A stretch of 64,000 bases of DNA, taken from NCBI GenBank assembly GCA_002840435.1, contig PHAT01000007.1, positions 1 to 64,000 of the forward strand. Direction: 5' to 3'. This document shows positions 1-64,000 of this stretch, in pieces. The notes under the pieces were generated by a model. The model worked only from the letters and a program-made list of their open reading frames with translations. It was not told where the DNA came from and did no database searches. The DNA is from Deltaproteobacteria bacterium HGW-Deltaproteobacteria-6 (lineage in GTDB: Bacteria > Desulfobacterota > Syntrophia > Syntrophales > Smithellaceae). Each line of letters begins with the position of its first letter. The first letter of the stretch is position 1. Both the position numbers and the translations under genes were made by a program.

Positions 1-71
1 TGGAGCATGAGGGCAAACTGGTTGCATGGGGCGAGGAAAAGAAAGACGACGCCCATGGGCATCACGCGTAA
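1..71 (+). CDS. C-terminal end of an unidentified protein (partial)
   Basis: An open frame enters from the window edge (codons in phase from base 3) and ends at TAA 69-71. The last 22 residues are charged and finish in a His-rich tail (DDAHGHHA). That is too little to name a family. The tail could bind metal, but this is only a guess. A large inverted repeat follows 40 bases downstream. Confidence 0.5.
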   Translation, partial: EHEGKLVAWGEEKKDDAHGHHA

Positions 72-110
72 GATGTTTTATATGCCCTGATTTCAGCAAT
101 AGTGTTATTC

Positions 111-164
111 AATTCAGGGAACGGTTTCAATAGCCTGAAGGCTACAGGGACCGTTCCCTGAATT
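111..164. repeat. Long nested inverted repeat (REP-like or terminator)
   Basis: A perfect 15-bp arm, AATTCAGGGAACGGT (111-125), is mirrored at 150-164. A second stem, TAGCC/GGCTA (131-135 and 140-144), lies inside. The right side (145-160) can also fold on itself through CAGGGA/TCCCTG. No T-tract follows, so a simple intrinsic terminator is less likely than a REP-type element or a cruciform mRNA end. Confidence 0.65.
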
Positions 165-308
165 CATTTATGATCAGATCGACTCATCGAACAAAAATCT
201 CTCAGCACTAAGCTATTGAAACGTTGCCGACCGGTTATCGTCCAACATAATTAATCGGCAAACGCTCTCTATTCTGATGCCTTCCCTTTACTTAAATATT
301 GTGCGTCG

Positions 309-337
309 TTGACAGGACGGGAATATTTTTGTATGAA
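309..337 (+). promoter_or_regulatory. Sigma-70-type promoter upstream of modA
   Basis: TTGACA (309-314), a 17-base spacer and TATGAA (332-337). The consensus -35, ideal spacing and four matches in the -10 make this the best promoter in the region. The predicted start near 344 touches the palindrome at 347-372. Another TATAAT at 537-542 lacks a good -35. Confidence 0.55.
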
Positions 338-346
338 CCCCCTTAT

Positions 347-372
347 TATATATGTCAATTATGACCTATATT
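347..372. promoter_or_regulatory. Operator-like palindrome at the modA promoter
   Basis: Arms TATATATGTCA (347-357) and TGACCTATATT (362-372) are reverse complements at 9 of 11 positions around a 4-base centre. Its place at the predicted transcription start is typical of a repressor site. It is not a recognisable ModE consensus, so the regulator is unknown. Confidence 0.4.
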
Positions 373-486
373 AGTTTTGCTATAGATAATTTGCAGTAAA
401 ATGAATATAAATATGATCTACTAGGTCCGGCATTTTGCTTTTGAGAGGCTTTTGCCGCGCAGATTGAGAAGCTATATAGACATGGC

Positions 487-515
487 AGACAAACCGCGAC
501 GAAAGCGGGATGTCT
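487..515 (+). promoter_or_regulatory. Leader hairpin in the modA 5' region
   Basis: AGACA (487-491) pairs with TGTCT (511-515), and CCGC (494-497) with GCGG (505-508). A small AA/GA internal loop separates them and GACGAAA caps the hairpin. It is a stable element within a roughly 230-base leader. I could not match it to the molybdenum-cofactor riboswitch or another known class. Confidence 0.35.
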
Positions 516-577
516 TTTGCGATATCATGTGTTATTTATAATACGTTAGAGACTGTTTTTAAAGAAAGGTAGCCCCT

Positions 578-1324
578 GTGAAATATTATCGGCTTTCTGT
601 TGCTTTTATTCTGGTCATGCTGCTGATGTCCTTTACCGCCCTGGCTCAGGAAAAAATTTCTGTTGCCGTTGCCGCCAACTTTGCATCAGCCTTCAAAGAG
701 CTTGCGATGGATTTTGAGGAAAAAACGGGGGTGAAGGTTGAAACTGCTTATGCGTCGACCGGCAGCCTCTATGATCAGATTAAAAGCGGTGCGCTTTACG
801 ATATTTTTTTGTCCGCTGATGAACAGCGGCCGGATCTTCTGCAAAAAGAAGGATGGACGGAAGGTACTTTTATTTACGCACGGGGAAAGGTAATTCTCTG
901 GTCGGCCAGTGAGGCTTTTTGCAAGGCTGCAAAATGGCAGGATGCTCTGAATAGTGACAAGATTAAAAAGATTGCTATCGCTGATTACCTGCTTGATCCA
1001 TACGGCGCCGCGGCTAAAGTAGCACTGCAAAAAGCCGGACGGTGGGATGCTCTGCAAAGCAAACTGGTGAATACGCAGGATGTTGTCCAGTCTTTTCAAT
1101 ATGCGAACAGGTCTGCGGCAGATGCCGGTTTTTGCGCTCTCTCGGTCACAGCCGACCCTCAAGGGAAAAACGGTTGCTTTTTTATTGTTGCGGAAGCACC
1201 GGATATTGTTCAAGCAGCCTGCATGGCAAAAAAAACCGGGAACAAAGTTAACGCTGAATTATTTGTGGCTTACCTGCTTTGTAATGATGCCTTAAATATT
1301 AGAAAGAAGTATGGGTATCGTTAA
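578..1324 (+). CDS. modA: Molybdate/tungstate ABC transporter periplasmic binding protein ModA
   Basis: A 248-aa extracytoplasmic solute-binding protein of the ModA type. It starts at GTG 578 behind a GAAAGG ribosome site at 563-568. Residues 1-23 form a signal peptide (basic start, hydrophobic core, ALAQ end). The mature N-terminus ISVAVAANF...AFKEL, the motif STGSLYDQI and the run GALYDIFLSADEQ are the conserved oxyanion-binding features of ModA proteins. It carries several cysteines, more than usual for a periplasmic protein. No ModB permease or ModC ATPase is adjacent, so it must use a transporter encoded elsewhere or serve another role in metal handling. It heads a same-strand group with an FmdE gene and a DUF364 gene. 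Molybdate and tungstate cannot be told apart from sequence alone. Confidence 0.85.
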   Translation: MKYYRLSVAFILVMLLMSFTALAQEKISVAVAANFASAFKELAMDFEEKTGVKVETAYASTGSLYDQIKSGALYDIFLSADEQRPDLLQKEGWTEGTFIYARGKVILWSASEAFCKAAKWQDALNSDKIKKIAIADYLLDPYGAAAKVALQKAGRWDALQSKLVNTQDVVQSFQYANRSAADAGFCALSVTADPQGKNGCFFIVAEAPDIVQAACMAKKTGNKVNAELFVAYLLCNDALNIRKKYGYR

Positions 1325-1399
1325 ATGGATAATTTTGCATTTTACGAGATACCAGTTCCCGTCACGACTGCGATAACGACAAAGGAGTAAAAATAATTT

Positions 1400-1999
1400 A
1401 TGAATATCTGCGCCTATTCTTATGAAGAATATCTCAGCCTGGTGAAGTCTTTTCACGGCCATCTGGCGCCCGGTTTGCTTATCGGCGGTTTTATGGTTGA
1501 TCTGGCTATGAAAAATTTGCCGGAGGGAGAGTTCTTTGACGCGCTGTGCGAAACACCGGTTTGCCTACCTGACTCGATCCAGATTCTGACGCCCTGTACG
1601 GTAGGCAACGGATGGCTCAGTATTGTGAATTTCGGTAAATTTGCTGTGACGCTATACGAAAAATATACCGGCAAAGGTGTGCGGGTTTATCTGGACATGG
1701 AGAAGCTGAATGCCTGGCCGGAAATACGGGACTGGTATCTCAAAAAAAAGAAAAAGCACGAACAAAATTCCGATGCTTTGCTGGCGCAAATCAAAGAAGC
1801 GGGACACGGGCTCCTGAGTATCCAGCATGTGCAGGTTGAAGCGGAAAAAGTCCGCCGCAAGAAACTTGGACCGGCGGGTGTTTGTCCTGTCTGTGGCGAA
1901 GCCTATCCGATCAAGGATGGCGATCAATGCCGCAATTGCCAGGGCGACACTCCTTATCGTGATGTTGTTGCCGTAAAAATGCCGAAGAAAAATGTTTAA
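1400..1999 (+). CDS. FmdE-family protein (formylmethanofuran dehydrogenase subunit E-like)
   Basis: A 199-aa protein with two recognisable parts. Residues 10-80 carry the FmdE signature FHGHLAPG (18-25) and a Cys-containing TPCTVGNG (64-71). Residues 162-180 form a zinc ribbon (C162, C165, C177, C180). FmdE-like proteins occur in many anaerobes that lack methanogenesis and are often found beside molybdate/tungstate transporters or molybdoenzymes; their biochemical role is unsettled. Here it sits between modA and a DUF364 gene, which fits a job in molybdenum or tungsten handling. An AAAGGAG ribosome site (1380-1386) precedes ATG 1400. Confidence 0.85.
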   Translation: MNICAYSYEEYLSLVKSFHGHLAPGLLIGGFMVDLAMKNLPEGEFFDALCETPVCLPDSIQILTPCTVGNGWLSIVNFGKFAVTLYEKYTGKGVRVYLDMEKLNAWPEIRDWYLKKKKKHEQNSDALLAQIKEAGHGLLSIQHVQVEAEKVRRKKLGPAGVCPVCGEAYPIKDGDQCRNCQGDTPYRDVVAVKMPKKNV

Positions 2000-2094
2000 A
2001 GCGCTGATTGGCAAGTGCGCTGACAAAGATTATTCATTTCTCCTTAATACCCCTTCCCAGAGGGGGCTTAAATTCCCGAAGGAATAATTTCCAT

Positions 2095-2856
2095 ATGCTC
2101 AAACGGGGTTCTATTCTGAATCGTCTTTATGAAAGGCTTGAGCCGGTTGCAAAAGAACGGCGTATTGCCGATCTGCGTGTGGGCTTGAGTTACGTTGGAG
2201 TAAAGCTGGATGATGAGCAATCGGGACTGGCCGCGGTGCTGACGGACATCACACCCGGAGGCTGTAAGATTTTGTCAGACGCCGGACGGTATGCCGGTTT
2301 ACCTGCATTAAACCTGCTCTTATATGTGAAAGATAGTAAAAACGCTTTACAACGGGCCATCGGGCTGGCTACTGCCAACGCGCTGATCGCACAGCCTGCC
2401 GATACGACCGAAGATCGTGAGGCAACGACATATTTCAATCTTAAACCGGGTGAAAAAGTGGTGATGGTCGGCCTTTTTTCACCGCTGGTCGAACGTATCC
2501 GCGCCACCGGCGCCATTTTGACTGTGATTGAAAAAAATCCTGAACGCCTGGAATTGCTCTCGCCTGATGATAAGCGACAAGCGCTCCAAGGTTGTGATGT
2601 TGCCATTATTACCGCCACTACGGTTCTGAATGATACGTTTGAGGAAACCATCGCTGCTTTGAACAAGCCACGCGTCGTAGCGTTGATGGGGCCATCGACA
2701 CCGCTTCTGCCGGATATTTTTCGCGACACGCCTGTTACGCATCTGGGGGGGGCGGTGGTTGCCGATTCCCGACGGGTATTGCAGATTATCTCCGAAGGTG
2801 GAGGCACGCCGGCACTCCGGCGTTATCTGCGCTTTGTGAATCTGATTTTAAACTGA
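2095..2856 (+). CDS. DUF364/DUF4213 putative metal-chelation protein
   Basis: A 253-aa cytoplasmic protein resembling the DUF4213/DUF364 family, annotated elsewhere as putative heavy-metal chelation proteins. The N-terminal part (1-90) contains the VGLSYVGV and TDITPGGCKIL stretches. The C-terminal part (120-250) is a Rossmann-like domain: a VVMVGLFSPLVERIR segment, IEKNPERL, then VAIITATTVLNDTFEE, VALMGPSTPLLPDIF and a GGGTP near the end. I chose ATG 2095 because GAAGGA lies just upstream; an upstream in-frame start at 2008 would add 29 residues that do not look conserved. Family members often neighbour Mo/W or siderophore transport genes, matching modA and fmdE here. Substrate unknown. Confidence 0.75.
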   Translation: MLKRGSILNRLYERLEPVAKERRIADLRVGLSYVGVKLDDEQSGLAAVLTDITPGGCKILSDAGRYAGLPALNLLLYVKDSKNALQRAIGLATANALIAQPADTTEDREATTYFNLKPGEKVVMVGLFSPLVERIRATGAILTVIEKNPERLELLSPDDKRQALQGCDVAIITATTVLNDTFEETIAALNKPRVVALMGPSTPLLPDIFRDTPVTHLGGAVVADSRRVLQIISEGGGTPALRRYLRFVNLILN

Positions 2857-2949
2857 AAAATCCAAAAAGAATTAAATCCAGATGCGCCGGTTATTGCGGC
2901 TCTTCATCACCCTTCAAGCAGCATATTCATGTTTGCAGGTGGAAGAAGA

Positions 2950-3180
2950 AAAGAAGGCGGGCCACAATATGACCCGCCTTTCCGCTGGTGGTTAGAAATT
3001 TAGTTAACTTTTGCAACCGTTCCGCCTGGCGTTCGAGATGCAATCAGTATTGTCTAGTGTTCTTCAGGTGGTTTTCCAACAGCTTTGCCATTAGCGGTGG
3101 TTCCCCTCCTTTGCCGATTATTCCTGGTGTTTAAAAAGTCCTTTTTCTTGATCAGGCAACCGGTTCCTGCCCTTTTCCTT
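2950..3180 (-). ncRNA. Candidate small RNA or micro-ORF transcript on the minus strand
   Basis: Reading the minus strand there is TTGATT (3216-3211), a 17-base spacer and TAAAAA (3193-3188), predicting a start near 3180. The hairpin at 2954-2980 followed by T-rich sequence would end it, giving about 230 nt. Inside lies AAAGGAGG and, 13 bases on, a 15-codon ORF (3091-3044, MAKLLENHLKNTRQY). Promoter, ribosome site and terminator line up, but each is common by chance. Confidence 0.25.
2954..2980. terminator. Hairpin terminator after the DUF364 gene, possibly bidirectional
   Basis: AAGGCGGG (2954-2961) pairs perfectly with CCCGCCTT (2973-2980) across an 11-base loop. On the plus strand only a short T-run follows. 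On the minus strand a longer T-rich stretch follows, so the hairpin may work better for a minus-strand transcript. Confidence 0.55.
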
Positions 3181-3658
3181 TGGTGATTTTTTAGCACTTA
3201 ATAACGGATAAATCAAGAAAAAAATCAATATATGGTGTTTTTCTTTAAAGGTAACACAATGGGTAGTGTTGAAAATGTAAGAAAAGGATGATTAGAAATT
3301 AATAGTTCTTCTCCCGCGCAAGGTCTATCAGCAAATCAAAACAGTTTGGATGATATGAATTCGGTCAGATGGCCATGGTTGACAAGAATGATTCACGGAA
3401 TTAAGTTAAAACAAATGCTTTGAAAAATTAGTGAATTCTTATTTTCTATCGGTGTTTTATGAAAAAGGCTCCCTTGAAATTTCCCATGTAAGGCCTCCCG
3501 GATGGTTGTTGTCCCGGAGGTTGAGTATCTTCTGCATATGGAAAGACCGTGATGCAGAATCGCATCGGAGCCGTAAATATTAATAAAAGTGGATCTTTAA
3601 ATAATCATTTGCGGTTGTCGAAAGGGATGATGTATCAGCGCAAGAAAGGAGGGTTGCT

Positions 3659-3832
3659 ATGTCGAAACTGAATTTGACGCCAGAGGAGGAAGCCAAGATT
3701 TTGGAGATCCTTGAAAGATACCTTCCGGAGTTGGAAAATGAAACGGTCCACACGGACAACAAGGAACTCCGCATGTTCTTTAAAGAGCGACAGGCATTCA
3801 TGCAGGATTTAATGCGGCGTCTGAAAAGTTGA
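3659..3832 (+). CDS. Small hypothetical protein, 57 aa
   Basis: ATG 3659 follows a strong AAGAAAGGAGGG ribosome site (3642-3653) at good spacing, and the frame ends with TGA 3830-3832. The product is charged, Cys-free and predicted mostly helical: it opens MSKLNLTPEEEAKILEIL, has an acidic middle and ends in basic QDLMRRLKS. No signal peptide or membrane segment is seen. Its isolation and strong ribosome site suggest a real small cytosolic protein. A terminator-type hairpin begins 64 bases downstream. I do not recognise a family. Confidence 0.55.
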   Translation: MSKLNLTPEEEAKILEILERYLPELENETVHTDNKELRMFFKERQAFMQDLMRRLKS

Positions 3833-3895
3833 ATCCAGACAGATTATTTTTCGGCTTGTTGCATTCCCGCATGCCTGAGGACACATTTTTTCCGT

Positions 3896-3948
3896 TACGC
3901 CTGACGGACAGGGTGATACTGTCCCCTGTTTTCAGGCGTAGTTTTTTT
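3896..3948 (+). terminator. Nested hairpin terminator after the 57-aa gene
   Basis: Outer stem TACGCCTGA (3896-3904) with TCAGGCGTA (3932-3940). Inner stem GGACAG (3906-3911) with CTGTCC (3919-3924). A run of seven T follows at 3942-3948. The GGACAG/CTGTCC core resembles REP-like repeats, so this may be a repeat that also terminates transcription. Confidence 0.55.
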
Positions 3949-4105
3949 AACAACATCAGTTGCTGTTTGCAGGACTTCCAGGCAGAAGCGCATTCGATGA
4001 ATAGATCATCCGGATTCACAGCCAGCAGGTTTTTAACGATGATTTTGTAAATGAAGGATTGTTTATTTTAATATTTCCGGTAAAAAACATTCCTGACGAT
4101 AATGA

Positions 4106-4134
4106 TTGACAAATCCGCTTCTTAGTAATAACAT
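4106..4134 (+). promoter_or_regulatory. Promoter upstream of the heptose kinase gene
   Basis: TTGACA (4106-4111), 17 bases, TAACAT (4129-4134). The predicted start lies near 4141, giving an 80-base leader that includes the hairpin at 4161-4181. Confidence 0.6.
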
Positions 4135-4160
4135 CGCCCAACTTTTTAAACAAAAAATAT

Positions 4161-4181
4161 AGCGCATACGGCGCTTTTTTT
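4161..4181 (+). terminator. Terminator-like hairpin in the heptose kinase leader
   Basis: AGCGC (4161-4165) and GCGCT (4171-4175) form a 5-bp stem with loop ATACG, followed by T4176-T4181. It sits only about 20 bases after the predicted start, so it may attenuate the operon or end an upstream transcript. Confidence 0.45.
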
Positions 4182-4221
4182 ACTTTTTAGGGTCATAATT
4201 TTTCAGGAGTTTTACGGATAC

Positions 4222-5211
4222 GTGAATAAAGATATCACGAAGAAGAAAGCATTGGAAATCATTAGAAATTTCCCATGCGCCGGCGTGCTGGTGGTCGGAG
4301 ACGTCATGGTCGATCATTTCATCTGGGGTAAGGTAGCGCGGATTTCTCCTGAAGCACCTGTGCCGGTGGTCGATGTTCAAAAAGACTCTGTGATGATGGG
4401 CGGCTGCGCTAATGTCCTCAATACGATTTATGCCATGGGCGGCAGAGTTTTTGTTGCCGGTGTGATTGGGGCCGATGATATCGGCCGCGGGCTGTTGTCG
4501 CAATTAAAAGAGCGGGATATTGATACAGCCGGCATCATAATCGAGAAGGGAAGGCCGACAACGCTGAAGACGAGAATTGTTGCGCACGGACAGCAGGTTG
4601 TTCGGTTTGATAAGGAAAGCCGGATGCCAATTCCGAAAAGAAGTGTCGCTAAAATTCTCGATTATGTAAAATCTCTGCGCGATAAGATTGGCACCATCGT
4701 GATTTCCGATTACAGCAAAGGTGTTGTATCCAGAGAATTGATCAATGGCATAAAAAGCATTGCCGCAGATACAAAAATGTATTTGTGCGTTGATCCGAAG
4801 CAAAGTGATTTTTCGGTTTACGCTGGCGCCCATGTCATCACGCCCAATCACCATGAGGCCCAGCGCGCAGCCGGGATGGAAATTGCCAATGGAGATGATC
4901 TGCTGAAGTTGGGAGAGACGCTGCTCACAAGATTTGACTTTCAGGCTCTGCTGGTGACGCGGGGCGAAGAAGGTATGAGTCTTTTTGAAAGGGGTCGTAA
5001 GATTGTCCACACGCACTTTCCAGCGCAGGCGAAGGAAATTTACGACGTGACGGGGGCCGGAGATACCGTCATCGGTGTGCTGGCCCTGGCGCTGGCCGCA
5101 CAAGCGAATCTGAAAGAGGCAACGTCTCTGGCTAATCACGCCGCTGGTATTGTGGTGGGCAAGGTAGGGACGTCCACGGTTTCACGGGAAGAATTGATCA
5201 GTGTATTATGA
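4222..5211 (+). CDS. rfaE1: D-glycero-beta-D-manno-heptose-7-phosphate kinase (RfaE1/HldE kinase domain)
   Basis: A 329-aa PfkB-family sugar kinase that phosphorylates heptose 7-phosphate at C1 in ADP-heptose synthesis for LPS inner core. It begins at GTG 4222 behind CAGGAG. Visible motifs are the substrate-site GGCAN (60-64), the DPK segment near 191, TPNHHEA (208-213) and the PfkB signature VTGAGDT (276-282) with the predicted catalytic base D281. It is the kinase half only; the adenylyltransferase domain found in the fused E. coli HldE is absent and must be a separate gene. The stop overlaps the start of the DUF4416 gene (ATGA), so the two are translationally coupled. Confidence 0.92.
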   Translation: MNKDITKKKALEIIRNFPCAGVLVVGDVMVDHFIWGKVARISPEAPVPVVDVQKDSVMMGGCANVLNTIYAMGGRVFVAGVIGADDIGRGLLSQLKERDIDTAGIIIEKGRPTTLKTRIVAHGQQVVRFDKESRMPIPKRSVAKILDYVKSLRDKIGTIVISDYSKGVVSRELINGIKSIAADTKMYLCVDPKQSDFSVYAGAHVITPNHHEAQRAAGMEIANGDDLLKLGETLLTRFDFQALLVTRGEEGMSLFERGRKIVHTHFPAQAKEIYDVTGAGDTVIGVLALALAAQANLKEATSLANHAAGIVVGKVGTSTVSREELISVL

Positions 5212-5741
5212 GTAAACCGATGCAGACGCTGCCGGTCAAGCTGGTCTTCAGTGTTTTTGCCCCGGCGCCCGAAATACTAAACGATACCATTAAAAAGTTG
5301 TCCGTTCTTTACGGCCAGCCGGATTACGTCAGTGAACAGATGCCCTTTGATTATACGGATTATTATCACCCGGAAATGGGTGGGGAGCTTGTCCGGCGCT
5401 TTCTGTCGATGGAAAAATTAATCCGGCCGGAAACATTACCGGACATCAAGCTTACGACGAATGAAATCGAAAAAGAATCGGCAGTTGATGGTCGCAGGCT
5501 TGTAAACATTGATCCCGGTTATCTGTCCCAGGCTCATCTGATTCTGGCTACCGGGAAGGGTTATACGCACCGTCCATATTTACGCGACGGAATTTACGCG
5601 GATTTAACCCTTATTTATCAGGGAAAAAAGTTTTGTGCTTTGCCCTGGACGTATCCTGATTATGCGGATGAAAAACAACTGACGATGCTCATGGCTATCC
5701 GGTCGCGATATTTGTTGCAGTTAGGGGCCGTTAAGAAATAA
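5208..5741 (+). CDS. DUF4416 family protein
   Basis: A 177-aa soluble protein resembling DUF4416, a family of unknown function seen mainly in Deltaproteobacteria and relatives. Conserved-looking stretches are the PVKLVFSVFAP start, MPFDYTDYYHPEMG (45-58), the central NIDPGYLSQAHLILATGKG (101-119), and YLRDGIYADLTLIY followed by the FPWTYPDY-like end (LPWTYPDYAD). The start overlaps the rfaE1 stop by four bases. The constant pairing with heptose kinase and yicC suggests a link to envelope or RNA metabolism, but nothing in the sequence shows an activity. Confidence 0.8.
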   Translation: MSKPMQTLPVKLVFSVFAPAPEILNDTIKKLSVLYGQPDYVSEQMPFDYTDYYHPEMGGELVRRFLSMEKLIRPETLPDIKLTTNEIEKESAVDGRRLVNIDPGYLSQAHLILATGKGYTHRPYLRDGIYADLTLIYQGKKFCALPWTYPDYADEKQLTMLMAIRSRYLLQLGAVKK

Positions 5742-5784
5742 CGGTTACATTTTTAGCCGTTTCGTTACGGCCCCTTATGCCGGT

Positions 5785-5790
5785 TATAAT
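5785..5790 (+). promoter_or_regulatory. Possible -10 element upstream of yicC
   Basis: A perfect TATAAT lies 90 bases before yicC in the 138-bp gap after the DUF4416 gene. The -35 region at correct spacing (5761-5767) is a poor match, so an activator may be needed or the match may be chance. Confidence 0.3.
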
Positions 5791-5879
5791 GTTAAAATGT
5801 GACAGTTATTATTGAACAACGGCTCAAAAATGGCTGAGGCAATATAGAAAGAAATAATTTCGCAAAAAAAGGTTTGAAG

Positions 5880-6758
5880 ATGATTAAAAGCATGACTGGT
5901 TATGGCCGGGTGGAGGCGCTCTGTGATGGACGGAATATTGTCGTCGAGGCAAAATCCGTGAATCACCGTTTTCTGGAAATCGGCTTGCGGACTCCCGCTT
6001 TGCTTTATCCGTTGGAGATGGAGTATAAAAAGAAAATAGGGGAAAGATTCAAGCGCGGCCGCATCGATGTTTCGATCCGCCTGGAGGGAGAGGGTGCCGA
6101 ACCATCCAGGGTGAATTTAAACATGGAGGTGGCCCGTGACTACTTTGGTGTTTTGACCAGGCTGAGAAATGAATTCGACATTCAGGAGCCGGTCAGCCTT
6201 AAAAACCTCACCAGCTTTCGGGATATTTTCACGCCGCCTACGGAAACACAATTGGATGCCGGGTTTCTGGATCAGGTGGAAAAAACGCTGCAAGAAGCGT
6301 TGTCCATGCTGGTCAATATGAGGCAGGATGAAGGGATTGCTTTGTTCTCGGATATGCAAATGAGACTGCGGTCCATTCAGGAAACGATGGAAACCATTCG
6401 ATTACGCGCGCCGCAGGTTGTTCTGGAGTATCAAAAGCGTCTTTCGGACAGGATCAAGGAACTGACGGCGGGATTTGAGATGGACGCCGCCCGTCTGGCC
6501 CAGGAAGTGGCGATTATGGCGGATCGATGCGATATTACGGAAGAGATTGTCCGCATGCAAAGCCATATCGGTCAGTTCGAAGCCCTGCTGCAAAGCGATG
6601 AAGCTGAAGGCAGGAAAATCGACTTCCTTCTCCAGGAAATGAACCGTGAAATTAACACGATTGGTTCCAAAGGCAATGATGTGGAAATTGCGCGTCAGGT
6701 CATTGACGCGAAAAGTGAACTGGGCAAGTTGCGGGAACAGGCGCAGAATATTGAGTAG
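5880..6758 (+). CDS. yicC: YicC family endoribonuclease
   Basis: A 292-aa protein of the YicC/YloC family; E. coli YicC is an RNase implicated in small-RNA turnover. The N-terminal hallmark is SMTGYGR (4-10), followed by VVEAKSVNHRFLE. The C-terminal half is helical and carries the conserved RCDITEE and GRKIDFLLQEMNREINTIGSK stretches. ATG 5880 gives the family-standard MIKSMTGYG start; an in-frame TTG at 5874 would add only two residues. It is followed after four bases by gmk, a common pairing in bacteria. Confidence 0.92.
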   Translation: MIKSMTGYGRVEALCDGRNIVVEAKSVNHRFLEIGLRTPALLYPLEMEYKKKIGERFKRGRIDVSIRLEGEGAEPSRVNLNMEVARDYFGVLTRLRNEFDIQEPVSLKNLTSFRDIFTPPTETQLDAGFLDQVEKTLQEALSMLVNMRQDEGIALFSDMQMRLRSIQETMETIRLRAPQVVLEYQKRLSDRIKELTAGFEMDAARLAQEVAIMADRCDITEEIVRMQSHIGQFEALLQSDEAEGRKIDFLLQEMNREINTIGSKGNDVEIARQVIDAKSELGKLREQAQNIE

Positions 6759-6762
6759 AAAT

Positions 6763-7386
6763 ATGTCGGATCAGAGACTGGTCATCGTGATGTCCGCGCC
6801 TTCCGGGGCGGGGAAAAGCAGTATTTGCCGAAGGTTGCTTGCAGCCTGTCCGGAGATTGAATTTTCCGTTTCCTATACCTCGCGGATGCCGCGTCCCAAT
6901 GAAATCAACGGAACAGACTATCATTTTATTTCCCGTGAAGATTTTCAGCGCCGGATTGATCAGGGTGAATTTGTTGAATGGGTGGAGAATTACGGGAACT
7001 TTTACGGGACATCCGGCAAGTCAATGCATGAAGTTTTGGGTAGAGGGAAAGATTTGCTGCTTGATATCGAACCGCGCGGCGCGAAAGAAATTAAGGAGAA
7101 ATTTGCGGACGGCGTTTTTGTTTTTGTATTGCCTCCCTCTTTGGATGAACTCCTGAATCGGCTGGAAAAGCGGGGGCATGAAAGCAAGGAAGTAATAAAA
7201 ACGCGGTTTGCGCAAGCCGAGAGTGAATTAAAGGAAGTTTTGTGGTATGACTACACCGTATTTAACGAAGATCTGGAAACAGCCGCCCGGCAACTGATTG
7301 CGATTTACCGCGCGGAGAAATGTAAGACAAACCGTTTACACGGTAAAATTAATCGTTTTTTTAATGATGTTATTAGAGATGTTTAG
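6763..7386 (+). CDS. gmk: Guanylate kinase
   Basis: A 207-aa guanylate kinase, converting GMP and ATP to GDP and ADP. The P-loop SAPSGAGKSS spans 11-20. The GMP-binding region has SYTSRMPRPNEINGTDYHF and EWVENYGNFYGT, and the lid has the LEKRGHES stretch. I chose ATG 6763 because it gives the standard short lead into the P-loop; the frame is open further upstream inside yicC but without family similarity. It lies four bases after yicC and 14 before rpoZ. Confidence 0.95.
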   Translation: MSDQRLVIVMSAPSGAGKSSICRRLLAACPEIEFSVSYTSRMPRPNEINGTDYHFISREDFQRRIDQGEFVEWVENYGNFYGTSGKSMHEVLGRGKDLLLDIEPRGAKEIKEKFADGVFVFVLPPSLDELLNRLEKRGHESKEVIKTRFAQAESELKEVLWYDYTVFNEDLETAARQLIAIYRAEKCKTNRLHGKINRFFNDVIRDV

Positions 7387-7400
7387 GAGGCAATAGATTC

Positions 7401-7670
7401 ATGGCAAGAATTACAGTGGAAGATTCTTTAAGGGTGGCCGAGACCAGATTCGGTCTGGTATCGCTGGCTTCCAAGCGGGCGCGCCAGCTGCTCAAAGGTT
7501 CCAAACCGTTGATGGAAAGTAAAAATCGGGAAATTGTTCTGGCGCTTCGCGAAATTGCCGCCGGGAAAGTTGTTTACGCCAATCCTGAATTTTTAAAAGG
7601 GTCGCAGGAAGATTTTAAACCGATTCCGGATAATACAGAGTTCATCGGCGATGAAGAATATCTCGAGTAG
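7401..7670 (+). CDS. rpoZ: DNA-directed RNA polymerase omega subunit
   Basis: An 89-aa omega subunit that helps fold and hold the beta' subunit. Its start MARITVEDSL and the central RFGLVSLASKRARQL helix are the family signature, followed by KNREIVLALREIAAGKV. A GGAGG ribosome site (7386-7390) precedes ATG. The last 20 bases overlap pyrF in another frame, so pyrF translation is probably coupled to rpoZ. Confidence 0.95.
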   Translation: MARITVEDSLRVAETRFGLVSLASKRARQLLKGSKPLMESKNREIVLALREIAAGKVVYANPEFLKGSQEDFKPIPDNTEFIGDEEYLE

Positions 7671-8409
7671 CAAGCCCTCAGACAAACTGATCTTTGCCCT
7701 GGATGCACCAGGCTTTGAAGAAGCGTTGTCCTGGATAGAACTTCTGTCCGGTCATGTCGGCATGTTCAAAGTGGGTAAGGAACTATTTACCGCGGTTGGG
7801 CCGAAGATTGTTGAAAGCATCAAGCAAAGAGGCGGAAGGGTTTTTCTGGATCTGAAATTTCACGATATTCCCAATACGGTAGCCCGAGCCGCTGAAGCCG
7901 CTGTCGGATTGAATGTGGATATGTTCAATGTCCATGCGTCAGGCGGCGTAAAGATGATTCGGGAAACGGTCGATGCAGTGGCTGCCTGCGCCGAAAAACG
8001 TGGTGTGGCAAGCCCCATTGTTCTGGCCGTAACGGTGTTGACCAGCTTGAACAACAGTGATCTTGAGGAAATCGGATTTAAAACAACCACCAATGATCTG
8101 GTGCTTCATCTGGCGAAGATGGCGCAACATGCGGGAGCGGCAGGCGTTGTCGCTTCACCTCAGGATATCGCCGCCCTCAGACGGGATTTAGGTGAAAAAT
8201 TTGTTATTGTGACACCCGGCATCCGCAGTTCTGCCGAGCCCGTCAAGGATGATCAAAAGAGGACGCTGAGTGCTTTTGAGGCGATTCAGACAGGCGCCGA
8301 TTATATTGTTGTAGGCAGACCGATCCGCCAGGCCAAAGATCCGCTCGACACATGCCGCAGGATTGTGGAGGAGATTGCCGACGGTCTGGCTGCAAGAAAC
8401 CGCGCATGA
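7651..8409 (+). CDS. pyrF: Orotidine 5'-phosphate decarboxylase
   Basis: A 252-aa OMP decarboxylase, the last step of UMP synthesis. The catalytic D-x-K-x-x-D array is FLDLKFHDIPNT (D67, K69, D72). FALDAP (15-20) and the phosphate-binding end TPGIRS...GADYIVVGRPI are also present. It starts inside the rpoZ end, and its stop overlaps rlmB by four bases (ATGA). Full family length. Confidence 0.95.
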   Translation: MKNISSSKPSDKLIFALDAPGFEEALSWIELLSGHVGMFKVGKELFTAVGPKIVESIKQRGGRVFLDLKFHDIPNTVARAAEAAVGLNVDMFNVHASGGVKMIRETVDAVAACAEKRGVASPIVLAVTVLTSLNNSDLEEIGFKTTTNDLVLHLAKMAQHAGAAGVVASPQDIAALRRDLGEKFVIVTPGIRSSAEPVKDDQKRTLSAFEAIQTGADYIVVGRPIRQAKDPLDTCRRIVEEIADGLAARNRA

Positions 8410-9185
8410 CGATTCCTTTGACAAGCAGAAGACAAAATTTGGAAGCCGTATACGGCATTAATCCCGTGAAGGTTCTTCTTGGCCAAGAGACGTCACCCCT
8501 GAAAAAAATTATTATTGCTGATGGCCGGAGCGGTTCATCGGTTAAAGAAATCATTGATGAGGCCCGTCAAAAAAAAATACCTGTGGAATGGAAGCACCGT
8601 CAGCAGCTCGATGAGTTGACGGGTAGAACGGATCATCAGGGGATAGTCGGTCTACGCGATTCATTTACTTATGCTGATTTAGACGATTTGCTGAAAAACC
8701 GCAATCCGCGCTTATCCCATGATCTTATTTTAATTCTCGACAGCATTCTCGATCCGCAAAATCTGGGGTCGATTATCCGCACCGCCCATTGCCTGGGGGC
8801 TAACGGCGTGGTCATCCCGACAGATCGTGCGGCCTCAGTGACACCGGCTGTGATAAAAGCATCTGCCGGCAGTGCGGAAGAGTTGCCTGTTGCCCGTGTA
8901 ACAAATTTATCGCAGACGATAGATGGTTTGAAAGATAAAGGTTTCTGGATTTATGGCGCTGATGCCCATGGGGGAAAGAACATCAGGGAACAGAATTTTA
9001 ATGGCCCGGTGGCTTTAGTTCTGGGAAGCGAGGCCAAAGGCCTTCGACCACTGGTGAAGAAAAAATGCGATTTTCTGGTCACAATTCCGATGGCGGGAAA
9101 CTTTGATTCCTTTAATGTTGCAGTTGCAGCAGGGATCATTCAGTATGAAATATTTCTTCAGCGCAGGGAGAAAGAAAACCCGTGA
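8406..9185 (+). CDS. rlmB: 23S rRNA 2'-O-ribose methyltransferase, RlmB/TrmH family
   Basis: A 259-aa SPOUT methyltransferase that methylates a ribose in 23S rRNA (G2251 in E. coli RlmB). An N-terminal substrate-binding domain (1-85, VYGINPVKVLL) is followed by the knotted domain. Motif 1 is LDPQNLGSIIRTA (N119, R125), motif 2 VLGSEAKGL and motif 3 IPMAGNFDSFNVAVA. ATG 8406 gives the conserved YGINPV near residue 16; the frame is open upstream inside pyrF. The assignment to RlmB rather than another TrmH-type enzyme rests on the two-domain layout. Confidence 0.88.
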   Translation: MTIPLTSRRQNLEAVYGINPVKVLLGQETSPLKKIIIADGRSGSSVKEIIDEARQKKIPVEWKHRQQLDELTGRTDHQGIVGLRDSFTYADLDDLLKNRNPRLSHDLILILDSILDPQNLGSIIRTAHCLGANGVVIPTDRAASVTPAVIKASAGSAEELPVARVTNLSQTIDGLKDKGFWIYGADAHGGKNIREQNFNGPVALVLGSEAKGLRPLVKKKCDFLVTIPMAGNFDSFNVAVAAGIIQYEIFLQRREKENP

Positions 9186-9237
9186 TCATGCGTAGGGATA
9201 ATCTTAAAATAAACATATTTGTCTTTATTTTAACTTG

Positions 9238-9266
9238 TTGAAACTACATGGAAGATAGTTTATGAT
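9238..9266 (+). promoter_or_regulatory. Sigma-70-type promoter of pilC
   Basis: TTGAAA (9238-9243), 17-base spacer, TATGAT (9261-9266). Two near-consensus boxes at ideal spacing, 44 bases before the pilC start. The gene therefore probably has its own transcript rather than reading through from rlmB. Confidence 0.65.
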
Positions 9267-9309
9267 GTGTTCATAAACGAATTGTTTCTTAAAGAAAGGA
9301 TTTTCAACT

Positions 9310-10518
9310 ATGCCGGTTTTCCTTTGGGAAGGAACCTCGAAAAAGAATGAAGCGAAAAAAGGCGAGATGGAAGCGGCCGATGAGTTGGCCGTTCGTACAC
9401 TTTTAAGACGGCAGGGATTTAAAAATATTGAAGTTAAAGCAAAGCCAAAGGATCTGGAAGAATATCTTCCTTTTCTCGCCGGCGGTGTGAAGGAAAAAGA
9501 TGTTGTGGTTTTCTGCCGGATTTTTTCTACAATGATTAATGCCGGCTTGCCACTCATTCAATGTCTGGATCTGCTGGCCCAACAGGAGCAAAACAAAGCT
9601 TTTGCCAAAATTATCAAGGCTGTTAAGGAAGACATTGAAGGCGGCACCAGTCTGACGGATGCATTGAAAAAACACCCCAAAGTTTTTGATGACCTGTTTA
9701 CCAACTTAATTGCCGCCGGTGAAGCGGGTGGTATTCTGGATCTTGTCTTAGGGCGCCTTTCGGCTTATCTGGAAAAAGCGATGAAGTTGAAAGCTCAAGT
9801 TAAAAGCGCCATGACCTATCCGATCGCGGTTCTTTGCATTTCCATGGGTGTCACTGCTTTGCTTCTGCTCAAAGTTATTCCCGTATTTCAGAAAATGTTT
9901 GAAGGGATGGGCGGCGAGCTTCCCGGTCCGACGGCAATGGTGGTTGCGATGAGCCAATTCCTCCAGTCTTATTGGTGGATAATTCTTGGTACGATCATTG
10001 CCGTTGTGGTTGGTATTCAACAATTCGGCAGAACAGAGAAAGGCCGCTGGACAATTGATTCAATATTGCTCAAGGCGCCGATTATCGGGCCGGTGCTCAA
10101 AAAAGTGGCGGTAGCCAAATTTTCACGAACCTTGTCGACCATGATGAGTTCGGGGGTACCGATCTTGGAGGGATTGAATATTGTCAGTAAAACAGCCGGT
10201 AATGTGGTGGTCGAAGCTGCTTTACTGAAAACGCGCCAAAGCATCAGCGAAGGCCAGTCTATTGCTGAGCCGCTGTCTGAGTCAGGTATTTTTCCGCCGA
10301 TGGTAGTTCAGATGATTGCGGTCGGCGAGGCCACGGGTGCTCTGGATGATATGCTCAATAAAATTGCTGATTTCTATGATGATGAAGTGGATGCGGCGGT
10401 GGCAGGCATGACGGCGTTGATAGAGCCGATCATGATGGTTTTCCTGGGAGGTGTTGTCGGGGGTATGATTATCGCCATGTACCTGCCGATCTTTAAGATG
10501 GCGTCTGTTGTGGGCTAA
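9310..10518 (+). CDS. pilC: Type IV pilus / type II secretion inner-membrane platform protein PilC
   Basis: A 402-aa member of the PilC/GspF family, the inner-membrane platform on which pilus assembly motors act. Two T2SF domains are visible: residues 70-195 (VFCRIFSTMINAGLPLIQCLDLL...GEAGGILDLVLGRL...KSAMTYP) and 272-395 (the repeat KFSRTLSTMMSSGVPILEGL...GEATGALDDML). Hydrophobic segments lie near 170-190, 217-237 and 370-395. The start MPVFLWEGTS is typical. No pilB, pilT or pilin is nearby. The solitary position and own promoter are notable; the partner genes must be elsewhere. Confidence 0.92.
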   Translation: MPVFLWEGTSKKNEAKKGEMEAADELAVRTLLRRQGFKNIEVKAKPKDLEEYLPFLAGGVKEKDVVVFCRIFSTMINAGLPLIQCLDLLAQQEQNKAFAKIIKAVKEDIEGGTSLTDALKKHPKVFDDLFTNLIAAGEAGGILDLVLGRLSAYLEKAMKLKAQVKSAMTYPIAVLCISMGVTALLLLKVIPVFQKMFEGMGGELPGPTAMVVAMSQFLQSYWWIILGTIIAVVVGIQQFGRTEKGRWTIDSILLKAPIIGPVLKKVAVAKFSRTLSTMMSSGVPILEGLNIVSKTAGNVVVEAALLKTRQSISEGQSIAEPLSESGIFPPMVVQMIAVGEATGALDDMLNKIADFYDDEVDAAVAGMTALIEPIMMVFLGGVVGGMIIAMYLPIFKMASVVG

Positions 10519-10526
10519 AGAAAAAA

Positions 10527-10603
10527 TGGTCGGGATGGCGCGATTTGAACGCGCGACTCCTGCGTCCCGAACGCAGTGCCCTACCAAGCTGGGCCACATC
10601 CCG
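10527..10603 (-). tRNA. tRNA-Pro (anticodon CGG)
   Basis: Read on the minus strand: acceptor CGGGATG with CATCCCG, a D-arm starting GCCCAGCTTGG, anticodon stem CTGCG/CGCAG around loop TTCGGGA, and T-arm GCGCG-TTCAAAT-CGCGC. The discriminator is A and CCA is encoded. Loop positions 34-36 read CGG. It faces pilC and lies between pilC and the DUF1178 gene. Confidence 0.95.
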
Positions 10604-10701
10604 ACACGGGTTGGGACGTTATAAAATTTATCGCAAAATGTCCACATGTTTTTAATAAATCTGATATTTAATTATTTTTAGCAAAGAGAGTACCCCGATT
10701 T

Positions 10702-11118
10702 GTGATTATTTATGATGTGAAATGTGAGAATGGCCATAAGTTTGAAGGATGGTTTAAAGACCGGCAGGCCTGGATTGAGCAAAACGCTCAGCGACTGATT
10801 TGTTGCCCCGTTTGTAACAGTTCCAGTGTGGAAATAGTACCTTCTTCCATTACCATTATGGGGAAGGATTCAAAAATGTCGGCTAAAAAAGAGGAGATGA
10901 ACATTACTCCGGAGCAGGCTCTTCAATTATTGCACCAATATATTGACCACAACTTTGAAGATGTCGGGAATAAATTTGCAGAAGTCGCCCTGAAGATACA
11001 CATAGGTGATGAAGAAAAAAGAAATATCAAAGGGACAACGACGCCGCAGGAAGAAGCGGACTTAAAAGAAGAAGGTGTTTCGTTCGTAAAAATCCCTCTG
11101 CTCAAAATGGACAGCTGA
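10702..11118 (+). CDS. DUF1178 family protein
   Basis: A 138-aa protein resembling DUF1178. The N-terminal MIIYDVKCENGHKFEGWFKD is the family hallmark. C8 and the pair C34/C37 (CCPVCNS) look like a small zinc-binding site. The C-terminus has the conserved KFAEVALKIHIGDEEKRNIKG and a hydrophobic ...VKIPLL end. It starts at GTG 10702 after AAAGAGAG. Function unknown. Confidence 0.85.
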   Translation: MIIYDVKCENGHKFEGWFKDRQAWIEQNAQRLICCPVCNSSSVEIVPSSITIMGKDSKMSAKKEEMNITPEQALQLLHQYIDHNFEDVGNKFAEVALKIHIGDEEKRNIKGTTTPQEEADLKEEGVSFVKIPLLKMDS

Positions 11119-11207
11119 TCCTCTATTTATCAAGGATGAATTTTTGACTAGTCTCGAACCCTTTGCTGGCAAAGGAATGACTTACTATCTACCAACAGGC
11201 CTTATTT

Positions 11208-13523
11208 ATGATAAACGCTTATAAAAGTATTGTTGATCGTATTGGCAACACTCCTCTTGTGGAAATAACCAGACTCAATCCTAATAAAAAGGTAAAAATA
11301 TTTGCAAAGCTGGAGTCCGCCAATCCCGGTGGTTCCATTAAAGACCGCACTGCTTTGTTCATGATTGAAAATGCCGAGAAAAGGGGAGACTTGAATCATG
11401 ACAAGATTATTCTGGAGGCAACCAGCGGCAATACCGGCATAGGACTGGCTATGATCGCCGCGGCAAAAGGCTACAAGTTGTGTCTGACGATGTCTGAATC
11501 GGCCAGTGAAGAACGAAAAAAAATTTTGCGGGCAATGGGCGCTGAATTGCATTTTACACCGGCGGCTCAAGGGACGGATGGGGCGATTGAAGTTGCCTAT
11601 CGGATGCTCAGAGAAAATCCCGACAAATATTTCGGGACCGATCAGTTTAATAATGAAGACAATATTGCCGCCCACTATTTTGGAACAGCTCAGGAGATAT
11701 GGGATCAGACGGCTGGTCAGGTTACCACGGTGGTAGCCACTCTGGGCACGACGGGTACCGCTATGGGCCTTTCCAAAAAGCTCAAGGAACATAATGAGCA
11801 AATCAAGATTATCGGCGTCGAACCTTATTTGCAGCATAAAATTCAGGGGCTCAAAAACATGCGGGAGTCCTATCGTCCGGGGATCTTTGATAAGAAGCGT
11901 CTCGATGAAAAAGTGAATATTCTGGATGAAGATGCTTTTGAAATGTCCCGTAAACTTGCCCGTGAAGAAGGGATCCTGGTGGGAATGAGTTCGGGTGCGG
12001 CGATGTTTGTAGCTGCCCAGAAGGCCCGCGAAATGGAAGAAGGTCTGATCGTGGTTATTTTCCCGGACAGTGGCGAGCGCTATTTAAGCACTGAATTGTT
12101 TACAGTAAAAGAAGAATTGGCTACGGTTAGCCTTTACAATATTTTGAAGCGTCAGAAATCGTTTTTCCGGCCGCTGAAATCGGAAGAAGTGTTAATGCAT
12201 ACTTGCGGTCCCACCGTCCATGACGCACCCCACCTGGGAAATTACCGTCGCCTGGTGGTGTCTGACCTGTTATGCCGTTATCTGACATTCAAAGGCTATC
12301 AGGTCAAGCATGTCATCGATATCGTTGATTTTACTGATAAGTCCATTCGTGGTTCGGAAAAAGCGGCGATGGAACTCGCGGATTATTCCAATAAATATTT
12401 GCAGGTTTTTCTGGACGATGCGCAGTTTTTAAATATTCGCCCGGACAATATATATGTGAAAGCCTCCGAAAATGTTGATGCCATGTTCAAAATTGTCGAG
12501 AAATTAGTCGATAAGGGGTTTGCGTACGAGAAGCTTCATTCTGTTTATTTTGATATTTCCAAACTATCTGATTATGGTCTTCTTTCCAATATCGATTTAG
12601 CCAAAACCCGATTGGGACGGTCGATTGATCTTGATGATTATGAGAAGGACAATCCGGCCGACTTTGCGCTGCTGAAAAGAGCCGGTCTGGGGGAGTTGAA
12701 AAGAGGTATTTATCATAAGACGAAATGGGGTAATATCCGTCCTGGCTGGCATCTGGAATGTGCGGCTATCTCTCAAAAATACCTGGGAACGGCTTATGAT
12801 ATTCATATCAGCGGAGCGGATGAAACGTTTCCCCACTGCGAAAACATCATTGCAATTAATAAAGCTTTTTCGGGTCACAGCGGTGCAAACTACTGGATAG
12901 GCGCTGAGCTGATTCTGGTGGACGGACGGAAGATGTCCCGTTCTTTGAATAATGCCGTAACGATTGCCGATCTGAAACAAAACGGGTATAGTGGGAGGGA
13001 CATCCGGTTTTTTCTGCTGGGGATGAATTACCGCAAGCCGATCAGTTATTCCGAAAAGGCTTTGCAGGCAGCGAAAAACACCGTCAAGAAAATAGACACT
13101 TTTGTTTACCGGCTTCATGCAGTCGATAATGATACTCAAAATTTCCCCGATGTAGATCAGGTTATTTACGATCTTCATCATGATTTTGAGAAAGCTCTTG
13201 ATGATGATATTAATATATCCGGTGCTCTGGCGGCATTTTTTGATTTTATTGGCAAAGTCAATGCGCCTTTGACTGAGGGGAAAATAAGCAGGACAGACGC
13301 CCGAAAAATTGTTAAAATACTTGAAAAAATAAATGAAATACTTGGCATAATGGATTTTGGAGAACAAACGCGCAGTCAGGAAATCACCGGGCTTATTCAA
13401 AAAAGAGATTCCGCTAGAAAAGCGGGAAACTGGGAGGAAGCGGATTTGCTGAGGAATCAGTTGGCCAGGGCAGGCGTTGAGGTTTTGGACAGTCAACAGG
13501 GAACCATCTGGCGTTTTAAATAG
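11208..13523 (+). CDS. Fused cysteine synthase (CysM-like) / cysteinyl-tRNA synthetase
   Basis: A single 771-codon frame with two full enzymes. Residues 1-305 are a PLP-dependent cysteine synthase: PLP lysine K45 in PGGSIKDR, substrate loop TSGNTG (72-77), phosphate loop GTTGT (180-184, as in CysM rather than CysK) and SSGAA (261-265). Residues 308-771 are a class I cysteinyl-tRNA synthetase: CGPTVHD with zinc ligand C333, HIGH motif as HLGN (342-345), second zinc cysteine C518 in HLEC, KMSKS as KMSRS (575-579), and an anticodon-binding C-terminus ending in GTIWRFK. The zinc residue matching E. coli Glu238 is Ile547, while H543 and C544 replace the usual His-His. No internal stop or frameshift occurs at the joint (about 300-310). 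Making cysteine and charging tRNA-Cys in one polypeptide suggests channelling or dosage coupling; that is inference. Confidence 0.9.
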   Translation: MINAYKSIVDRIGNTPLVEITRLNPNKKVKIFAKLESANPGGSIKDRTALFMIENAEKRGDLNHDKIILEATSGNTGIGLAMIAAAKGYKLCLTMSESASEERKKILRAMGAELHFTPAAQGTDGAIEVAYRMLRENPDKYFGTDQFNNEDNIAAHYFGTAQEIWDQTAGQVTTVVATLGTTGTAMGLSKKLKEHNEQIKIIGVEPYLQHKIQGLKNMRESYRPGIFDKKRLDEKVNILDEDAFEMSRKLAREEGILVGMSSGAAMFVAAQKAREMEEGLIVVIFPDSGERYLSTELFTVKEELATVSLYNILKRQKSFFRPLKSEEVLMHTCGPTVHDAPHLGNYRRLVVSDLLCRYLTFKGYQVKHVIDIVDFTDKSIRGSEKAAMELADYSNKYLQVFLDDAQFLNIRPDNIYVKASENVDAMFKIVEKLVDKGFAYEKLHSVYFDISKLSDYGLLSNIDLAKTRLGRSIDLDDYEKDNPADFALLKRAGLGELKRGIYHKTKWGNIRPGWHLECAAISQKYLGTAYDIHISGADETFPHCENIIAINKAFSGHSGANYWIGAELILVDGRKMSRSLNNAVTIADLKQNGYSGRDIRFFLLGMNYRKPISYSEKALQAAKNTVKKIDTFVYRLHAVDNDTQNFPDVDQVIYDLHHDFEKALDDDINISGALAAFFDFIGKVNAPLTEGKISRTDARKIVKILEKINEILGIMDFGEQTRSQEITGLIQKRDSARKAGNWEEADLLRNQLARAGVEVLDSQQGTIWRFK

Positions 13524-13533
13524 AGATAAGCTT

Positions 13534-14355
13534 ATGGGGAAAATAAGAAGATCCGTCATAGCCGGTTCCTGGTATCCCGGGGACCCCTCCGTGTTAAGAA
13601 GCGACATCACCAGGTATTTTCAAAATGTGCCCGATCGGGGTCTGAAGGGAGAAATTGTCGGTTTAATTGTGCCCCATGCCGGCTATATTTATTCCGGCCA
13701 GGTTGCGGCTCATGCCTATAAAATGATTCAGGGCAGGAAATATGATGCGGTTGTTCTTATCGGACCTAGTCACAGGGTTGCTTTTAGCGGCGTATCGATA
13801 TATGATAATGGCGCTTATGAAACACCTTTGGGTCTGATCCCTGTTGATGAAACTATTGCTGGTGAACTGAAAAATATAACTGATATTATCATTGATTTTC
13901 CTGCTGCTCACACACAGGAACATGCTTTAGAGATTCAACTTCCTTTTCTGCAGATTGCTCTGGGGAATTTTTCGTTGATACCGCTGGTAATGGGGGATCA
14001 GGATGCTGCGACTTGCCGGGAACTTGCAGACGTGGTCAGTCAGGTGTCCAAAAATCGTCACGTGTTGATTGTGGCCAGCAGTGATCTGTCTCATTTTCAT
14101 GATTATAAAAAAGCAAGCCAATTGGACGGGATTGTACTCAAACACATTCAAGATAATAATGTTGAAGGACTCTTGGACAGTTTAGCTCATAATGAAACCG
14201 AAGCGTGCGGCGGCGGGCCGATGGCCGTGGCCATGTTGGCGGCAAACAAACTGGGCGCTCATCATTCGCTGCTTCTGGAATATGCCAATTCGGGAGACGT
14301 GACGGGGGATAAGAGATCAGTGGTCGGTTACACATCAGCAATTTATTATCGATAA
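13534..14355 (+). CDS. amrB: AmmeMemoRadiSam system protein B (MEMO1 family)
   Basis: A 273-aa MEMO-family protein. The residues matching the metal site of human MEMO1 are present: H48 (VPHAGYIYSG), H80 (IGPSHRVAF) and C225 (EACGGGPM). SDLSHFHDY (183-191) and QEHALEIQLPFLQ are the other conserved blocks. ATG 13534 gives the standard start; the frame runs upstream inside the fusion gene without similarity. Ten bases follow the fusion gene and 13 precede the AMMECR1 gene, so they likely form an operon. The usual radical-SAM third member is not in this window. Confidence 0.9.
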   Translation: MGKIRRSVIAGSWYPGDPSVLRSDITRYFQNVPDRGLKGEIVGLIVPHAGYIYSGQVAAHAYKMIQGRKYDAVVLIGPSHRVAFSGVSIYDNGAYETPLGLIPVDETIAGELKNITDIIIDFPAAHTQEHALEIQLPFLQIALGNFSLIPLVMGDQDAATCRELADVVSQVSKNRHVLIVASSDLSHFHDYKKASQLDGIVLKHIQDNNVEGLLDSLAHNETEACGGGPMAVAMLAANKLGAHHSLLLEYANSGDVTGDKRSVVGYTSAIYYR

Positions 14356-14368
14356 AACAGAGGATAAA

Positions 14369-14917
14369 ATGGAATTAACGGATCAGGAAAAAAAGGCACT
14401 TCTGGACATTGCCAAAAGAGCAATTATGGCAAAGGCCGGCAATAGAGAATTACCTAAATTAACAATTGATTTACCGATTCTCAATGAAAAAAGAGGCGCT
14501 TTTGTCACACTAAAGAAACGGGGACATCTGCGCGGGTGTATCGGTTATATTAAGGCGGTCAAACCGCTGGGAGATACGGTGCAGGAAATGGCCATCGCCG
14601 CTGCCTTTCATGATCCACGTTTCCCGTCGGTCAAGGGTGATGAGATCCGCGATTTGAGCTTTGAAATATCTGTGTTAAGCCCCCTTCAAAAGATTAAAGA
14701 TATAGAGGATATTGAAGTAGGGAAGCATGGTTTGTACATCGTTCGGGGGTATAATTCCGGTTTGCTTTTGCCGCAGGTGGCAACGGAATATGGATGGGAC
14801 AGAGAAACTTTTTTGAAAGAAACTTGTTATAAAGCCGGTTTGCCTCCCAAAGCATGGAAAGATAAAGAAACTGAAATATATATTTTTTCCGCAGATTATT
14901 TCAGCGATAAGGATTAG
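14369..14917 (+). CDS. amrA: AmmeMemoRadiSam system protein A (AMMECR1 domain)
   Basis: A 182-aa AMMECR1-domain protein. The family signature LRGCIGY is at 49-55 (GHLRGCIGYIKA), followed by AAAFHDPRFPSV and the FEISVLSPLQKI stretch. The family function is unknown, but it pairs with MEMO proteins in bacteria and archaea as part of a predicted modification system. Ribosome site GAGG lies eight bases before ATG. No partner radical-SAM gene is adjacent. Confidence 0.9.
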   Translation: MELTDQEKKALLDIAKRAIMAKAGNRELPKLTIDLPILNEKRGAFVTLKKRGHLRGCIGYIKAVKPLGDTVQEMAIAAAFHDPRFPSVKGDEIRDLSFEISVLSPLQKIKDIEDIEVGKHGLYIVRGYNSGLLLPQVATEYGWDRETFLKETCYKAGLPPKAWKDKETEIYIFSADYFSDKD

Positions 14918-14970
14918 GCTCTCTTTTGTTCTTACTCCAGACATTATTTATAAATAATTTAAAAATTTAC

Positions 14971-14999
14971 TTGACAAAAACAGTCATAAAAATTAAAGT
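14971..14999 (+). promoter_or_regulatory. Promoter of the tRNA-rpmG-secE cluster
   Basis: TTGACA (14971-14976), 17 bases, TAAAGT (14994-14999), in an AT-rich gap about 90 bases before the first tRNA. A strong stable-RNA-type promoter fits the five tRNAs and translation genes downstream. Confidence 0.65.
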
Positions 15000-15085
15000 C
15001 CGCAATTCGCACGAAGCAGTGTAGTTGTTGTTTTGCGTTTAAAGCAACAATGCTTCATGCGAAACGGTTAAAAATTAAAGGGTTT

Positions 15086-15161
15086 GCTGGCGTAGCTCAA
15101 TCGGTAGAGCAGCTGATTTGTAATCAGCAGGTTGCGGGTTCAAGTCCCATCGCCAGCTCCA
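15086..15161 (+). tRNA. tRNA-Thr (anticodon TGT)
   Basis: Acceptor GCTGGCG/CGCCAGC, anticodon stem GCTGA/TCAGC with loop TTTGTAA, T-arm GCGGG-TTCAAGT-CCCAT, encoded CCA. First of five tRNAs in a tandem cluster before secE. Confidence 0.96.
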
Positions 15162-15178
15162 GTTTGAGTATTGTTACT

Positions 15179-15263
15179 GGAGGGGTTCCCGAGCGGCCAA
15201 AGGGAGCAGACTGTAAATCTGCCGGCGGAGCCTACGGAGGTTCGAACCCTCCCCCCTCCACCA
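15179..15263 (+). tRNA. tRNA-Tyr (anticodon GTA)
   Basis: Acceptor GGAGGGG/CCCCTCC, anticodon stem GCAGA/TCTGC with loop CTGTAAA, a long variable arm (type II tRNA), T-arm GGAGG-TTCGAAC-CCTCC, discriminator A and encoded CCA. Confidence 0.96.
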
Positions 15264-15279
15264 GTTTTATAATGGATAA

Positions 15280-15355
15280 GCGGGAGTAGCTCAGGGGCTA
15301 GAGCGTCAGCCTTCCAAGCTGAGGGTCGCGGGTTCGAATCCCGTTTCCCGCTCCA
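15280..15355 (+). tRNA. tRNA-Gly (anticodon TCC)
   Basis: Acceptor GCGGGAG with TTCCCGC (one G-T pair), anticodon stem TCAGC/GCTGA with loop CTTCCAA, T-arm GCGGG-TTCGAAT-CCCGT, encoded CCA. Confidence 0.96.
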
Positions 15356-15397
15356 GGTAAATATTTTTTGAGCGCCAGTTGAAAAGTTCAAAGTTGT

Positions 15398-15473
15398 GCC
15401 CACGTAGCTCAGTTGGTAGAGCACATCCTTGGTAAGGATGAGGTCACCAGTTCAATCCTGGTCGTGGGCTCCA
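15398..15473 (+). tRNA. tRNA-Thr (anticodon GGT)
   Basis: Acceptor GCCCACG/CGTGGGC, anticodon stem CATCC/GGATG with loop TTGGTAA, T-arm CCAG-TTCAATC-CTGG, encoded CCA. In many bacteria a tuf gene follows here; in this window rpmG follows directly. Confidence 0.96.
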
Positions 15474-15486
15474 GTTAAGGAGAATT

Positions 15487-15636
15487 ATGAGAAATAATAT
15501 CATTTTAGCTTGTACGGAATGCAAACAGAAAAATTATACAACGACAAAAAATAAGCGCACCATGCAAAACCGCCTGGAAATGAAAAAATATTGCAAGTTT
15601 TGTCGTGGGCACAAACTTCATAGGGAAACGAAGTAG
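15487..15636 (+). CDS. rpmG: Ribosomal protein bL33 (zinc type)
   Basis: A 49-aa L33 between two tRNA genes. Two CxxC pairs (CTEC and CKFC) mark the zinc-binding form. [19 protein letters not shown] is the conserved core. AAGGAG lies seven bases before ATG 15487. It is probably translated from the same transcript that is processed to give the flanking tRNAs. Confidence 0.93.
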
Positions 15637-15649
15637 ATAAAATTGAGAC

Positions 15650-15726
15650 AGGCCAGTAGCTCTAATGGATAGAGCGCCGGACTCCAAATCCGGATGCTGG
15701 GGGTTCAAGTCCCTCCTGGCCTGCCA
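15650..15726 (+). tRNA. tRNA-Trp (anticodon CCA)
   Basis: Acceptor AGGCCAG/CTGGCCT, anticodon stem CCGGA/TCCGG with loop CTCCAAA, T-arm GGGGG-TTCAAGT-CCCTC, discriminator G and encoded CCA. Lies 29 bases before secE, the usual order. Confidence 0.96.
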
Positions 15727-15755
15727 GTTTTTCCTGAAATAAAAGGGCTGGTGAT

Positions 15756-15959
15756 ATGGAAAGAATCAAGTTGCTCATGAATAAGGCAGTACAGTTTGTT
15801 TCCCAGGCGAAGGCTGAATTGAAAAAGGTTGCCTGGCCGACAAGGAAACAAACATTGGCCTCCACCGGTGTTGTCATGGTTATTGTTGCGGTTATGGCTC
15901 TTTATCTGGGAATTATTGACTTAATTCTCGCAAAACTAGTCAAGTTTATTTTAGGTTAA
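15756..15959 (+). CDS. secE: Preprotein translocase subunit SecE
   Basis: A 67-aa small-form SecE. An amphipathic N-terminal part with the conserved AKAELKKVAWPTRKQ is followed by one membrane helix (about 38-60). It forms the SecYEG channel with SecY, encoded 23 kb downstream. Four bases separate it from nusG. Confidence 0.95.
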   Translation: MERIKLLMNKAVQFVSQAKAELKKVAWPTRKQTLASTGVVMVIVAVMALYLGIIDLILAKLVKFILG

Positions 15960-15963
15960 CTTC

Positions 15964-16497
15964 ATGGCTTTTAAATGGTACGTCGTACATACTTATTCGG
16001 GATTTGAAAATAAGGTTAAGCTGAGTCTGCAGGAAAGAATTGAACTGGCCGGCAAGCAGGATTGTTTTTCCGATATTCTTATCCCGGAAGAAGATGTCGT
16101 GGAGCTGATTTCAGGAGAGAAGAAAACCTCCAAGCGCAAGTTTTTCCCGGGCTACATTCTGGTGCGCATGGAAATGAGCGATGAAAACTGGCATATCGTC
16201 AAAGACACGCCGAAAGTGACGGGTTTTATCGGCAGCAAGGATAAACCTTCACCGATTCCTGATAAAGATGTTGAAAATCTGAAGGTAAGAATCGACGAAG
16301 GGACGCTCAAACCAAAACCAAAATTCAAGTTCGATGTGGGCGATCATGTAAAAATTATCGATGGACCTTTCACTAATTTTGACGGTGTCATTGATGAAGT
16401 TCGACCGGAAAAGAGCAAGCTTCGGGTGATTGTCAGCATTTTCGGCCGTCCCACACCGGTGGAACTGGATTTCATCCAGGTCACCCAGGGACAGTAA
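15964..16497 (+). CDS. nusG: Transcription termination/antitermination protein NusG
   Basis: A 177-aa NusG. The N-terminal NGN domain ([15 protein letters not shown], then [10 protein letters not shown]) contacts RNA polymerase. The C-terminal KOW domain is [19 protein letters not shown] (residues 122-140), which binds Rho or S10. Standard length and place between secE and rplK. Confidence 0.97.
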
Positions 16498-16559
16498 AGG
16501 GTAAATGGTTTCAAGGCGCAGGGTTAACGCCTAAATAAATTTTAGATCAGGTGATTGTT

Positions 16560-16985
16560 ATGGCAAAAAAAGTTATTGCGAATATTAAATTGCAGATTAA
16601 AGCGGGAAAGGCGACACCATCACCCCCGATCGGACCAGCGCTCGGACAGCACGGCGTTAACATCATGGAGTTTTGCAAGGCCTACAATGCTTTAACGCAG
16701 AGTCAGGAAGGCATGATTGTCCCCGTCGTCATTACGGTTTATGCGGACCGGTCATTTACATTTATCACCAAAACGCCGCCGGCTTCCGTATTGCTCAAAC
16801 AGGCGGCAAAAGTTGCCAAGGGAGCGGCTGATCCCAAAAGGGAAAAAGTGGGAGTAGTCACCGCCAAGCAGGTTCAGGAAATTGCTCAGTTGAAATTCAA
16901 TGATTTGAACGCCGTCAATATCGAAGGCGCGGTCAAGATTATTGCCGGTACGGCAAGGTCAATGGGAATTGAAATAGCAGGTTAA
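16560..16985 (+). CDS. rplK: Ribosomal protein uL11
   Basis: 141 aa, the standard L11 length when ATG 16560 is used; an in-frame GTG at 16551 would add three residues. The N-terminal proline-rich thiostrepton-binding region ([16 protein letters not shown]) and the RNA-binding C-domain ([17 protein letters not shown]) are intact. Part of the GTPase-associated centre. It lies 18 bases before rplA. Confidence 0.97.
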
Positions 16986-17003
16986 TAAAGACGAGGTTTT
17001 ATC

Positions 17004-17705
17004 ATGTTAAGACGAGGCAAACGCATTTTAGCAGCGAAGGCTAAAGTTGAGCCGACGAAGCGTTATACGCTTAAAGAGGCTACGGAAATGATTGTATCAA
17101 TGGGTGGGGTCAAATTTGACGAGACGGTGGACGCCGCCGTTCGGTTAGGCGTCAACCCGGCTCATGCCGATCAGATGGTTCGCGGCAGTGTTGTTCTTCC
17201 CAATGGTTTGGGCAAAACGGTGCGCGTGCTGGTTTTCGCCAAGGGAGATAAGGAAAAAGAAGCGCTGGAAGCCGGGGCGGATTTAGTCGGCAGCGACGAA
17301 ATCATTGAAAAAATTAAAGGCGGCTGGTTGGACTTTGACCGCGTGATCGCCACTCCTGATATGATGGGTTCCGTGGGCAAAATTGCAAAAATTTTAGGTC
17401 CGCGCGGATTAATGCCCAATCCCAAAGTTGGAACGGTAACGTTTGATATCGCCAATGCCGTGAAAGAGCTTAAAGCCGGTAAAGTCGAATTCCGCGTGGA
17501 AAAAGCCGGCATCATTCATTCGCCGGTGGGCAAGCTTTCTTTTGGCGCTGAAAAATTAGGTGAAAACCTCAATGCGCTTCTGGAAATCATTATCAAATTG
17601 AAGCCTGCCTCCAGCAAAGGAACTTATATTAAGAGTATTGCGATATCCAGTACCATGGGCGCGGGTGTGCGGATTGATCCTCTGGATATTAAGAGCGCAA
17701 GTTAA
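17004..17705 (+). CDS. rplA: Ribosomal protein uL1
   Basis: A 233-aa L1, the L1-stalk protein that binds 23S rRNA. The conserved signature is near the centre ([14 protein letters not shown]). In many bacteria L1 also represses its own operon, but I did not find a clear L1 target before rplK. It is followed by the long leader of rplJ. Confidence 0.97.
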
Positions 17706-17714
17706 ATTGTAGGT

Positions 17715-17905
17715 GCGACTTCGCGGTGGGTGCTTCTTTCATAGAAAGCGACACCCCGCGTATGAGTAAAAGTAGTACAGGTCGAAGACAGCAGGTACGG
17801 AAGTTTAAACGGGAAATGGCCTGCCGAGACTCGTAAGTTGAAAGAATTACCGAATTTTTCGAGGTAATCATTTTTCTAGAAACGGGAATCGGCGGTGAAC
17901 GGATG
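17715..17905 (+). promoter_or_regulatory. Ribosomal protein L10 leader
   Basis: The 274-base gap between rplA and rplJ is highly structured. A GC-rich hairpin with arms CGCGG and CCGCG opens it (about 17721-17760). A branched region follows, containing CCTGCCGAGACTCG (17820-17833), which resembles the L10-binding core of known L10 leaders. A hairpin (17846-17868, ATTACC/GGTAAT) with five T after it could attenuate. Binding of L10-L12 here would limit rplJ-rplL translation. Confidence 0.7.
17846..17875 (+). terminator. Attenuator-like hairpin within the L10 leader
   Basis: ATTACC (17846-17851) pairs with GGTAAT (17863-17868), with a further CGAA/TTCG contact possible inside, and T17871-T17875 follow. 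It is weak in GC, so partial read-through into rplJ-rpoC is plausible. Confidence 0.4.
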
Positions 17906-17979
17906 GACCGTTTTCTATTCTGTATGTGGCTAGATTCTCCGGCCTCAAGTAAAAAATAATTTGAAAGGAGGCTGATATA

Positions 17980-18504
17980 TTGGATCGGAAAACGAAAGAA
18001 CAAATTGTATCCGAGCTTCAGGAGAAACTTAAGCAGGCCAAGCTGGGCGTTTTAACCAGTTTTAACGCGATGAACGTTTTAAAAATGGAAGCCCTGAGAA
18101 ACGCACTTCGTAAGAACGATGCCGAATTAAAAGTTGTCAAAAACACCCTTTTGGGTATTGCCTCGAAAGAGACTGACTTCCAGATTCTTTCGGACCATTT
18201 CAAATGGCCTGTTGCCGTTGTCTTGAGCTATAAAGACCCGGTGGCGCCGGCAAAAGCATTGATCGAGTTTGCCAAGAAGAATCCTGAATTGGAAATAAAA
18301 GTCGGTGTGCTTGACGGTAAGCTGTTAACGAAACAGGAACTGACTGCTTTAGCCGAATTACCCAGCAGAGAGGTTCTTCTGGGCAAACTGGTTTCTGTCA
18401 TGGCGGCGGTACCGACATCGTTTGTTACTGTTTTAAGCGGCGTTCCGAGAAGCTTTGTGCAAGTGCTCAATGCCTATTGTGACAAGAAAAAAACTTTAAA
18501 CTAA
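17980..18504 (+). CDS. rplJ: Ribosomal protein uL10
   Basis: A 174-aa L10, the base of the L7/L12 stalk. It uses TTG 17980 behind a strong GAAAGGAGG (17963-17971). Conserved blocks are [21 protein letters not shown] and [10 protein letters not shown]. The C-terminal helix that binds L12 dimers ends the protein. Regulated by the preceding leader. Confidence 0.96.
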
Positions 18505-18533
18505 AAAAATACAGACTAAAGAGGAATAGAAAA

Positions 18534-18920
18534 ATGGCTGATCAAATAACGAAGGAAGATGTCGTAAAATTTATTGAAAATATGACCGTGCTGGAGCTTT
18601 CCGCTCTGGTGAAAGAACTGGAAGAGAAGTTCGGTGTTTCCGCCGCCGCTCCCATGATGGCCGCCGTTGCAATGCCCGGCGCCGCACCTGCCGCCGCTGC
18701 TGAGGAACAGACAGAGTTCAATGCCATCCTGACCGGTTTCGGCGCAGAAAAAATTCAGGTCATCAAAGTGGTTCGCGCAATTACCGGACTGGGCTTGAAA
18801 GAAGCTAAAGATCTGGTGGAAGGTGTGCCCAAGGCGATTAAGGAAGGCGTTGCTAAAGACGAAGCTGCCGATATCAAGAAGAAAATTGAAGAAGTGGGCG
18901 GAACTGTCGAGATTAAATAA
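18534..18920 (+). CDS. rplL: Ribosomal protein bL12 (L7/L12)
   Basis: 128 aa. N-terminal dimerisation helices (5-35), an alanine-rich hinge (40-60, with a run AAPAAAAEE) and the factor-binding C-domain ([26 protein letters not shown] in outline). It recruits EF-Tu, EF-G and IF2 to the ribosome. 39 bases separate it from rpoB. Confidence 0.97.
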
Positions 18921-18959
18921 CCTGATCTCTCATTTTTTATTTTATTTTTTAAGGATGCT

Positions 18960-23075
<4,116 letters not shown>

Positions 23076-23120
23076 ACTTCCGAATTTCACAAAAGCTTTT
23101 AAATAGTAGGAGAATAATCT

Positions 23121-27212
<4,092 letters not shown>

Positions 27213-27234
27213 ATGAAAAAAAGGAAGAAATTGC

Positions 27235-27263
27235 TTGACAGAAGCAACTTGAATTGATAGTTA
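27235..27263 (+). promoter_or_regulatory. Possible promoter of the str operon
   Basis: TTGACA (27235-27240), 17 bases, TAGTTA (27258-27263), in the 103-base gap before rpsL. The -35 is perfect and the -10 fair. It would let rpsL-rpsG-tuf and downstream genes be transcribed independently of rpoBC. Confidence 0.45.
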
Positions 27264-27315
27264 CCGCAGATTTGCTGCTGCTTTCAAAAATGCAGTGAAA
27301 CGTTCCGGAGGAGAA

Positions 27316-27687
27316 ATGCCGACAATTAGTCAACTGGTTCGCAAAGGCAGAACCAAAATTAAAAGAAAAACAAACGCTCCGGCTTTAGCCGGTTCACCCC
27401 AGCGCCGCGGGGTGTGCGTGAGGGTTTATACGACAACACCCAAGAAGCCGAATTCGGCTTTGCGTAAAGTGGCCAGGGTTCGTCTAACCAGCGGCTATGA
27501 AGTATCATCGTATATTCCTGGTATTGGACACAATTTGCAGGAACACTCGGTTGTGCTGGTCCGCGGCGGCAGAGTAAAAGATTTGCCCGGTGTAAGATAT
27601 CATATCGTCAGAGGCACTCTGGATGCTGTTGGTGTTGCCGACCGTAAAAAGAGTCGATCAAAATACGGCGCTAAAAAGCCTAGTTAA
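27316..27687 (+). CDS. rpsL: Ribosomal protein uS12
   Basis: 123 aa from ATG 27316, behind [19 protein letters not shown] is the universal start; the in-frame GTG at 27295 is rejected. The decoding-centre loops [15 protein letters not shown] and [11 protein letters not shown] are wild type at the lysines tied to streptomycin sensitivity. Confidence 0.97.
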
Positions 27688-27702
27688 ACGAAGGACAGGA
27701 AA

Positions 27703-28173
27703 ATGCCTAGAAGACGCGAAGTTGAAAAAAGGGATATTTTACCAGATCCCAAGTATAACAATAAACTGGTTGCTAAGTTCGTGAACTCTTTGCTCAAAAG
27801 AGGGAAGAAGAGTGTTGCGGAAAGTATTCTGTACGGCGCTTTTGACATTATTGAAAAGAAGGTCAAAGAGCAGCCTGTTGAATTTTTTGAAAAGGCCGTC
27901 AATAATGTGAAACCGGTCATTGAAGTAAAATCACGACGGGTGGGCGGTTCAACCTACCAGGTTCCGACGGAAGTTGTACCCGCAAGGCGTACCGCTTTAG
28001 CTATCCGCTGGCTGATCTCCAACGCTCAGGAGCGCACCGAAAAAACCATGCGTGAAAAGCTGGCTGCTGAACTGATGGATGCGGCAAACAATCGCGGCGG
28101 CGCAATTAAAAAAAGAGAAGCTGTGCATAAAATGGCGGAGGCCAATAAAGCCTTCGCGCACTATAAATTTTAA
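27703..28173 (+). CDS. rpsG: Ribosomal protein uS7
   Basis: A 156-aa S7, organiser of the 30S head. [18 protein letters not shown] and [10 protein letters not shown]-like [12 protein letters not shown] motifs are present. In most bacteria fusA follows; here tuf follows after 60 bases. Confidence 0.97.
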
Positions 28174-28233
28174 AAGAACTGTTAATTAAACGACAAGGAA
28201 AACAACCATTCAAAGTTAAGGAGGAAAGGTGAG

Positions 28234-29427
28234 ATGGCAAAGAAAAAATTTGAAAGGACTAAGCCGCATTTAAATATAGGAACAATCGGTCACGTGGATC
28301 ATGGCAAGACCACATTAACGGCCGCAATTACCAAATATCTGGCGAAAAAGGGTTTTGCGGAATTCCGGGCTTTTGATTCTATCGATAATGCCCCGGAAGA
28401 AAAGGAACGCGGCGTTACGATCAATATTTCTCACGTGGAATATGAGACGGAAACAAGACATTACGCTCACGTGGACTGCCCGGGTCACGCCGACTATATC
28501 AAAAACATGATTTCCGGCGCCGCTCACATGGATGGAACGATTCTCGTTGTGGCCGCCTCCGATGGTCCGATGCCTCAAACCCGCGAGCATATCCTCCTTG
28601 CCCGCCAGGTGCAGGTTCCTTACGTTGTCGTTTTCCTTAATAAAGTTGATCTGGTTGATGATCCCGAGCTCTTGGATCTTGTCGAACTCGAATTAAGAGA
28701 GCTTTTAACCCAGTATGAATTCCCCGGTGACGATATTCCCATCATCCGCGGTTCGGCGCTGAAGGCGTTGGAAGCCGAGGATACCAATTCTCCCGATGTG
28801 AAATGCATTGAGGAGTTGATGAATGCTGTTGACACCTATATTCCCCAGCCGAAACGTGATACCGATAAACCTTTCCTGATGCCGGTTGGTGATGTTTTCA
28901 CCATTTCCGGTCGTGGCACCGTTGTAACAGGCAGAGTGGATCGCGGTATCGTTAAAGTTGGCGAAGAAGTTGAAATAATTGGAATTCGCCCCACAATCAA
29001 AACGGTTGTTACCGGTGTTGAAATGTTCCGCAAAACCCTTGATGAAGGCCGTGCGGGCGACGATGTCGGTTTGTTGATTCGCGGTATTAAACGTGAAGAA
29101 GTGGAAAGAGGCCAGGTTGTCGCTAAGCCCGGTTCGATTACCCCCCATACCAAATTCGAAGCGGCGGTTTACGTACTGACCAAAGAAGAAGGCGGTCGTC
29201 ATACACCTTTCTTCTCCGGTTATCGTCCGCAGTTTTATTTCCGGACAACGGACGTGACGGGAGTTGCGACACTTCCCGAGGGTGTAGAGATGGTTATGCC
29301 CGGTGATAACGTCAAAATGAATATTGAATTAATTATGCCCATCGCCATGGAAGAGCAATTAAGATTCGCCATTCGCGAAGGCGGTAGAACAGTGGGTGCT
29401 GGTGTCGTAAGCAAAGTTATTGAATAG
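28234..29427 (+). CDS. tuf: Elongation factor Tu
   Basis: A 397-aa EF-Tu that delivers aminoacyl-tRNA to the ribosome. GTPase motifs: GHVDHGKTT (P-loop, 18-26), switch I with [14 protein letters not shown] and NKVD. Domains 2 and 3 are complete, ending [12 protein letters not shown] strong AAGGAGGAAAGG ribosome site precedes ATG. It is the only tuf copy in the window. Confidence 0.98.
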
Positions 29428-29452
29428 AAACTGGAAATAGGTTATCCGATCA

Positions 29453-29761
29453 ATGAAAGAACAAAAGATAAGAATTCGTCTCAAAGCTTACGATTATAAA
29501 CTGCTGGATCGTTCTGTTGAAGAAATAGTGGAGACTGCAAAAAGGACCGGTGCACGTGTCGCCGGTCCTATACCGCTTCCTACGGAAATCAATAAATACT
29601 GTGTCAATCGTTCGCCGCACGTGGATAAGAAATCCCGGGAACAATTCGAAATTCGCACACACAAAAGATTGATTGATATTGTTGAGCCGACGCAAGCCAC
29701 CGTGGATGCATTAATGAAGCTGGATCTATCGGCGGGAGTGGATGTCGAAATAAAAGCGTAG
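29453..29761 (+). CDS. rpsJ: Ribosomal protein uS10
   Basis: A 102-aa S10 that also partners NusB/NusG in antitermination. Conserved PIPLPTEI and the loop [19 protein letters not shown] (residues 44-62). First gene of the S10 block, only 25 bases after tuf, so it is probably cotranscribed with tuf rather than preceded by its own leader. Confidence 0.97.
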
Positions 29762-29778
29762 GCGTTGAGTAACGGCGG

Positions 29779-29809
29779 TGGAAAATGGTCAACAGGTTGC
29801 CATTTTCCA
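29779..29809. promoter_or_regulatory. Hairpin between rpsJ and rplC
   Basis: A perfect 10-bp stem, TGGAAAATGG (29779-29788) with CCATTTTCCA (29800-29809) and an 11-base loop. No T-tract follows, so it is not an ordinary terminator. It may be a processing or protein-binding site inside the S10 transcript. Confidence 0.5.
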
Positions 29810-29854
29810 GAATGTTGAATATCGTGGCTTTATTTATATAAAAGTTGGATGATG

Positions 29855-30487
29855 ATGAACAAGGGAATCATTGGAAAAAAATTGGGGATGACGCAGGTAT
29901 TTGCTGAGGATGGCGCTGCTGTCGGTGTAACGGCCATCGAGGTTGAACCGTCGGTCGTTGTTCAGGTGAAGACGAAAGAGAAGGATGGCTATGATGCCAT
30001 TCAAATCGGATATGGCCGCGTAAAACAGAAGAATGTTACGAAACCGCTTCAGGGTCATTTTAACAAGGCAGACAAGGGGTTTTTCAGGATCCTGAAAGAA
30101 TTTCCCGGAGAAGCAGGAAAATATGAAATCGGACAGGAAATTACCTCCGATATTTTCCAATCAGGTGACTATGTTGATGTGGCGGGAACAACAAAAGGCA
30201 AAGGTTTCCAGGGTGTTGTTAAGAGGCACGGTTTCGGTGGCGGCCGGGAAACTCACGGGTCTATGCATCACCGGGCTCCGGGTTCCATTGGCGCCAGTGC
30301 TGATCCGGCTCGTGTCTTTAAAGGAACGAAAATGGGCGGTCACATGGGCGATGTCCGAAAGACTGTTCAAAACATTCAGATCTGGCAAGTGCGTCCTGAT
30401 AGAAATTTATTGTTGTTAAAAGGTTCCATTCCCGGCGGGAAAAACGGCTATGTCATTATTAAACAAGCCAGGAAAAAAAGTGCGTAA
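29855..30487 (+). CDS. rplC: Ribosomal protein uL3
   Basis: 210 aa from ATG 29855, giving MNKGIIGKKLGMTQVF. Three ATGs occur in tandem (29849, 29852, 29855); only the last is well spaced from the upstream GGA. The peptidyl-transferase loop region GSMHHRAPGSIGASADPARV is conserved. Confidence 0.95.
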   Translation: MNKGIIGKKLGMTQVFAEDGAAVGVTAIEVEPSVVVQVKTKEKDGYDAIQIGYGRVKQKNVTKPLQGHFNKADKGFFRILKEFPGEAGKYEIGQEITSDIFQSGDYVDVAGTTKGKGFQGVVKRHGFGGGRETHGSMHHRAPGSIGASADPARVFKGTKMGGHMGDVRKTVQNIQIWQVRPDRNLLLLKGSIPGGKNGYVIIKQARKKSA

Positions 30488-30505
30488 ATCAGTGGAGTTA
30501 TAAAC

Positions 30506-31129
30506 ATGGCAGTCGCAGATGTTTTTGATATTGAAAAGAAGAAGGTTGCACAGGTTGAATTGAGCGACGCGGTATTTGGCGCTGAAGTCAATGAAGCAAC
30601 GATCCATGATGTTGTCAAGATGCAGCTGGCATCACGCCGGTCTGGAACATCTGCAACCAAGGGAAGAAGCGATGTAAGTGGCGGCGGGAAAAAACCCTGG
30701 CGTCAAAAAGGAACCGGCCGCGCCCGTTCGGGAACATCGCGTTCACCGATCTGGAGAGGCGGCGGTATTGTTTTTGGTCCTCAACCGCGCGATTATTCTT
30801 ACAGCGTCCCAAAAAAAGTTCGTAAAAATGCGCTGATCTCAGCGCTGAGTATGAAACTAAAAGAAGAAAAGATGACGATCCTTCGGGATTTCCCGATGGA
30901 AAAGATCAGCACCAAAGCTTTTCAGAAAGTTGTAGAACTTTTCGGTCTGAAAAAAGCGCTTTTTGTGATTGAACAGGACAACGTTGTTTTGATGAGATCA
31001 TCAAGAAATATCAAGAGTGTAAAAATGATTCGGTCGGAAGGCCTCAATGTTTATGATCTGTTGAAGTATGAGCATCTGGTCCTTCTTGAACCCTCTATAA
31101 AAAAGATTGAGGGGGCATTGCTGGCATAA
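30506..31129 (+). CDS. rplD: Ribosomal protein uL4
   Basis: A 207-aa L4 with the long exit-tunnel loop (residues 45-95, KPWRQKGTGRARSGTSRSP and GGGIVFGPQPRDY). In E. coli L4 represses the S10 operon. The last base is shared with the rplW start (TAATG). Confidence 0.96.
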   Translation: MAVADVFDIEKKKVAQVELSDAVFGAEVNEATIHDVVKMQLASRRSGTSATKGRSDVSGGGKKPWRQKGTGRARSGTSRSPIWRGGGIVFGPQPRDYSYSVPKKVRKNALISALSMKLKEEKMTILRDFPMEKISTKAFQKVVELFGLKKALFVIEQDNVVLMRSSRNIKSVKMIRSEGLNVYDLLKYEHLVLLEPSIKKIEGALLA

Positions 31130-31416
31130 TGGAACTTCATCAGATTATTAAAAAAATATTAATTACGGAAAAGAGTAACATTGACCGCGAAGTCGCCAAT
31201 AAATATTACTTTGAAGTCGATCGAAGGGCCAACAAAGTTGAAATTGCTAACGCGGTGGAAAAGTTATTTAAAGTAAAAACTACGGAAGTCCGTGTCCTTC
31301 ACGTTTTGGGAAAAAAGAAGCGAATGGGCAAAGTCATGGGTCAGAAGAGCTCCTGGAAGAAAGCGATTGTGACGTTAGCTGAAGGCAACCGTATTGAAGT
31401 CGCCGAAGGCGTATAG
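31129..31416 (+). CDS. rplW: Ribosomal protein uL23
   Basis: 95 aa. L23 lines the tunnel exit and docks trigger factor and SRP. Conserved start HQIIKKILITEKS, then KYYFEVDRRANKVEI and the C-terminal KKAIVTLAEG. Overlaps the rplD stop by one base. Confidence 0.95.
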   Translation: MELHQIIKKILITEKSNIDREVANKYYFEVDRRANKVEIANAVEKLFKVKTTEVRVLHVLGKKKRMGKVMGQKSSWKKAIVTLAEGNRIEVAEGV

Positions 31417-31437
31417 AACGAGTTAAGGATTAAGCAA

Positions 31438-32259
31438 ATGGGAATTATCAAGTACAAACCGACATCACCCGGCAGAAGATTTCAGAGTGTTTCTGATTTT
31501 GCGGAGATTACCTCAACGGAGCCGGTTAAGAGCCTTTTAAAGCCGATCAAGAGAACCGGTGGCCGCAACAGTTATGGCCGGGTAACGGCGCGTTATATTG
31601 GCGGTGGCCACAAACGCAGATACCGGATCATTGATTTCTGCCGTAATAAAACGGACATTCCGGCAAAGGTGGCGACCATTGAATATGATCCGAACCGGTC
31701 GGCAAGAATTGCGTTGCTCAACTATCGCGACGGCGAAAAAAGATATATTGTAGCCCCTGCGCAAATCAATGTCGGCGATGTTCTGGTCAGCGGAGCAAAG
31801 GCGGATATTAAACCGGGCAATGCTATTCCCCTGAAGAATATACCATTGGGTTCCCTGATTCATAATGTGGAATTAAAAGTCGGCCGTGGCGGGCAATTGA
31901 TTCGCTCGGCAGGCGCTTATGGCCAGTTGATGGCTAAAGAAGGTTCTTATGCGCAAGTGCGGCTGCCGTCCGGTGAAGTCCGCAGGGTATTTATCGATTG
32001 TATGGCAACGATTGGTCAGGTTGGCAACAACGACCATGAAAACATCAGTATCGGTAAAGCGGGTAGGACCAGATGGCTGGGCAAGACGCCGCACGTAAGA
32101 GGTGTTGTGATGAATCCCGTGGATCATCCGATGGGCGGCGGTGAAGGAAAATCATCCGGTGGCCGTCATCCGTGCACGCCATGGGGGGTTCCGACCAAGG
32201 GACATAAAACGAGAAAAAACAAGAGAACTGATAAATATATCGTGAAGAGAAGAGGTTAA
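31438..32259 (+). CDS. rplB: Ribosomal protein uL2
   Basis: 273 aa, standard length. The C-terminal peptidyl-transferase-associated region [18 protein letters not shown]...[10 protein letters not shown] includes the essential histidine of the family. N-terminal [20 protein letters not shown] is also intact. Confidence 0.97.
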
Positions 32260-32265
32260 TAAGAC

Positions 32266-32547
32266 GTGGCTCGTTCGATCAAAAAAGGTCCTTATATTGA
32301 AGAAAGTTTGCTGGCCAAGGTGAGAAAAATGGAGGCCGAGAGCAGCAAGAATGTAATTAAGACTTGGTCGCGGCGTTCAACCATAACACCGGAATTAATC
32401 GGTTACACGTTTGCCGTGCATAACGGAAAAAAATTCATTCCGGTTTATGTGACGGAGAATATGGTGGGGCATAAAATGGGCGAATTCGCACCGACAAGAA
32501 CTTTTTATTCCCATTCCGGTGATCGGAAAACAAAGGTTAAAAAGTAA
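32266..32547 (+). CDS. rpsS: Ribosomal protein uS19
   Basis: 93 aa from GTG 32266. [15 protein letters not shown] at the start and [18 protein letters not shown] near the end are diagnostic. It binds the 30S head with S13. Confidence 0.96.
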
Positions 32548-32587
32548 CAATTGACGCGAAATCGGTCAGGTATGGAGTTGAAAAGAT

Positions 32588-32920
32588 ATGGAAGCAAAAG
32601 CAGTTGCAAAATATATTCGGATGTCGCCGCAGAAAGTCAGATTGGTTGTTGATCTGGTTCGGGGCAAGAAGGTGCAGGATGCGCGCAATATTCTGCTTTT
32701 TACCAGGAAGTATTCAGCGGGTATTGTTGCCAAGGTGTTGAAGTCAGCTGTTGCCAATGCCGCCCAGAATCCTAATATTGACGAAAACACGCTTTACGTT
32801 AAGGAAATATTTGTGGACCAGGGACCATCGTTAAAAAGATGGCGGGCCAGAGCGCAAGGTCGCGCGGCGGGAATCAAGAAGAGAATGTCACACATCACCG
32901 TTGTAGTGGATGAAAAGTAA
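32588..32920 (+). CDS. rplV: Ribosomal protein uL22
   Basis: 110 aa. Conserved [17 protein letters not shown] and the tunnel hairpin end [18 protein letters not shown], the region contacted by macrolides. 40 bases after rpsS. Confidence 0.96.
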
Positions 32921-32934
32921 GAGGAGGAACGATA

Positions 32935-33582
32935 TTGGGTCAGAAGGTTAACCCGGTAGGATTACGATTAGGCTACATTAAAAAGTGGCAGTCCGTATGG
33001 TTTGCCGAAAAGAATTATAGCGGAATGCTGCTTGAGGACTTAAAAGTCAGAAAATATCTCAAGAAGAAGCTATATCACGCGGGTATTTCCAGAATTGAAA
33101 TTGAGCGTGCGGCCAATAAAGCCAAGGTGAATATTTATGCCGCCCGCCCGGGTGTCATTATCGGGAAAAAAGGATCTGAAATAGAAAAGCTTAAAGCGGA
33201 AATTGAAAAGTTTTCGAAAGCGGAAATTATTATCAATATTTTAGAGATCCGAAAACCTGAAACGGATGCTCAACTAGTTGCCGAGAATGTTGCCATGCAG
33301 CTGGAAAGACGTGTTGCTTTTCGCCGTGCGATGAAAAAATGCGTTGGCTATGCCCTGAAGTTTGGAGCCAAAGGCATTAAAATATCCTGTTCCGGACGCT
33401 TGGGTGGCGCAGAAATTGCCCGTTCGGAATGGTACCGTGAAGGTCGTGTGCCACTGCATACGCTGCGGGCTGATATCGATTACGGCTTCATTGAGGCCCA
33501 TACAGCTTACGGTTTGGTCGGTATTAAAGTTCTGATTTTTCACGGAGAAGTATTGCCCACAAAGAATGAAAAACAGTCATGA
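32935..33582 (+). CDS. rpsC: Ribosomal protein uS3
   Basis: A 215-aa S3 from TTG 32935, behind [21 protein letters not shown] is the universal start. A KH domain with the GKKG-type loop ([16 protein letters not shown]) and the [11 protein letters not shown] stretch are present. Part of the mRNA entry helicase ring. Confidence 0.97.
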
Positions 33583-33594
33583 TTCCAATGACGG

Positions 33595-33617
33595 GATTTT
33601 CCAGAATCAGGAAAATC
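33595..33617. promoter_or_regulatory. Hairpin between rpsC and rplP
   Basis: GATTTTCC (33595-33602) pairs perfectly with GGAAAATC (33610-33617) across a 7-base loop. It lies in a 64-base gap and has no T-tract. Role unknown; possibly transcript processing or stability. Confidence 0.45.
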
Positions 33618-33646
33618 ACTGTGAAGGACAACGGGAGTTTTAAATT

Positions 33647-34069
33647 ATGTTAATGCCAAAACGCGTAAAATATAGAAAATTGCAGAAAGGCCGCATGGGA
33701 GGAAAAGCGACCAGAGGTGGTACTATTGCCTTTGGTGACTATGGATTGCAGGCGGCTGAATGCGGATGGGTTTCGGCGAGGCAGATTGAGGCAGCGCGTG
33801 TTGCCATGACTCGTTATGTGAAACGCGGCGGTAAAATATGGATTCGGGTATTTCCGCATAAATCCATCACGAAGAAGCCTGCTGAAACCCGAATGGGTAA
33901 AGGTAAGGGAGCACCGGAAGGATGGGTCGCGGTCGTGAAACCCGGTTCGGTTCTTTACGAGATGGAAGGTGTAACCAAAGAAGTGGCCAAAGAGGCGTTT
34001 CGTTTGGCATCGCATAAACTGGCAATTTCGACAAAGTTTTTAGCAAGGGAGATATCTGATGAAAATTAG
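33647..34069 (+). CDS. rplP: Ribosomal protein uL16
   Basis: 140 aa. [17 protein letters not shown] start, [16 protein letters not shown] and the A-site loop [13 protein letters not shown] are conserved. Ends 11 bases inside rpmC, a typical coupled pair. Confidence 0.96.
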
Positions 34070-34253
34070 TGAAGTCAGAGGTCTCGGTATTAACGAGCTT
34101 CAAAATAAGAATAAAGAATTAGCAGAAGAACTGTTTCGGTTGAAGATTCGGCATGCATCGGGTCAACTCGAATCAACCGCGACGCTGGGCCGCCTCCGTA
34201 AGGACATTGCCCGTATCGCAACGGTGCTGAAGGAAAAGGAGGCCGCAGGTTAA
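34059..34253 (+). CDS. rpmC: Ribosomal protein uL29
   Basis: A 64-aa helical L29. The [19 protein letters not shown] core and the [15 protein letters not shown] end are diagnostic. It starts inside the rplP end. Confidence 0.95.
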
Positions 34254-34254
34254 T

Positions 34255-34512
34255 ATGGCTGAAAAGAGCAACAAGCGCACGATTAAAGGTGTGGTCGTCA
34301 GTGACAAGATGGACAAAACGATTGTGGTCAAAGCCGAAAGATTGGTTAAACACTCCGTGTTCCACAAGTACGTCCGCAGGCATGTTAAGTACAAAGCCCA
34401 TGACGAACAGAATCAATGTAAAATGGGCGATACGGTATTAATTATTGAAGCGCGGCCGATGAGTAAAGACAAACGCTGGCGGATGCTGGAAATTCTGGAA
34501 AAGGCGAAATAG
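34255..34512 (+). CDS. rpsQ: Ribosomal protein uS17
   Basis: 85 aa. Conserved [15 protein letters not shown] and the C-terminal [19 protein letters not shown]. One base separates it from rpmC. A small CCCCG/CGGGG hairpin (34521-34537) lies in the gap before rplN. Confidence 0.95.
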
Positions 34513-34563
34513 AAACATGGCCCCGGCCAAGTCGGGGTAGCTTGTTATAGTGGGGTTTATTTT

Positions 34564-34932
34564 ATGATTCAGATGCAGACAATTCTAAATGTTGCCGACA
34601 ATTCCGGTGCCAAGCGGGTCGCTTGTATTAAAGTGCTTGGCGGATCAAAGCGGCGTTACGCCAGCCTGGGTGATGTGATCGTCGTTGCGGTAAAAGAGGC
34701 GATTCCGAATTCCAAAGTTAAAAAAGGTGATGTGATGAAGGCGGTCATCGTCCGCACCGTGAAGGAAGTGAGACGGCCGGATGGTTCTTATCTTAAGTTT
34801 GATGACAACTCCGCTGTTCTAATTAGCAATCAGATGGAACCGATCGGGACAAGAATTTTTGGACCTGTCGCCCGCGAACTGAGAGCAAAGCAGTTTATGA
34901 AGATAATATCTCTGGCTCCAGAGGTTTTGTAA
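34564..34932 (+). CDS. rplN: Ribosomal protein uL14
   Basis: 122 aa, standard length. [18 protein letters not shown] and [13 protein letters not shown] are invariant blocks. First gene of the spc block. Confidence 0.97.
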
Positions 34933-34954
34933 GCCTGTTTTGAAGAGGGGAAAA

Positions 34955-35278
34955 ATGAGTTTAGGCAGATTGAAAAAAGGTGACATGGTTAAGGTCCTTA
35001 CCGGCAAGGATAAGGGAAAGACCGGTAAGATTCTGAAGGCTATACCCGAGAAAAACAAGGTAGTCGTCGAAAAGATCAACGTGATCAAGAAACATAAAAA
35101 ACCTGATCAAAAGAGCAAAGGCGGTGTCGTGGAAAAAGAGGCGGCGATGAATGTTTCCAAGGTCAGTATTATTTGCGGCAAATGCAAAGAAGCGACCAGG
35201 ATCAGAAATCGTATCCTTGAGGACGGCAAAAAGATTCGTATCTGCAGCAAGTGCAATGACGTTATCGATGTGGGTTAA
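34955..35278 (+). CDS. rplX: Ribosomal protein uL24
   Basis: 107 aa from ATG 34955, behind GAGGGG; an upstream in-frame TTG (34940) is rejected. The KOW core is MVKVLTGKDKGKTGKIL. The C-terminal part has two CxxC pairs (CGKC and CSKC), a likely zinc site. Confidence 0.94.
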   Translation: MSLGRLKKGDMVKVLTGKDKGKTGKILKAIPEKNKVVVEKINVIKKHKKPDQKSKGGVVEKEAAMNVSKVSIICGKCKEATRIRNRILEDGKKIRICSKCNDVIDVG

Positions 35279-35284
35279 GGAAAA

Positions 35285-35824
35285 ATGGCAAGATTAAAGG
35301 AATTTTATTTAAAAACAGTGGTGCCGGCTCTGGTCAAGGAATTTGACTACAAGAATCCCATGCAAGTGCCAAAGATGGAGAAGATTGTCGTCAATATGGG
35401 TTTGGGCGAGGCCATATCCAATGTGAAAATTATTGATGGCGCCGTTCAGGAAATGGCGATGATTACAGGGCAAAAGCCGGTGATCACCAAAGCAAAAAAA
35501 TCCATCGCAACATTTAAACTCCGCCAGGGAATGCCGATTGGCTGCTCGGTGACTTTAAGAAAAGAAGTGATGTACGAGTTTTTTGATCGCCTGGTAAACG
35601 TAGCCTTGCCGAAAGTTCGAGATTTTCGGGGAATATCGCCGACCGCGTTTGATGGTCGGGGAAATTATTCCATTGGCCTTCATGAACAAATCATTTTCCC
35701 GGAAATTGAATATGATAAAATAGAAAAGATCAAGGGAATGAATATTACCATCGTGACGACGGCTCGGACGGATGAGGAAGCCCGTGTCTTGCTGAAGTTG
35801 ATGGGTGTACCCTTCAAGAATTAA
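35285..35824 (+). CDS. rplE: Ribosomal protein uL5
   Basis: A 179-aa L5 that binds 5S r[26 protein letters not shown] and [19 protein letters not shown] are the family signatures. Confidence 0.97.
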
Positions 35825-35850
35825 ATGAGGAAGCTCCGGAGGAATTTCGC

Positions 35851-36036
35851 GTGGCAAAAAAGTCGTTAATAGCAAAAGCAGGCAGGAAACCGAAATTTGC
35901 GGTCAGGGAGTATAACCGCTGTCAGATATGCGGCAGGCCCCGAGCGTATTATAGAAAATTTGAAATGTGTAGAATCTGTTTGAGGAAACTTTCCTTACAG
36001 GGTGAGCTTCCCGGTGTTATAAAATCTAGTTGGTAA
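35851..36036 (+). CDS. rpsN: Ribosomal protein uS14 (zinc type)
   Basis: 61 aa from GTG 35851, behind CCGGAGGA. The short form with four cysteines in a zinc site (CQIC and CRIC, residues 24-43). Confidence 0.96.
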
Positions 36037-36057
36037 TTTAAGTTAAGGAGAAAAAGC

Positions 36058-36459
36058 ATGGGGATGACTGATCCTATTGCCGATATGCTGACCAGGATTC
36101 GAAACGGGAATAAAGCTCGTTTCAAGAGTGTTAATGTTTACATGTCGCAGATGAATACGAATATTGCCAAGGTCCTGAAAACGACTGGATATATCAATAA
36201 TTATGATGTGGTGAAGGATGAAAAGGGCCGTCCGATGTTGAAGATTATCCTCAAATATCCGGATGCAAAACGTACGGTGATCACCGACATCAAAAGGGTC
36301 AGCAAGCCGGGGCGAAGAGTATATGTGGCCGCTGACAGTATTCCGAAAGTGCTCAATGGTTTTGGCATTTCGATTCTTTCAACTTCCCGGGGTGTCATCA
36401 CCGATCAGGAAGCAAGAGAGTCGAATGTCGGCGGTGAAATTCTTTGTAAAGTTTGGTAG
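36058..36459 (+). CDS. rpsH: Ribosomal protein uS8
   Basis: 133 aa from ATG 36058, with AAGGAG at good spacing. TDPIADMLTRIRNG at the start and LSTSRGVITDQEARESNVGGEILC at the end are diagnostic. S8 represses the spc operon in E. coli. Confidence 0.97.
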   Translation: MGMTDPIADMLTRIRNGNKARFKSVNVYMSQMNTNIAKVLKTTGYINNYDVVKDEKGRPMLKIILKYPDAKRTVITDIKRVSKPGRRVYVAADSIPKVLNGFGISILSTSRGVITDQEARESNVGGEILCKVW

Positions 36460-36494
36460 TTAAATTATAGATTATTAAACGGGAGTTCTTGTTC

Positions 36495-37037
36495 ATGTCG
36501 AGAATAGGTAAAAAGCCGATCACTTTTCCCAAGAATGTAAAAATAAGCCAAAGTGACGGCATTGTTAAAGTCGAAGGGCCCAAAGGTTCATTGTCTTCGA
36601 AATTACCGGATGGCATCACGATGGTTGTTTCTGGTGATAATTTAGCCATTGAGAGAAAATCAGAGGATCGTCTTGTCCGCTCATATCATGGATTGGCCAG
36701 AACCTTGATCAACAATATGGTGACCGGTGTCAGCACCGGTTTCACAAAGGGATTGGAAATATCCGGTGTTGGTTACCGTGCAGAAGTTGCGGGTACAACC
36801 TTGAAGCTGGTTCTGGGTTTTTCCAGCCCTGTGGAATACAGCATTCCCAAAGGGATCGATGTAAAAGTTGATAAGCAGGTGAATCTGCTTGTTTCCGGAA
36901 TCAATAAGGAACTGGTCGGGCGTGTCGCGTCGGAGATCCGGTCGTTAAAGAAACCGGAACCGTACAAAGGCAAAGGAATCAAATACACGGGTGAGTATAT
37001 TCGCCGTAAAGCCGGAAAAGCTGCAGGCGCAAAATAA
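36495..37037 (+). CDS. rplF: Ribosomal protein uL6
   Basis: 180 aa from ATG 36495 (MSRIGKKPI); an in-frame TTG at 36489 is rejected. Two repeated domains; the C-terminal signature PEPYKGKGIKYTGEYIRRKAGK in outline is intact. Confidence 0.96.
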   Translation: MSRIGKKPITFPKNVKISQSDGIVKVEGPKGSLSSKLPDGITMVVSGDNLAIERKSEDRLVRSYHGLARTLINNMVTGVSTGFTKGLEISGVGYRAEVAGTTLKLVLGFSSPVEYSIPKGIDVKVDKQVNLLVSGINKELVGRVASEIRSLKKPEPYKGKGIKYTGEYIRRKAGKAAGAK

Positions 37038-37072
37038 AAGTTAATTAAATATAGCCTTAAAGAGGTGGAACA

Positions 37073-37438
37073 TTGGCTTCCAAAAAGACACTGAAAATCA
37101 GAGATAAGAGAGAGAAAAGAGTAAGGGGTAAACTAACGGGAACTTCAGAACGACCACGTCTATCTGTTTTCCGTTCGGATAAACATATTTATGCTCAGGT
37201 GATCAATGACGCTCAGGGGACAACCCTTGCGACGGCTTCTACCCTGAGTAAAGAATTGGCCGGCAAGCTCAAAGGAATCAAAAAAGTCGATGTGGCCAGA
37301 GAAGTGGGAAAGTTGATTGCAGCGCGTTTGCAGACTCTAGGCGTGGAAAAAGTTGTTTTTGATAGAGGAAGATTTCTCTATCATGGCCGCGTCAAAGCCT
37401 TAGCCGATGCAGCGCGGGAAAATGGCCTTAAATTTTAA
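37073..37438 (+). CDS. rplR: Ribosomal protein uL18
   Basis: A 121-aa, 5S-rRNA-binding L18. It starts at TTG 37073 behind [28 protein letters not shown] and the C-terminal [23 protein letters not shown] in outline are conserved. Confidence 0.96.
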
Positions 37439-37479
37439 ACTCAACTAAGTGTATAGAACTCATGATAAGGGAAGAATCG

Positions 37480-37959
37480 TTGGAAAAAAAAGAAATGAAA
37501 GATGGGGAGCTCCTCGACCGCGTGATTGCCATTAATCGTACGGCAAAAGTTGTTAAGGGAGGAAGACGGTTTCGTTTCAGCGCCATCGTTGTGGTCGGTG
37601 ACGGCCAGGGCATGATTGGAGCGGGTTTGGGTAAAGCACATGAAGTTCCCGAAGCGATCCGCAAGGGGATGGAAATGGCCAAGAAGAACATGGTCAAAGT
37701 GGCGGTAGCCAATAAAACGATTCCCTATGAAGTTCTGGGAAAGTTCGGTGCGGGTAAAGTGTTATTGAAACCGGCATCGGAAGGAACGGGCTTAATAGCC
37801 GGCGGTGCGGTGAGAGCCGTTTTAGAAGTTGCCGGCGTTCATAATATTTTGACTAAATGTTTAGGTTCGCACAATCCGCATAATCTGGTCAAAGCTACTG
37901 TTGAAGGGCTTTGTCAGTTGAAAGACCCTGCGGAAATTGCCGCGCAAAGAGGCAAGTAA
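37480..37959 (+). CDS. rpsE: Ribosomal protein uS5
   Basis: 159 aa from TTG 37480, chosen because AAGGGA lies at good spacing and TTG starts are common in this block. ATG 37462, in frame, would add six residues but has no clear ribosome site. Both lead to [19 protein letters not shown] and the [15 protein letters not shown] signature. Confidence 0.93.
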
Positions 37960-37980
37960 AATTTAACGAGGGTTTATACA

Positions 37981-38169
37981 GTGAGCAAAATGTTAAAAAT
38001 TAAAATGGTAAAAAGTGTCATTACCCGGCCGGAAAAGCAAAGAAAGATTATGCGCGGTTTGGGATTAAAAAAATTGAACAGCACCGTGACTCTGGTGGAT
38101 ACTCCGGAGATCCGCGGCATGATTAATAAAGTGATCCACCTCGTTTCTGTGGAAGAATCAAAGGAGTAG
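37981..38169 (+). CDS. rpmD: Ribosomal protein uL30
   Basis: 62 aa from GTG 37981. The pattern [20 protein letters not shown] and the [15 protein letters not shown] end identify L30. Three bases separate it from rplO. Confidence 0.94.
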
Positions 38170-38172
38170 GTT

Positions 38173-38619
38173 ATGGATTTGAGTTCTCTGAAAGCGCCCG
38201 CCGGAGCGACAAAGAAAAGAAAAAGAGTCGGCCGTGGTGACGCTTCCGGACACGGAGGCACATCCGGTAAAGGCCATAAAGGACAAAAGGCACGTTCGGG
38301 CGGTTCAACTCGGGATGGTTTTGAGGGTGGTCAGATGCCCATGTCCAGAAGACTGCCGAAAAGAGGTTTCCGCAATCCCTTTAGAGAAAGTTATGTCGCT
38401 GTCAATCTGATGGACTTGTGCCGCAAATTTGAAAAAGGCGCCGTCATTGATGAAGCAGCCATTTTAGCAAGTGGACTTGTCAAGAAAAAAGGTGACGGCG
38501 TTAAGATTCTGGCCAAAGGCAATATTGATTTTCCCGTTACCGTGAAGATAGCAAAAATCAGTTCGGCTGCAAAAGCAAAAATCACCGCCGCAGGCGGATC
38601 CGTTGAAGAGGTAATTTAA
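38173..38619 (+). CDS. rplO: Ribosomal protein uL15
   Basis: 148 aa. A basic glycine-rich N-terminal half ([20 protein letters not shown], then RSGG) and the conserved [12 protein letters not shown]. Ends one base before secY. Confidence 0.96.
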
Positions 38620-38620
38620 C

Positions 38621-39928
38621 TTGCTGGAAGGATTAGGCGGCGTTTCAAAAATACCGGAATTGCAAAGAAGAATCTTGTTTACCTTGCTTCTTCTGGCGGT
38701 TTACCGTGTCGGCGTATTCATTCCAACCCCGGGAATTGACAATACAGCATTGCTTGCGTTTTTTGAGAGCGCAAGAGGCTCTATGCTGGGATTGATGGAC
38801 CTGTTTGCCGGTGGCGCTCTGAGCACCTTCTCAATTTTTGCTCTGGGCATTATGCCTTACATTACCTCTTCCATTATTATTAATTTATTGACAGTAGCCA
38901 TTCCGCATTTGGAAAAACTTTCCAAGGAAGGTGAAAACGGCCGCAGGAAAATAACCCAGTATACCCGTTACGGCACAGTCGGACTAAGTATTGTTCAAGG
39001 ATTCGGCATTGCCTGGGGCTTACAGCATATGGCCAGTCCAACGGGCGCCCCCATCGTTTTGAATGCCGGTTGGGCTTTTATACTTATGACCATCATCACG
39101 CTGACGGCCGGTACGTCATTTTTAATGTGGTTAGGTGAGACGATTACGGAAAAGGGAATCGGCAACGGTATCTCTCTGATCATTTTCTCAGGAATCGTCT
39201 GCAATCTTCCCGCCGCCATCGGCAATTCATGGAGCTTATATGCTTCAGGTGAATTACATTTTTTAGTTCTGGTTTTACTTGCGGTGTTTATGATAGCGGT
39301 GATTGGCGCGATTGTTTATGTTGAAGCCGCTCAGAGAAGAATTCCAGTGCAATACGCCAAGCGAATCGTCGGCAGGAAGATGTATGGCGGGCAAACGACT
39401 CATCTGCCGCTCAAGATTAATTCCGCCGGCGTTATACCACCGATCTTTGCATCATCTGTAATCATGTTCCCGGCGACCATTGCTAACTTTGCGCCGCAGG
39501 GTTGGATGCAGACGTTTGCAGGACTTTTAAAACCGGGACAGTTTGGATATGAAATTCTATTTGTCGCGTTGATTTTCTTCTTTTGCTTCTTCTATACGGC
39601 CGTGACGATTAAGCCTGATGATATGGCTGAAAATATGAAGAAATATGGCGGGTATGTTCCTGGAATCCGGCCGGGGAAGAAAACGGCTGAATACATTGAA
39701 GAGATACTGGAAAGACTGACTTTCAGCGGCGCTATTTACGTTTCGATTATTTGTGTGTTGCCCAGTGTGTTGATTTCTCAATTAAATACACCCTTTTATT
39801 TTGGCGGTACGTCTCTTTTGATTGTTGTCGGCGTAGCGATGGATACAGCGAGTCAGATTGAATCGCATTTACTGACTCGTCAATATGAAGGGTTTATGAA
39901 AAAAGGACACATTGCCCGCAGACGTTAA
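38621..39928 (+). CDS. secY: Preprotein translocase subunit SecY
   Basis: 435 aa with ten membrane helices, the channel of the Sec translocon. It starts at TTG 38621, one base after the rplO stop. IPELQRRILFTLLLLAVYRVG, the plug region and GIGNGISLIIF are conserved, as is the cytoplasmic loop QRRIPVQYAKR. adk, which often follows secY, is absent; map follows. Confidence 0.97.
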   Translation: MLEGLGGVSKIPELQRRILFTLLLLAVYRVGVFIPTPGIDNTALLAFFESARGSMLGLMDLFAGGALSTFSIFALGIMPYITSSIIINLLTVAIPHLEKLSKEGENGRRKITQYTRYGTVGLSIVQGFGIAWGLQHMASPTGAPIVLNAGWAFILMTIITLTAGTSFLMWLGETITEKGIGNGISLIIFSGIVCNLPAAIGNSWSLYASGELHFLVLVLLAVFMIAVIGAIVYVEAAQRRIPVQYAKRIVGRKMYGGQTTHLPLKINSAGVIPPIFASSVIMFPATIANFAPQGWMQTFAGLLKPGQFGYEILFVALIFFFCFFYTAVTIKPDDMAENMKKYGGYVPGIRPGKKTAEYIEEILERLTFSGAIYVSIICVLPSVLISQLNTPFYFGGTSLLIVVGVAMDTASQIESHLLTRQYEGFMKKGHIARRR

Positions 39929-39954
39929 AAACTATCTTGAGGTTGGTTGGGCTC

Positions 39955-40704
39955 ATGGTCATTCTGAAACAGCCGGATGAAATTGCCAAAGCCAGAGCAA
40001 GTAACCGGATTGTCGCAGAAGTATTAAGTGTCCTTCGCGAAAAAGTAAAACCGGGTGTCACGACCAGGGAGTTGGATAGAATAGCCGAAGATGTAACGGT
40101 GAAAAGAGGCGCAAAGCCTGCGTTTAAAGGTTATCGAGGTTATTCTTATTCTCTGTGTGCCTCTGTTAATGAAGAAGTCGTTCACGGGATGCCGTCGGAC
40201 CGTGTTTTGGTAGAAGGTGATATTATCGGGCTTGATTATGGCGTCTGTTATCAAGGCCTTTATGGTGATTCGGCAATAACGCTGCCCGTAGGCAGGGTGA
40301 GCGACCAGGCAGCCAAGCTGATGCAGGTGACGGAACAGAGCTTGTATGCAGCAATCAATCAGGCTTGTAACGGAAACCGCTTGGGCGATATATCGGCGGC
40401 GGTTCAGGAGACGGTAGAAGCGGCTGGTTATTCGGTTGTTCGTGATTTTGTCGGTCATGGTATTGGAAAAAATCTGCACGAAGACCCGCAAATTCCGAAT
40501 TTTGGAAAAAAAGGGCGTGGGATCGAACTGAAAAAAGGGATGATTTTGGCCATCGAGCCGATGGTCAATGCTGGGAAATATAAAGTAAAGATTTTATCTG
40601 ATGGTTGGACGGTGATTACGGCGGATGGCAGTTTATCGGCTCATTTTGAGCATTCGGTGGCAATCACTGATAACGGGCCGGAGATATTAAGCAGATTAAA
40701 TTAA
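39955..40704 (+). CDS. map: Methionine aminopeptidase, type I
   Basis: 249 aa. It removes initiator Met. Metal ligands can be traced in GLDYGVCYQGLYGDSAIT (two Asp), FVGHGIGKNLHEDPQIPN (His), MILAIEPM (Glu) and the C-terminal EHSVAIT (Glu). ATG 39955 gives MVILKQPDEIAKARA; an in-frame TTG at 39937 is rejected. Confidence 0.96.
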   Translation: MVILKQPDEIAKARASNRIVAEVLSVLREKVKPGVTTRELDRIAEDVTVKRGAKPAFKGYRGYSYSLCASVNEEVVHGMPSDRVLVEGDIIGLDYGVCYQGLYGDSAITLPVGRVSDQAAKLMQVTEQSLYAAINQACNGNRLGDISAAVQETVEAAGYSVVRDFVGHGIGKNLHEDPQIPNFGKKGRGIELKKGMILAIEPMVNAGKYKVKILSDGWTVITADGSLSAHFEHSVAITDNGPEILSRLN

Positions 40705-40747
40705 TTGATTTCTTAATTTACCGGCAGGAATGAAATAGAATAAATGT

Positions 40748-40966
40748 ATGGCCAAAGAGGAAGCAATAGAAGTTGAAGGTCGGGTTCTTGAGCCACTGCC
40801 TAATGCCATGTTCCGGGTAGAACTGGAAAATGGGCATAAGGTATTAGCGCACATATCCGGAAAAATGCGAATGCATTTTATTAAAATATTGCCGGGAGAT
40901 AAAGTAACGGTGGAGCTTTCCCCTTATGATTTAACCCGCGGCCGGATAACTTACAGGACGAAGTAA
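40748..40966 (+). CDS. infA: Translation initiation factor IF-1
   Basis: 72 aa, a single OB-fold. [23 protein letters not shown] and the [10 protein letters not shown] end are diagnostic. Lies between map and rpmJ, a common order. Confidence 0.96.
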
Positions 40967-41001
40967 AAGTATTTTTTTACCGAGGATAAGGAGTTGATAG
41001 C

Positions 41002-41115
41002 GTGAAAGTAAGATCGTCAGTGAAAAAAATATGCGAGAAGTGCAAAATAGTTAAACGCAAGGGTGTTTTGCGTGTTATTTGTGAAAACCCGAAACATAAG
41101 CAGCGTCAGGGCTAG
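41002..41115 (+). CDS. rpmJ: Ribosomal protein bL36
   Basis: A 37-aa L36 from GTG 41002, behind [26 protein letters not shown] start; the zinc ligands are the CEKC pair, C27 and H32. Standard length. Confidence 0.95.
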
Positions 41116-41140
41116 TTTTAAACATTTCAGGAGGTTATAG

Positions 41141-41509
41141 GTGGCACGAATTTCAGGTGTTGATTTACCGAAAAATAAGAGAATGGAAGTTGCTTTAACT
41201 TATATTTATGGTATCGGCAAAACCAGGGCAAAGCAAATCCTGAAAGATTCGGGTGTTAGCCCGGATACAAAAACTGACGAACTGGCCGACTCCGAAATAT
41301 CGGCGATCAGAGGCATCCTTGATAAAGAAGGCAAGGTGGAGGGAGATCTTCGCCGGGAAATATCCATGTCGATTAAACGCTTGATGGATATTGGTTCTTA
41401 CCGCGGCTTGCGCCACCGTAAGGGACTTCCCGTTAGAGGGCAGAGAACGCACACCAATGCAAGGACAAGAAAAGGTCCGAGAAGGGCAATCGCAGGCAAG
41501 AAAAAGTAG
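41141..41509 (+). CDS. rpsM: Ribosomal protein uS13
   Basis: 122 aa from GTG 41141 behind [20 protein letters not shown] and the C-terminal [19 protein letters not shown] in outline are universal. First gene of the alpha block. Confidence 0.97.
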
Positions 41510-41537
41510 CTGGAATTAATTTTCGACCGGAGGAAAA

Positions 41538-41930
41538 ATGGCGAAAACAGTCAGAAAAACAGGTAAGAAAAAAGAAAAGAAAAATATTACGGAAGGGGTT
41601 GCGCATATTCAATCCACTTTCAATAATACAATTATCACGATCACGGATATGACGGGTAATGTCATTTCCTGGTCGTCCGCGGGATTGCAGGGCTTCAAAG
41701 GTTCGCGCAAGAGCACCCCTTTTGCAGCGCAGATGGCTGCGGAAGATGCGGTTCGTAAGGCCAAGGAACAGGGCATGCGACGGGTTCAAGTTTACATCAA
41801 GGGCCCTGGTGCTGGACGGGAGTCGGCCTTGCGTTCTTTGCAGCTGGCCGGATTGACCATTACCATGATACGCGACGTAACGCCTGTTCCGCATAACGGT
41901 TGCAGACCGCCAAAGCGGCGCAGGGTATAA
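41538..41930 (+). CDS. rpsK: Ribosomal protein uS11
   Basis: 130 aa. [19 protein letters not shown] and the [11 protein letters not shown] tail are diagnostic. A GGAGG site precedes ATG. Confidence 0.97.
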
Positions 41931-41973
41931 AAATTTATTTTAAGAATGATTTGAGATTAAAGGGAGGCGTTTT

Positions 41974-42603
41974 TTGGCAAGATATACGGATTCCTCATGC
42001 AGAATGTGTCGCCGGGAAGGCTTAAAGCTTTTTCTAAAGGGCGATCGGTGTTATTCGGAGAAATGTTCCTTTGAAAGAAGGGGCTATGCTCCGGGAGATC
42101 ATGGTCAGTCCCATAAGAAGCAGCAGTCGGACTATGGCACGCAGATGCGCGAAAAACAGAAACTCAAAAGAATGTTTGGCCTCTTAGAGAAGCAGTTTCA
42201 TGGCTACTTCGAAAAGGCCGATCGGCAAAAGGGCATCACCGGTACGAATTTGCTGGTGCTTCTGGAGCGCAGATTAGACAACATGGTGTTTCGCCTTGGT
42301 TTTGCAAATTCGAGAGTTGAGGCAAGGCAATTGATCAGCCACAGCCATTTTTTGATTAACGGCAAAGCGGTCAATATACCTTCATACCTGCTGAAGGCGG
42401 GAGATGAAGTAACTGTCAAAGAAGGCTCTCGTAAAATTAATCGGATACTCGAAGCAATGGAAACCGTTGCGAGACGCGGTGTGCCACATTGGCTGGAATT
42501 GGATAAAGATAACTTTAAAGCGACCATTAAAATGCTTCCGGTTCGTGAAGATTTAACCATGCCGGTGCAGGAACAGCTTGTTGTAGAACTTTATTCGAAG
42601 TAA
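41974..42603 (+). CDS. rpsD: Ribosomal protein uS4 (zinc type)
   Basis: 209 aa from TTG 41974, behind AGGGAGG. Unlike E. coli S4 it keeps four cysteines near the N-terminus (C9, C12, C26, C31), the zinc-binding form. The S4 RNA-binding domain is LERRLDNMVFRLGFANSRVEA. In E. coli S4 represses the alpha operon. Confidence 0.96.
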   Translation: MARYTDSSCRMCRREGLKLFLKGDRCYSEKCSFERRGYAPGDHGQSHKKQQSDYGTQMREKQKLKRMFGLLEKQFHGYFEKADRQKGITGTNLLVLLERRLDNMVFRLGFANSRVEARQLISHSHFLINGKAVNIPSYLLKAGDEVTVKEGSRKINRILEAMETVARRGVPHWLELDKDNFKATIKMLPVREDLTMPVQEQLVVELYSK

Positions 42604-42647
42604 GCAGCGAAAATATTTAATAAACCAGCTTGAGGGTGGGGTTGACT

Positions 42648-43619
42648 ATGCAGAGAAACTGGTCGAGTTTGATTCGTCCCAAACGTGTAGATGTTGATGA
42701 AGCAACGCATACACGGTTTTATGGAGAATTTACAATTCAGCCTTTGGAAAGAGGATTTGGCGTAACGCTGGGCAACGCGTTAAGACGGGTATTGCTTTCT
42801 TCCATTCAGGGAGCGGCAATTTGTTCTATAAAAGTTGATGGTGTTTTACACGAGTTTTCTACGATTCCCGGAATCAAAGAAGACGTAACAGATGTAATTT
42901 TGAATCTGAAAGGCGTCCGCTTTAAACTGGGAGTGGCGGATACAAAAGTCGTAAGATTTAATGTAACCAGCGCCGGTGTTATTACGGCAGGCGACATCAT
43001 CACGGATGGAACGATTGATGTTTTAAACCCCGATCATTATATTGCAACGCTGTCCGGTGGCGGTGCCTTTAACGCGGAAATGGTTGTGAAGATGGGCAAG
43101 GGTTATGCGGCGGCCAAGAAGGAATTAGAACCTGATCAGCCCGAAGGAACCATTAATATAGACGCGATTTATTCGCCGATTAAAAAAGTAAATTATGTGG
43201 TACAGAACGCCCGTGTCGGCCAGATCACGGATTATGACAAACTGGTGCTGGAAGTCTGGACGGACGGAAGTTTGAATCCGGGCGATGCCATCGCTTATGC
43301 AGCTAAAATATTGAAACAGCAACTCGATGTCTTCATTAATTTTGAAGAAGTCGAAGAAGAAGTTTTGCCGGAAAAGGAAGACGAAAAAGGAAACGTCAAT
43401 GAAATTCTGACGAGGTCTGTTGAGGATCTGGAACTTTCCGTGCGTTCCGCCAATTGTCTGAAAAATGCGGGAATTAACACGATAGGAGAGCTGGTTCAGA
43501 AGACGGAGGCGGAAATGCTTAAAACAAAGAATTTCGGCCGCAAGTCGCTTTCCGAAATAAAAGATATTCTCAACGAATATGGTCTTGTTTTTGGAATGAA
43601 ACTGGAGATCAATTCGTAA
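42648..43619 (+). CDS. rpoA: DNA-directed RNA polymerase subunit alpha
   Basis: 323 aa from ATG 42648, behind GAGGGTGGGG. The N-terminal assembly domain has [21 protein letters not shown]. An acidic linker ([14 protein letters not shown]) leads to the C-terminal domain with [20 protein letters not shown], the promoter UP-element and activator contact. Full length. Confidence 0.97.
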
Positions 43620-43708
43620 AAGACGGCGACATGAATCAAGTAACATCGCTTGAAAGCAATATTTGATCAATCATCGGGATTTGACAGTCAGGAAAGGAAA
43701 ATTTAGCA

Positions 43709-44122
43709 ATGTATCATGGTAAGGCGGGAAGAAAACTGGGACGATCGTCCAGCCATCGGGAAGCCATGTTTCGCAATATGGTGACATCGATTATAAAACA
43801 TGAAAGTATTCGGACGACGGATACAATGGCCAAGGAAGTGCGTAAATTGGCGGATAGAATGATTACGCTGGGTAAAAAAGGTGATCTTCATTCGAGGCGT
43901 CAGGCATTATCGATTGTACGCGATAAAGACATGGTCGGTAAGCTTTTCGGCGAACTGACCGAACGATTCCGCAATCGAGCCGGCGGTTATACGCGCATTG
44001 TAAAAGTTGGATACCGCTTCGGTGACAATGCTCCTGTTTCCATCCTGGAATATATTCCGGATGAGAAAAAGAAAGAAAAAGCAAAGCCGAAGTCTAAGGC
44101 AAAAGCCAAAAAAGAAGAATAG
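43709..44122 (+). CDS. rplQ: Ribosomal protein bL17
   Basis: 137 aa. [20 protein letters not shown] in outline and [21 protein letters not shown] are conserved. It ends in a lysine-rich tail from about residue 117 ([18 protein letters not shown]), longer than in E. coli. Last gene of the ribosomal block. Confidence 0.96.
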
Positions 44123-44143
44123 TAAAAATTCGTGAACAATCAG

Positions 44144-44172
44144 AAGGCAGGGTGCAAACCCTGCCTTTTTTT
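44144..44172 (+). terminator. Strong intrinsic terminator after rplQ
   Basis: A perfect 10-bp stem AAGGCAGGGT/ACCCTGCCTT (44144-44153, 44158-44167) with loop GCAA, then T-run to 44172. It ends the ribosomal block. Confidence 0.9.
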
Positions 44173-44233
44173 GTGGTTCGGGTTAATTAAACATCATGAT
44201 TTCAAATCTTGCCTCAGTTCAAAAAAAGAAATT

Positions 44234-44263
44234 TTGAAACAATGCACTTATGCAGCTTATCAT
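44234..44263 (+). promoter_or_regulatory. Promoter upstream of the porin gene
   Basis: TTGAAA (44234-44239), 18 bases, TATCAT (44258-44263). Leaves a leader of about 145 bases. The rest of the 291-base gap (44123-44413) shows only the rplQ terminator. Confidence 0.5.
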
Positions 44264-44413
44264 CTTTTTCAACTTATCACCGTACTGACATCATCCTGTA
44301 ATAAACAACCTCTATAGTTCTGAACATTAATAAATGAGGCGCCTTTTTCTAGGAATGCCCGTTTTGTGAGGAAGGCGGAAAATTTAAATTTGATGTTTAT
44401 TGAGGAGGAAAAG

Positions 44414-45718
44414 ATGAAGAAGTTTTGGTTAGTTTTGCTGTCGCTGGGATTGATCGCAGCCTTCGGCACGCAAGCAATGGCCGTTGATTTGAAATTTAGC
44501 GGTGAGTACTATGCGGCAGGCATGTATATGAACCGCGTTAATTTACAGAAGGATGCGGGGCCTTCGACCGCTTTCTATTACCAGAGATTAAGAGTCAGAA
44601 CGGATTTTGTCGTGTCACCGGGATTGACCTTCATTACGCGTTTTGACGCCATGGAGCGGGCATGGGGGGCAGCCAGAAGCGCAGCCGGCACGGCATTGGA
44701 CGCCGACTCTGCAGGAAGTGTCGCGGAAAATGAAAACCTTGCTTTGGACTGGGCCTACATCAATTATAAAGCGGCTATCGGTGCTTTCGATGTCGGTTAC
44801 ATGAATGACGGCACCACGGGAACGATTTTCGGCAACAGTTACGCTCCTTACGGACGGATGAAGTATTCATACAGCGTTGGTCCCGCTACACTCAATCTGG
44901 CCTATACCAAAGTCAAAGAGCAGAGCAGCTCAGCTAAATTGGCCAGAACCACCTCTGATCTCGACAACGATAAATACGGCATCGAAGGCGTTTATACCTG
45001 GAAAAACGGCAAGGCGGGCTTGAATGTCAATTATTACAATTACGCCGAAACCCGCACCGCAGCAGATCCTTACAAGAGAACCTATTATGTGTTTACCCCT
45101 TATGTGATCGCAAAAATCGGTCCGGTGGCTCTGCAGGCGGAATACAACTACCTCACGGGCGATCAGAAGTATGAAGCACCTTCAGCCCTTGCCGATAAAG
45201 ACCTTAGAAGCATGTCCGGTTGGGTTGACGCAACGGCTGATTTAGGCATGTTTTATGTGGGCGGCAGTGTCGCTTATGCGAAGGGCGACAGTGATCCTAA
45301 CGATAATAAAATTGAAGACGGCCTCAATGGCGGCCGTGACTGGCAGCCCTGCCTGATTATGTGGAATTATGAACGGACCTACTGGGCGGGCGCTCTGGCT
45401 GGTTATAACGGCGCGGCCCAGGATACCAATATGACCAACGCCTGGTTATACCAGGTGCGAGGCGGTGTCCGGCCTGTTGCTAAACTGGACATCAAGGCGT
45501 CCGTGTCGTATGCCGTCGCCGACCGGAAAAGAGCATTTACGGATGACAAGTACGGTTATGAAATGGATTTGACGGCAACTTACAAAATCACCAATAATCT
45601 CTCTTACATGCTGGGTGGAGGTTACCTGAAGGCTGGTGATTACTATAAAGGAATTAATGCCGCCAATAATGTCGATAATAATTATCTGCTCATTAACAAG
45701 CTGACGCTGACGTTCTGA
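44414..45718 (+). CDS. Outer-membrane beta-barrel porin
   Basis: A 434-aa protein with signal peptide (1-23, KKFWLVLLSLGLIAAFGTQAMA in outline) and a mature chain rich in alternating aromatic/polar strands: YYQRLRVRTDFVVSPGLTFITRFDAME, LALDWAYINYKAAIGAFDVGYM. It ends in a terminal phenylalanine (LINKLTLTF), the Bam recognition signal. ATG 44414 follows GAGGAGGAA; the frame is open 48 bases upstream. The strand pattern suggests about 16 strands, but that is an estimate. Substrate unknown; it has its own promoter and stands alone between the ribosomal and phosphate regions. The pho genes 0.7 kb downstream raise the possibility of an anion porin, but no Pho box is seen before it. Confidence 0.82.
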   Translation: MKKFWLVLLSLGLIAAFGTQAMAVDLKFSGEYYAAGMYMNRVNLQKDAGPSTAFYYQRLRVRTDFVVSPGLTFITRFDAMERAWGAARSAAGTALDADSAGSVAENENLALDWAYINYKAAIGAFDVGYMNDGTTGTIFGNSYAPYGRMKYSYSVGPATLNLAYTKVKEQSSSAKLARTTSDLDNDKYGIEGVYTWKNGKAGLNVNYYNYAETRTAADPYKRTYYVFTPYVIAKIGPVALQAEYNYLTGDQKYEAPSALADKDLRSMSGWVDATADLGMFYVGGSVAYAKGDSDPNDNKIEDGLNGGRDWQPCLIMWNYERTYWAGALAGYNGAAQDTNMTNAWLYQVRGGVRPVAKLDIKASVSYAVADRKRAFTDDKYGYEMDLTATYKITNNLSYMLGGGYLKAGDYYKGINAANNVDNNYLLINKLTLTF

Positions 45719-46074
45719 AACAGGCTGATTAAACAGCCTTCCCGGCATGTCAACGATGATGAGCAGAGGTGCGAAGCGGAGGAAAAAAGGCCGGACGGGA
45801 AAAAGATACTCGACCGGCCTGTCCGTATAAGGCGACGTCAGGGAGTTAAGCCAAACCGGAAATAGCCTCTTGATGTTTGTAATAAGAATAAGGCTGCAGC
45901 AGGTATTTATCCCGTAAATTAATACAATTTCAGCAAGGAGACACGCAGAAGAAGCTGCATCCCTAAATCAATTGACATACCCTGCCAAATTTTTTATACT
46001 CGTAACCGAAAAAAAGTGCTGGGTCATTGGTGATCCAATGATTCAACAGCAGAAGAAAAAATGGAGGTATCGTT
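45719..46074. other. 356-bp intergenic region with weak terminator and a strong promoter
   Basis: A hairpin AGGCCGG/CCGGCCT (45788-45794, 45814-45820) without T-tract may end the porin transcript. A promoter at 45972-46000 serves the next gene, whose leader holds a perfect 7-bp hairpin TCATTGG/CCAATGA (46024-46041). Confidence 0.55.
45972..46000 (+). promoter_or_regulatory. Strong promoter of the EF-like gene
   Basis: TTGACA (45972-45977), 17 bases, TATACT (45995-46000): near-consensus at ideal spacing, 74 bases before the start codon. Suggests high constitutive expression. Confidence 0.7.
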
Positions 46075-46335
46075 ATGGCAGAAAAGAAAATTGGCGAAGT
46101 TGTCAAATTTTTTGCAAAACCTTCAGTCGCCGCTGTACACATGACGGAAGGTGAATTACAGGTCGGTGACAGCATTAAATTCTCCGGGCATACGACGGAA
46201 TTTACCGATGTGATCGAGTCCATGGAAGTGGATAATCAATCGGTGCAAAAAGCCGTTGCCGGCGATTCCATCGGCTTAAAGGTTTCGGACCGTGTTCGAC
46301 CCGGTGATGAAGTATTTAAGGTTATTCCCGATTAG
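46075..46335 (+). CDS. Stand-alone EF-Tu domain-2-like protein (translation elongation factor-like)
   Basis: An 86-aa protein that is essentially one beta-barrel like domain 2 of translational GTPases: KIGEVVKFF, GELQVGDSIKFSGHTTEF, VESMEVDN-type VIESMEVDNQSVQKAVAGDSIGLKV and VRPGDEVFKV. There is no GTPase domain. Similar small proteins are annotated elsewhere as translation elongation factor-like proteins of unknown function. ATG 46075 follows TGGAGG. It has its own strong promoter and is followed by a GGCGGCA/TGCCGCC hairpin (46361-46382). Confidence 0.8.
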   Translation: MAEKKIGEVVKFFAKPSVAAVHMTEGELQVGDSIKFSGHTTEFTDVIESMEVDNQSVQKAVAGDSIGLKVSDRVRPGDEVFKVIPD

Positions 46336-46360
46336 TTTTCTGGTGAAATTTATTTCAGAC

Positions 46361-46382
46361 GGCGGCAGATCATGGTGCCGCC
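46361..46382 (+). terminator. Hairpin between the EF-like gene and phoB
   Basis: A perfect 7-bp GC-rich stem GGCGGCA (46361-46367)/TGCCGCC (46376-46382) with an 8-base loop. No T-tract, so it may be an mRNA 3' end or partial terminator before phoB. Confidence 0.35.
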
Positions 46383-46423
46383 ACGATGGTCCCTGCTAGA
46401 TTACCATAAAGTGAATTGCAAGT

Positions 46424-47122
46424 ATGGCTAAAATACTAATTGTGGATGATGAGCAGGATATCGCTGATCTGATATCCTATAACCTGGAAAAGGAAGGATA
46501 TACCGCGATCAAAGCCTACGACGGTGGCGACGTTCTTAAAACCGTTAAAACTCAAAAACCCGATCTGATCATTCTGGACTTGATGCTTCCCCGTATGAAC
46601 GGTCTGGACATCTGTCGGGCCATTCGCGCCAATCCGGAAACTGCGCAGCTGCCCATTATCATGCTTACGGCAAAGTCCGATGAGGTCGATAAGATCATCG
46701 GCCTGGAAATCGGCGCGGATGATTACATGACCAAGCCCTTTAGTGTGAAAGAGCTCATTGCGAGAGTAAGAACAATTCTGAGGCGCATCCAGGAAGGGAA
46801 GAAACCGGCCATCAGGGAGACCTTTGAATTTGACGGGCTGGCCATTAATTATGTATCCTGCGCAGTGTCTGTGGGCGGCAGACCGGTCATGTTAAGCCCC
46901 ACGGAACTTAAACTTCTTTTTTTCCTGTCGCGCAACCCCGGACGGGTATATTCGAGGGATCAAATTCTGGATCATGTCTGGGGAGATGACACGTTTATCA
47001 CTGACCGCGCCGTCGATGTGCATATCCGTAGATTGCGCAGTCAGATTGAGAAAGATATGGACCATCCCCGTTATATTATGACCATTCGCGGATTTGGTTA
47101 TAAATTTACCGATCTGCAGTAA
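46424..47122 (+). CDS. phoB: Phosphate regulon response regulator PhoB
   Basis: A 232-aa OmpR/PhoB-type regulator. The receiver domain has acidic pocket D8/D9, predicted phosphorylation site D52 (LDLMLP), T/S in MLTAKS and the KPF lysine. The C-terminal winged helix has SPTELKLLFFLSRNPGRVYSRDQILDHVWG and RAVDVHIRRLRSQIE. Its place beside pit, pst, phoU and phoR supports PhoB over another OmpR-type regulator. The cognate kinase PhoR is 6.4 kb downstream at the other end of the cluster. Confidence 0.92.
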   Translation: MAKILIVDDEQDIADLISYNLEKEGYTAIKAYDGGDVLKTVKTQKPDLIILDLMLPRMNGLDICRAIRANPETAQLPIIMLTAKSDEVDKIIGLEIGADDYMTKPFSVKELIARVRTILRRIQEGKKPAIRETFEFDGLAINYVSCAVSVGGRPVMLSPTELKLLFFLSRNPGRVYSRDQILDHVWGDDTFITDRAVDVHIRRLRSQIEKDMDHPRYIMTIRGFGYKFTDLQ

Positions 47123-47163
47123 ATTGTCCGTTACAGGCAGAAGCGCCTATCCGTTTCCTTATG

Positions 47164-47203
47164 TTGTATCTGTATCTTCACTTGAATGTCATCAAACTGT
47201 AAC
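47164..47203 (+). promoter_or_regulatory. Pho-box array before the sensor-like gene
   Basis: Four 7-base repeats at exact 11-base steps: TTGTATC (47164), TCTTCAC (47175), ATGTCAT (47186) and CTGTAAC (47197). The last two match the Pho-box consensus CTGTCAT well and the first two weakly. Predicts PhoB control of the sensor-like gene and pit. Confidence 0.6.
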
Positions 47204-47350
47204 ATTTTCCCTGTAACTGAGAATTAAAAAAACGGGTGAGAATTTCGTCATTCTGAAATAACGGTTTTCAAGGGATGTGTTTGATTGGTATTGAACCCGG
47301 TCATACGCATTGTGATATGAGAAATTTATTCATATGATAAGGTGATTATT

Positions 47351-48091
47351 ATGAAAGAGCCGCATAGCACATTTCAGGACATATCCGTGAGAAGGCGAGT
47401 CATTATCTCTTTGAGTATACTCGTGGTGTTGATTATTGTTATCGGATTATATGGGCTTGTCGCTATTATAGAATCAAACCAGCGTCTTCATAAAAGCGTC
47501 CTTGAGGGGCAAGCTATGGCCAATGCCATTGATACGGCGCGTCTTTCTCAGGTTCATTTCAAAAAGCAGGTTCAGGAGTGGAAGAATATTCTCCTGCGCG
47601 GGAACGATAAGAATCTATTTGATAACCATTTAAAAGCCTTTAACGAGGAAGATCGAAAAGTAAACGAATGCCTTGCATCACTGTCCCAAATGACATCGGG
47701 CGCACAGATGTCCGTCCCTCAGATTGCCGCTGCAATAAAAGTTCATGAAGCATTGGGTCATCAGTATCGGGGAGCCCTTAAGAAATACAAACAGCCTGAT
47801 CTCAAACGTGCCGTGCTGGTCGATAAAAGCGTGCGGGGTATAGATCGGGCACTGACAGATGAGATAGACGCCATGGTGGAGGTTATTAAAAATCTGGCTG
47901 AAAAAAGGCTGAAGGAAACGGAATTGATGGCAAAAACACAAATGGAAGCCTATAAGGTCTTATCCTTCTTTATCCTATTTCTTATGATTGCCGGGGTGTT
48001 TTTCAGCATCTATAATGTCAGATCCATTATCAAGGATCTGCCCCCGCAAGAAAATAAAAGCATCAATAAGACCGATGCACTGGAAAGATAA
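47351..48091 (+). CDS. Chemoreceptor-like two-helix membrane protein without signalling domain
   Basis: 246 aa. A transmembrane helix at about 16-40 is followed by a periplasmic four-helix-bundle-like region (42-200) containing RLSQVHFKKQVQEWKNILLRG, a stretch typical of the ligand domains of many methyl-accepting chemotaxis proteins. A second helix (about 205-225) leads to a cytoplasmic tail of only some 20 residues. There is no HAMP, methyl-accepting, kinase or cyclase domain and no frameshift is visible, so it looks like a natural stub. ATG 47351 is spaced properly from AAGGTG; an in-frame GTG at 47342 is less likely. It lies between phoB and pit behind a Pho-box array, suggesting a phosphate-related sensing or accessory role. 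Confidence 0.7.
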   Translation: MKEPHSTFQDISVRRRVIISLSILVVLIIVIGLYGLVAIIESNQRLHKSVLEGQAMANAIDTARLSQVHFKKQVQEWKNILLRGNDKNLFDNHLKAFNEEDRKVNECLASLSQMTSGAQMSVPQIAAAIKVHEALGHQYRGALKKYKQPDLKRAVLVDKSVRGIDRALTDEIDAMVEVIKNLAEKRLKETELMAKTQMEAYKVLSFFILFLMIAGVFFSIYNVRSIIKDLPPQENKSINKTDALER

Positions 48092-48165
48092 TCCTGTGTG
48101 GATTGAAGCAGTAATTAATGGTTGTGAAGATATATCCAATATTACAGAAAGGATGATCCTGAAAC

Positions 48166-49167
48166 ATGCTTGAGTCTATGGCATTTGTTTTTGTTCTGGT
48201 GGCCATTGCGCTGGTTTTTGATTTTCTCAACGGATTTCATGACTCCGCCAATTCCATATCCACCGTTGTTTCCACGCGCGTTCTTTCACCCAAGCACGCT
48301 GTCATGTGGGCGGCCTTTTTTAATTTTGCCGCCGTGTTTTTTGTCGGTACCGAAGTCGCTCATACGGTTGGCAAGGGCATCATTCATCTGGACATTGTCG
48401 ATAATCTGGTTATTTTGTCTGCTTTAGGCGGCGCGATCATCTGGAATATAGCAACCTGGTATTATGGCTTACCCAGCAGTTCCTCACATGCGCTGATCGG
48501 TGGTCTGATCGGGGCAGCCGTCTCCAAAGCCGGCACCGGCACACTGGTCTGGTCCGGCATTACCAAAACAACAATATTTATTATTGTTTCCCCTGCTATC
48601 GGTATGGCGCTGGGGTTTGCATTTATGATTCTGGCCATGAACCTGAGCCGGAATTCCAATATAGCCAAATCGGATAAAGTTTATCGGAAACTCCAACTAT
48701 TATCCGCGGCGGTTTATTCATTAGCGCACGGTATGAACGATGCGCAAAAAACAATGGGGATTATTGCCATGGCGCTTTTCAGCAAAGGATTGCTGGGCAA
48801 TACCTTTCATATCCCTGTTTGGGTCATTATCACCTGCTATACGATGATTTCTTTGGGCACCATGTTCGGCGGGTGGCGCATCGTAAAAACGATGGGAACC
48901 AAGATCACCAAACTCCAGCCCATCGGCGGTTTTAGCGCCGAAACGGCTGCGGCCTGTTCAATCATCGGCGCGACTGTGGCAGGAATTCCCGTCAGCACGA
49001 CGCACACGATTACCGGCGCCATCGTTGGCGTAGGCTCCACCAGAAGACTTTCCGCCGTGCGCTGGGGTGTTGCAGGAAACATTATCTGGGCCTGGATTTT
49101 AACCATACCCATTTCCGCCATAATTTCCGCCTGCATTTATCTTGCCGTAAATTACTTTGCCCGTTAA
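48166..49167 (+). CDS. pit: Low-affinity inorganic phosphate transporter, PiT family
   Basis: A 333-aa membrane protein with about ten helices. The duplicated PiT signature is visible: FDFLNGFHDSANSISTVVSTR at the N-terminus and AHGMNDAQKTMGIIAMAL in the second half, plus GLPSSSSHAL and PVSTTHTITGA. It moves metal phosphate with protons or sodium. It sits 74 bases after the sensor-like gene and probably shares its transcript. PiT beside PstSCAB gives low- and high-affinity phosphate uptake in one locus. Confidence 0.92.
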   Translation: MLESMAFVFVLVAIALVFDFLNGFHDSANSISTVVSTRVLSPKHAVMWAAFFNFAAVFFVGTEVAHTVGKGIIHLDIVDNLVILSALGGAIIWNIATWYYGLPSSSSHALIGGLIGAAVSKAGTGTLVWSGITKTTIFIIVSPAIGMALGFAFMILAMNLSRNSNIAKSDKVYRKLQLLSAAVYSLAHGMNDAQKTMGIIAMALFSKGLLGNTFHIPVWVIITCYTMISLGTMFGGWRIVKTMGTKITKLQPIGGFSAETAAACSIIGATVAGIPVSTTHTITGAIVGVGSTRRLSAVRWGVAGNIIWAWILTIPISAIISACIYLAVNYFAR

Positions 49168-49194
49168 GCGATTATGGTTAATGGTTATTTGACG

Positions 49195-49234
49195 CTGTTA
49201 TTTGAAATTCATCGATTTGTCATGATGCTGTAAC
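49195..49234 (+). promoter_or_regulatory. Tandem Pho boxes upstream of pstS
   Basis: Four repeats at exact 11-base steps: CTGTTAT (49195), AATTCAT (49206), TTGTCAT (49217) and CTGTAAC (49228), separated by 4-base spacers. This is the classic PhoB direct-repeat pattern. It ends 45 bases before pstS and predicts induction under phosphate limitation. Confidence 0.75.
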
Positions 49235-49278
49235 ATTTTATCAGTATATTGCTCCAAAATAAAATTGAGGAGGATGAA

Positions 49279-50124
49279 ATGTTCAATATTGTCAGGAAAG
49301 CGGCCTTAGGGCTTCTAATGTTATGTTTCACGGCGGGGGCGTCCCTGGCTGCTGAATCCATTGTGATCAAAGGATCAACTACGGTCTTGCCGGTGGCGCA
49401 GGGCACTCTGGAAGCTTATATGAAGGCGAACCCCGGAGTACAGATTTCTCTTTCCGGCGGAGGGTCCGGCGAAGGCATCAAGGCATTGATCGACAAGACA
49501 ACGGACATCGCCACATCATCCCGTGAAATCAAGACGAAAGAAATTGAGCTGTCCAAAGCCAAAGGGATCAATCCGGTTGCGCATGTAGTGGCTTACGATG
49601 CGATTATTCCAGTCGTTCATCCGAAAAACAAAGTCACGAATTTATCCATCGACCAGTTGAGCCAGATCTATCAGGGGAAAATTACCAACTGGAAAGAAGT
49701 GGGCGGTGACGATTTGAAGATCGTGGTGATTTCCCGTGATTCTTCTTCCGGCACCTTTGAATCCTGGGACCATTTTATCATGAAAAAAGCAAAGGTGACG
49801 CCGAGAGCTCAGATGCTGGCGTCCAACGGCGCTCTGGTGACGGCGGTGGCGAAAAACAGGTATGCGATTGCCTATGTGGGTATTGGTTATATCAATAAAA
49901 GCTTAAAGCCACTGCAAGTTAACGGTATCAAAGCAACCATTGCGGCTGCCATGTCCAAAGAATATCCTTTGTCTCGAGAGCTTTACATGTATACCAACGG
50001 GGAGCCCCGGGGGCAGATGGCGAAATATATTTCTTTTGTCAAATCGGCAGAAGGCCAGAAAATAGTGGTTAAAGAAGGCTTTGTTCCACTGATGGATGTG
50101 AAAAAAGCCGTTAAAAAGAAATAA
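49279..50124 (+). CDS. pstS: Phosphate ABC transporter substrate-binding protein PstS
   Basis: 281 aa from ATG 49279, behind GAGGAGG. Signal peptide 1-24. The phosphate-binding segments are STTVLPVAQG, SGGGSGEGIKALI, TSSREIK and SRDSSSGTFESW. An in-frame TTG at 49249 is rejected because it would precede the signal peptide and overlap the ribosome site. Confidence 0.94.
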   Translation: MFNIVRKAALGLLMLCFTAGASLAAESIVIKGSTTVLPVAQGTLEAYMKANPGVQISLSGGGSGEGIKALIDKTTDIATSSREIKTKEIELSKAKGINPVAHVVAYDAIIPVVHPKNKVTNLSIDQLSQIYQGKITNWKEVGGDDLKIVVISRDSSSGTFESWDHFIMKKAKVTPRAQMLASNGALVTAVAKNRYAIAYVGIGYINKSLKPLQVNGIKATIAAAMSKEYPLSRELYMYTNGEPRGQMAKYISFVKSAEGQKIVVKEGFVPLMDVKKAVKKK

Positions 50125-50133
50125 TGTATTCAT

Positions 50134-50180
50134 ACAGATTGGCTGTGACGTGATAGAACGATTGCTCATGGCGAATCTGT
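50134..50180 (+). promoter_or_regulatory. Hairpin between pstS and pstC
   Basis: ACAGATT (50134-50140) pairs perfectly with AATCTGT (50174-50180) across a long loop, followed by three T. Such a hairpin could protect the pstS message end and give more PstS than permease. Weak by itself. Confidence 0.3.
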
Positions 50181-50261
50181 TTTGATCATCACTAAAATGA
50201 ATAGAGTAATCTGCGGCAGCCGGGATGCGGGGTGCCGGCCGCAACATGGAAAGACTGGTGC

Positions 50262-51149
50262 ATGACTCGTCAAACAAAAGAAATTATCATTAAATACGTT
50301 TTTCTGCTTTTTGCCCTGGTTTCGGTGATTGTTCTGGGGCTGATTGTCTTTTCTCTATTCCGGGAAGGTCTGCCGATTTTCGGTAAGGTATCCGTTAAAG
50401 ATTTTCTTTTCGGGATGGAATGGTATCCCACGTACGATCCGCCATCCTTCGGTATCTTGCCGCTGATTGTCGGTTCGTTGATCGTTACCCTTATTGCCAC
50501 GGCTATTGCCGTGCCGTTGGGGGTGCTGGCGGCTATCTACATTTCGGAAATCGCGCCTCAGGCGGTCAGAGAAATTCTCAAATCCGTCATTGAATTGCTG
50601 GCTGGATTGCCCTCTGTTGTGCTCGGGTTTTTCGGCATGGTGATTGTCGCGCCCTGGCTGCAGGAAACATTTGATCTGCCTACCGGCCTCAATATCATCA
50701 ATGCGTCGATGATTCTGGCTCTTATGGCGATTCCCACCATCTCCAGTATTTCAGAGGATGCTCTTTATGCCGTACCCCGCGAATTCAAGGAAGCCTCCTA
50801 CGCGCTGGGGGCTACAAAATTTGAAACGATTGTTCAGGTGATCGTCCCGGCGGCGTTGTCCGGCATTTCCACGGCGGTCATGCTGGGGATGGCGAGAGCT
50901 ATCGGTGAGACCATGGTTGTTTTGATGGTGGCCGGGGGCGCAGCCGCTATTCCGGAGAGTCTGTTTGATTCGGTTCGCCCGATGCCCGCGAGTATTGCAG
51001 CCGAAATGGGCGAGACACCCTTCCGCAGTCCGCATTATCAGGCACTTTTTGCCATCGGCATTGTCTTGTTTTGTCTGACGCTGGCTTTTAATTTAATTGC
51101 CGATTACGTGTCTCACAAATTCCGTCAGACGGGTTCCGCAACGCTTTAA
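50262..51149 (+). CDS. pstC: Phosphate ABC transporter permease PstC
   Basis: A 295-aa inner-membrane permease with about six helices. The EAA-type coupling loop is REFKEASYALGATKFETIVQVIVPAALSGI in outline. GLPIFGKVSVKDFLFG and the AIGETMVVLMVAGG stretch are PstC-like. ATG 50262 is preferred over an in-frame GTG at 50232. Confidence 0.92.
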   Translation: MTRQTKEIIIKYVFLLFALVSVIVLGLIVFSLFREGLPIFGKVSVKDFLFGMEWYPTYDPPSFGILPLIVGSLIVTLIATAIAVPLGVLAAIYISEIAPQAVREILKSVIELLAGLPSVVLGFFGMVIVAPWLQETFDLPTGLNIINASMILALMAIPTISSISEDALYAVPREFKEASYALGATKFETIVQVIVPAALSGISTAVMLGMARAIGETMVVLMVAGGAAAIPESLFDSVRPMPASIAAEMGETPFRSPHYQALFAIGIVLFCLTLAFNLIADYVSHKFRQTGSATL

Positions 51150-51159
51150 GGGAAAGCAG

Positions 51160-52038
51160 ATGAAGCCGATAAACTACAAGTCCATGAAGTGGCGCTATTT
51201 TAAGCAGAACGTATTTTTTACGCTGGTGCGGGCTTCGGCGTTGATCATTACATTGGCTCTGGGCGGGCTGGTTTTATACATTATCGTCAACGGCATCTCT
51301 TCGATCAGCTGGGAATTCATTACAAAGCCTCCGACTGATTCGATGACGAAAGGCGGTATCATGCCCGCTATTCTGGGGACGCTATATCTGACGGTGGGCG
51401 CGATTGCCATCGGTCTCCCGTTGGGAATAGCTTCGGCGATCTATCTGACGGAATATGCAAGGCAGGGGAAAATTGTCCGTTTCATCAAAGTCGGCATCAA
51501 CTGTCTGGCCGGGGTTCCATCGGTGGTGTTTGGATTGTTTGGCCTGGGTTTCTTTGTTATTTTTCTGAATTTCGGATCGAGTATTCTGGCCGGATCAATG
51601 ACACTGGGTTTTCTGATTCTGCCGACCATCATCGGCGCGTCGGAAGAAGCCCTGAAATCCGTGCCGCAGACTTTTCGTGAAGCATCACTGTCTTTGGGGG
51701 TTTCCAAATGGCAGACCACTTACCGGATTGTTTTGCCCAATGCCATGCCGGGTATTTTAACCGGATCCATATTGGGAATAGGCCGCGCCGCCGGCGAAAC
51801 AGCGCCGATCATGTTCACCGCCGCCGCCTATTTTACCGCCAAGCTGCCCGGTTCGGTTTTTGACGAAGTCATGGCTCTGCCGTATCATATTTACGTGCTG
51901 GCCACCGCCGGAACCAACATTGAAGCGACCCGTCCCATTCAATTCGGCACCGTGCTGGTTCTGGTGGGGGTGGTTTTAGGCATTGACCTGATTGCAATTG
52001 TGATTCGCGGATATATGAGAAGAAATAAAAGGTGGTAA
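51160..52038 (+). CDS. pstA: Phosphate ABC transporter permease PstA
   Basis: 292 aa, six predicted helices. EAA loop: [31 protein letters not shown] in outline; then [18 protein letters not shown], a PstA hallmark. ATG 51160 is ten bases after pstC with AAGGGAAAG upstream; the frame is open inside pstC but unrelated. Confidence 0.92.
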
Positions 52039-52039
52039 A

Positions 52040-52798
52040 ATGGATTCCAATGCTATTATTAAATTAAATAAAGTGAATTTTTATTACGGTCCCTGCCGGG
52101 CGCTCACGGATATATCGATGACGTTTGGAAAAAATAAAGTGACCGCCCTCATCGGACCTTCGGGATGCGGCAAATCGACATTGCTGAGGCTCTTGAACCG
52201 GATGAACGATTTGATTGACGGGACAAGGGTGGAAGGGGACATTCTCTTTGAAGAGAAAAATATTTATGCGCCAGATGTCGATCCGGTGGAAATCCGCCGC
52301 AAGATTGGCATGGTCTTTCAAAAACCCAATCCCTTTCCAAAAACGATTTACAATAATATTGCCTATGGCCCCAAACTGACCGGAGTCAAGGCGGGTGACC
52401 TGGACGGTCTGGTGGAACAGAGTCTGAAACAGGCCGTTTTGTGGGATGAGGTCAAAGATCTCTTGAATAAATCGGCGATGAATCTTTCCGGCGGTCAGCA
52501 GCAGCGGCTTTGCATCGCGCGCGCGCTGGCGATGAAACCGGATATCCTGTTAATGGATGAACCGACTTCGGCGCTTGATCCTATTTCCACCGCCAAGATC
52601 GAAGAATTAATCGAAGAGCTGAAAAAAGACTATACAATCATCATTGTTACCCATAATATGCAGCAGGCGGCCCGTATCTCCGATGAAACGGCCTTCTTTT
52701 ACATTGGAAACCTGGTCGAATATAATAAGACGGAGAAAATATTCACCAAACCCGACATCAAACAGACGGAAGATTACATAACGGGAAGATTCGGTTGA
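52040..52798 (+). CDS. pstB: Phosphate ABC transporter ATP-binding protein PstB
   Basis: A 252-aa ABC ATPase. Walker [10 protein letters not shown] (39-47), Q-loop [10 protein letters not shown], signature LSGGQQQR (149-156), Walker B ILLMDEP (169-175) and switch His in [13 protein letters not shown]. The [14 protein letters not shown] stretch is typical of PstB. It starts one base after pstA. Confidence 0.96.
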
Positions 52799-52819
52799 AA
52801 ATCAATTGGAGAAATGACC

Positions 52820-53506
52820 ATGGCTGAAAAAAAACACACCAGTTTACACTATGAAAAAGAATTGCAGGAAATCAAGGATGGCCTGATCTACCAGGGAGCC
52901 CTGACCGAAAAAGCGATTCAGCTGGCGATGAAATCTCTGTCTGAAAGAAATTCGGACATCGCGAAGAAAGTTATCGAGGATGATGATGAAATTGACAAAC
53001 TGGATACGGATCTCGAAGAACGCTGCATCAAGATACTGGCGCTCAGACAGCCGACGGCGATTGATTTAAGGTTTATCACCACGGCGATCAAGATTACCGG
53101 CCATCTGGAAAGAATCGGCGATATGGCCGTGAACATTGCCGAGAAGGTTCTTCAGTTAAATGAGGAGCCGCAGCTCAAACCTTACATTGATTTACCCCGG
53201 ATGACTGATCTGGTCAGCGGAATGATCAAGGATTCCCTGGATAGTTTTATTCGCAACGATCTGGCGCTGGCCGAAAAAGTCCAGCGCACAGAACAGGTGG
53301 TTGATGACTTAAATGAGCAGATATTTCGTGAGCTGTTGACGTTTATGATGGAGGATTCCAAATCGATTCGCCGATCCCTGATGATCATGCAGATTTCTAA
53401 AAATATGGAGCGAATCGCCGATCATGCCAAGGGCATTGCCGATATGGTGACGTACATGGTGACGGGGCTTTGTGTCCGTCATCAGACCTGTGCTGCAAAT
53501 GAATAA
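52820..53506 (+). CDS. phoU: Phosphate signalling regulator PhoU
   Basis: 228 aa from ATG 52820, spaced eight bases from GGAG; an in-frame ATG at 52814 is too close. Two PhoU three-helix repeats, each with an acidic E/D-rich metal patch (IEDDDEIDKLDTDLEERC and RTEQVVDDLNEQIFREL) and an ERIGDMAVNIAE or ERIADHAKGIAD helix. It links PstSCAB to PhoR to keep the regulon off when phosphate is plentiful. Confidence 0.95.
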   Translation: MAEKKHTSLHYEKELQEIKDGLIYQGALTEKAIQLAMKSLSERNSDIAKKVIEDDDEIDKLDTDLEERCIKILALRQPTAIDLRFITTAIKITGHLERIGDMAVNIAEKVLQLNEEPQLKPYIDLPRMTDLVSGMIKDSLDSFIRNDLALAEKVQRTEQVVDDLNEQIFRELLTFMMEDSKSIRRSLMIMQISKNMERIADHAKGIADMVTYMVTGLCVRHQTCAANE

Positions 53507-53515
53507 GGAGCCGGC

Positions 53516-55261
53516 GTGAAGCGCAATCTTTTTTTAAAAATATTTTTCTCCTACCTGATTATCATCTTCTGCTCGTTTCTCGTTTTGAATTTTTTTATCA
53601 GGGATGAGATTCGGAAAGTGATGACCGGCAAGATCGAGGGAGAGCTTCTGACCTATGCCGAACTGATTGATTTAAGCTCGACCAGAGAGATGGCTGATCA
53701 GTTGCGGCTGATTGCGAACATATCCGGTTCGCGGGTGACGCTGGTGGACGCCCGGGGCAAGGTCTTTGCCGATTCGGAAAAAGACATTGCCCAACTGGAA
53801 AATCACTTCAACCGTCCGGAAATACAGGAAGCAAGACTGCGGGGCAAGGGCAAGTCCAGCCGCTTCAGCCAGTCACTGGGTGTGGATATGCTTTATGTCG
53901 CCGTACCCATTAAATCAAAAGCGCAGGTTGTAGGCTATGTCAGGCTGGCGCGTCCGCTTCATGATGTCCAGTCTCTTGTCGAAAAAGTTTATCAAAAAGT
54001 ATTGCTGGCCATCTGCATCGTGGCAATTATTTCTTTGCTGGTTGCGCTTTTCATTTCTTATAAACTGGCCGAGCCTATCCGGCTGATGGAAAGGTTTACC
54101 GAGGGGCTTCGTCGCGGAGAGCCGCAGGGCAGCATTATTTTGCAGACCTCAGATGAAACAAAAAACCTGGCGGATAACATCAACTATCTGGTGGATGAGT
54201 TGCAAAGCAAAATCCGTCTGGCCAATGAAGAAAAAAGCAAATTGATGACCGCCCTGACCAGCATCAACGAAGGGGTTCTGATTCTGAACACTGATGAAAC
54301 CATCGAGTTTGTCAGCCCGTCGCTTGGCAATATGCTGGTTGAACCATACGGCGACATCAGCGGCAAGACATTGATGGAAGCCTTTCGCAACGTGGAATTA
54401 CAGAAAACGTTTGACCGGTTCAAACAATCACGCGATACGGTATCCAGTGAGATCACGCTGGGAAACATTGATCCGGTGATCCTGCGCGTCAGCATCTCGG
54501 AAATTCATGGCTATCCCGGGGAAGAAAAAGAAATGATTGTTTTTCACGATGTCACCCGGCTCAAGAAACTAGAAAGGATTCGGACGGACTTTGTCGCCAA
54601 CGTGACTCATGAAATCCGGACACCGCTTACGGCGATCATCGGCTATCTGGAAACGCTCCAGGCCGGCGCCATTGATAATGCTGAAGACGCCAGGCGGTTT
54701 GTTGATATCATGCTCAAGCAGGCGCAGAGGCTGAATCGCCTGGTGGAAGATCTGATGACCTTGTCGAAGATCGAACTGGGTGAGGTAAAATTTCTCTTCG
54801 AAGATGTATATTTCCCGGATATCATCAGCAGTGTCATACCGGTTCTGGAAGCCAAAGCGGCGATAAAGAAAATTCTCATTCAAAATCATGTGCCTGAAGA
54901 AATACCCCGGATAAAAGGAGACCCGGACCGGCTCAGTCAGATCTTTGTCAATGTGCTGGATAACGCCGTAAAGTTTACCCCCGAGGGCGGCAGTATCACG
55001 GTTGGCGCAGAAGAAAAAGCCGGGAATGTTATTGTGACGATTGCTGATACGGGGGCGGGTATTCCCCGGGAAGAAATTCAACGCCTGGGTGAACGGTTTT
55101 ACCGTTTGGATAAAACGCGTTCGCGTAAACTGGGTGGTACGGGATTGGGGCTTTCAATTGTCAAACACCTGATGCTTGCGCACGGTGGAAAGATGGAAAT
55201 CGAAAGCCAGCTGGGTCGCGGCACAACAGTTTCTTTATTTTTTCCGATTCAGGAGCTATAA
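53516..55261 (+). CDS. phoR: Phosphate regulon sensor histidine kinase PhoR
   Basis: 581 aa from GTG 53516. Membrane helices at about 7-28 and 162-182 enclose a periplasmic domain, which makes it larger than E. coli PhoR. HAMP about 183-236, PAS about 245-345, then HisKA with phospho-acceptor H365 (VTHEIRTPLTAIIGYLETL). The ATPase has N-box NVLDNAVKFTP (479-489), G1 DTGAGI (511-516) and G2 GGTGLGLSI (540-548). It closes the pst-phoU cluster ten bases after phoU. PhoR rather than another kinase is inferred from context and architecture. Confidence 0.9.
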   Translation: MKRNLFLKIFFSYLIIIFCSFLVLNFFIRDEIRKVMTGKIEGELLTYAELIDLSSTREMADQLRLIANISGSRVTLVDARGKVFADSEKDIAQLENHFNRPEIQEARLRGKGKSSRFSQSLGVDMLYVAVPIKSKAQVVGYVRLARPLHDVQSLVEKVYQKVLLAICIVAIISLLVALFISYKLAEPIRLMERFTEGLRRGEPQGSIILQTSDETKNLADNINYLVDELQSKIRLANEEKSKLMTALTSINEGVLILNTDETIEFVSPSLGNMLVEPYGDISGKTLMEAFRNVELQKTFDRFKQSRDTVSSEITLGNIDPVILRVSISEIHGYPGEEKEMIVFHDVTRLKKLERIRTDFVANVTHEIRTPLTAIIGYLETLQAGAIDNAEDARRFVDIMLKQAQRLNRLVEDLMTLSKIELGEVKFLFEDVYFPDIISSVIPVLEAKAAIKKILIQNHVPEEIPRIKGDPDRLSQIFVNVLDNAVKFTPEGGSITVGAEEKAGNVIVTIADTGAGIPREEIQRLGERFYRLDKTRSRKLGGTGLGLSIVKHLMLAHGGKMEIESQLGRGTTVSLFFPIQEL

Positions 55262-55288
55262 TCTTTTCAGAAGATCAGAGAGGCAGAG

Positions 55289-56113
55289 ATGGAAAGCCGA
55301 ATAGCCAAAGCTGTACAACTTCAATATCAGCCGGTGGCGCTTTTATGGTCTGATGAAATACCTGAAGGCGCAATGCAGTTTTCCCCGGGCAAATGGGGCT
55401 GTGTAATGTGGCTGGTCGTACATGCCGCCAAGGGCAAACCCGCCGTGGCCGATAAACAAACATTCGGATGCTTCGGCGGCGGCGTGGGCCTGGGGTTTGG
55501 CAATCAATATAAAAATTTCCCCGGCGGCGAAGAAGGGTTTTGCCACTTTTTGTCATCGGGAAATGCCGATCGTCCGGGCGGAGCCGAACTTGCCGAACAA
55601 ATCAAGCCTTTCATGACCAAAGAAAGCCATGATCATTTTTTGCATGGCGAGCGTTACATCAAAAGCCCGGCGCTGGTTTCCAGGTTTATTCAGGCGTTGC
55701 CGATTATGGATATTCCGGAAAGATTTGTGGTGTTCAAACCACTGGCGGCCGTTGATCTCCTGAAAGAGAAACCCCAGACAATCATTTTCTTTGTCAATCC
55801 CGATCAACTTTCCGCACTGGTTGTGCTGGCCAATTATGGCCGAGGCGACAACGAAAACGTGGTGATTCCTTATGCAGCCGGGTGCCAGACCATCGGCATC
55901 TATCCTTATCGGGAAGCCGGATCGGCCAGGCCACGCGCTGTTGTGGGCTTAACTGATCTTTCCGCCCGGGTCTATGTCAGCAAACAATTGGGTAGCTCCA
56001 ACTTCATGACGTTTGCCTCGCCGTTCGCCCTTTTTGAAGAAATGGAACAAAATGTTCCCGGCTCTTTTCTGGAACGGCATGTCTGGCAGACTCTGGTATC
56101 CGGTGATCGTTGA
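55289..56113 (+). CDS. DUF169 family protein
   Basis: A 274-aa soluble protein resembling DUF169, widespread in anaerobes and of unknown function. Visible family features are PVALLWSDEIPEGAMQF near the start, GCFGGGVGLGFGNQYKNFPGG (61-81), a GERYIKSPALVSRF stretch and the C-terminal MTFASPFALFEEME. No signal peptide or membrane helix. It follows phoR by 27 bases but is probably unrelated to phosphate. It converges on the TetR gene. Confidence 0.85.
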   Translation: MESRIAKAVQLQYQPVALLWSDEIPEGAMQFSPGKWGCVMWLVVHAAKGKPAVADKQTFGCFGGGVGLGFGNQYKNFPGGEEGFCHFLSSGNADRPGGAELAEQIKPFMTKESHDHFLHGERYIKSPALVSRFIQALPIMDIPERFVVFKPLAAVDLLKEKPQTIIFFVNPDQLSALVVLANYGRGDNENVVIPYAAGCQTIGIYPYREAGSARPRAVVGLTDLSARVYVSKQLGSSNFMTFASPFALFEEMEQNVPGSFLERHVWQTLVSGDR

Positions 56114-56197
56114 CGCTCTGTGTGTTTTTCTTACAGCTGCTGAAGATGCAGAGGAGATCAGAAAACTCCGGGTGAATCTCTTCCGGCCGCGGTATTC

Positions 56198-56848
56198 TCA
56201 GGCCAGTATGTTTTTGATAATGTAATCTTCCAGAAGTTTGTTGACTTTTATTTCAGAATATTTCCCCTTGAAGGTCCAGCCGCGAAGCGCCGGTATGACC
56301 AGCTGATAAAAGACCATGCTGGCGGCAAAGAAAGGATCCTGAGCTTTGAATACTTTCCGCTCAATGCCGCGGCGGATGATTTTTTCCAGTACCCGGATCT
56401 CTGACAATTCCTTCTGCATGGCCTGCTTCAGGTTTTTCTTCGGCAGAAGACCGGATTCTCTGTACATCAGGATGATTTCGTCGTGAAATTCTCTGACGTT
56501 CTGCAGGCTGCCATGAATAAATGATTGCAGTTCCCTGTGCGGATCATCTGTTTCTTTATATTTGCCGACGATTGCGGAATCCTCAATATGGCGGTGATAG
56601 ACATCGAATACCAGGCAGAGAATGTCTTCCTTCTTCGAAATATAATCGTAAAGATTGCCCATGGCCATGCCGGTGGCCTTGGAAATCTCCCGGATGGTGG
56701 TTTGCGGATAACCTTTTTTAATAAATAATCTGGCGGCTTTCTTCGCGATCAACTGGTGCTTTTCTCTGACCCGATCGGAATTCTTAATTCGACTGGTTAC
56801 GGATTCACTGATTTTTCTCTGGTCTGTTTTTTTGTTTTGTTTGTCCAT
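56198..56848 (-). CDS. TetR/AcrR family transcriptional regulator
   Basis: 216 aa on the minus strand. The N-terminal helix-turn-helix is at about 34-80 (AARLFIKKGYPQTTIREISKATGMAMGNLYDYISKKEDIL in outline). The C-terminal ligand domain is helical and unassigned. AAGAAGGAA lies before ATG. It is divergent from livH across 298 bases that hold a near-palindromic candidate site, so it probably regulates the liv/CoA-transferase operon and perhaps itself. An acyl-CoA ligand would fit but is not shown. Confidence 0.9.
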   Translation of the reverse strand: MDKQNKKTDQRKISESVTSRIKNSDRVREKHQLIAKKAARLFIKKGYPQTTIREISKATGMAMGNLYDYISKKEDILCLVFDVYHRHIEDSAIVGKYKETDDPHRELQSFIHGSLQNVREFHDEIILMYRESGLLPKKNLKQAMQKELSEIRVLEKIIRRGIERKVFKAQDPFFAASMVFYQLVIPALRGWTFKGKYSEIKVNKLLEDYIIKNILA

Positions 56849-57021
56849 CAGTTCCTTCTTTGCTTATGTTACGCAGCATACAACTATCGGGTCATCAATG
56901 GCGATGCCGCGTGCAATCTTTAACGTATTGTGATGAAGCCTTATATCATCAATCGATTCCGAAATAAAGAAAAAATAGGCTTGCGTCCGGAATAAAATCA
57001 TGATAGGCGATCAAAAAAAGC

Positions 57022-57033
57022 GAGCGATCGTTC
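57022..57033. promoter_or_regulatory. Candidate TetR operator in the regulator-livH gap
   Basis: GAGCGATCGTTC, a 12-bp palindrome with one mismatched pair around CGATCG. It is flanked by seven A on the left and seven T on the right, which extends the symmetry. It sits between the divergent genes at 114-125 bases before livH, where a TetR-type repressor would bind. The rest of the gap (56849-57146) has no clear gene. Confidence 0.4.
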
Positions 57034-57146
57034 TTTTTTTGCCGGAGGACAGACGTTTGTTTTAAAACTGTAGCGATGGAAAGTTTCTGAAATGTCCGGG
57101 GGGCTGAGTAACCAAAACCATGGGTATCAAACAGAGGGGATAATTT

Positions 57147-58019
57147 ATGGATCCAACCGTATCAATGTACATATCTCAGGGGATACACGGGATAGCGTAC
57201 GGGATGATTTTGTTTCTGATTGCGTCGGGGTTGAACATCATCTTCGGGATGATGGGGATATTAAACATGGCCCACGCCGTGTTTTTCATGCTGACGGGCT
57301 ATTTCTGCTACCAGGTGGTCGGGATCACCGGGAGCTTCTGGCTGGGGCTTTTGATTGCGCCGGTTCTTACCGCGGGCCTGGGGGTTTTGATGGAGCGGCT
57401 GTTTTTGCGTCGGGCCCACAAGGTAGGACACTTCGGCGAATTGATCCTGACCATGGGCATCGGGTCGGTGATTGTTGCGGCAATCAAGAAGATCTGGGGA
57501 ACGGAGAGCCTTCCGCTGCGCGTGCCGGACATTTTGCAGGGGATGGTGGACATCGGCGGCATGGCCTATCCGGTGTATCGGCTGTTTGTGATCGGGCTGG
57601 CGCTGGTGGTTTTGATTTTCATGATGCTGCTTTTGTACCGGACCCGCCTGGGGAAGATCGTGCGCGCGGCGGTATCGGACCGCGATATGGTGAATGCCCT
57701 GGGGATCAATATCAATCTGGTTTTCATGTTTGTCTTCGGTGTGGGGACGTGGATGGCGGGGCTGGCCGGCGTGGCGATTGCGCCGATCCTGACGGTGTTT
57801 CCGGGCCTGGCGGATCAGGTGGGCATGGACGCGTTTATCGTGGTCGTGACAGGCGGATTTGGAAGTTTAGCCGGGGCGTTTATCGTGTCGATCATTTTCG
57901 GGCTCCTGAGTTCCTACGGGGTCCAGTTTGTTTCGCAGTTTGCGCCGGTTCTGATGGTGATTTTCATGGCGATAGTCCTGGCGTTTCGCCCTAACGGGTT
58001 ATTTGGAGTGAAGGATTGA
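57147..58019 (+). CDS. livH: Branched-chain amino acid-type ABC permease LivH
   Basis: A 290-aa inner-membrane permease, about eight helices. GIAYGMILFLIASGLNIIFGMMGILNMAHA is the LivH signature in outline, and the coupling region contains AAVSDRDMVNALGINI. ATG 57147 has AGAGGGG upstream. It opens a six-gene run with livM, livG, livF and two CoA-transferase genes. The DNA is GC-rich (35 and 39 G+C in two 60-base lines I counted). The solute may be a carboxylic acid rather than an amino acid. Confidence 0.92.
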   Translation: MDPTVSMYISQGIHGIAYGMILFLIASGLNIIFGMMGILNMAHAVFFMLTGYFCYQVVGITGSFWLGLLIAPVLTAGLGVLMERLFLRRAHKVGHFGELILTMGIGSVIVAAIKKIWGTESLPLRVPDILQGMVDIGGMAYPVYRLFVIGLALVVLIFMMLLLYRTRLGKIVRAAVSDRDMVNALGININLVFMFVFGVGTWMAGLAGVAIAPILTVFPGLADQVGMDAFIVVVTGGFGSLAGAFIVSIIFGLLSSYGVQFVSQFAPVLMVIFMAIVLAFRPNGLFGVKD

Positions 58020-58021
58020 AC

Positions 58022-59008
58022 ATGATGAATAAGAAAACAAACATTATTTTATGGCTGGCGCTGATCATTATCCTCGTCTTCTTACCCAGACTGTCCGGCA
58101 TCTACTACATGAATACGGTGGTGACCTTCGCGATCTTCTCCGCGTATGCCGTGTCGCTGAATATGCTGATGGGCTATACGGGGCTTCTGAGTTTCGGGCA
58201 TGCCATGTATTTTGGATTCGGCGGCTACGGCACGGCGCTGGCATTGAAGCATATCGCGGGAATCAGCCTGTTTCCGGCCATCGGGATCGGCGTATTGGCG
58301 GCGATGGCGTTGGCTCTGGTGTTGAGCCCGCTGGTGGTTCGCGTAAGCGGAACGGCCTTTGCGATGCTGCATCTGGCCTTTGGTCAATTGATGTATGTTC
58401 TGGCGCTCAAGCTGCATACGATTACGGGCGGCGAGGATGGCCTCGGGAACTTTCCGATGCCGGGGATCTTTACCGAGAGCCTGAAGAGCTCTCCTGAACA
58501 GATGTATTACCTGGTGATGGTCGTTCTGGGTTTATGCATCTGGCTGATGTGGTTTTTGACCAAGACGCCGTTTGGCGAGATTCAGGTGGGCATCCGGGAT
58601 AATGCCAAAAGGATCGATTACCTCGGATACAAAGTGCCCCAGTCCAAGGCGGTGATTTATACGCTTTCAGCGGCCTTCGCCGGCGTGGCCGGTTCTCTTT
58701 ACGGGTTGTTCCATAACCTGGTTTCGGCGGACGGATCGCTGGGGATCGGGATGTCCTTTGCGCCGATCGTCTCGATCATGATCGGAGGCGTCGGGAGCTT
58801 TTTCGGCCCCATCATGGGCGTGGCAATTTTCCAACTGGTTGACGAGCTGATCCTGCGCTACACGGAAAGCACGGAACTGGTGATGGGCTTGATTTTGATT
58901 CTGGTGGTCATGTTCATGCCGATGGGCTTTATGGGACTGATCAAAATACTGATCTTCAAGGTGAAGACCCGGCTGGCCGGAAAAGCTGAAATGGAGAAGG
59001 CATCATGA
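58022..59008 (+). CDS. livM: Branched-chain amino acid-type ABC permease LivM
   Basis: 328 aa. The LivM signature NMLMGYTGLLSFGHAMYFGFGGY is at about 50-72, and the coupling loop has GIRDNAKRIDYLGYKVPQSK. Nine or ten helices. ATG 58022 is chosen, three bases after the livH stop; a TTG overlapping the livH end is the alternative. It overlaps the livG start by four bases. Confidence 0.92.
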   Translation: MMNKKTNIILWLALIIILVFLPRLSGIYYMNTVVTFAIFSAYAVSLNMLMGYTGLLSFGHAMYFGFGGYGTALALKHIAGISLFPAIGIGVLAAMALALVLSPLVVRVSGTAFAMLHLAFGQLMYVLALKLHTITGGEDGLGNFPMPGIFTESLKSSPEQMYYLVMVVLGLCIWLMWFLTKTPFGEIQVGIRDNAKRIDYLGYKVPQSKAVIYTLSAAFAGVAGSLYGLFHNLVSADGSLGIGMSFAPIVSIMIGGVGSFFGPIMGVAIFQLVDELILRYTESTELVMGLILILVVMFMPMGFMGLIKILIFKVKTRLAGKAEMEKAS

Positions 59009-59751
59009 ATATACTAGAGACCAGAGATTTACAGCATAGTTTCGGCGGACTGAAGGTGTTGTTCGGCGTCGATCTCCAGATTAAGGAAGGCGAACGCCAC
59101 GCGGTCATCGGGCCCAACGGCGCGGGAAAGACCACATTGTTTAATACGATCACGGGAACCTACCACCCGACGAAAGGGAAAGTGCTTTTCAAGGGAAAGG
59201 ACATCACGGGTTTCCCGCCGCACAAACTGGCGCGGATCGGGATGGGGCGTTCTTTCCAGATCACCAGCACGTTTACAAACCTGACAGCCTTTCAGAATAT
59301 CCGGCTGGCGATCTTGTCGAAAGACGGGGTTCGTTTTAATCTGTTTCGCAGGGTCAATAAGATGGATAAAGTGACCGGGGAAACGGAAGCGATGCTCAAG
59401 CGGATCAATTTATTTGAGGATCGTAACACACCGGCTGGCGCCTTGTCGTACGGAAAATCGCGGGCTCTGGAGATCAGCATGGCTTTGGCGACGGACCCGG
59501 AGCTGGTCTTGCTCGACGAGTTTGCTGCGGGGATGTCCAGGGAAGAGACGCAGGATGCGGTGGCCCTGATCCGGAAGCTGACGGAAGGAAAGACCGTTGT
59601 CATCATCGAGCACGATATGGATGTGGTGTTTAACCTGGCGGACCGGATCACCGTTTTGCATTACGGGAAGATATTGGCTACAGGGAAGCCTGATGAAATA
59701 CGCAGCAATCAGGATGTGAAGGATGCCTATTTGGGCGATCTGGAAGTATAA
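59005..59751 (+). CDS. livG: Liv-type ABC transporter ATP-binding protein LivG
   Basis: A 248-aa ABC ATPase. Walker A GPNGAGKTT (36-44). The signature is LSYGK (147-151) rather than LSGGQ, and Walker B ends LLDEF (169-173) rather than LLDEP. The switch region VIIEHDMDVVF is standard. It overlaps livM by four bases. The two substitutions are unusual but may occur in this subfamily. Confidence 0.93.
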   Translation: MNILETRDLQHSFGGLKVLFGVDLQIKEGERHAVIGPNGAGKTTLFNTITGTYHPTKGKVLFKGKDITGFPPHKLARIGMGRSFQITSTFTNLTAFQNIRLAILSKDGVRFNLFRRVNKMDKVTGETEAMLKRINLFEDRNTPAGALSYGKSRALEISMALATDPELVLLDEFAAGMSREETQDAVALIRKLTEGKTVVIIEHDMDVVFNLADRITVLHYGKILATGKPDEIRSNQDVKDAYLGDLEV

Positions 59752-59797
59752 AATAACGCGATTCCGCCAATCTGCTGAAACGATGAGGTGAACACAT

Positions 59798-60514
59798 ATG
59801 TTACTGGAAGTAAAAGATTTAAATACCCACTATGGCCCCAGCCATGTTTTGCAGGGGATTAACCTGGAGATTGCTGAAGGAGAGCTGGTGGCGCTTCTGG
59901 GCCGCAACGGCATGGGCAAGAGCACCACGCTCAAAAGCATTATGGGAATGGTGAAACCGACCTCCGGCTCCGTGAAGTTCGAGGGGAAGGAGATTGCCGG
60001 TTTACCGCCTTACAAGGTAGCCCGTGCCGGAATCGGCTACGTTCCCGAGGAAAGAAGAATTTTTCCGGAGCTGACGGTTTTGGACAACCTGTTATTGGGG
60101 ATCAAAGGCGGGAAGATCAGAGATCCGAAAGATCCGAATGTCTGGACAGTGGAGCGAATATTTCATCACTTCCCGAAATTAAAGGAGCGGACAAATCAGG
60201 CCGGAGGGCAGTTGTCGGGAGGCGAACAGCAGATGCTGTCCATCGGACGCTCGCTCATGGGAAATCCGAAGCTGCTTTTGGTGGATGAACCGTCGGAAGG
60301 CCTGGCGCCGATCATGGTTCAGGAAGTCCGCAACGTTCTCGCGGAGATCAACAAAGCGGGGGTTTCGGTTTTGCTGGTGGAGCATAACCTGAAGGTGGCC
60401 CTGTCTCTGGCCAAGCGCGTTTACTTGATGTCCAAGGCCTGCATCGGCTGCCAGGTCAGCGCCGACGAAGTGAGAAACAACCACGAGGTCCGCGCCAAAT
60501 ACCTCGAGGCGTAG
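59798..60514 (+). CDS. livF: Liv-type ABC transporter ATP-binding protein LivF
   Basis: A 238-aa ABC ATPase. Walker A GRNGMGKST, signature LSGGEQQM, Walker B LLLVDEPSEGLAP and switch LLVEHNLKVAL. The YVPEERRIFPELTVLDNLLLG region is typical of LivF. It follows livG by 46 bases and precedes the CoA-transferase by 39. Confidence 0.94.
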   Translation: MLLEVKDLNTHYGPSHVLQGINLEIAEGELVALLGRNGMGKSTTLKSIMGMVKPTSGSVKFEGKEIAGLPPYKVARAGIGYVPEERRIFPELTVLDNLLLGIKGGKIRDPKDPNVWTVERIFHHFPKLKERTNQAGGQLSGGEQQMLSIGRSLMGNPKLLLVDEPSEGLAPIMVQEVRNVLAEINKAGVSVLLVEHNLKVALSLAKRVYLMSKACIGCQVSADEVRNNHEVRAKYLEA

Positions 60515-60553
60515 GATATATGCCGGGGAGCATTTTAATAAGAGGAGGCAGGC

Positions 60554-61600
60554 ATGACTGTTGAAAACAGCAAGGTGATGAGCGCCCGTGAAGCAATCAG
60601 CAAATTTGTTCATGACGGCGATGAATTGGTGATCGGGAACTATACCGTCGGCAGTTGCGCCGAACTCGTTTATGAGGTTGTCCGCCAGGGGCGCAAAGGA
60701 CTCACGATCTATTCGCAATCCGGTATTTTTGACGTGGAAGTGCTGGTCGGTGCAGGATGCGTGGATAAACTGGTCAGCACTTACGTGCTCAGAGCGGGAG
60801 GCAAGAAGGGCGGGTCGGCCGTAGAGCGGGCGATGAATGCGGGAACCCTCCAGGTAGAAGACTATACCAACTTTCAATACAATGCGCGGCTCATGGCCGG
60901 CATGCACGGTTTTTCCTATATCCAGGTGCTGGAAGGCGCCATCGTCACTGATATTTTCCGCAAACGCAGCTTCATGGGGGAGGATAAATTCCGGATCATC
61001 AAATGTCCCTACACGGGAAAGGACAAGTTGACCGTGCCGGCGGCCAATCCGGATGTCTGCATTGTTCATGTGCAGCGGGCGGACAAGTTCGGCAATGCCC
61101 AGTACTGGGGCGCTTTGGGCAGTGTTGCCGCGGCCGCCCTGGCGAGCAAACGGATTGTGGTTTCCTGTGAGGAAATCGTGGAACATGACGTGATTCGGTC
61201 AAGTCCTCATCTGACGATTATTCCCGCCTATCGCGTGGATGCGGTATGCGAAGTGCCCTGGGGGGCGAATCCCACGGAAGTTCTGGGATACTATAACATC
61301 GACCAGTTCATGTACGGTTTGTTTATGCTGATGGACGGGACGGCGGACGGATTGAAAGCCTGGATGGACGAATGGGTTTACGGCTGCGAGAACCGAGCCG
61401 CCTATATCGATCATTACGTCCAGAAATTCGGCAGTAAAAACCTCAACGGCATCCGTTGCAAACCGTACTACTCGGCGCCGGCCAATTACGGATCGGCTTT
61501 CACGACCCGCTGGGACGAGGAAGGGCGGGAACGGGCCATCGGGATGACCCTCGCGGAATTTGAACAGACGTTGAAGGAAAGGGGAAAACTCTATGAGTAA
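60554..61600 (+). CDS. CoA-transferase family I, alpha subunit (glutaconate CoA-transferase A-like)
   Basis: 348 aa. It resembles the GctA-type alpha chain of family I CoA-transferases: ISKFVHDGDELVIGN near the start (VMSAREAISKFV), GCVDKLVSTYV, then NPDVCIVHVQRADKFGNAQYWG, the conserved GxAD-type block. With the beta chain it should move CoA from an acyl-CoA donor to a carboxylic acid. The alpha chain normally lacks the catalytic glutamate. Related folds include 3-oxoadipate transferases and the IpdAB ring-opening hydrolase, so the substrate is open. AGAGGAGG precedes ATG. Confidence 0.82.
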   Translation: MTVENSKVMSAREAISKFVHDGDELVIGNYTVGSCAELVYEVVRQGRKGLTIYSQSGIFDVEVLVGAGCVDKLVSTYVLRAGGKKGGSAVERAMNAGTLQVEDYTNFQYNARLMAGMHGFSYIQVLEGAIVTDIFRKRSFMGEDKFRIIKCPYTGKDKLTVPAANPDVCIVHVQRADKFGNAQYWGALGSVAAAALASKRIVVSCEEIVEHDVIRSSPHLTIIPAYRVDAVCEVPWGANPTEVLGYYNIDQFMYGLFMLMDGTADGLKAWMDEWVYGCENRAAYIDHYVQKFGSKNLNGIRCKPYYSAPANYGSAFTTRWDEEGRERAIGMTLAEFEQTLKERGKLYE

Positions 61601-62405
61601 ACCATATACGCTGCAGGAACTGCTCGTGATTGCGGTCGCCAAGGAAATTCATGATTATGAAAACGTCATTCTGGGCGTCGGGCTGCCCACGACGGCAGGC
61701 GCCCTGGCCAAGGCGCTGTATGCCCCGCACGCGACCCTGATGATGGAATCCGGCATCATAGATTTTGAACCGCTTCTGCCGCTCAATCACATTGCCGACG
61801 CCCATTCCTGCCGGGGCTTTTCTTATGCCACGGATTTGTTTTCCGCCTTTACCATGACCTACCGGGGATATGTTGATGTTTGTTTCCTGGGTGTCGGGCA
61901 GGTCGACAAGTATGGCAATCTGAACACGACAGCGATCGGTGACTATTACAAACCGACCATGAGGCTGCCGGGATCAGGAGGGGCTGCCGATTTTCTTTCT
62001 TATGCCAAGCGCACCGTCCTCACGATGCTGGGGGGTAACTTTGTGGAAAAACTGGATTACTTCACGTCGCCGGGTTATCTGGATGGAGGAGACAGCCGTG
62101 ACCAATCGGGCCTCTTCCCCATCGGCTCGGGGCCGACGATGCTTCTCAGCACGAAGGGTGTTTTCCGGTTTGATCCCGTGACGAAAGAGATGTATCTGGC
62201 GCAGATTCATCCCCGGGTCACTGTGGAAGAGATAAAAAAAGAGGTGCCCTGGGATCTGAAAGTAGCCGATGACTTGAAGGAAAGTCCGCACCCGACGGAT
62301 GAAGAGATTGATTTCATCAGATGTTTTGCGCCGGCCATGTCCGCCGGAAGGGAACTGGCCATGGAGTTGATGATCGCCAATTTAATGAAAAACAGTAAAG
62401 GATGA
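61593..62405 (+). CDS. CoA-transferase family I, beta subunit (glutaconate CoA-transferase B-like)
   Basis: 270 aa, overlapping the alpha gene by eight bases, so translation is coupled. The predicted catalytic glutamate is E52 in LMMESGI (49-55), matching the active-site Glu of the Acidaminococcus beta chain (Glu54). FLGVGQVDKYGNLNTTAIGDY and the GSGGAADFLSYAKRTV stretch are family features. It completes the enzyme with the gene before it. Substrate not determined. Confidence 0.83.
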   Translation: MSKPYTLQELLVIAVAKEIHDYENVILGVGLPTTAGALAKALYAPHATLMMESGIIDFEPLLPLNHIADAHSCRGFSYATDLFSAFTMTYRGYVDVCFLGVGQVDKYGNLNTTAIGDYYKPTMRLPGSGGAADFLSYAKRTVLTMLGGNFVEKLDYFTSPGYLDGGDSRDQSGLFPIGSGPTMLLSTKGVFRFDPVTKEMYLAQIHPRVTVEEIKKEVPWDLKVADDLKESPHPTDEEIDFIRCFAPAMSAGRELAMELMIANLMKNSKG

Positions 62406-62549
62406 TCCATGGAGGGATTACCGTTGTTGTCTTAAGCCGTCAGGGGAGCAGGATGGCGTCGGTGCAGGCTGCTGATACAAGAAGATATGAAATGTCGATG
62501 CCGGTGTGCTCCATATGTAAAAACTTTATAGAAAGAAAGGTAAATAAAA

Positions 62550-64000
62550 ATGAAAAGGACAGGCAAGATTATTTTTATGGTTTTGATGAGTGTTCTCTTA
62601 CTTGGCGTCTGGTCGATTTCCACGCCGTCGTGCGCCCTCGCCGCAAAAGACCAGAAAACATCAAAGGCCAAGACCGCCAAGTCACAGGCAGCTCCTGCGG
62701 CGAAAGCAGCTTTCGATGCAAGTAAGATGGGCAACATGAATGGCTGGGATCCCGCCAACTGGGTGAATCCGGAGGGCGACACTTTCCGGATGGCGATTGT
62801 ATGGCCTCATTCGGGTCCCGGTGCGCTCAACGGTCAGATGGCCTGGCTGTGCGCCACTTTTGTTGCTTACGACATTAATAAGCGCGGCGGCATCATGGTG
62901 GACGGCAAAAAGAAAAAGATCGCTCTGTTCAAGGCTGATTCCCAATCCAAGCCGGATATCGCCAAGAAGATCTGCGAAAGAATGGTTTTGCAGGAAAAGG
63001 TTCATGTTCTGGTGGGAACGTCGGGCAGCAACATCATGAAGATTGCCAATGAAGTGGCCACCAAGTACAAAGTCATCTCCCTGAACATAGGGGCTTTGTC
63101 GGATGACCTTCAGGATGCAACCAATTTCTCCCGCTATGCCTTCATGACGTCCGATTCGACCGAAGCAGTGGGACGCGGCATGGCTTATTTCTATGGTCAG
63201 ATCCGCAAGAAAGAAAAGAAATTTTACATTCTGTGTCAGGATTATTCTTTTGGCCGCGGCATGGCCGAAGGCTTTAAGAAAGGATTGAAAGAATACTATC
63301 CGGAAGCGCAGATTGTGGGTGAAGACTATCATAAACTTTTCCTGACGGATTTTGCTCCCTACCTGACAAAAATCAAATCCTCCGGCGCCGAAGTCATCTG
63401 GACCGCTGACTGGTCTCCCGATGCGGCCAACCTGCTCAAACAGTCCCGTCAAATGGGAATTAACATTCCCTTTGCCAACATCTTCCTGGACGAGCCGAAC
63501 ATGCTCGGAGAAGTCGGCATTGAAGGAAGCAAAGGCCTGATGAACATTAAACACTTTGAAATGGCCGGTCCGGCGTTTAAAAATCCGGGCATGAAGAAAT
63601 ACTACACGGTCTGGAGAAATGAGTGGAAAAAATTCACGGTGGCGCCTTTCAACAGCGCTACTTTTGAGTATCCCTGGGGAACATACGGTTTCTGGACGCA
63701 GCAAATGTACTGGTTCCTGAGCGTCGTGGAACGCGCCGGCAGCAGTGACGCGGAAAAGATCATCCCGGTCTTTGAAGGAGACTCTTACCAATTCGTGAGC
63801 GGACGGGTGTCCAAGATGCGCGCCTGCGATCACAAAGCCGTTCAGGGATTCCGTGTCTGTGAATTCGTGGAGCCGGCCAAGCAGAAGCAGTCGATGAATA
63901 TGCCGCCTTATTACTGGGTGAAAAACAGTTCGTTGTGCGGGCCGTCCTGGGATATTCCGGCGGAAAAAGTTCTTCCTTTCATGGATCAGAATCTGGATCG
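62550..64000 (+). CDS. Liv-type ABC transporter substrate-binding protein (partial, runs off the window)
   Basis: It starts at ATG 62550 behind AGAAAGG, with at least 483 codons before the window ends. Residues 1-32 form a signal peptide (KRTGKIIFMVLMSVLLLGVW in outline). A Lys/Ala-rich linker follows (33-56, KDQKTSKAKTAKSQAAPAAK in outline). From about 75 it is a type I periplasmic binding protein: FRMAIVWPHSGPGALNG, DINKRGGIMVDGKKKKI, VLVGTSGSNIMKIANEVATKYKV in outline, and ILCQDYSFGRGMAEGFK. It belongs with livHMGF as the extracellular receptor. The region 62406-62549 before it has no convincing gene. Confidence 0.88.
   Translation, partial: MKRTGKIIFMVLMSVLLLGVWSISTPSCALAAKDQKTSKAKTAKSQAAPAAKAAFDASKMGNMNGWDPANWVNPEGDTFRMAIVWPHSGPGALNGQMAWLCATFVAYDINKRGGIMVDGKKKKIALFKADSQSKPDIAKKICERMVLQEKVHVLVGTSGSNIMKIANEVATKYKVISLNIGALSDDLQDATNFSRYAFMTSDSTEAVGRGMAYFYGQIRKKEKKFYILCQDYSFGRGMAEGFKKGLKEYYPEAQIVGEDYHKLFLTDFAPYLTKIKSSGAEVIWTADWSPDAANLLKQSRQMGINIPFANIFLDEPNMLGEVGIEGSKGLMNIKHFEMAGPAFKNPGMKKYYTVWRNEWKKFTVAPFNSATFEYPWGTYGFWTQQMYWFLSVVERAGSSDAEKIIPVFEGDSYQFVSGRVSKMRACDHKAVQGFRVCEFVEPAKQKQSMNMPPYYWVKNSSLCGPSWDIPAEKVLPFMDQNLD

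Follow-up and report, generated by a model that had tools for sequence, protein, structure and literature searches.

The gene at positions 11,208 to 13,523 of the window, by which we mean the whole 64,000-nucleotide stretch of DNA that was analyzed, raises the question of what a protein related to cysteinyl-tRNA synthetase (CysRS) does at the C-terminus of a cysteine synthase. In most organisms, these two enzymes act separately (PMC5424206, excerpt). The original prediction described an in-frame fusion of an intact PLP-dependent synthase to a complete class I CysRS, which would channel new cysteine into charging or couple to persulfide chemistry.

Architecture, distribution, and descent of the fused gene

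The gene is one uninterrupted frame of 771 amino acids in which both Pfam and NCBIfam matched the two halves, in agreement with the predicted fusion as one polypeptide. Pfam placed PALP at residues 10-287 (7e-72), tRNA-synt_1e at 320-623 (4e-79), DALR_2 at 660-714, and CysS_C at 724-769, so that the full CysRS domain set, DALR_2 and CysS_C included, is present. The NCBIfam models cysKM (TIGR01136; 369.1 bits, cut-off 344.15) and cysS (368.9 bits, cut-off 340) both exceeded their thresholds, while the narrower synthase models cysM (364.6 of 394.2) and cysK (324.9 of 350.95) did not. None of the best 25 of the 51 matching NCBIfam models describes the fusion, and no PDB chain spans both halves among the best 60 of 141 and the best 60 of 110 matches. 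The features of the gene are as follows.

11208..13523, + strand: whole fused gene, 771 amino acids (uninterrupted ORF; full-length homologues)
11235..12068, + strand: cysteine synthase half of fold-type II PLP enzymes, residues 10-287 (Pfam PF00291; TIGR01136 at 369.1 bits, above cut-off)
11340..11342, + strand: K45, presumably the PLP lysine (invariant in 99/99 fused representatives)
12105..12128, + strand: linker, residues 300-307 (alignment of 99 proteins; low pLDDT at 294-303)
12165..13076, + strand: CysRS-like catalytic domain, residues 320-623 (Pfam PF01406; predicted fold matches 1u0b_B)
12231..12242, + strand: HLGN replacing HIGH, residues 342-345 (alignment)
12846..12848, + strand: Ile547 replacing the zinc ligand E238 of E. 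coli CysRS (alignment to 1li5)
12930..12944, + strand: KMSRS replacing KMSKS, residues 575-579 (alignment)
13185..13349, + strand: DALR_2 domain, residues 660-714 (Pfam)
13377..13514, + strand: C-terminal anticodon-binding domain CysS_C, residues 724-769 (Pfam)
13404..13445, + strand: stretch reading anticodon base G34, with R733, R737, W742, and D746 (alignment to 1li5)

The second half may be translated separately but would have no good start codon for this: codons 285-329 contain no ATG, the first one being at codon 330, and the alternative starts near the junction are TTG at 297, 304, and 313 and GTG at 328. The distance from T295 to N311 is 16-17 residues in 88 of the 99 fused representatives, which were retained from 149 sequences at a 90% identity cut. 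A cysteine synthase and a full-length CysRS-like half are fused as one real polypeptide.

With the whole protein as query, the fusion was found full-length in 33 of 40 relatives and in pieces in three others (G017, G029, and G031); it was not found in the remaining four, G002 (69% complete), G016 (84%), G033 (92%), and G036 (100%). In a sample of the phylum, 117 of 297 genomes matched it at E <= 1e-110 (105 of the 245 genomes of good quality; 79 of 198 genera), three of them (G053, G104, and G150) by partial matches only. The fusion therefore recurs widely in the phylum, and a stop removed near codon 300 by a sequencing error, which had been named as a possible artifact, is ruled out because the same architecture recurs in so many genomes. 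Scanning contigs of named genomes yielded 78 fusion loci from the best 80 of 99 confirmed stretches, under titles that include Smithella, Syntrophaceae, Syntrophobacterales, Desulfobacteraceae, Desulfobulbaceae, and Desulfarculaceae. One record titled Candidatus Gracilibacteria (L102) holds a fragment with 82% identity to the fused gene and is perhaps a misbinned contig. At two loci, L214 (G053:C1) and L093, the fused gene is broken into two overlapping frames; in G053, a one-contig genome, this frame-split gene holds the sole cysteine synthase match.

In a tree of the CysRS half, 98 fused and 35 free sequences were parted by one branch of length 0.92, and the pairwise identities of the two halves correlated at 0.85 (4753 pairs). 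Both results would fit a single old fusion event. Two relatives without the fusion carry free-standing synthases (G033:C7:243103-243990 and G036:C6:35794-36699) that are 53-54% identical to the fused half, and these would be either proteins that lost the module or pre-fusion relatives.

Among 34 close relatives, the median dN/dS was 0.06 for the synthase, 0.09 for the catalytic part of CysRS, and 0.13 for the C-terminal part, the fastest evolving of the three (277 pairs with a median dS of 1.1-1.5, hence partly saturated). In these relatives, purifying selection acts on the CysRS half, which is retained at its full length. AlphaFold2, given a 39-sequence alignment, modeled the fused protein with a mean pLDDT of 85.5 and a pTM of 0.62, a value that would leave the arrangement of the domains open. 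The predicted fold matched 1u0b_B, a CysRS bound to tRNACys, up to the C-terminus (Z 49.5, 446 residues, 3.6 Å); CysRS chains were the best PDB fold matches among the at most 50 listed, and cysteine synthases matched the first half with Z up to 39.9 among the matches listed.

Activation motifs and anticodon contacts of the synthetase half

The description of the second half as a complete class I CysRS stood in part: it is full-length, with HLGN and KMSRS at the predicted places, but HIGH, KMSKS, and the zinc ligand E238 are replaced. Reading the zinc positions against the ligands that we take to be those of E. coli CysRS, E238 among them, the window copy keeps three of the four (C333, C518, and H543), with Ile547 at the E238 position and a Cys adjoining the H234 position. 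Among the 99 fused representatives, HIGH was canonical in two and KMSKS in none, and all four zinc ligands were present in 33. HIGH, KMSKS, and the zinc set occurred together in 0 of 99 fused proteins versus 35 of 35 free CysRS, a panel favoring canonical sequences, as 29 of its members were the top scorers of a ranked list. Under lenient criteria (HxG and KxS[KR]), both motifs were kept in 59 of 98 fused proteins, the window's included, at least one was lost in 39, and both were lost in 18 (98 rather than 99, the frame-broken L214 being left out); 12 of the 98 kept the lenient motifs along with all four zinc ligands. The extreme C-terminus is shortened in eight representatives.

These losses speak against channeling into charging as the function of the family, the canonical set being found in none of the 99 proteins and a motif core being lost in 39 of 98. 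However, variants such as HIGN would be no proof of inactivity. The only free CysRS match of G197, a one-contig genome, carries HIGN and KMAKS, so that we do not call HLGN dead, and channeling may still occur in the window's own copy. As both motif cores are kept in 59 of 98 proteins, these copies, that of the window among them, may still charge tRNACys. Two free sequences from G142 and G197 (L263 and L264) represent another type of free CysRS, which has HIGN and KMAKS and carries an insertion following the NITD motif.

The suggested persulfide link is weakened. In E. coli CysRS, the lysines reported to bind PLP are K73, K76, K266, and K269, of the motifs KIIK and KMSK (PMC5660078, excerpt). 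The window protein keeps two of these four (K378 and K575) and has R381 and R578 at the others, and the K269 position is a lysine in 2 of 99 fused proteins. Since the KIIK/KMSK lysines are not kept, an identity as CysRS persulfide synthase (CPERS) was rejected.

As to second, free-standing cysS and cysK genes, which the original prediction had raised, the window's genome has both: a free CysRS at C7:79397-80857 (TIGR00435, 556 bits), which shares 33% identity with the fused half, as well as two free cysteine synthases, at C6:31633-32529 and C2:74627-75544. At least two CysRS-domain matches (PF01406, 1e-40) were counted in 106 of the 117 fusion genomes, this tally, like those of the canonical set and of single cysKM matches, having been made by hand from long lists. 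Eleven fusion genomes had a single such match, and in 8 of the 10 examined (all except G115, 62% complete) a separate CysRS, whole or in pieces, was present (G062, G075, G078, G104, G110, G143, G248, and G309); among the 10, a separate CysRS was not found in G044 (79% complete) and G252 (82%). The fusion as the cell's only CysRS was rejected on these grounds.

This inventory bears on the possibility of a bifunctional enzyme that makes and charges cysteine on one polypeptide, the decayed motifs being secondary losses. Such an enzyme would agree with a half that is full-length, under purifying selection, and in the window still equipped with HLGN and KMSRS, with the 59 of 98 proteins that keep both lenient motifs and the 12 that add the four zinc ligands, and with HIGN in the sole free CysRS match of G197. 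It agrees poorly with the canonical set being found in no fused protein, with the E238 ligand missing from the window copy, with the further CysRS-domain match in 106 of the 117 fusion genomes and the separate gene, whole or in pieces, in 8 of the 10 others examined, and with the many lineages that lose the motifs yet keep the half, and we consider it unlikely.

The residues that read the anticodon behave differently from the activation motifs. In the E. coli complex, R427 and D436 form hydrogen bonds with G34, W432 stacks on it, and R423 contacts it through a water network (PMC12684709, excerpt). The GCA anticodon and U73 serve as the major identity elements of tRNACys (PMC9976931, excerpt). 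In the alignment to 1li5, R423, R427, W432, and D436 correspond to R733, R737, W742, and D746 of the window protein. The R423, R427, and D436 positions are kept in 98, 97, and 98 of the 99 fused proteins, respectively, and the W432 position is W, F, or Y in 98, the exceptions being the frame-broken L214 each time and a Lys for R737 in L218.

Taken as groups, the HIGH (0.54) and KMSKS (0.62) columns show no greater loss than the remaining free-invariant columns (0.61). In the 18 fused proteins that lost both motifs, R423, R427, and D436 were kept in 18/18 and the W432 position was aromatic in 18/18, against a mean retention of 0.56 for the 142 free-invariant columns. Random triples of these columns match the retention of R423/R427/D436 (1.0) in 1.2% of draws; the triple tested was the one named by PMC12684709, a five-residue anticodon set having been picked after viewing the alignment. 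In the same proteins, 33 of the 142 columns were kept at 0.95 or more. Loss thus appears to be tolerated at HIGH and KMSKS and not at the anticodon contacts, which would point to a kept reading of tRNA, although the signal is suggestive, not overwhelming: some of the highly kept columns must presumably be structural, and the two arginines and the aspartate could themselves be structural rather than tRNA-reading.

The window's genome contains one tRNACys (GCA) among 45 Rfam tRNA matches, all read with ARAGORN, an incomplete inventory that comes from a draft of 53 contigs, holds no tRNA-Ile, and covers the Rfam tRNA family. A special second tRNACys or a suppressor tRNA for the fused half was sought, and none was present among the 45 matches.

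The synthase half and its possible control

The intact PLP synthase half was borne out, with K45 and GTTGT at the predicted places. Besides K45, whose role as the PLP lysine we take from the family, the window protein carries TSGNTG and GTTGT, and ten site residues (K45, S73, G74, N75, T76, Q146, G180, T181, G183, and T184) are identical in 99/99 fused representatives; T72 is replaced by Ser in 6 of 99. Of the 117 fusion genomes, 61 contained exactly one cysKM match (1e-60), and in 55 of the 61 completeness was 90% or more and contamination 5% or less. The place of the sole cysKM match (1e-20) was checked in 12 of the 61, eight of them one-contig genomes, and it lay inside the fused ORF in 12/12. 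Because the sole match sits in the fused ORF, the fused protein would, by homology, be the only cysteine synthase of the cell in many relatives. The fused half probably makes cysteine, for which the lone cysKM match in 61 of 117 genomes is indirect support. A serine acetyltransferase-like gene of the window's genome scores just under the cut-offs (cysE, 165.8 of 210.65; EpsC, 149.6 of 150).

We give about an even chance to the reading that this protein is a cysteine synthase with a C-terminal, CysRS-derived regulatory module that binds tRNACys, both the binding and the gating being what we infer from the comparisons above. The module would bind tRNACys, and its occupancy, most plausibly by free versus cysteinylated tRNACys and hence a measure of cysteine demand, would change synthase activity because a short linker joins the halves. 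Charging for translation would be left to the separate CysRS. That uncharged tRNACys activates the synthase is a guess at the direction of this control. As a general argument, sulfide would tell a cell in a sulfidic habitat nothing about its need for cysteine, so that a signal based on tRNA would be sensible there. A stronger version is put forward tentatively, with the odds somewhat against it: across much of the phylum, a built-in tRNACys sensor from a retired synthetase would gate cysteine synthase according to whether tRNACys is charged, as a protein analogue of the T-box riboswitch for habitats in which sulfide is seldom in short supply. The two free synthases of the window's genome, and the presence of a synthase without the fusion in G033 and G036, count against regulation.

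The module might instead be a HisZ-like small-molecule sensor, in which the CysRS fold would bind cysteine or a nucleotide for feedback and the anticodon domain would be only structural. The H234 position is His in 99/99 fused proteins and the W205 position Trp in 93/99, and HisZ, an adenylation-less HisRS paralogue, mediates feedback on HisG (PMC9437257, excerpt). Nevertheless, E238, HIGH, and KMSKS vary while the anticodon contacts do not, which makes such a sensor distinctly improbable. We hold still less with a passive scaffold, a ligand-free CysRS half serving oligomerization or solubility: motif decay would be expected of it, but the anticodon contacts persist in 18/18 motif-poor proteins and the whole half is under purifying selection in close relatives. 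In RNA-dependent cysteine synthesis, a convergent counterpart of SepRS/SepCysS, the CysRS half would hold a mis-acylated tRNACys whose amino acid the PLP half would turn into cysteine; such chemistry is described for SepCysS (PMC5424206, excerpt). All that speaks for it here is that a module reading tRNACys lies next to a beta-replacement PLP enzyme, and with a synthase half that scores as an ordinary cysteine synthase and both a serine acetyltransferase-like gene and a standard CysRS in the genome, it is extremely improbable.

Relation to known systems and gene neighborhood

Regulation through a tRNACys-binding module would have partial parallels. Cystathionine beta-synthase has a related PLP core, as the PDB matches indicate, but its C-terminal regulatory part is a CBS pair, not a synthetase. 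T-box riboswitches respond to free tRNA and thereby adjust the supply of amino acids; they are RNA elements that act on gene expression, whereas the fused module would act on the enzyme. Synthetase-derived regulatory modules are known, but to our knowledge none on a cysteine synthase. In excerpts of the open-licence PMC literature, we found no report of a fusion of cysteine synthase to CysRS, for which database entries may exist, and no description of tRNACys control of a cysteine synthase.

The closest likeness is to HisZ-HisG(S), in which a non-charging module of synthetase origin regulates an enzyme that makes the same amino acid (PMC9437257 and PMC9734150, excerpts). HisZ is, however, a separate subunit, whereas the fused protein is one polypeptide with the anticodon-reading residues kept, and control is shown for HisZ while we only infer it for the fused protein. 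MshC is also derived from CysRS: its model TIGR03447 matches fused residues 294-686, and its fold matches with Z 43. The model (411 positions) ends before CysS_C, and the fused protein reaches 179.1 bits against a cut-off of 485.1. CysRS* of Desulfobacterales is likewise a second, deviant CysRS, but it has no anticodon domain and pairs with SelC* (PMC9437257, excerpt), whereas the fused protein has DALR_2 and CysS_C. By the MshC model and the excerpt on CysRS*, these two CysRS offshoots that left tRNACys are without the anticodon domain, unlike the fused protein. In the draft genome G172, where a standard CysRS was not seen, a 419-amino-acid CysRS-like protein (L262, G172:C145) with HLGH and KMSKS and without an anticodon domain resembles the published CysRS*. 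Halobacterial LeuRS2 is another synthetase duplicate, with drastically reduced charging and preserved tRNA affinity; a fusion to a biosynthetic enzyme goes unmentioned in the same excerpt of PMC9437257.

If the regulatory reading is true, the cysteine supply of many members of the phylum would be under post-translational control by tRNACys, and one gene family would display various stages in the conversion of a catalytic synthetase into a module that reads tRNA. It would also be a warning that fused proteins are not to be counted as a second charging enzyme.

The neighborhood was compared at 74 loci, divided into Syntrophales and others by means of a tree. Outside the Syntrophales, even the commonest neighbor family occurred in just 6 of 42 loci, and an operon partner or pathway link is therefore not supported. 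In the window, the AmmeMemoRadiSam system proteins B and A lie directly downstream (13534-14917), and they follow the fused gene in 20 and 18 of the 74 loci, respectively, all of them Syntrophales. Upstream (10702-11118) lies a 138-amino-acid protein with a CCPVC motif and no NCBIfam match at 1e-10, whose family occupies position -1 in 25 of the 74 loci, again all Syntrophales.
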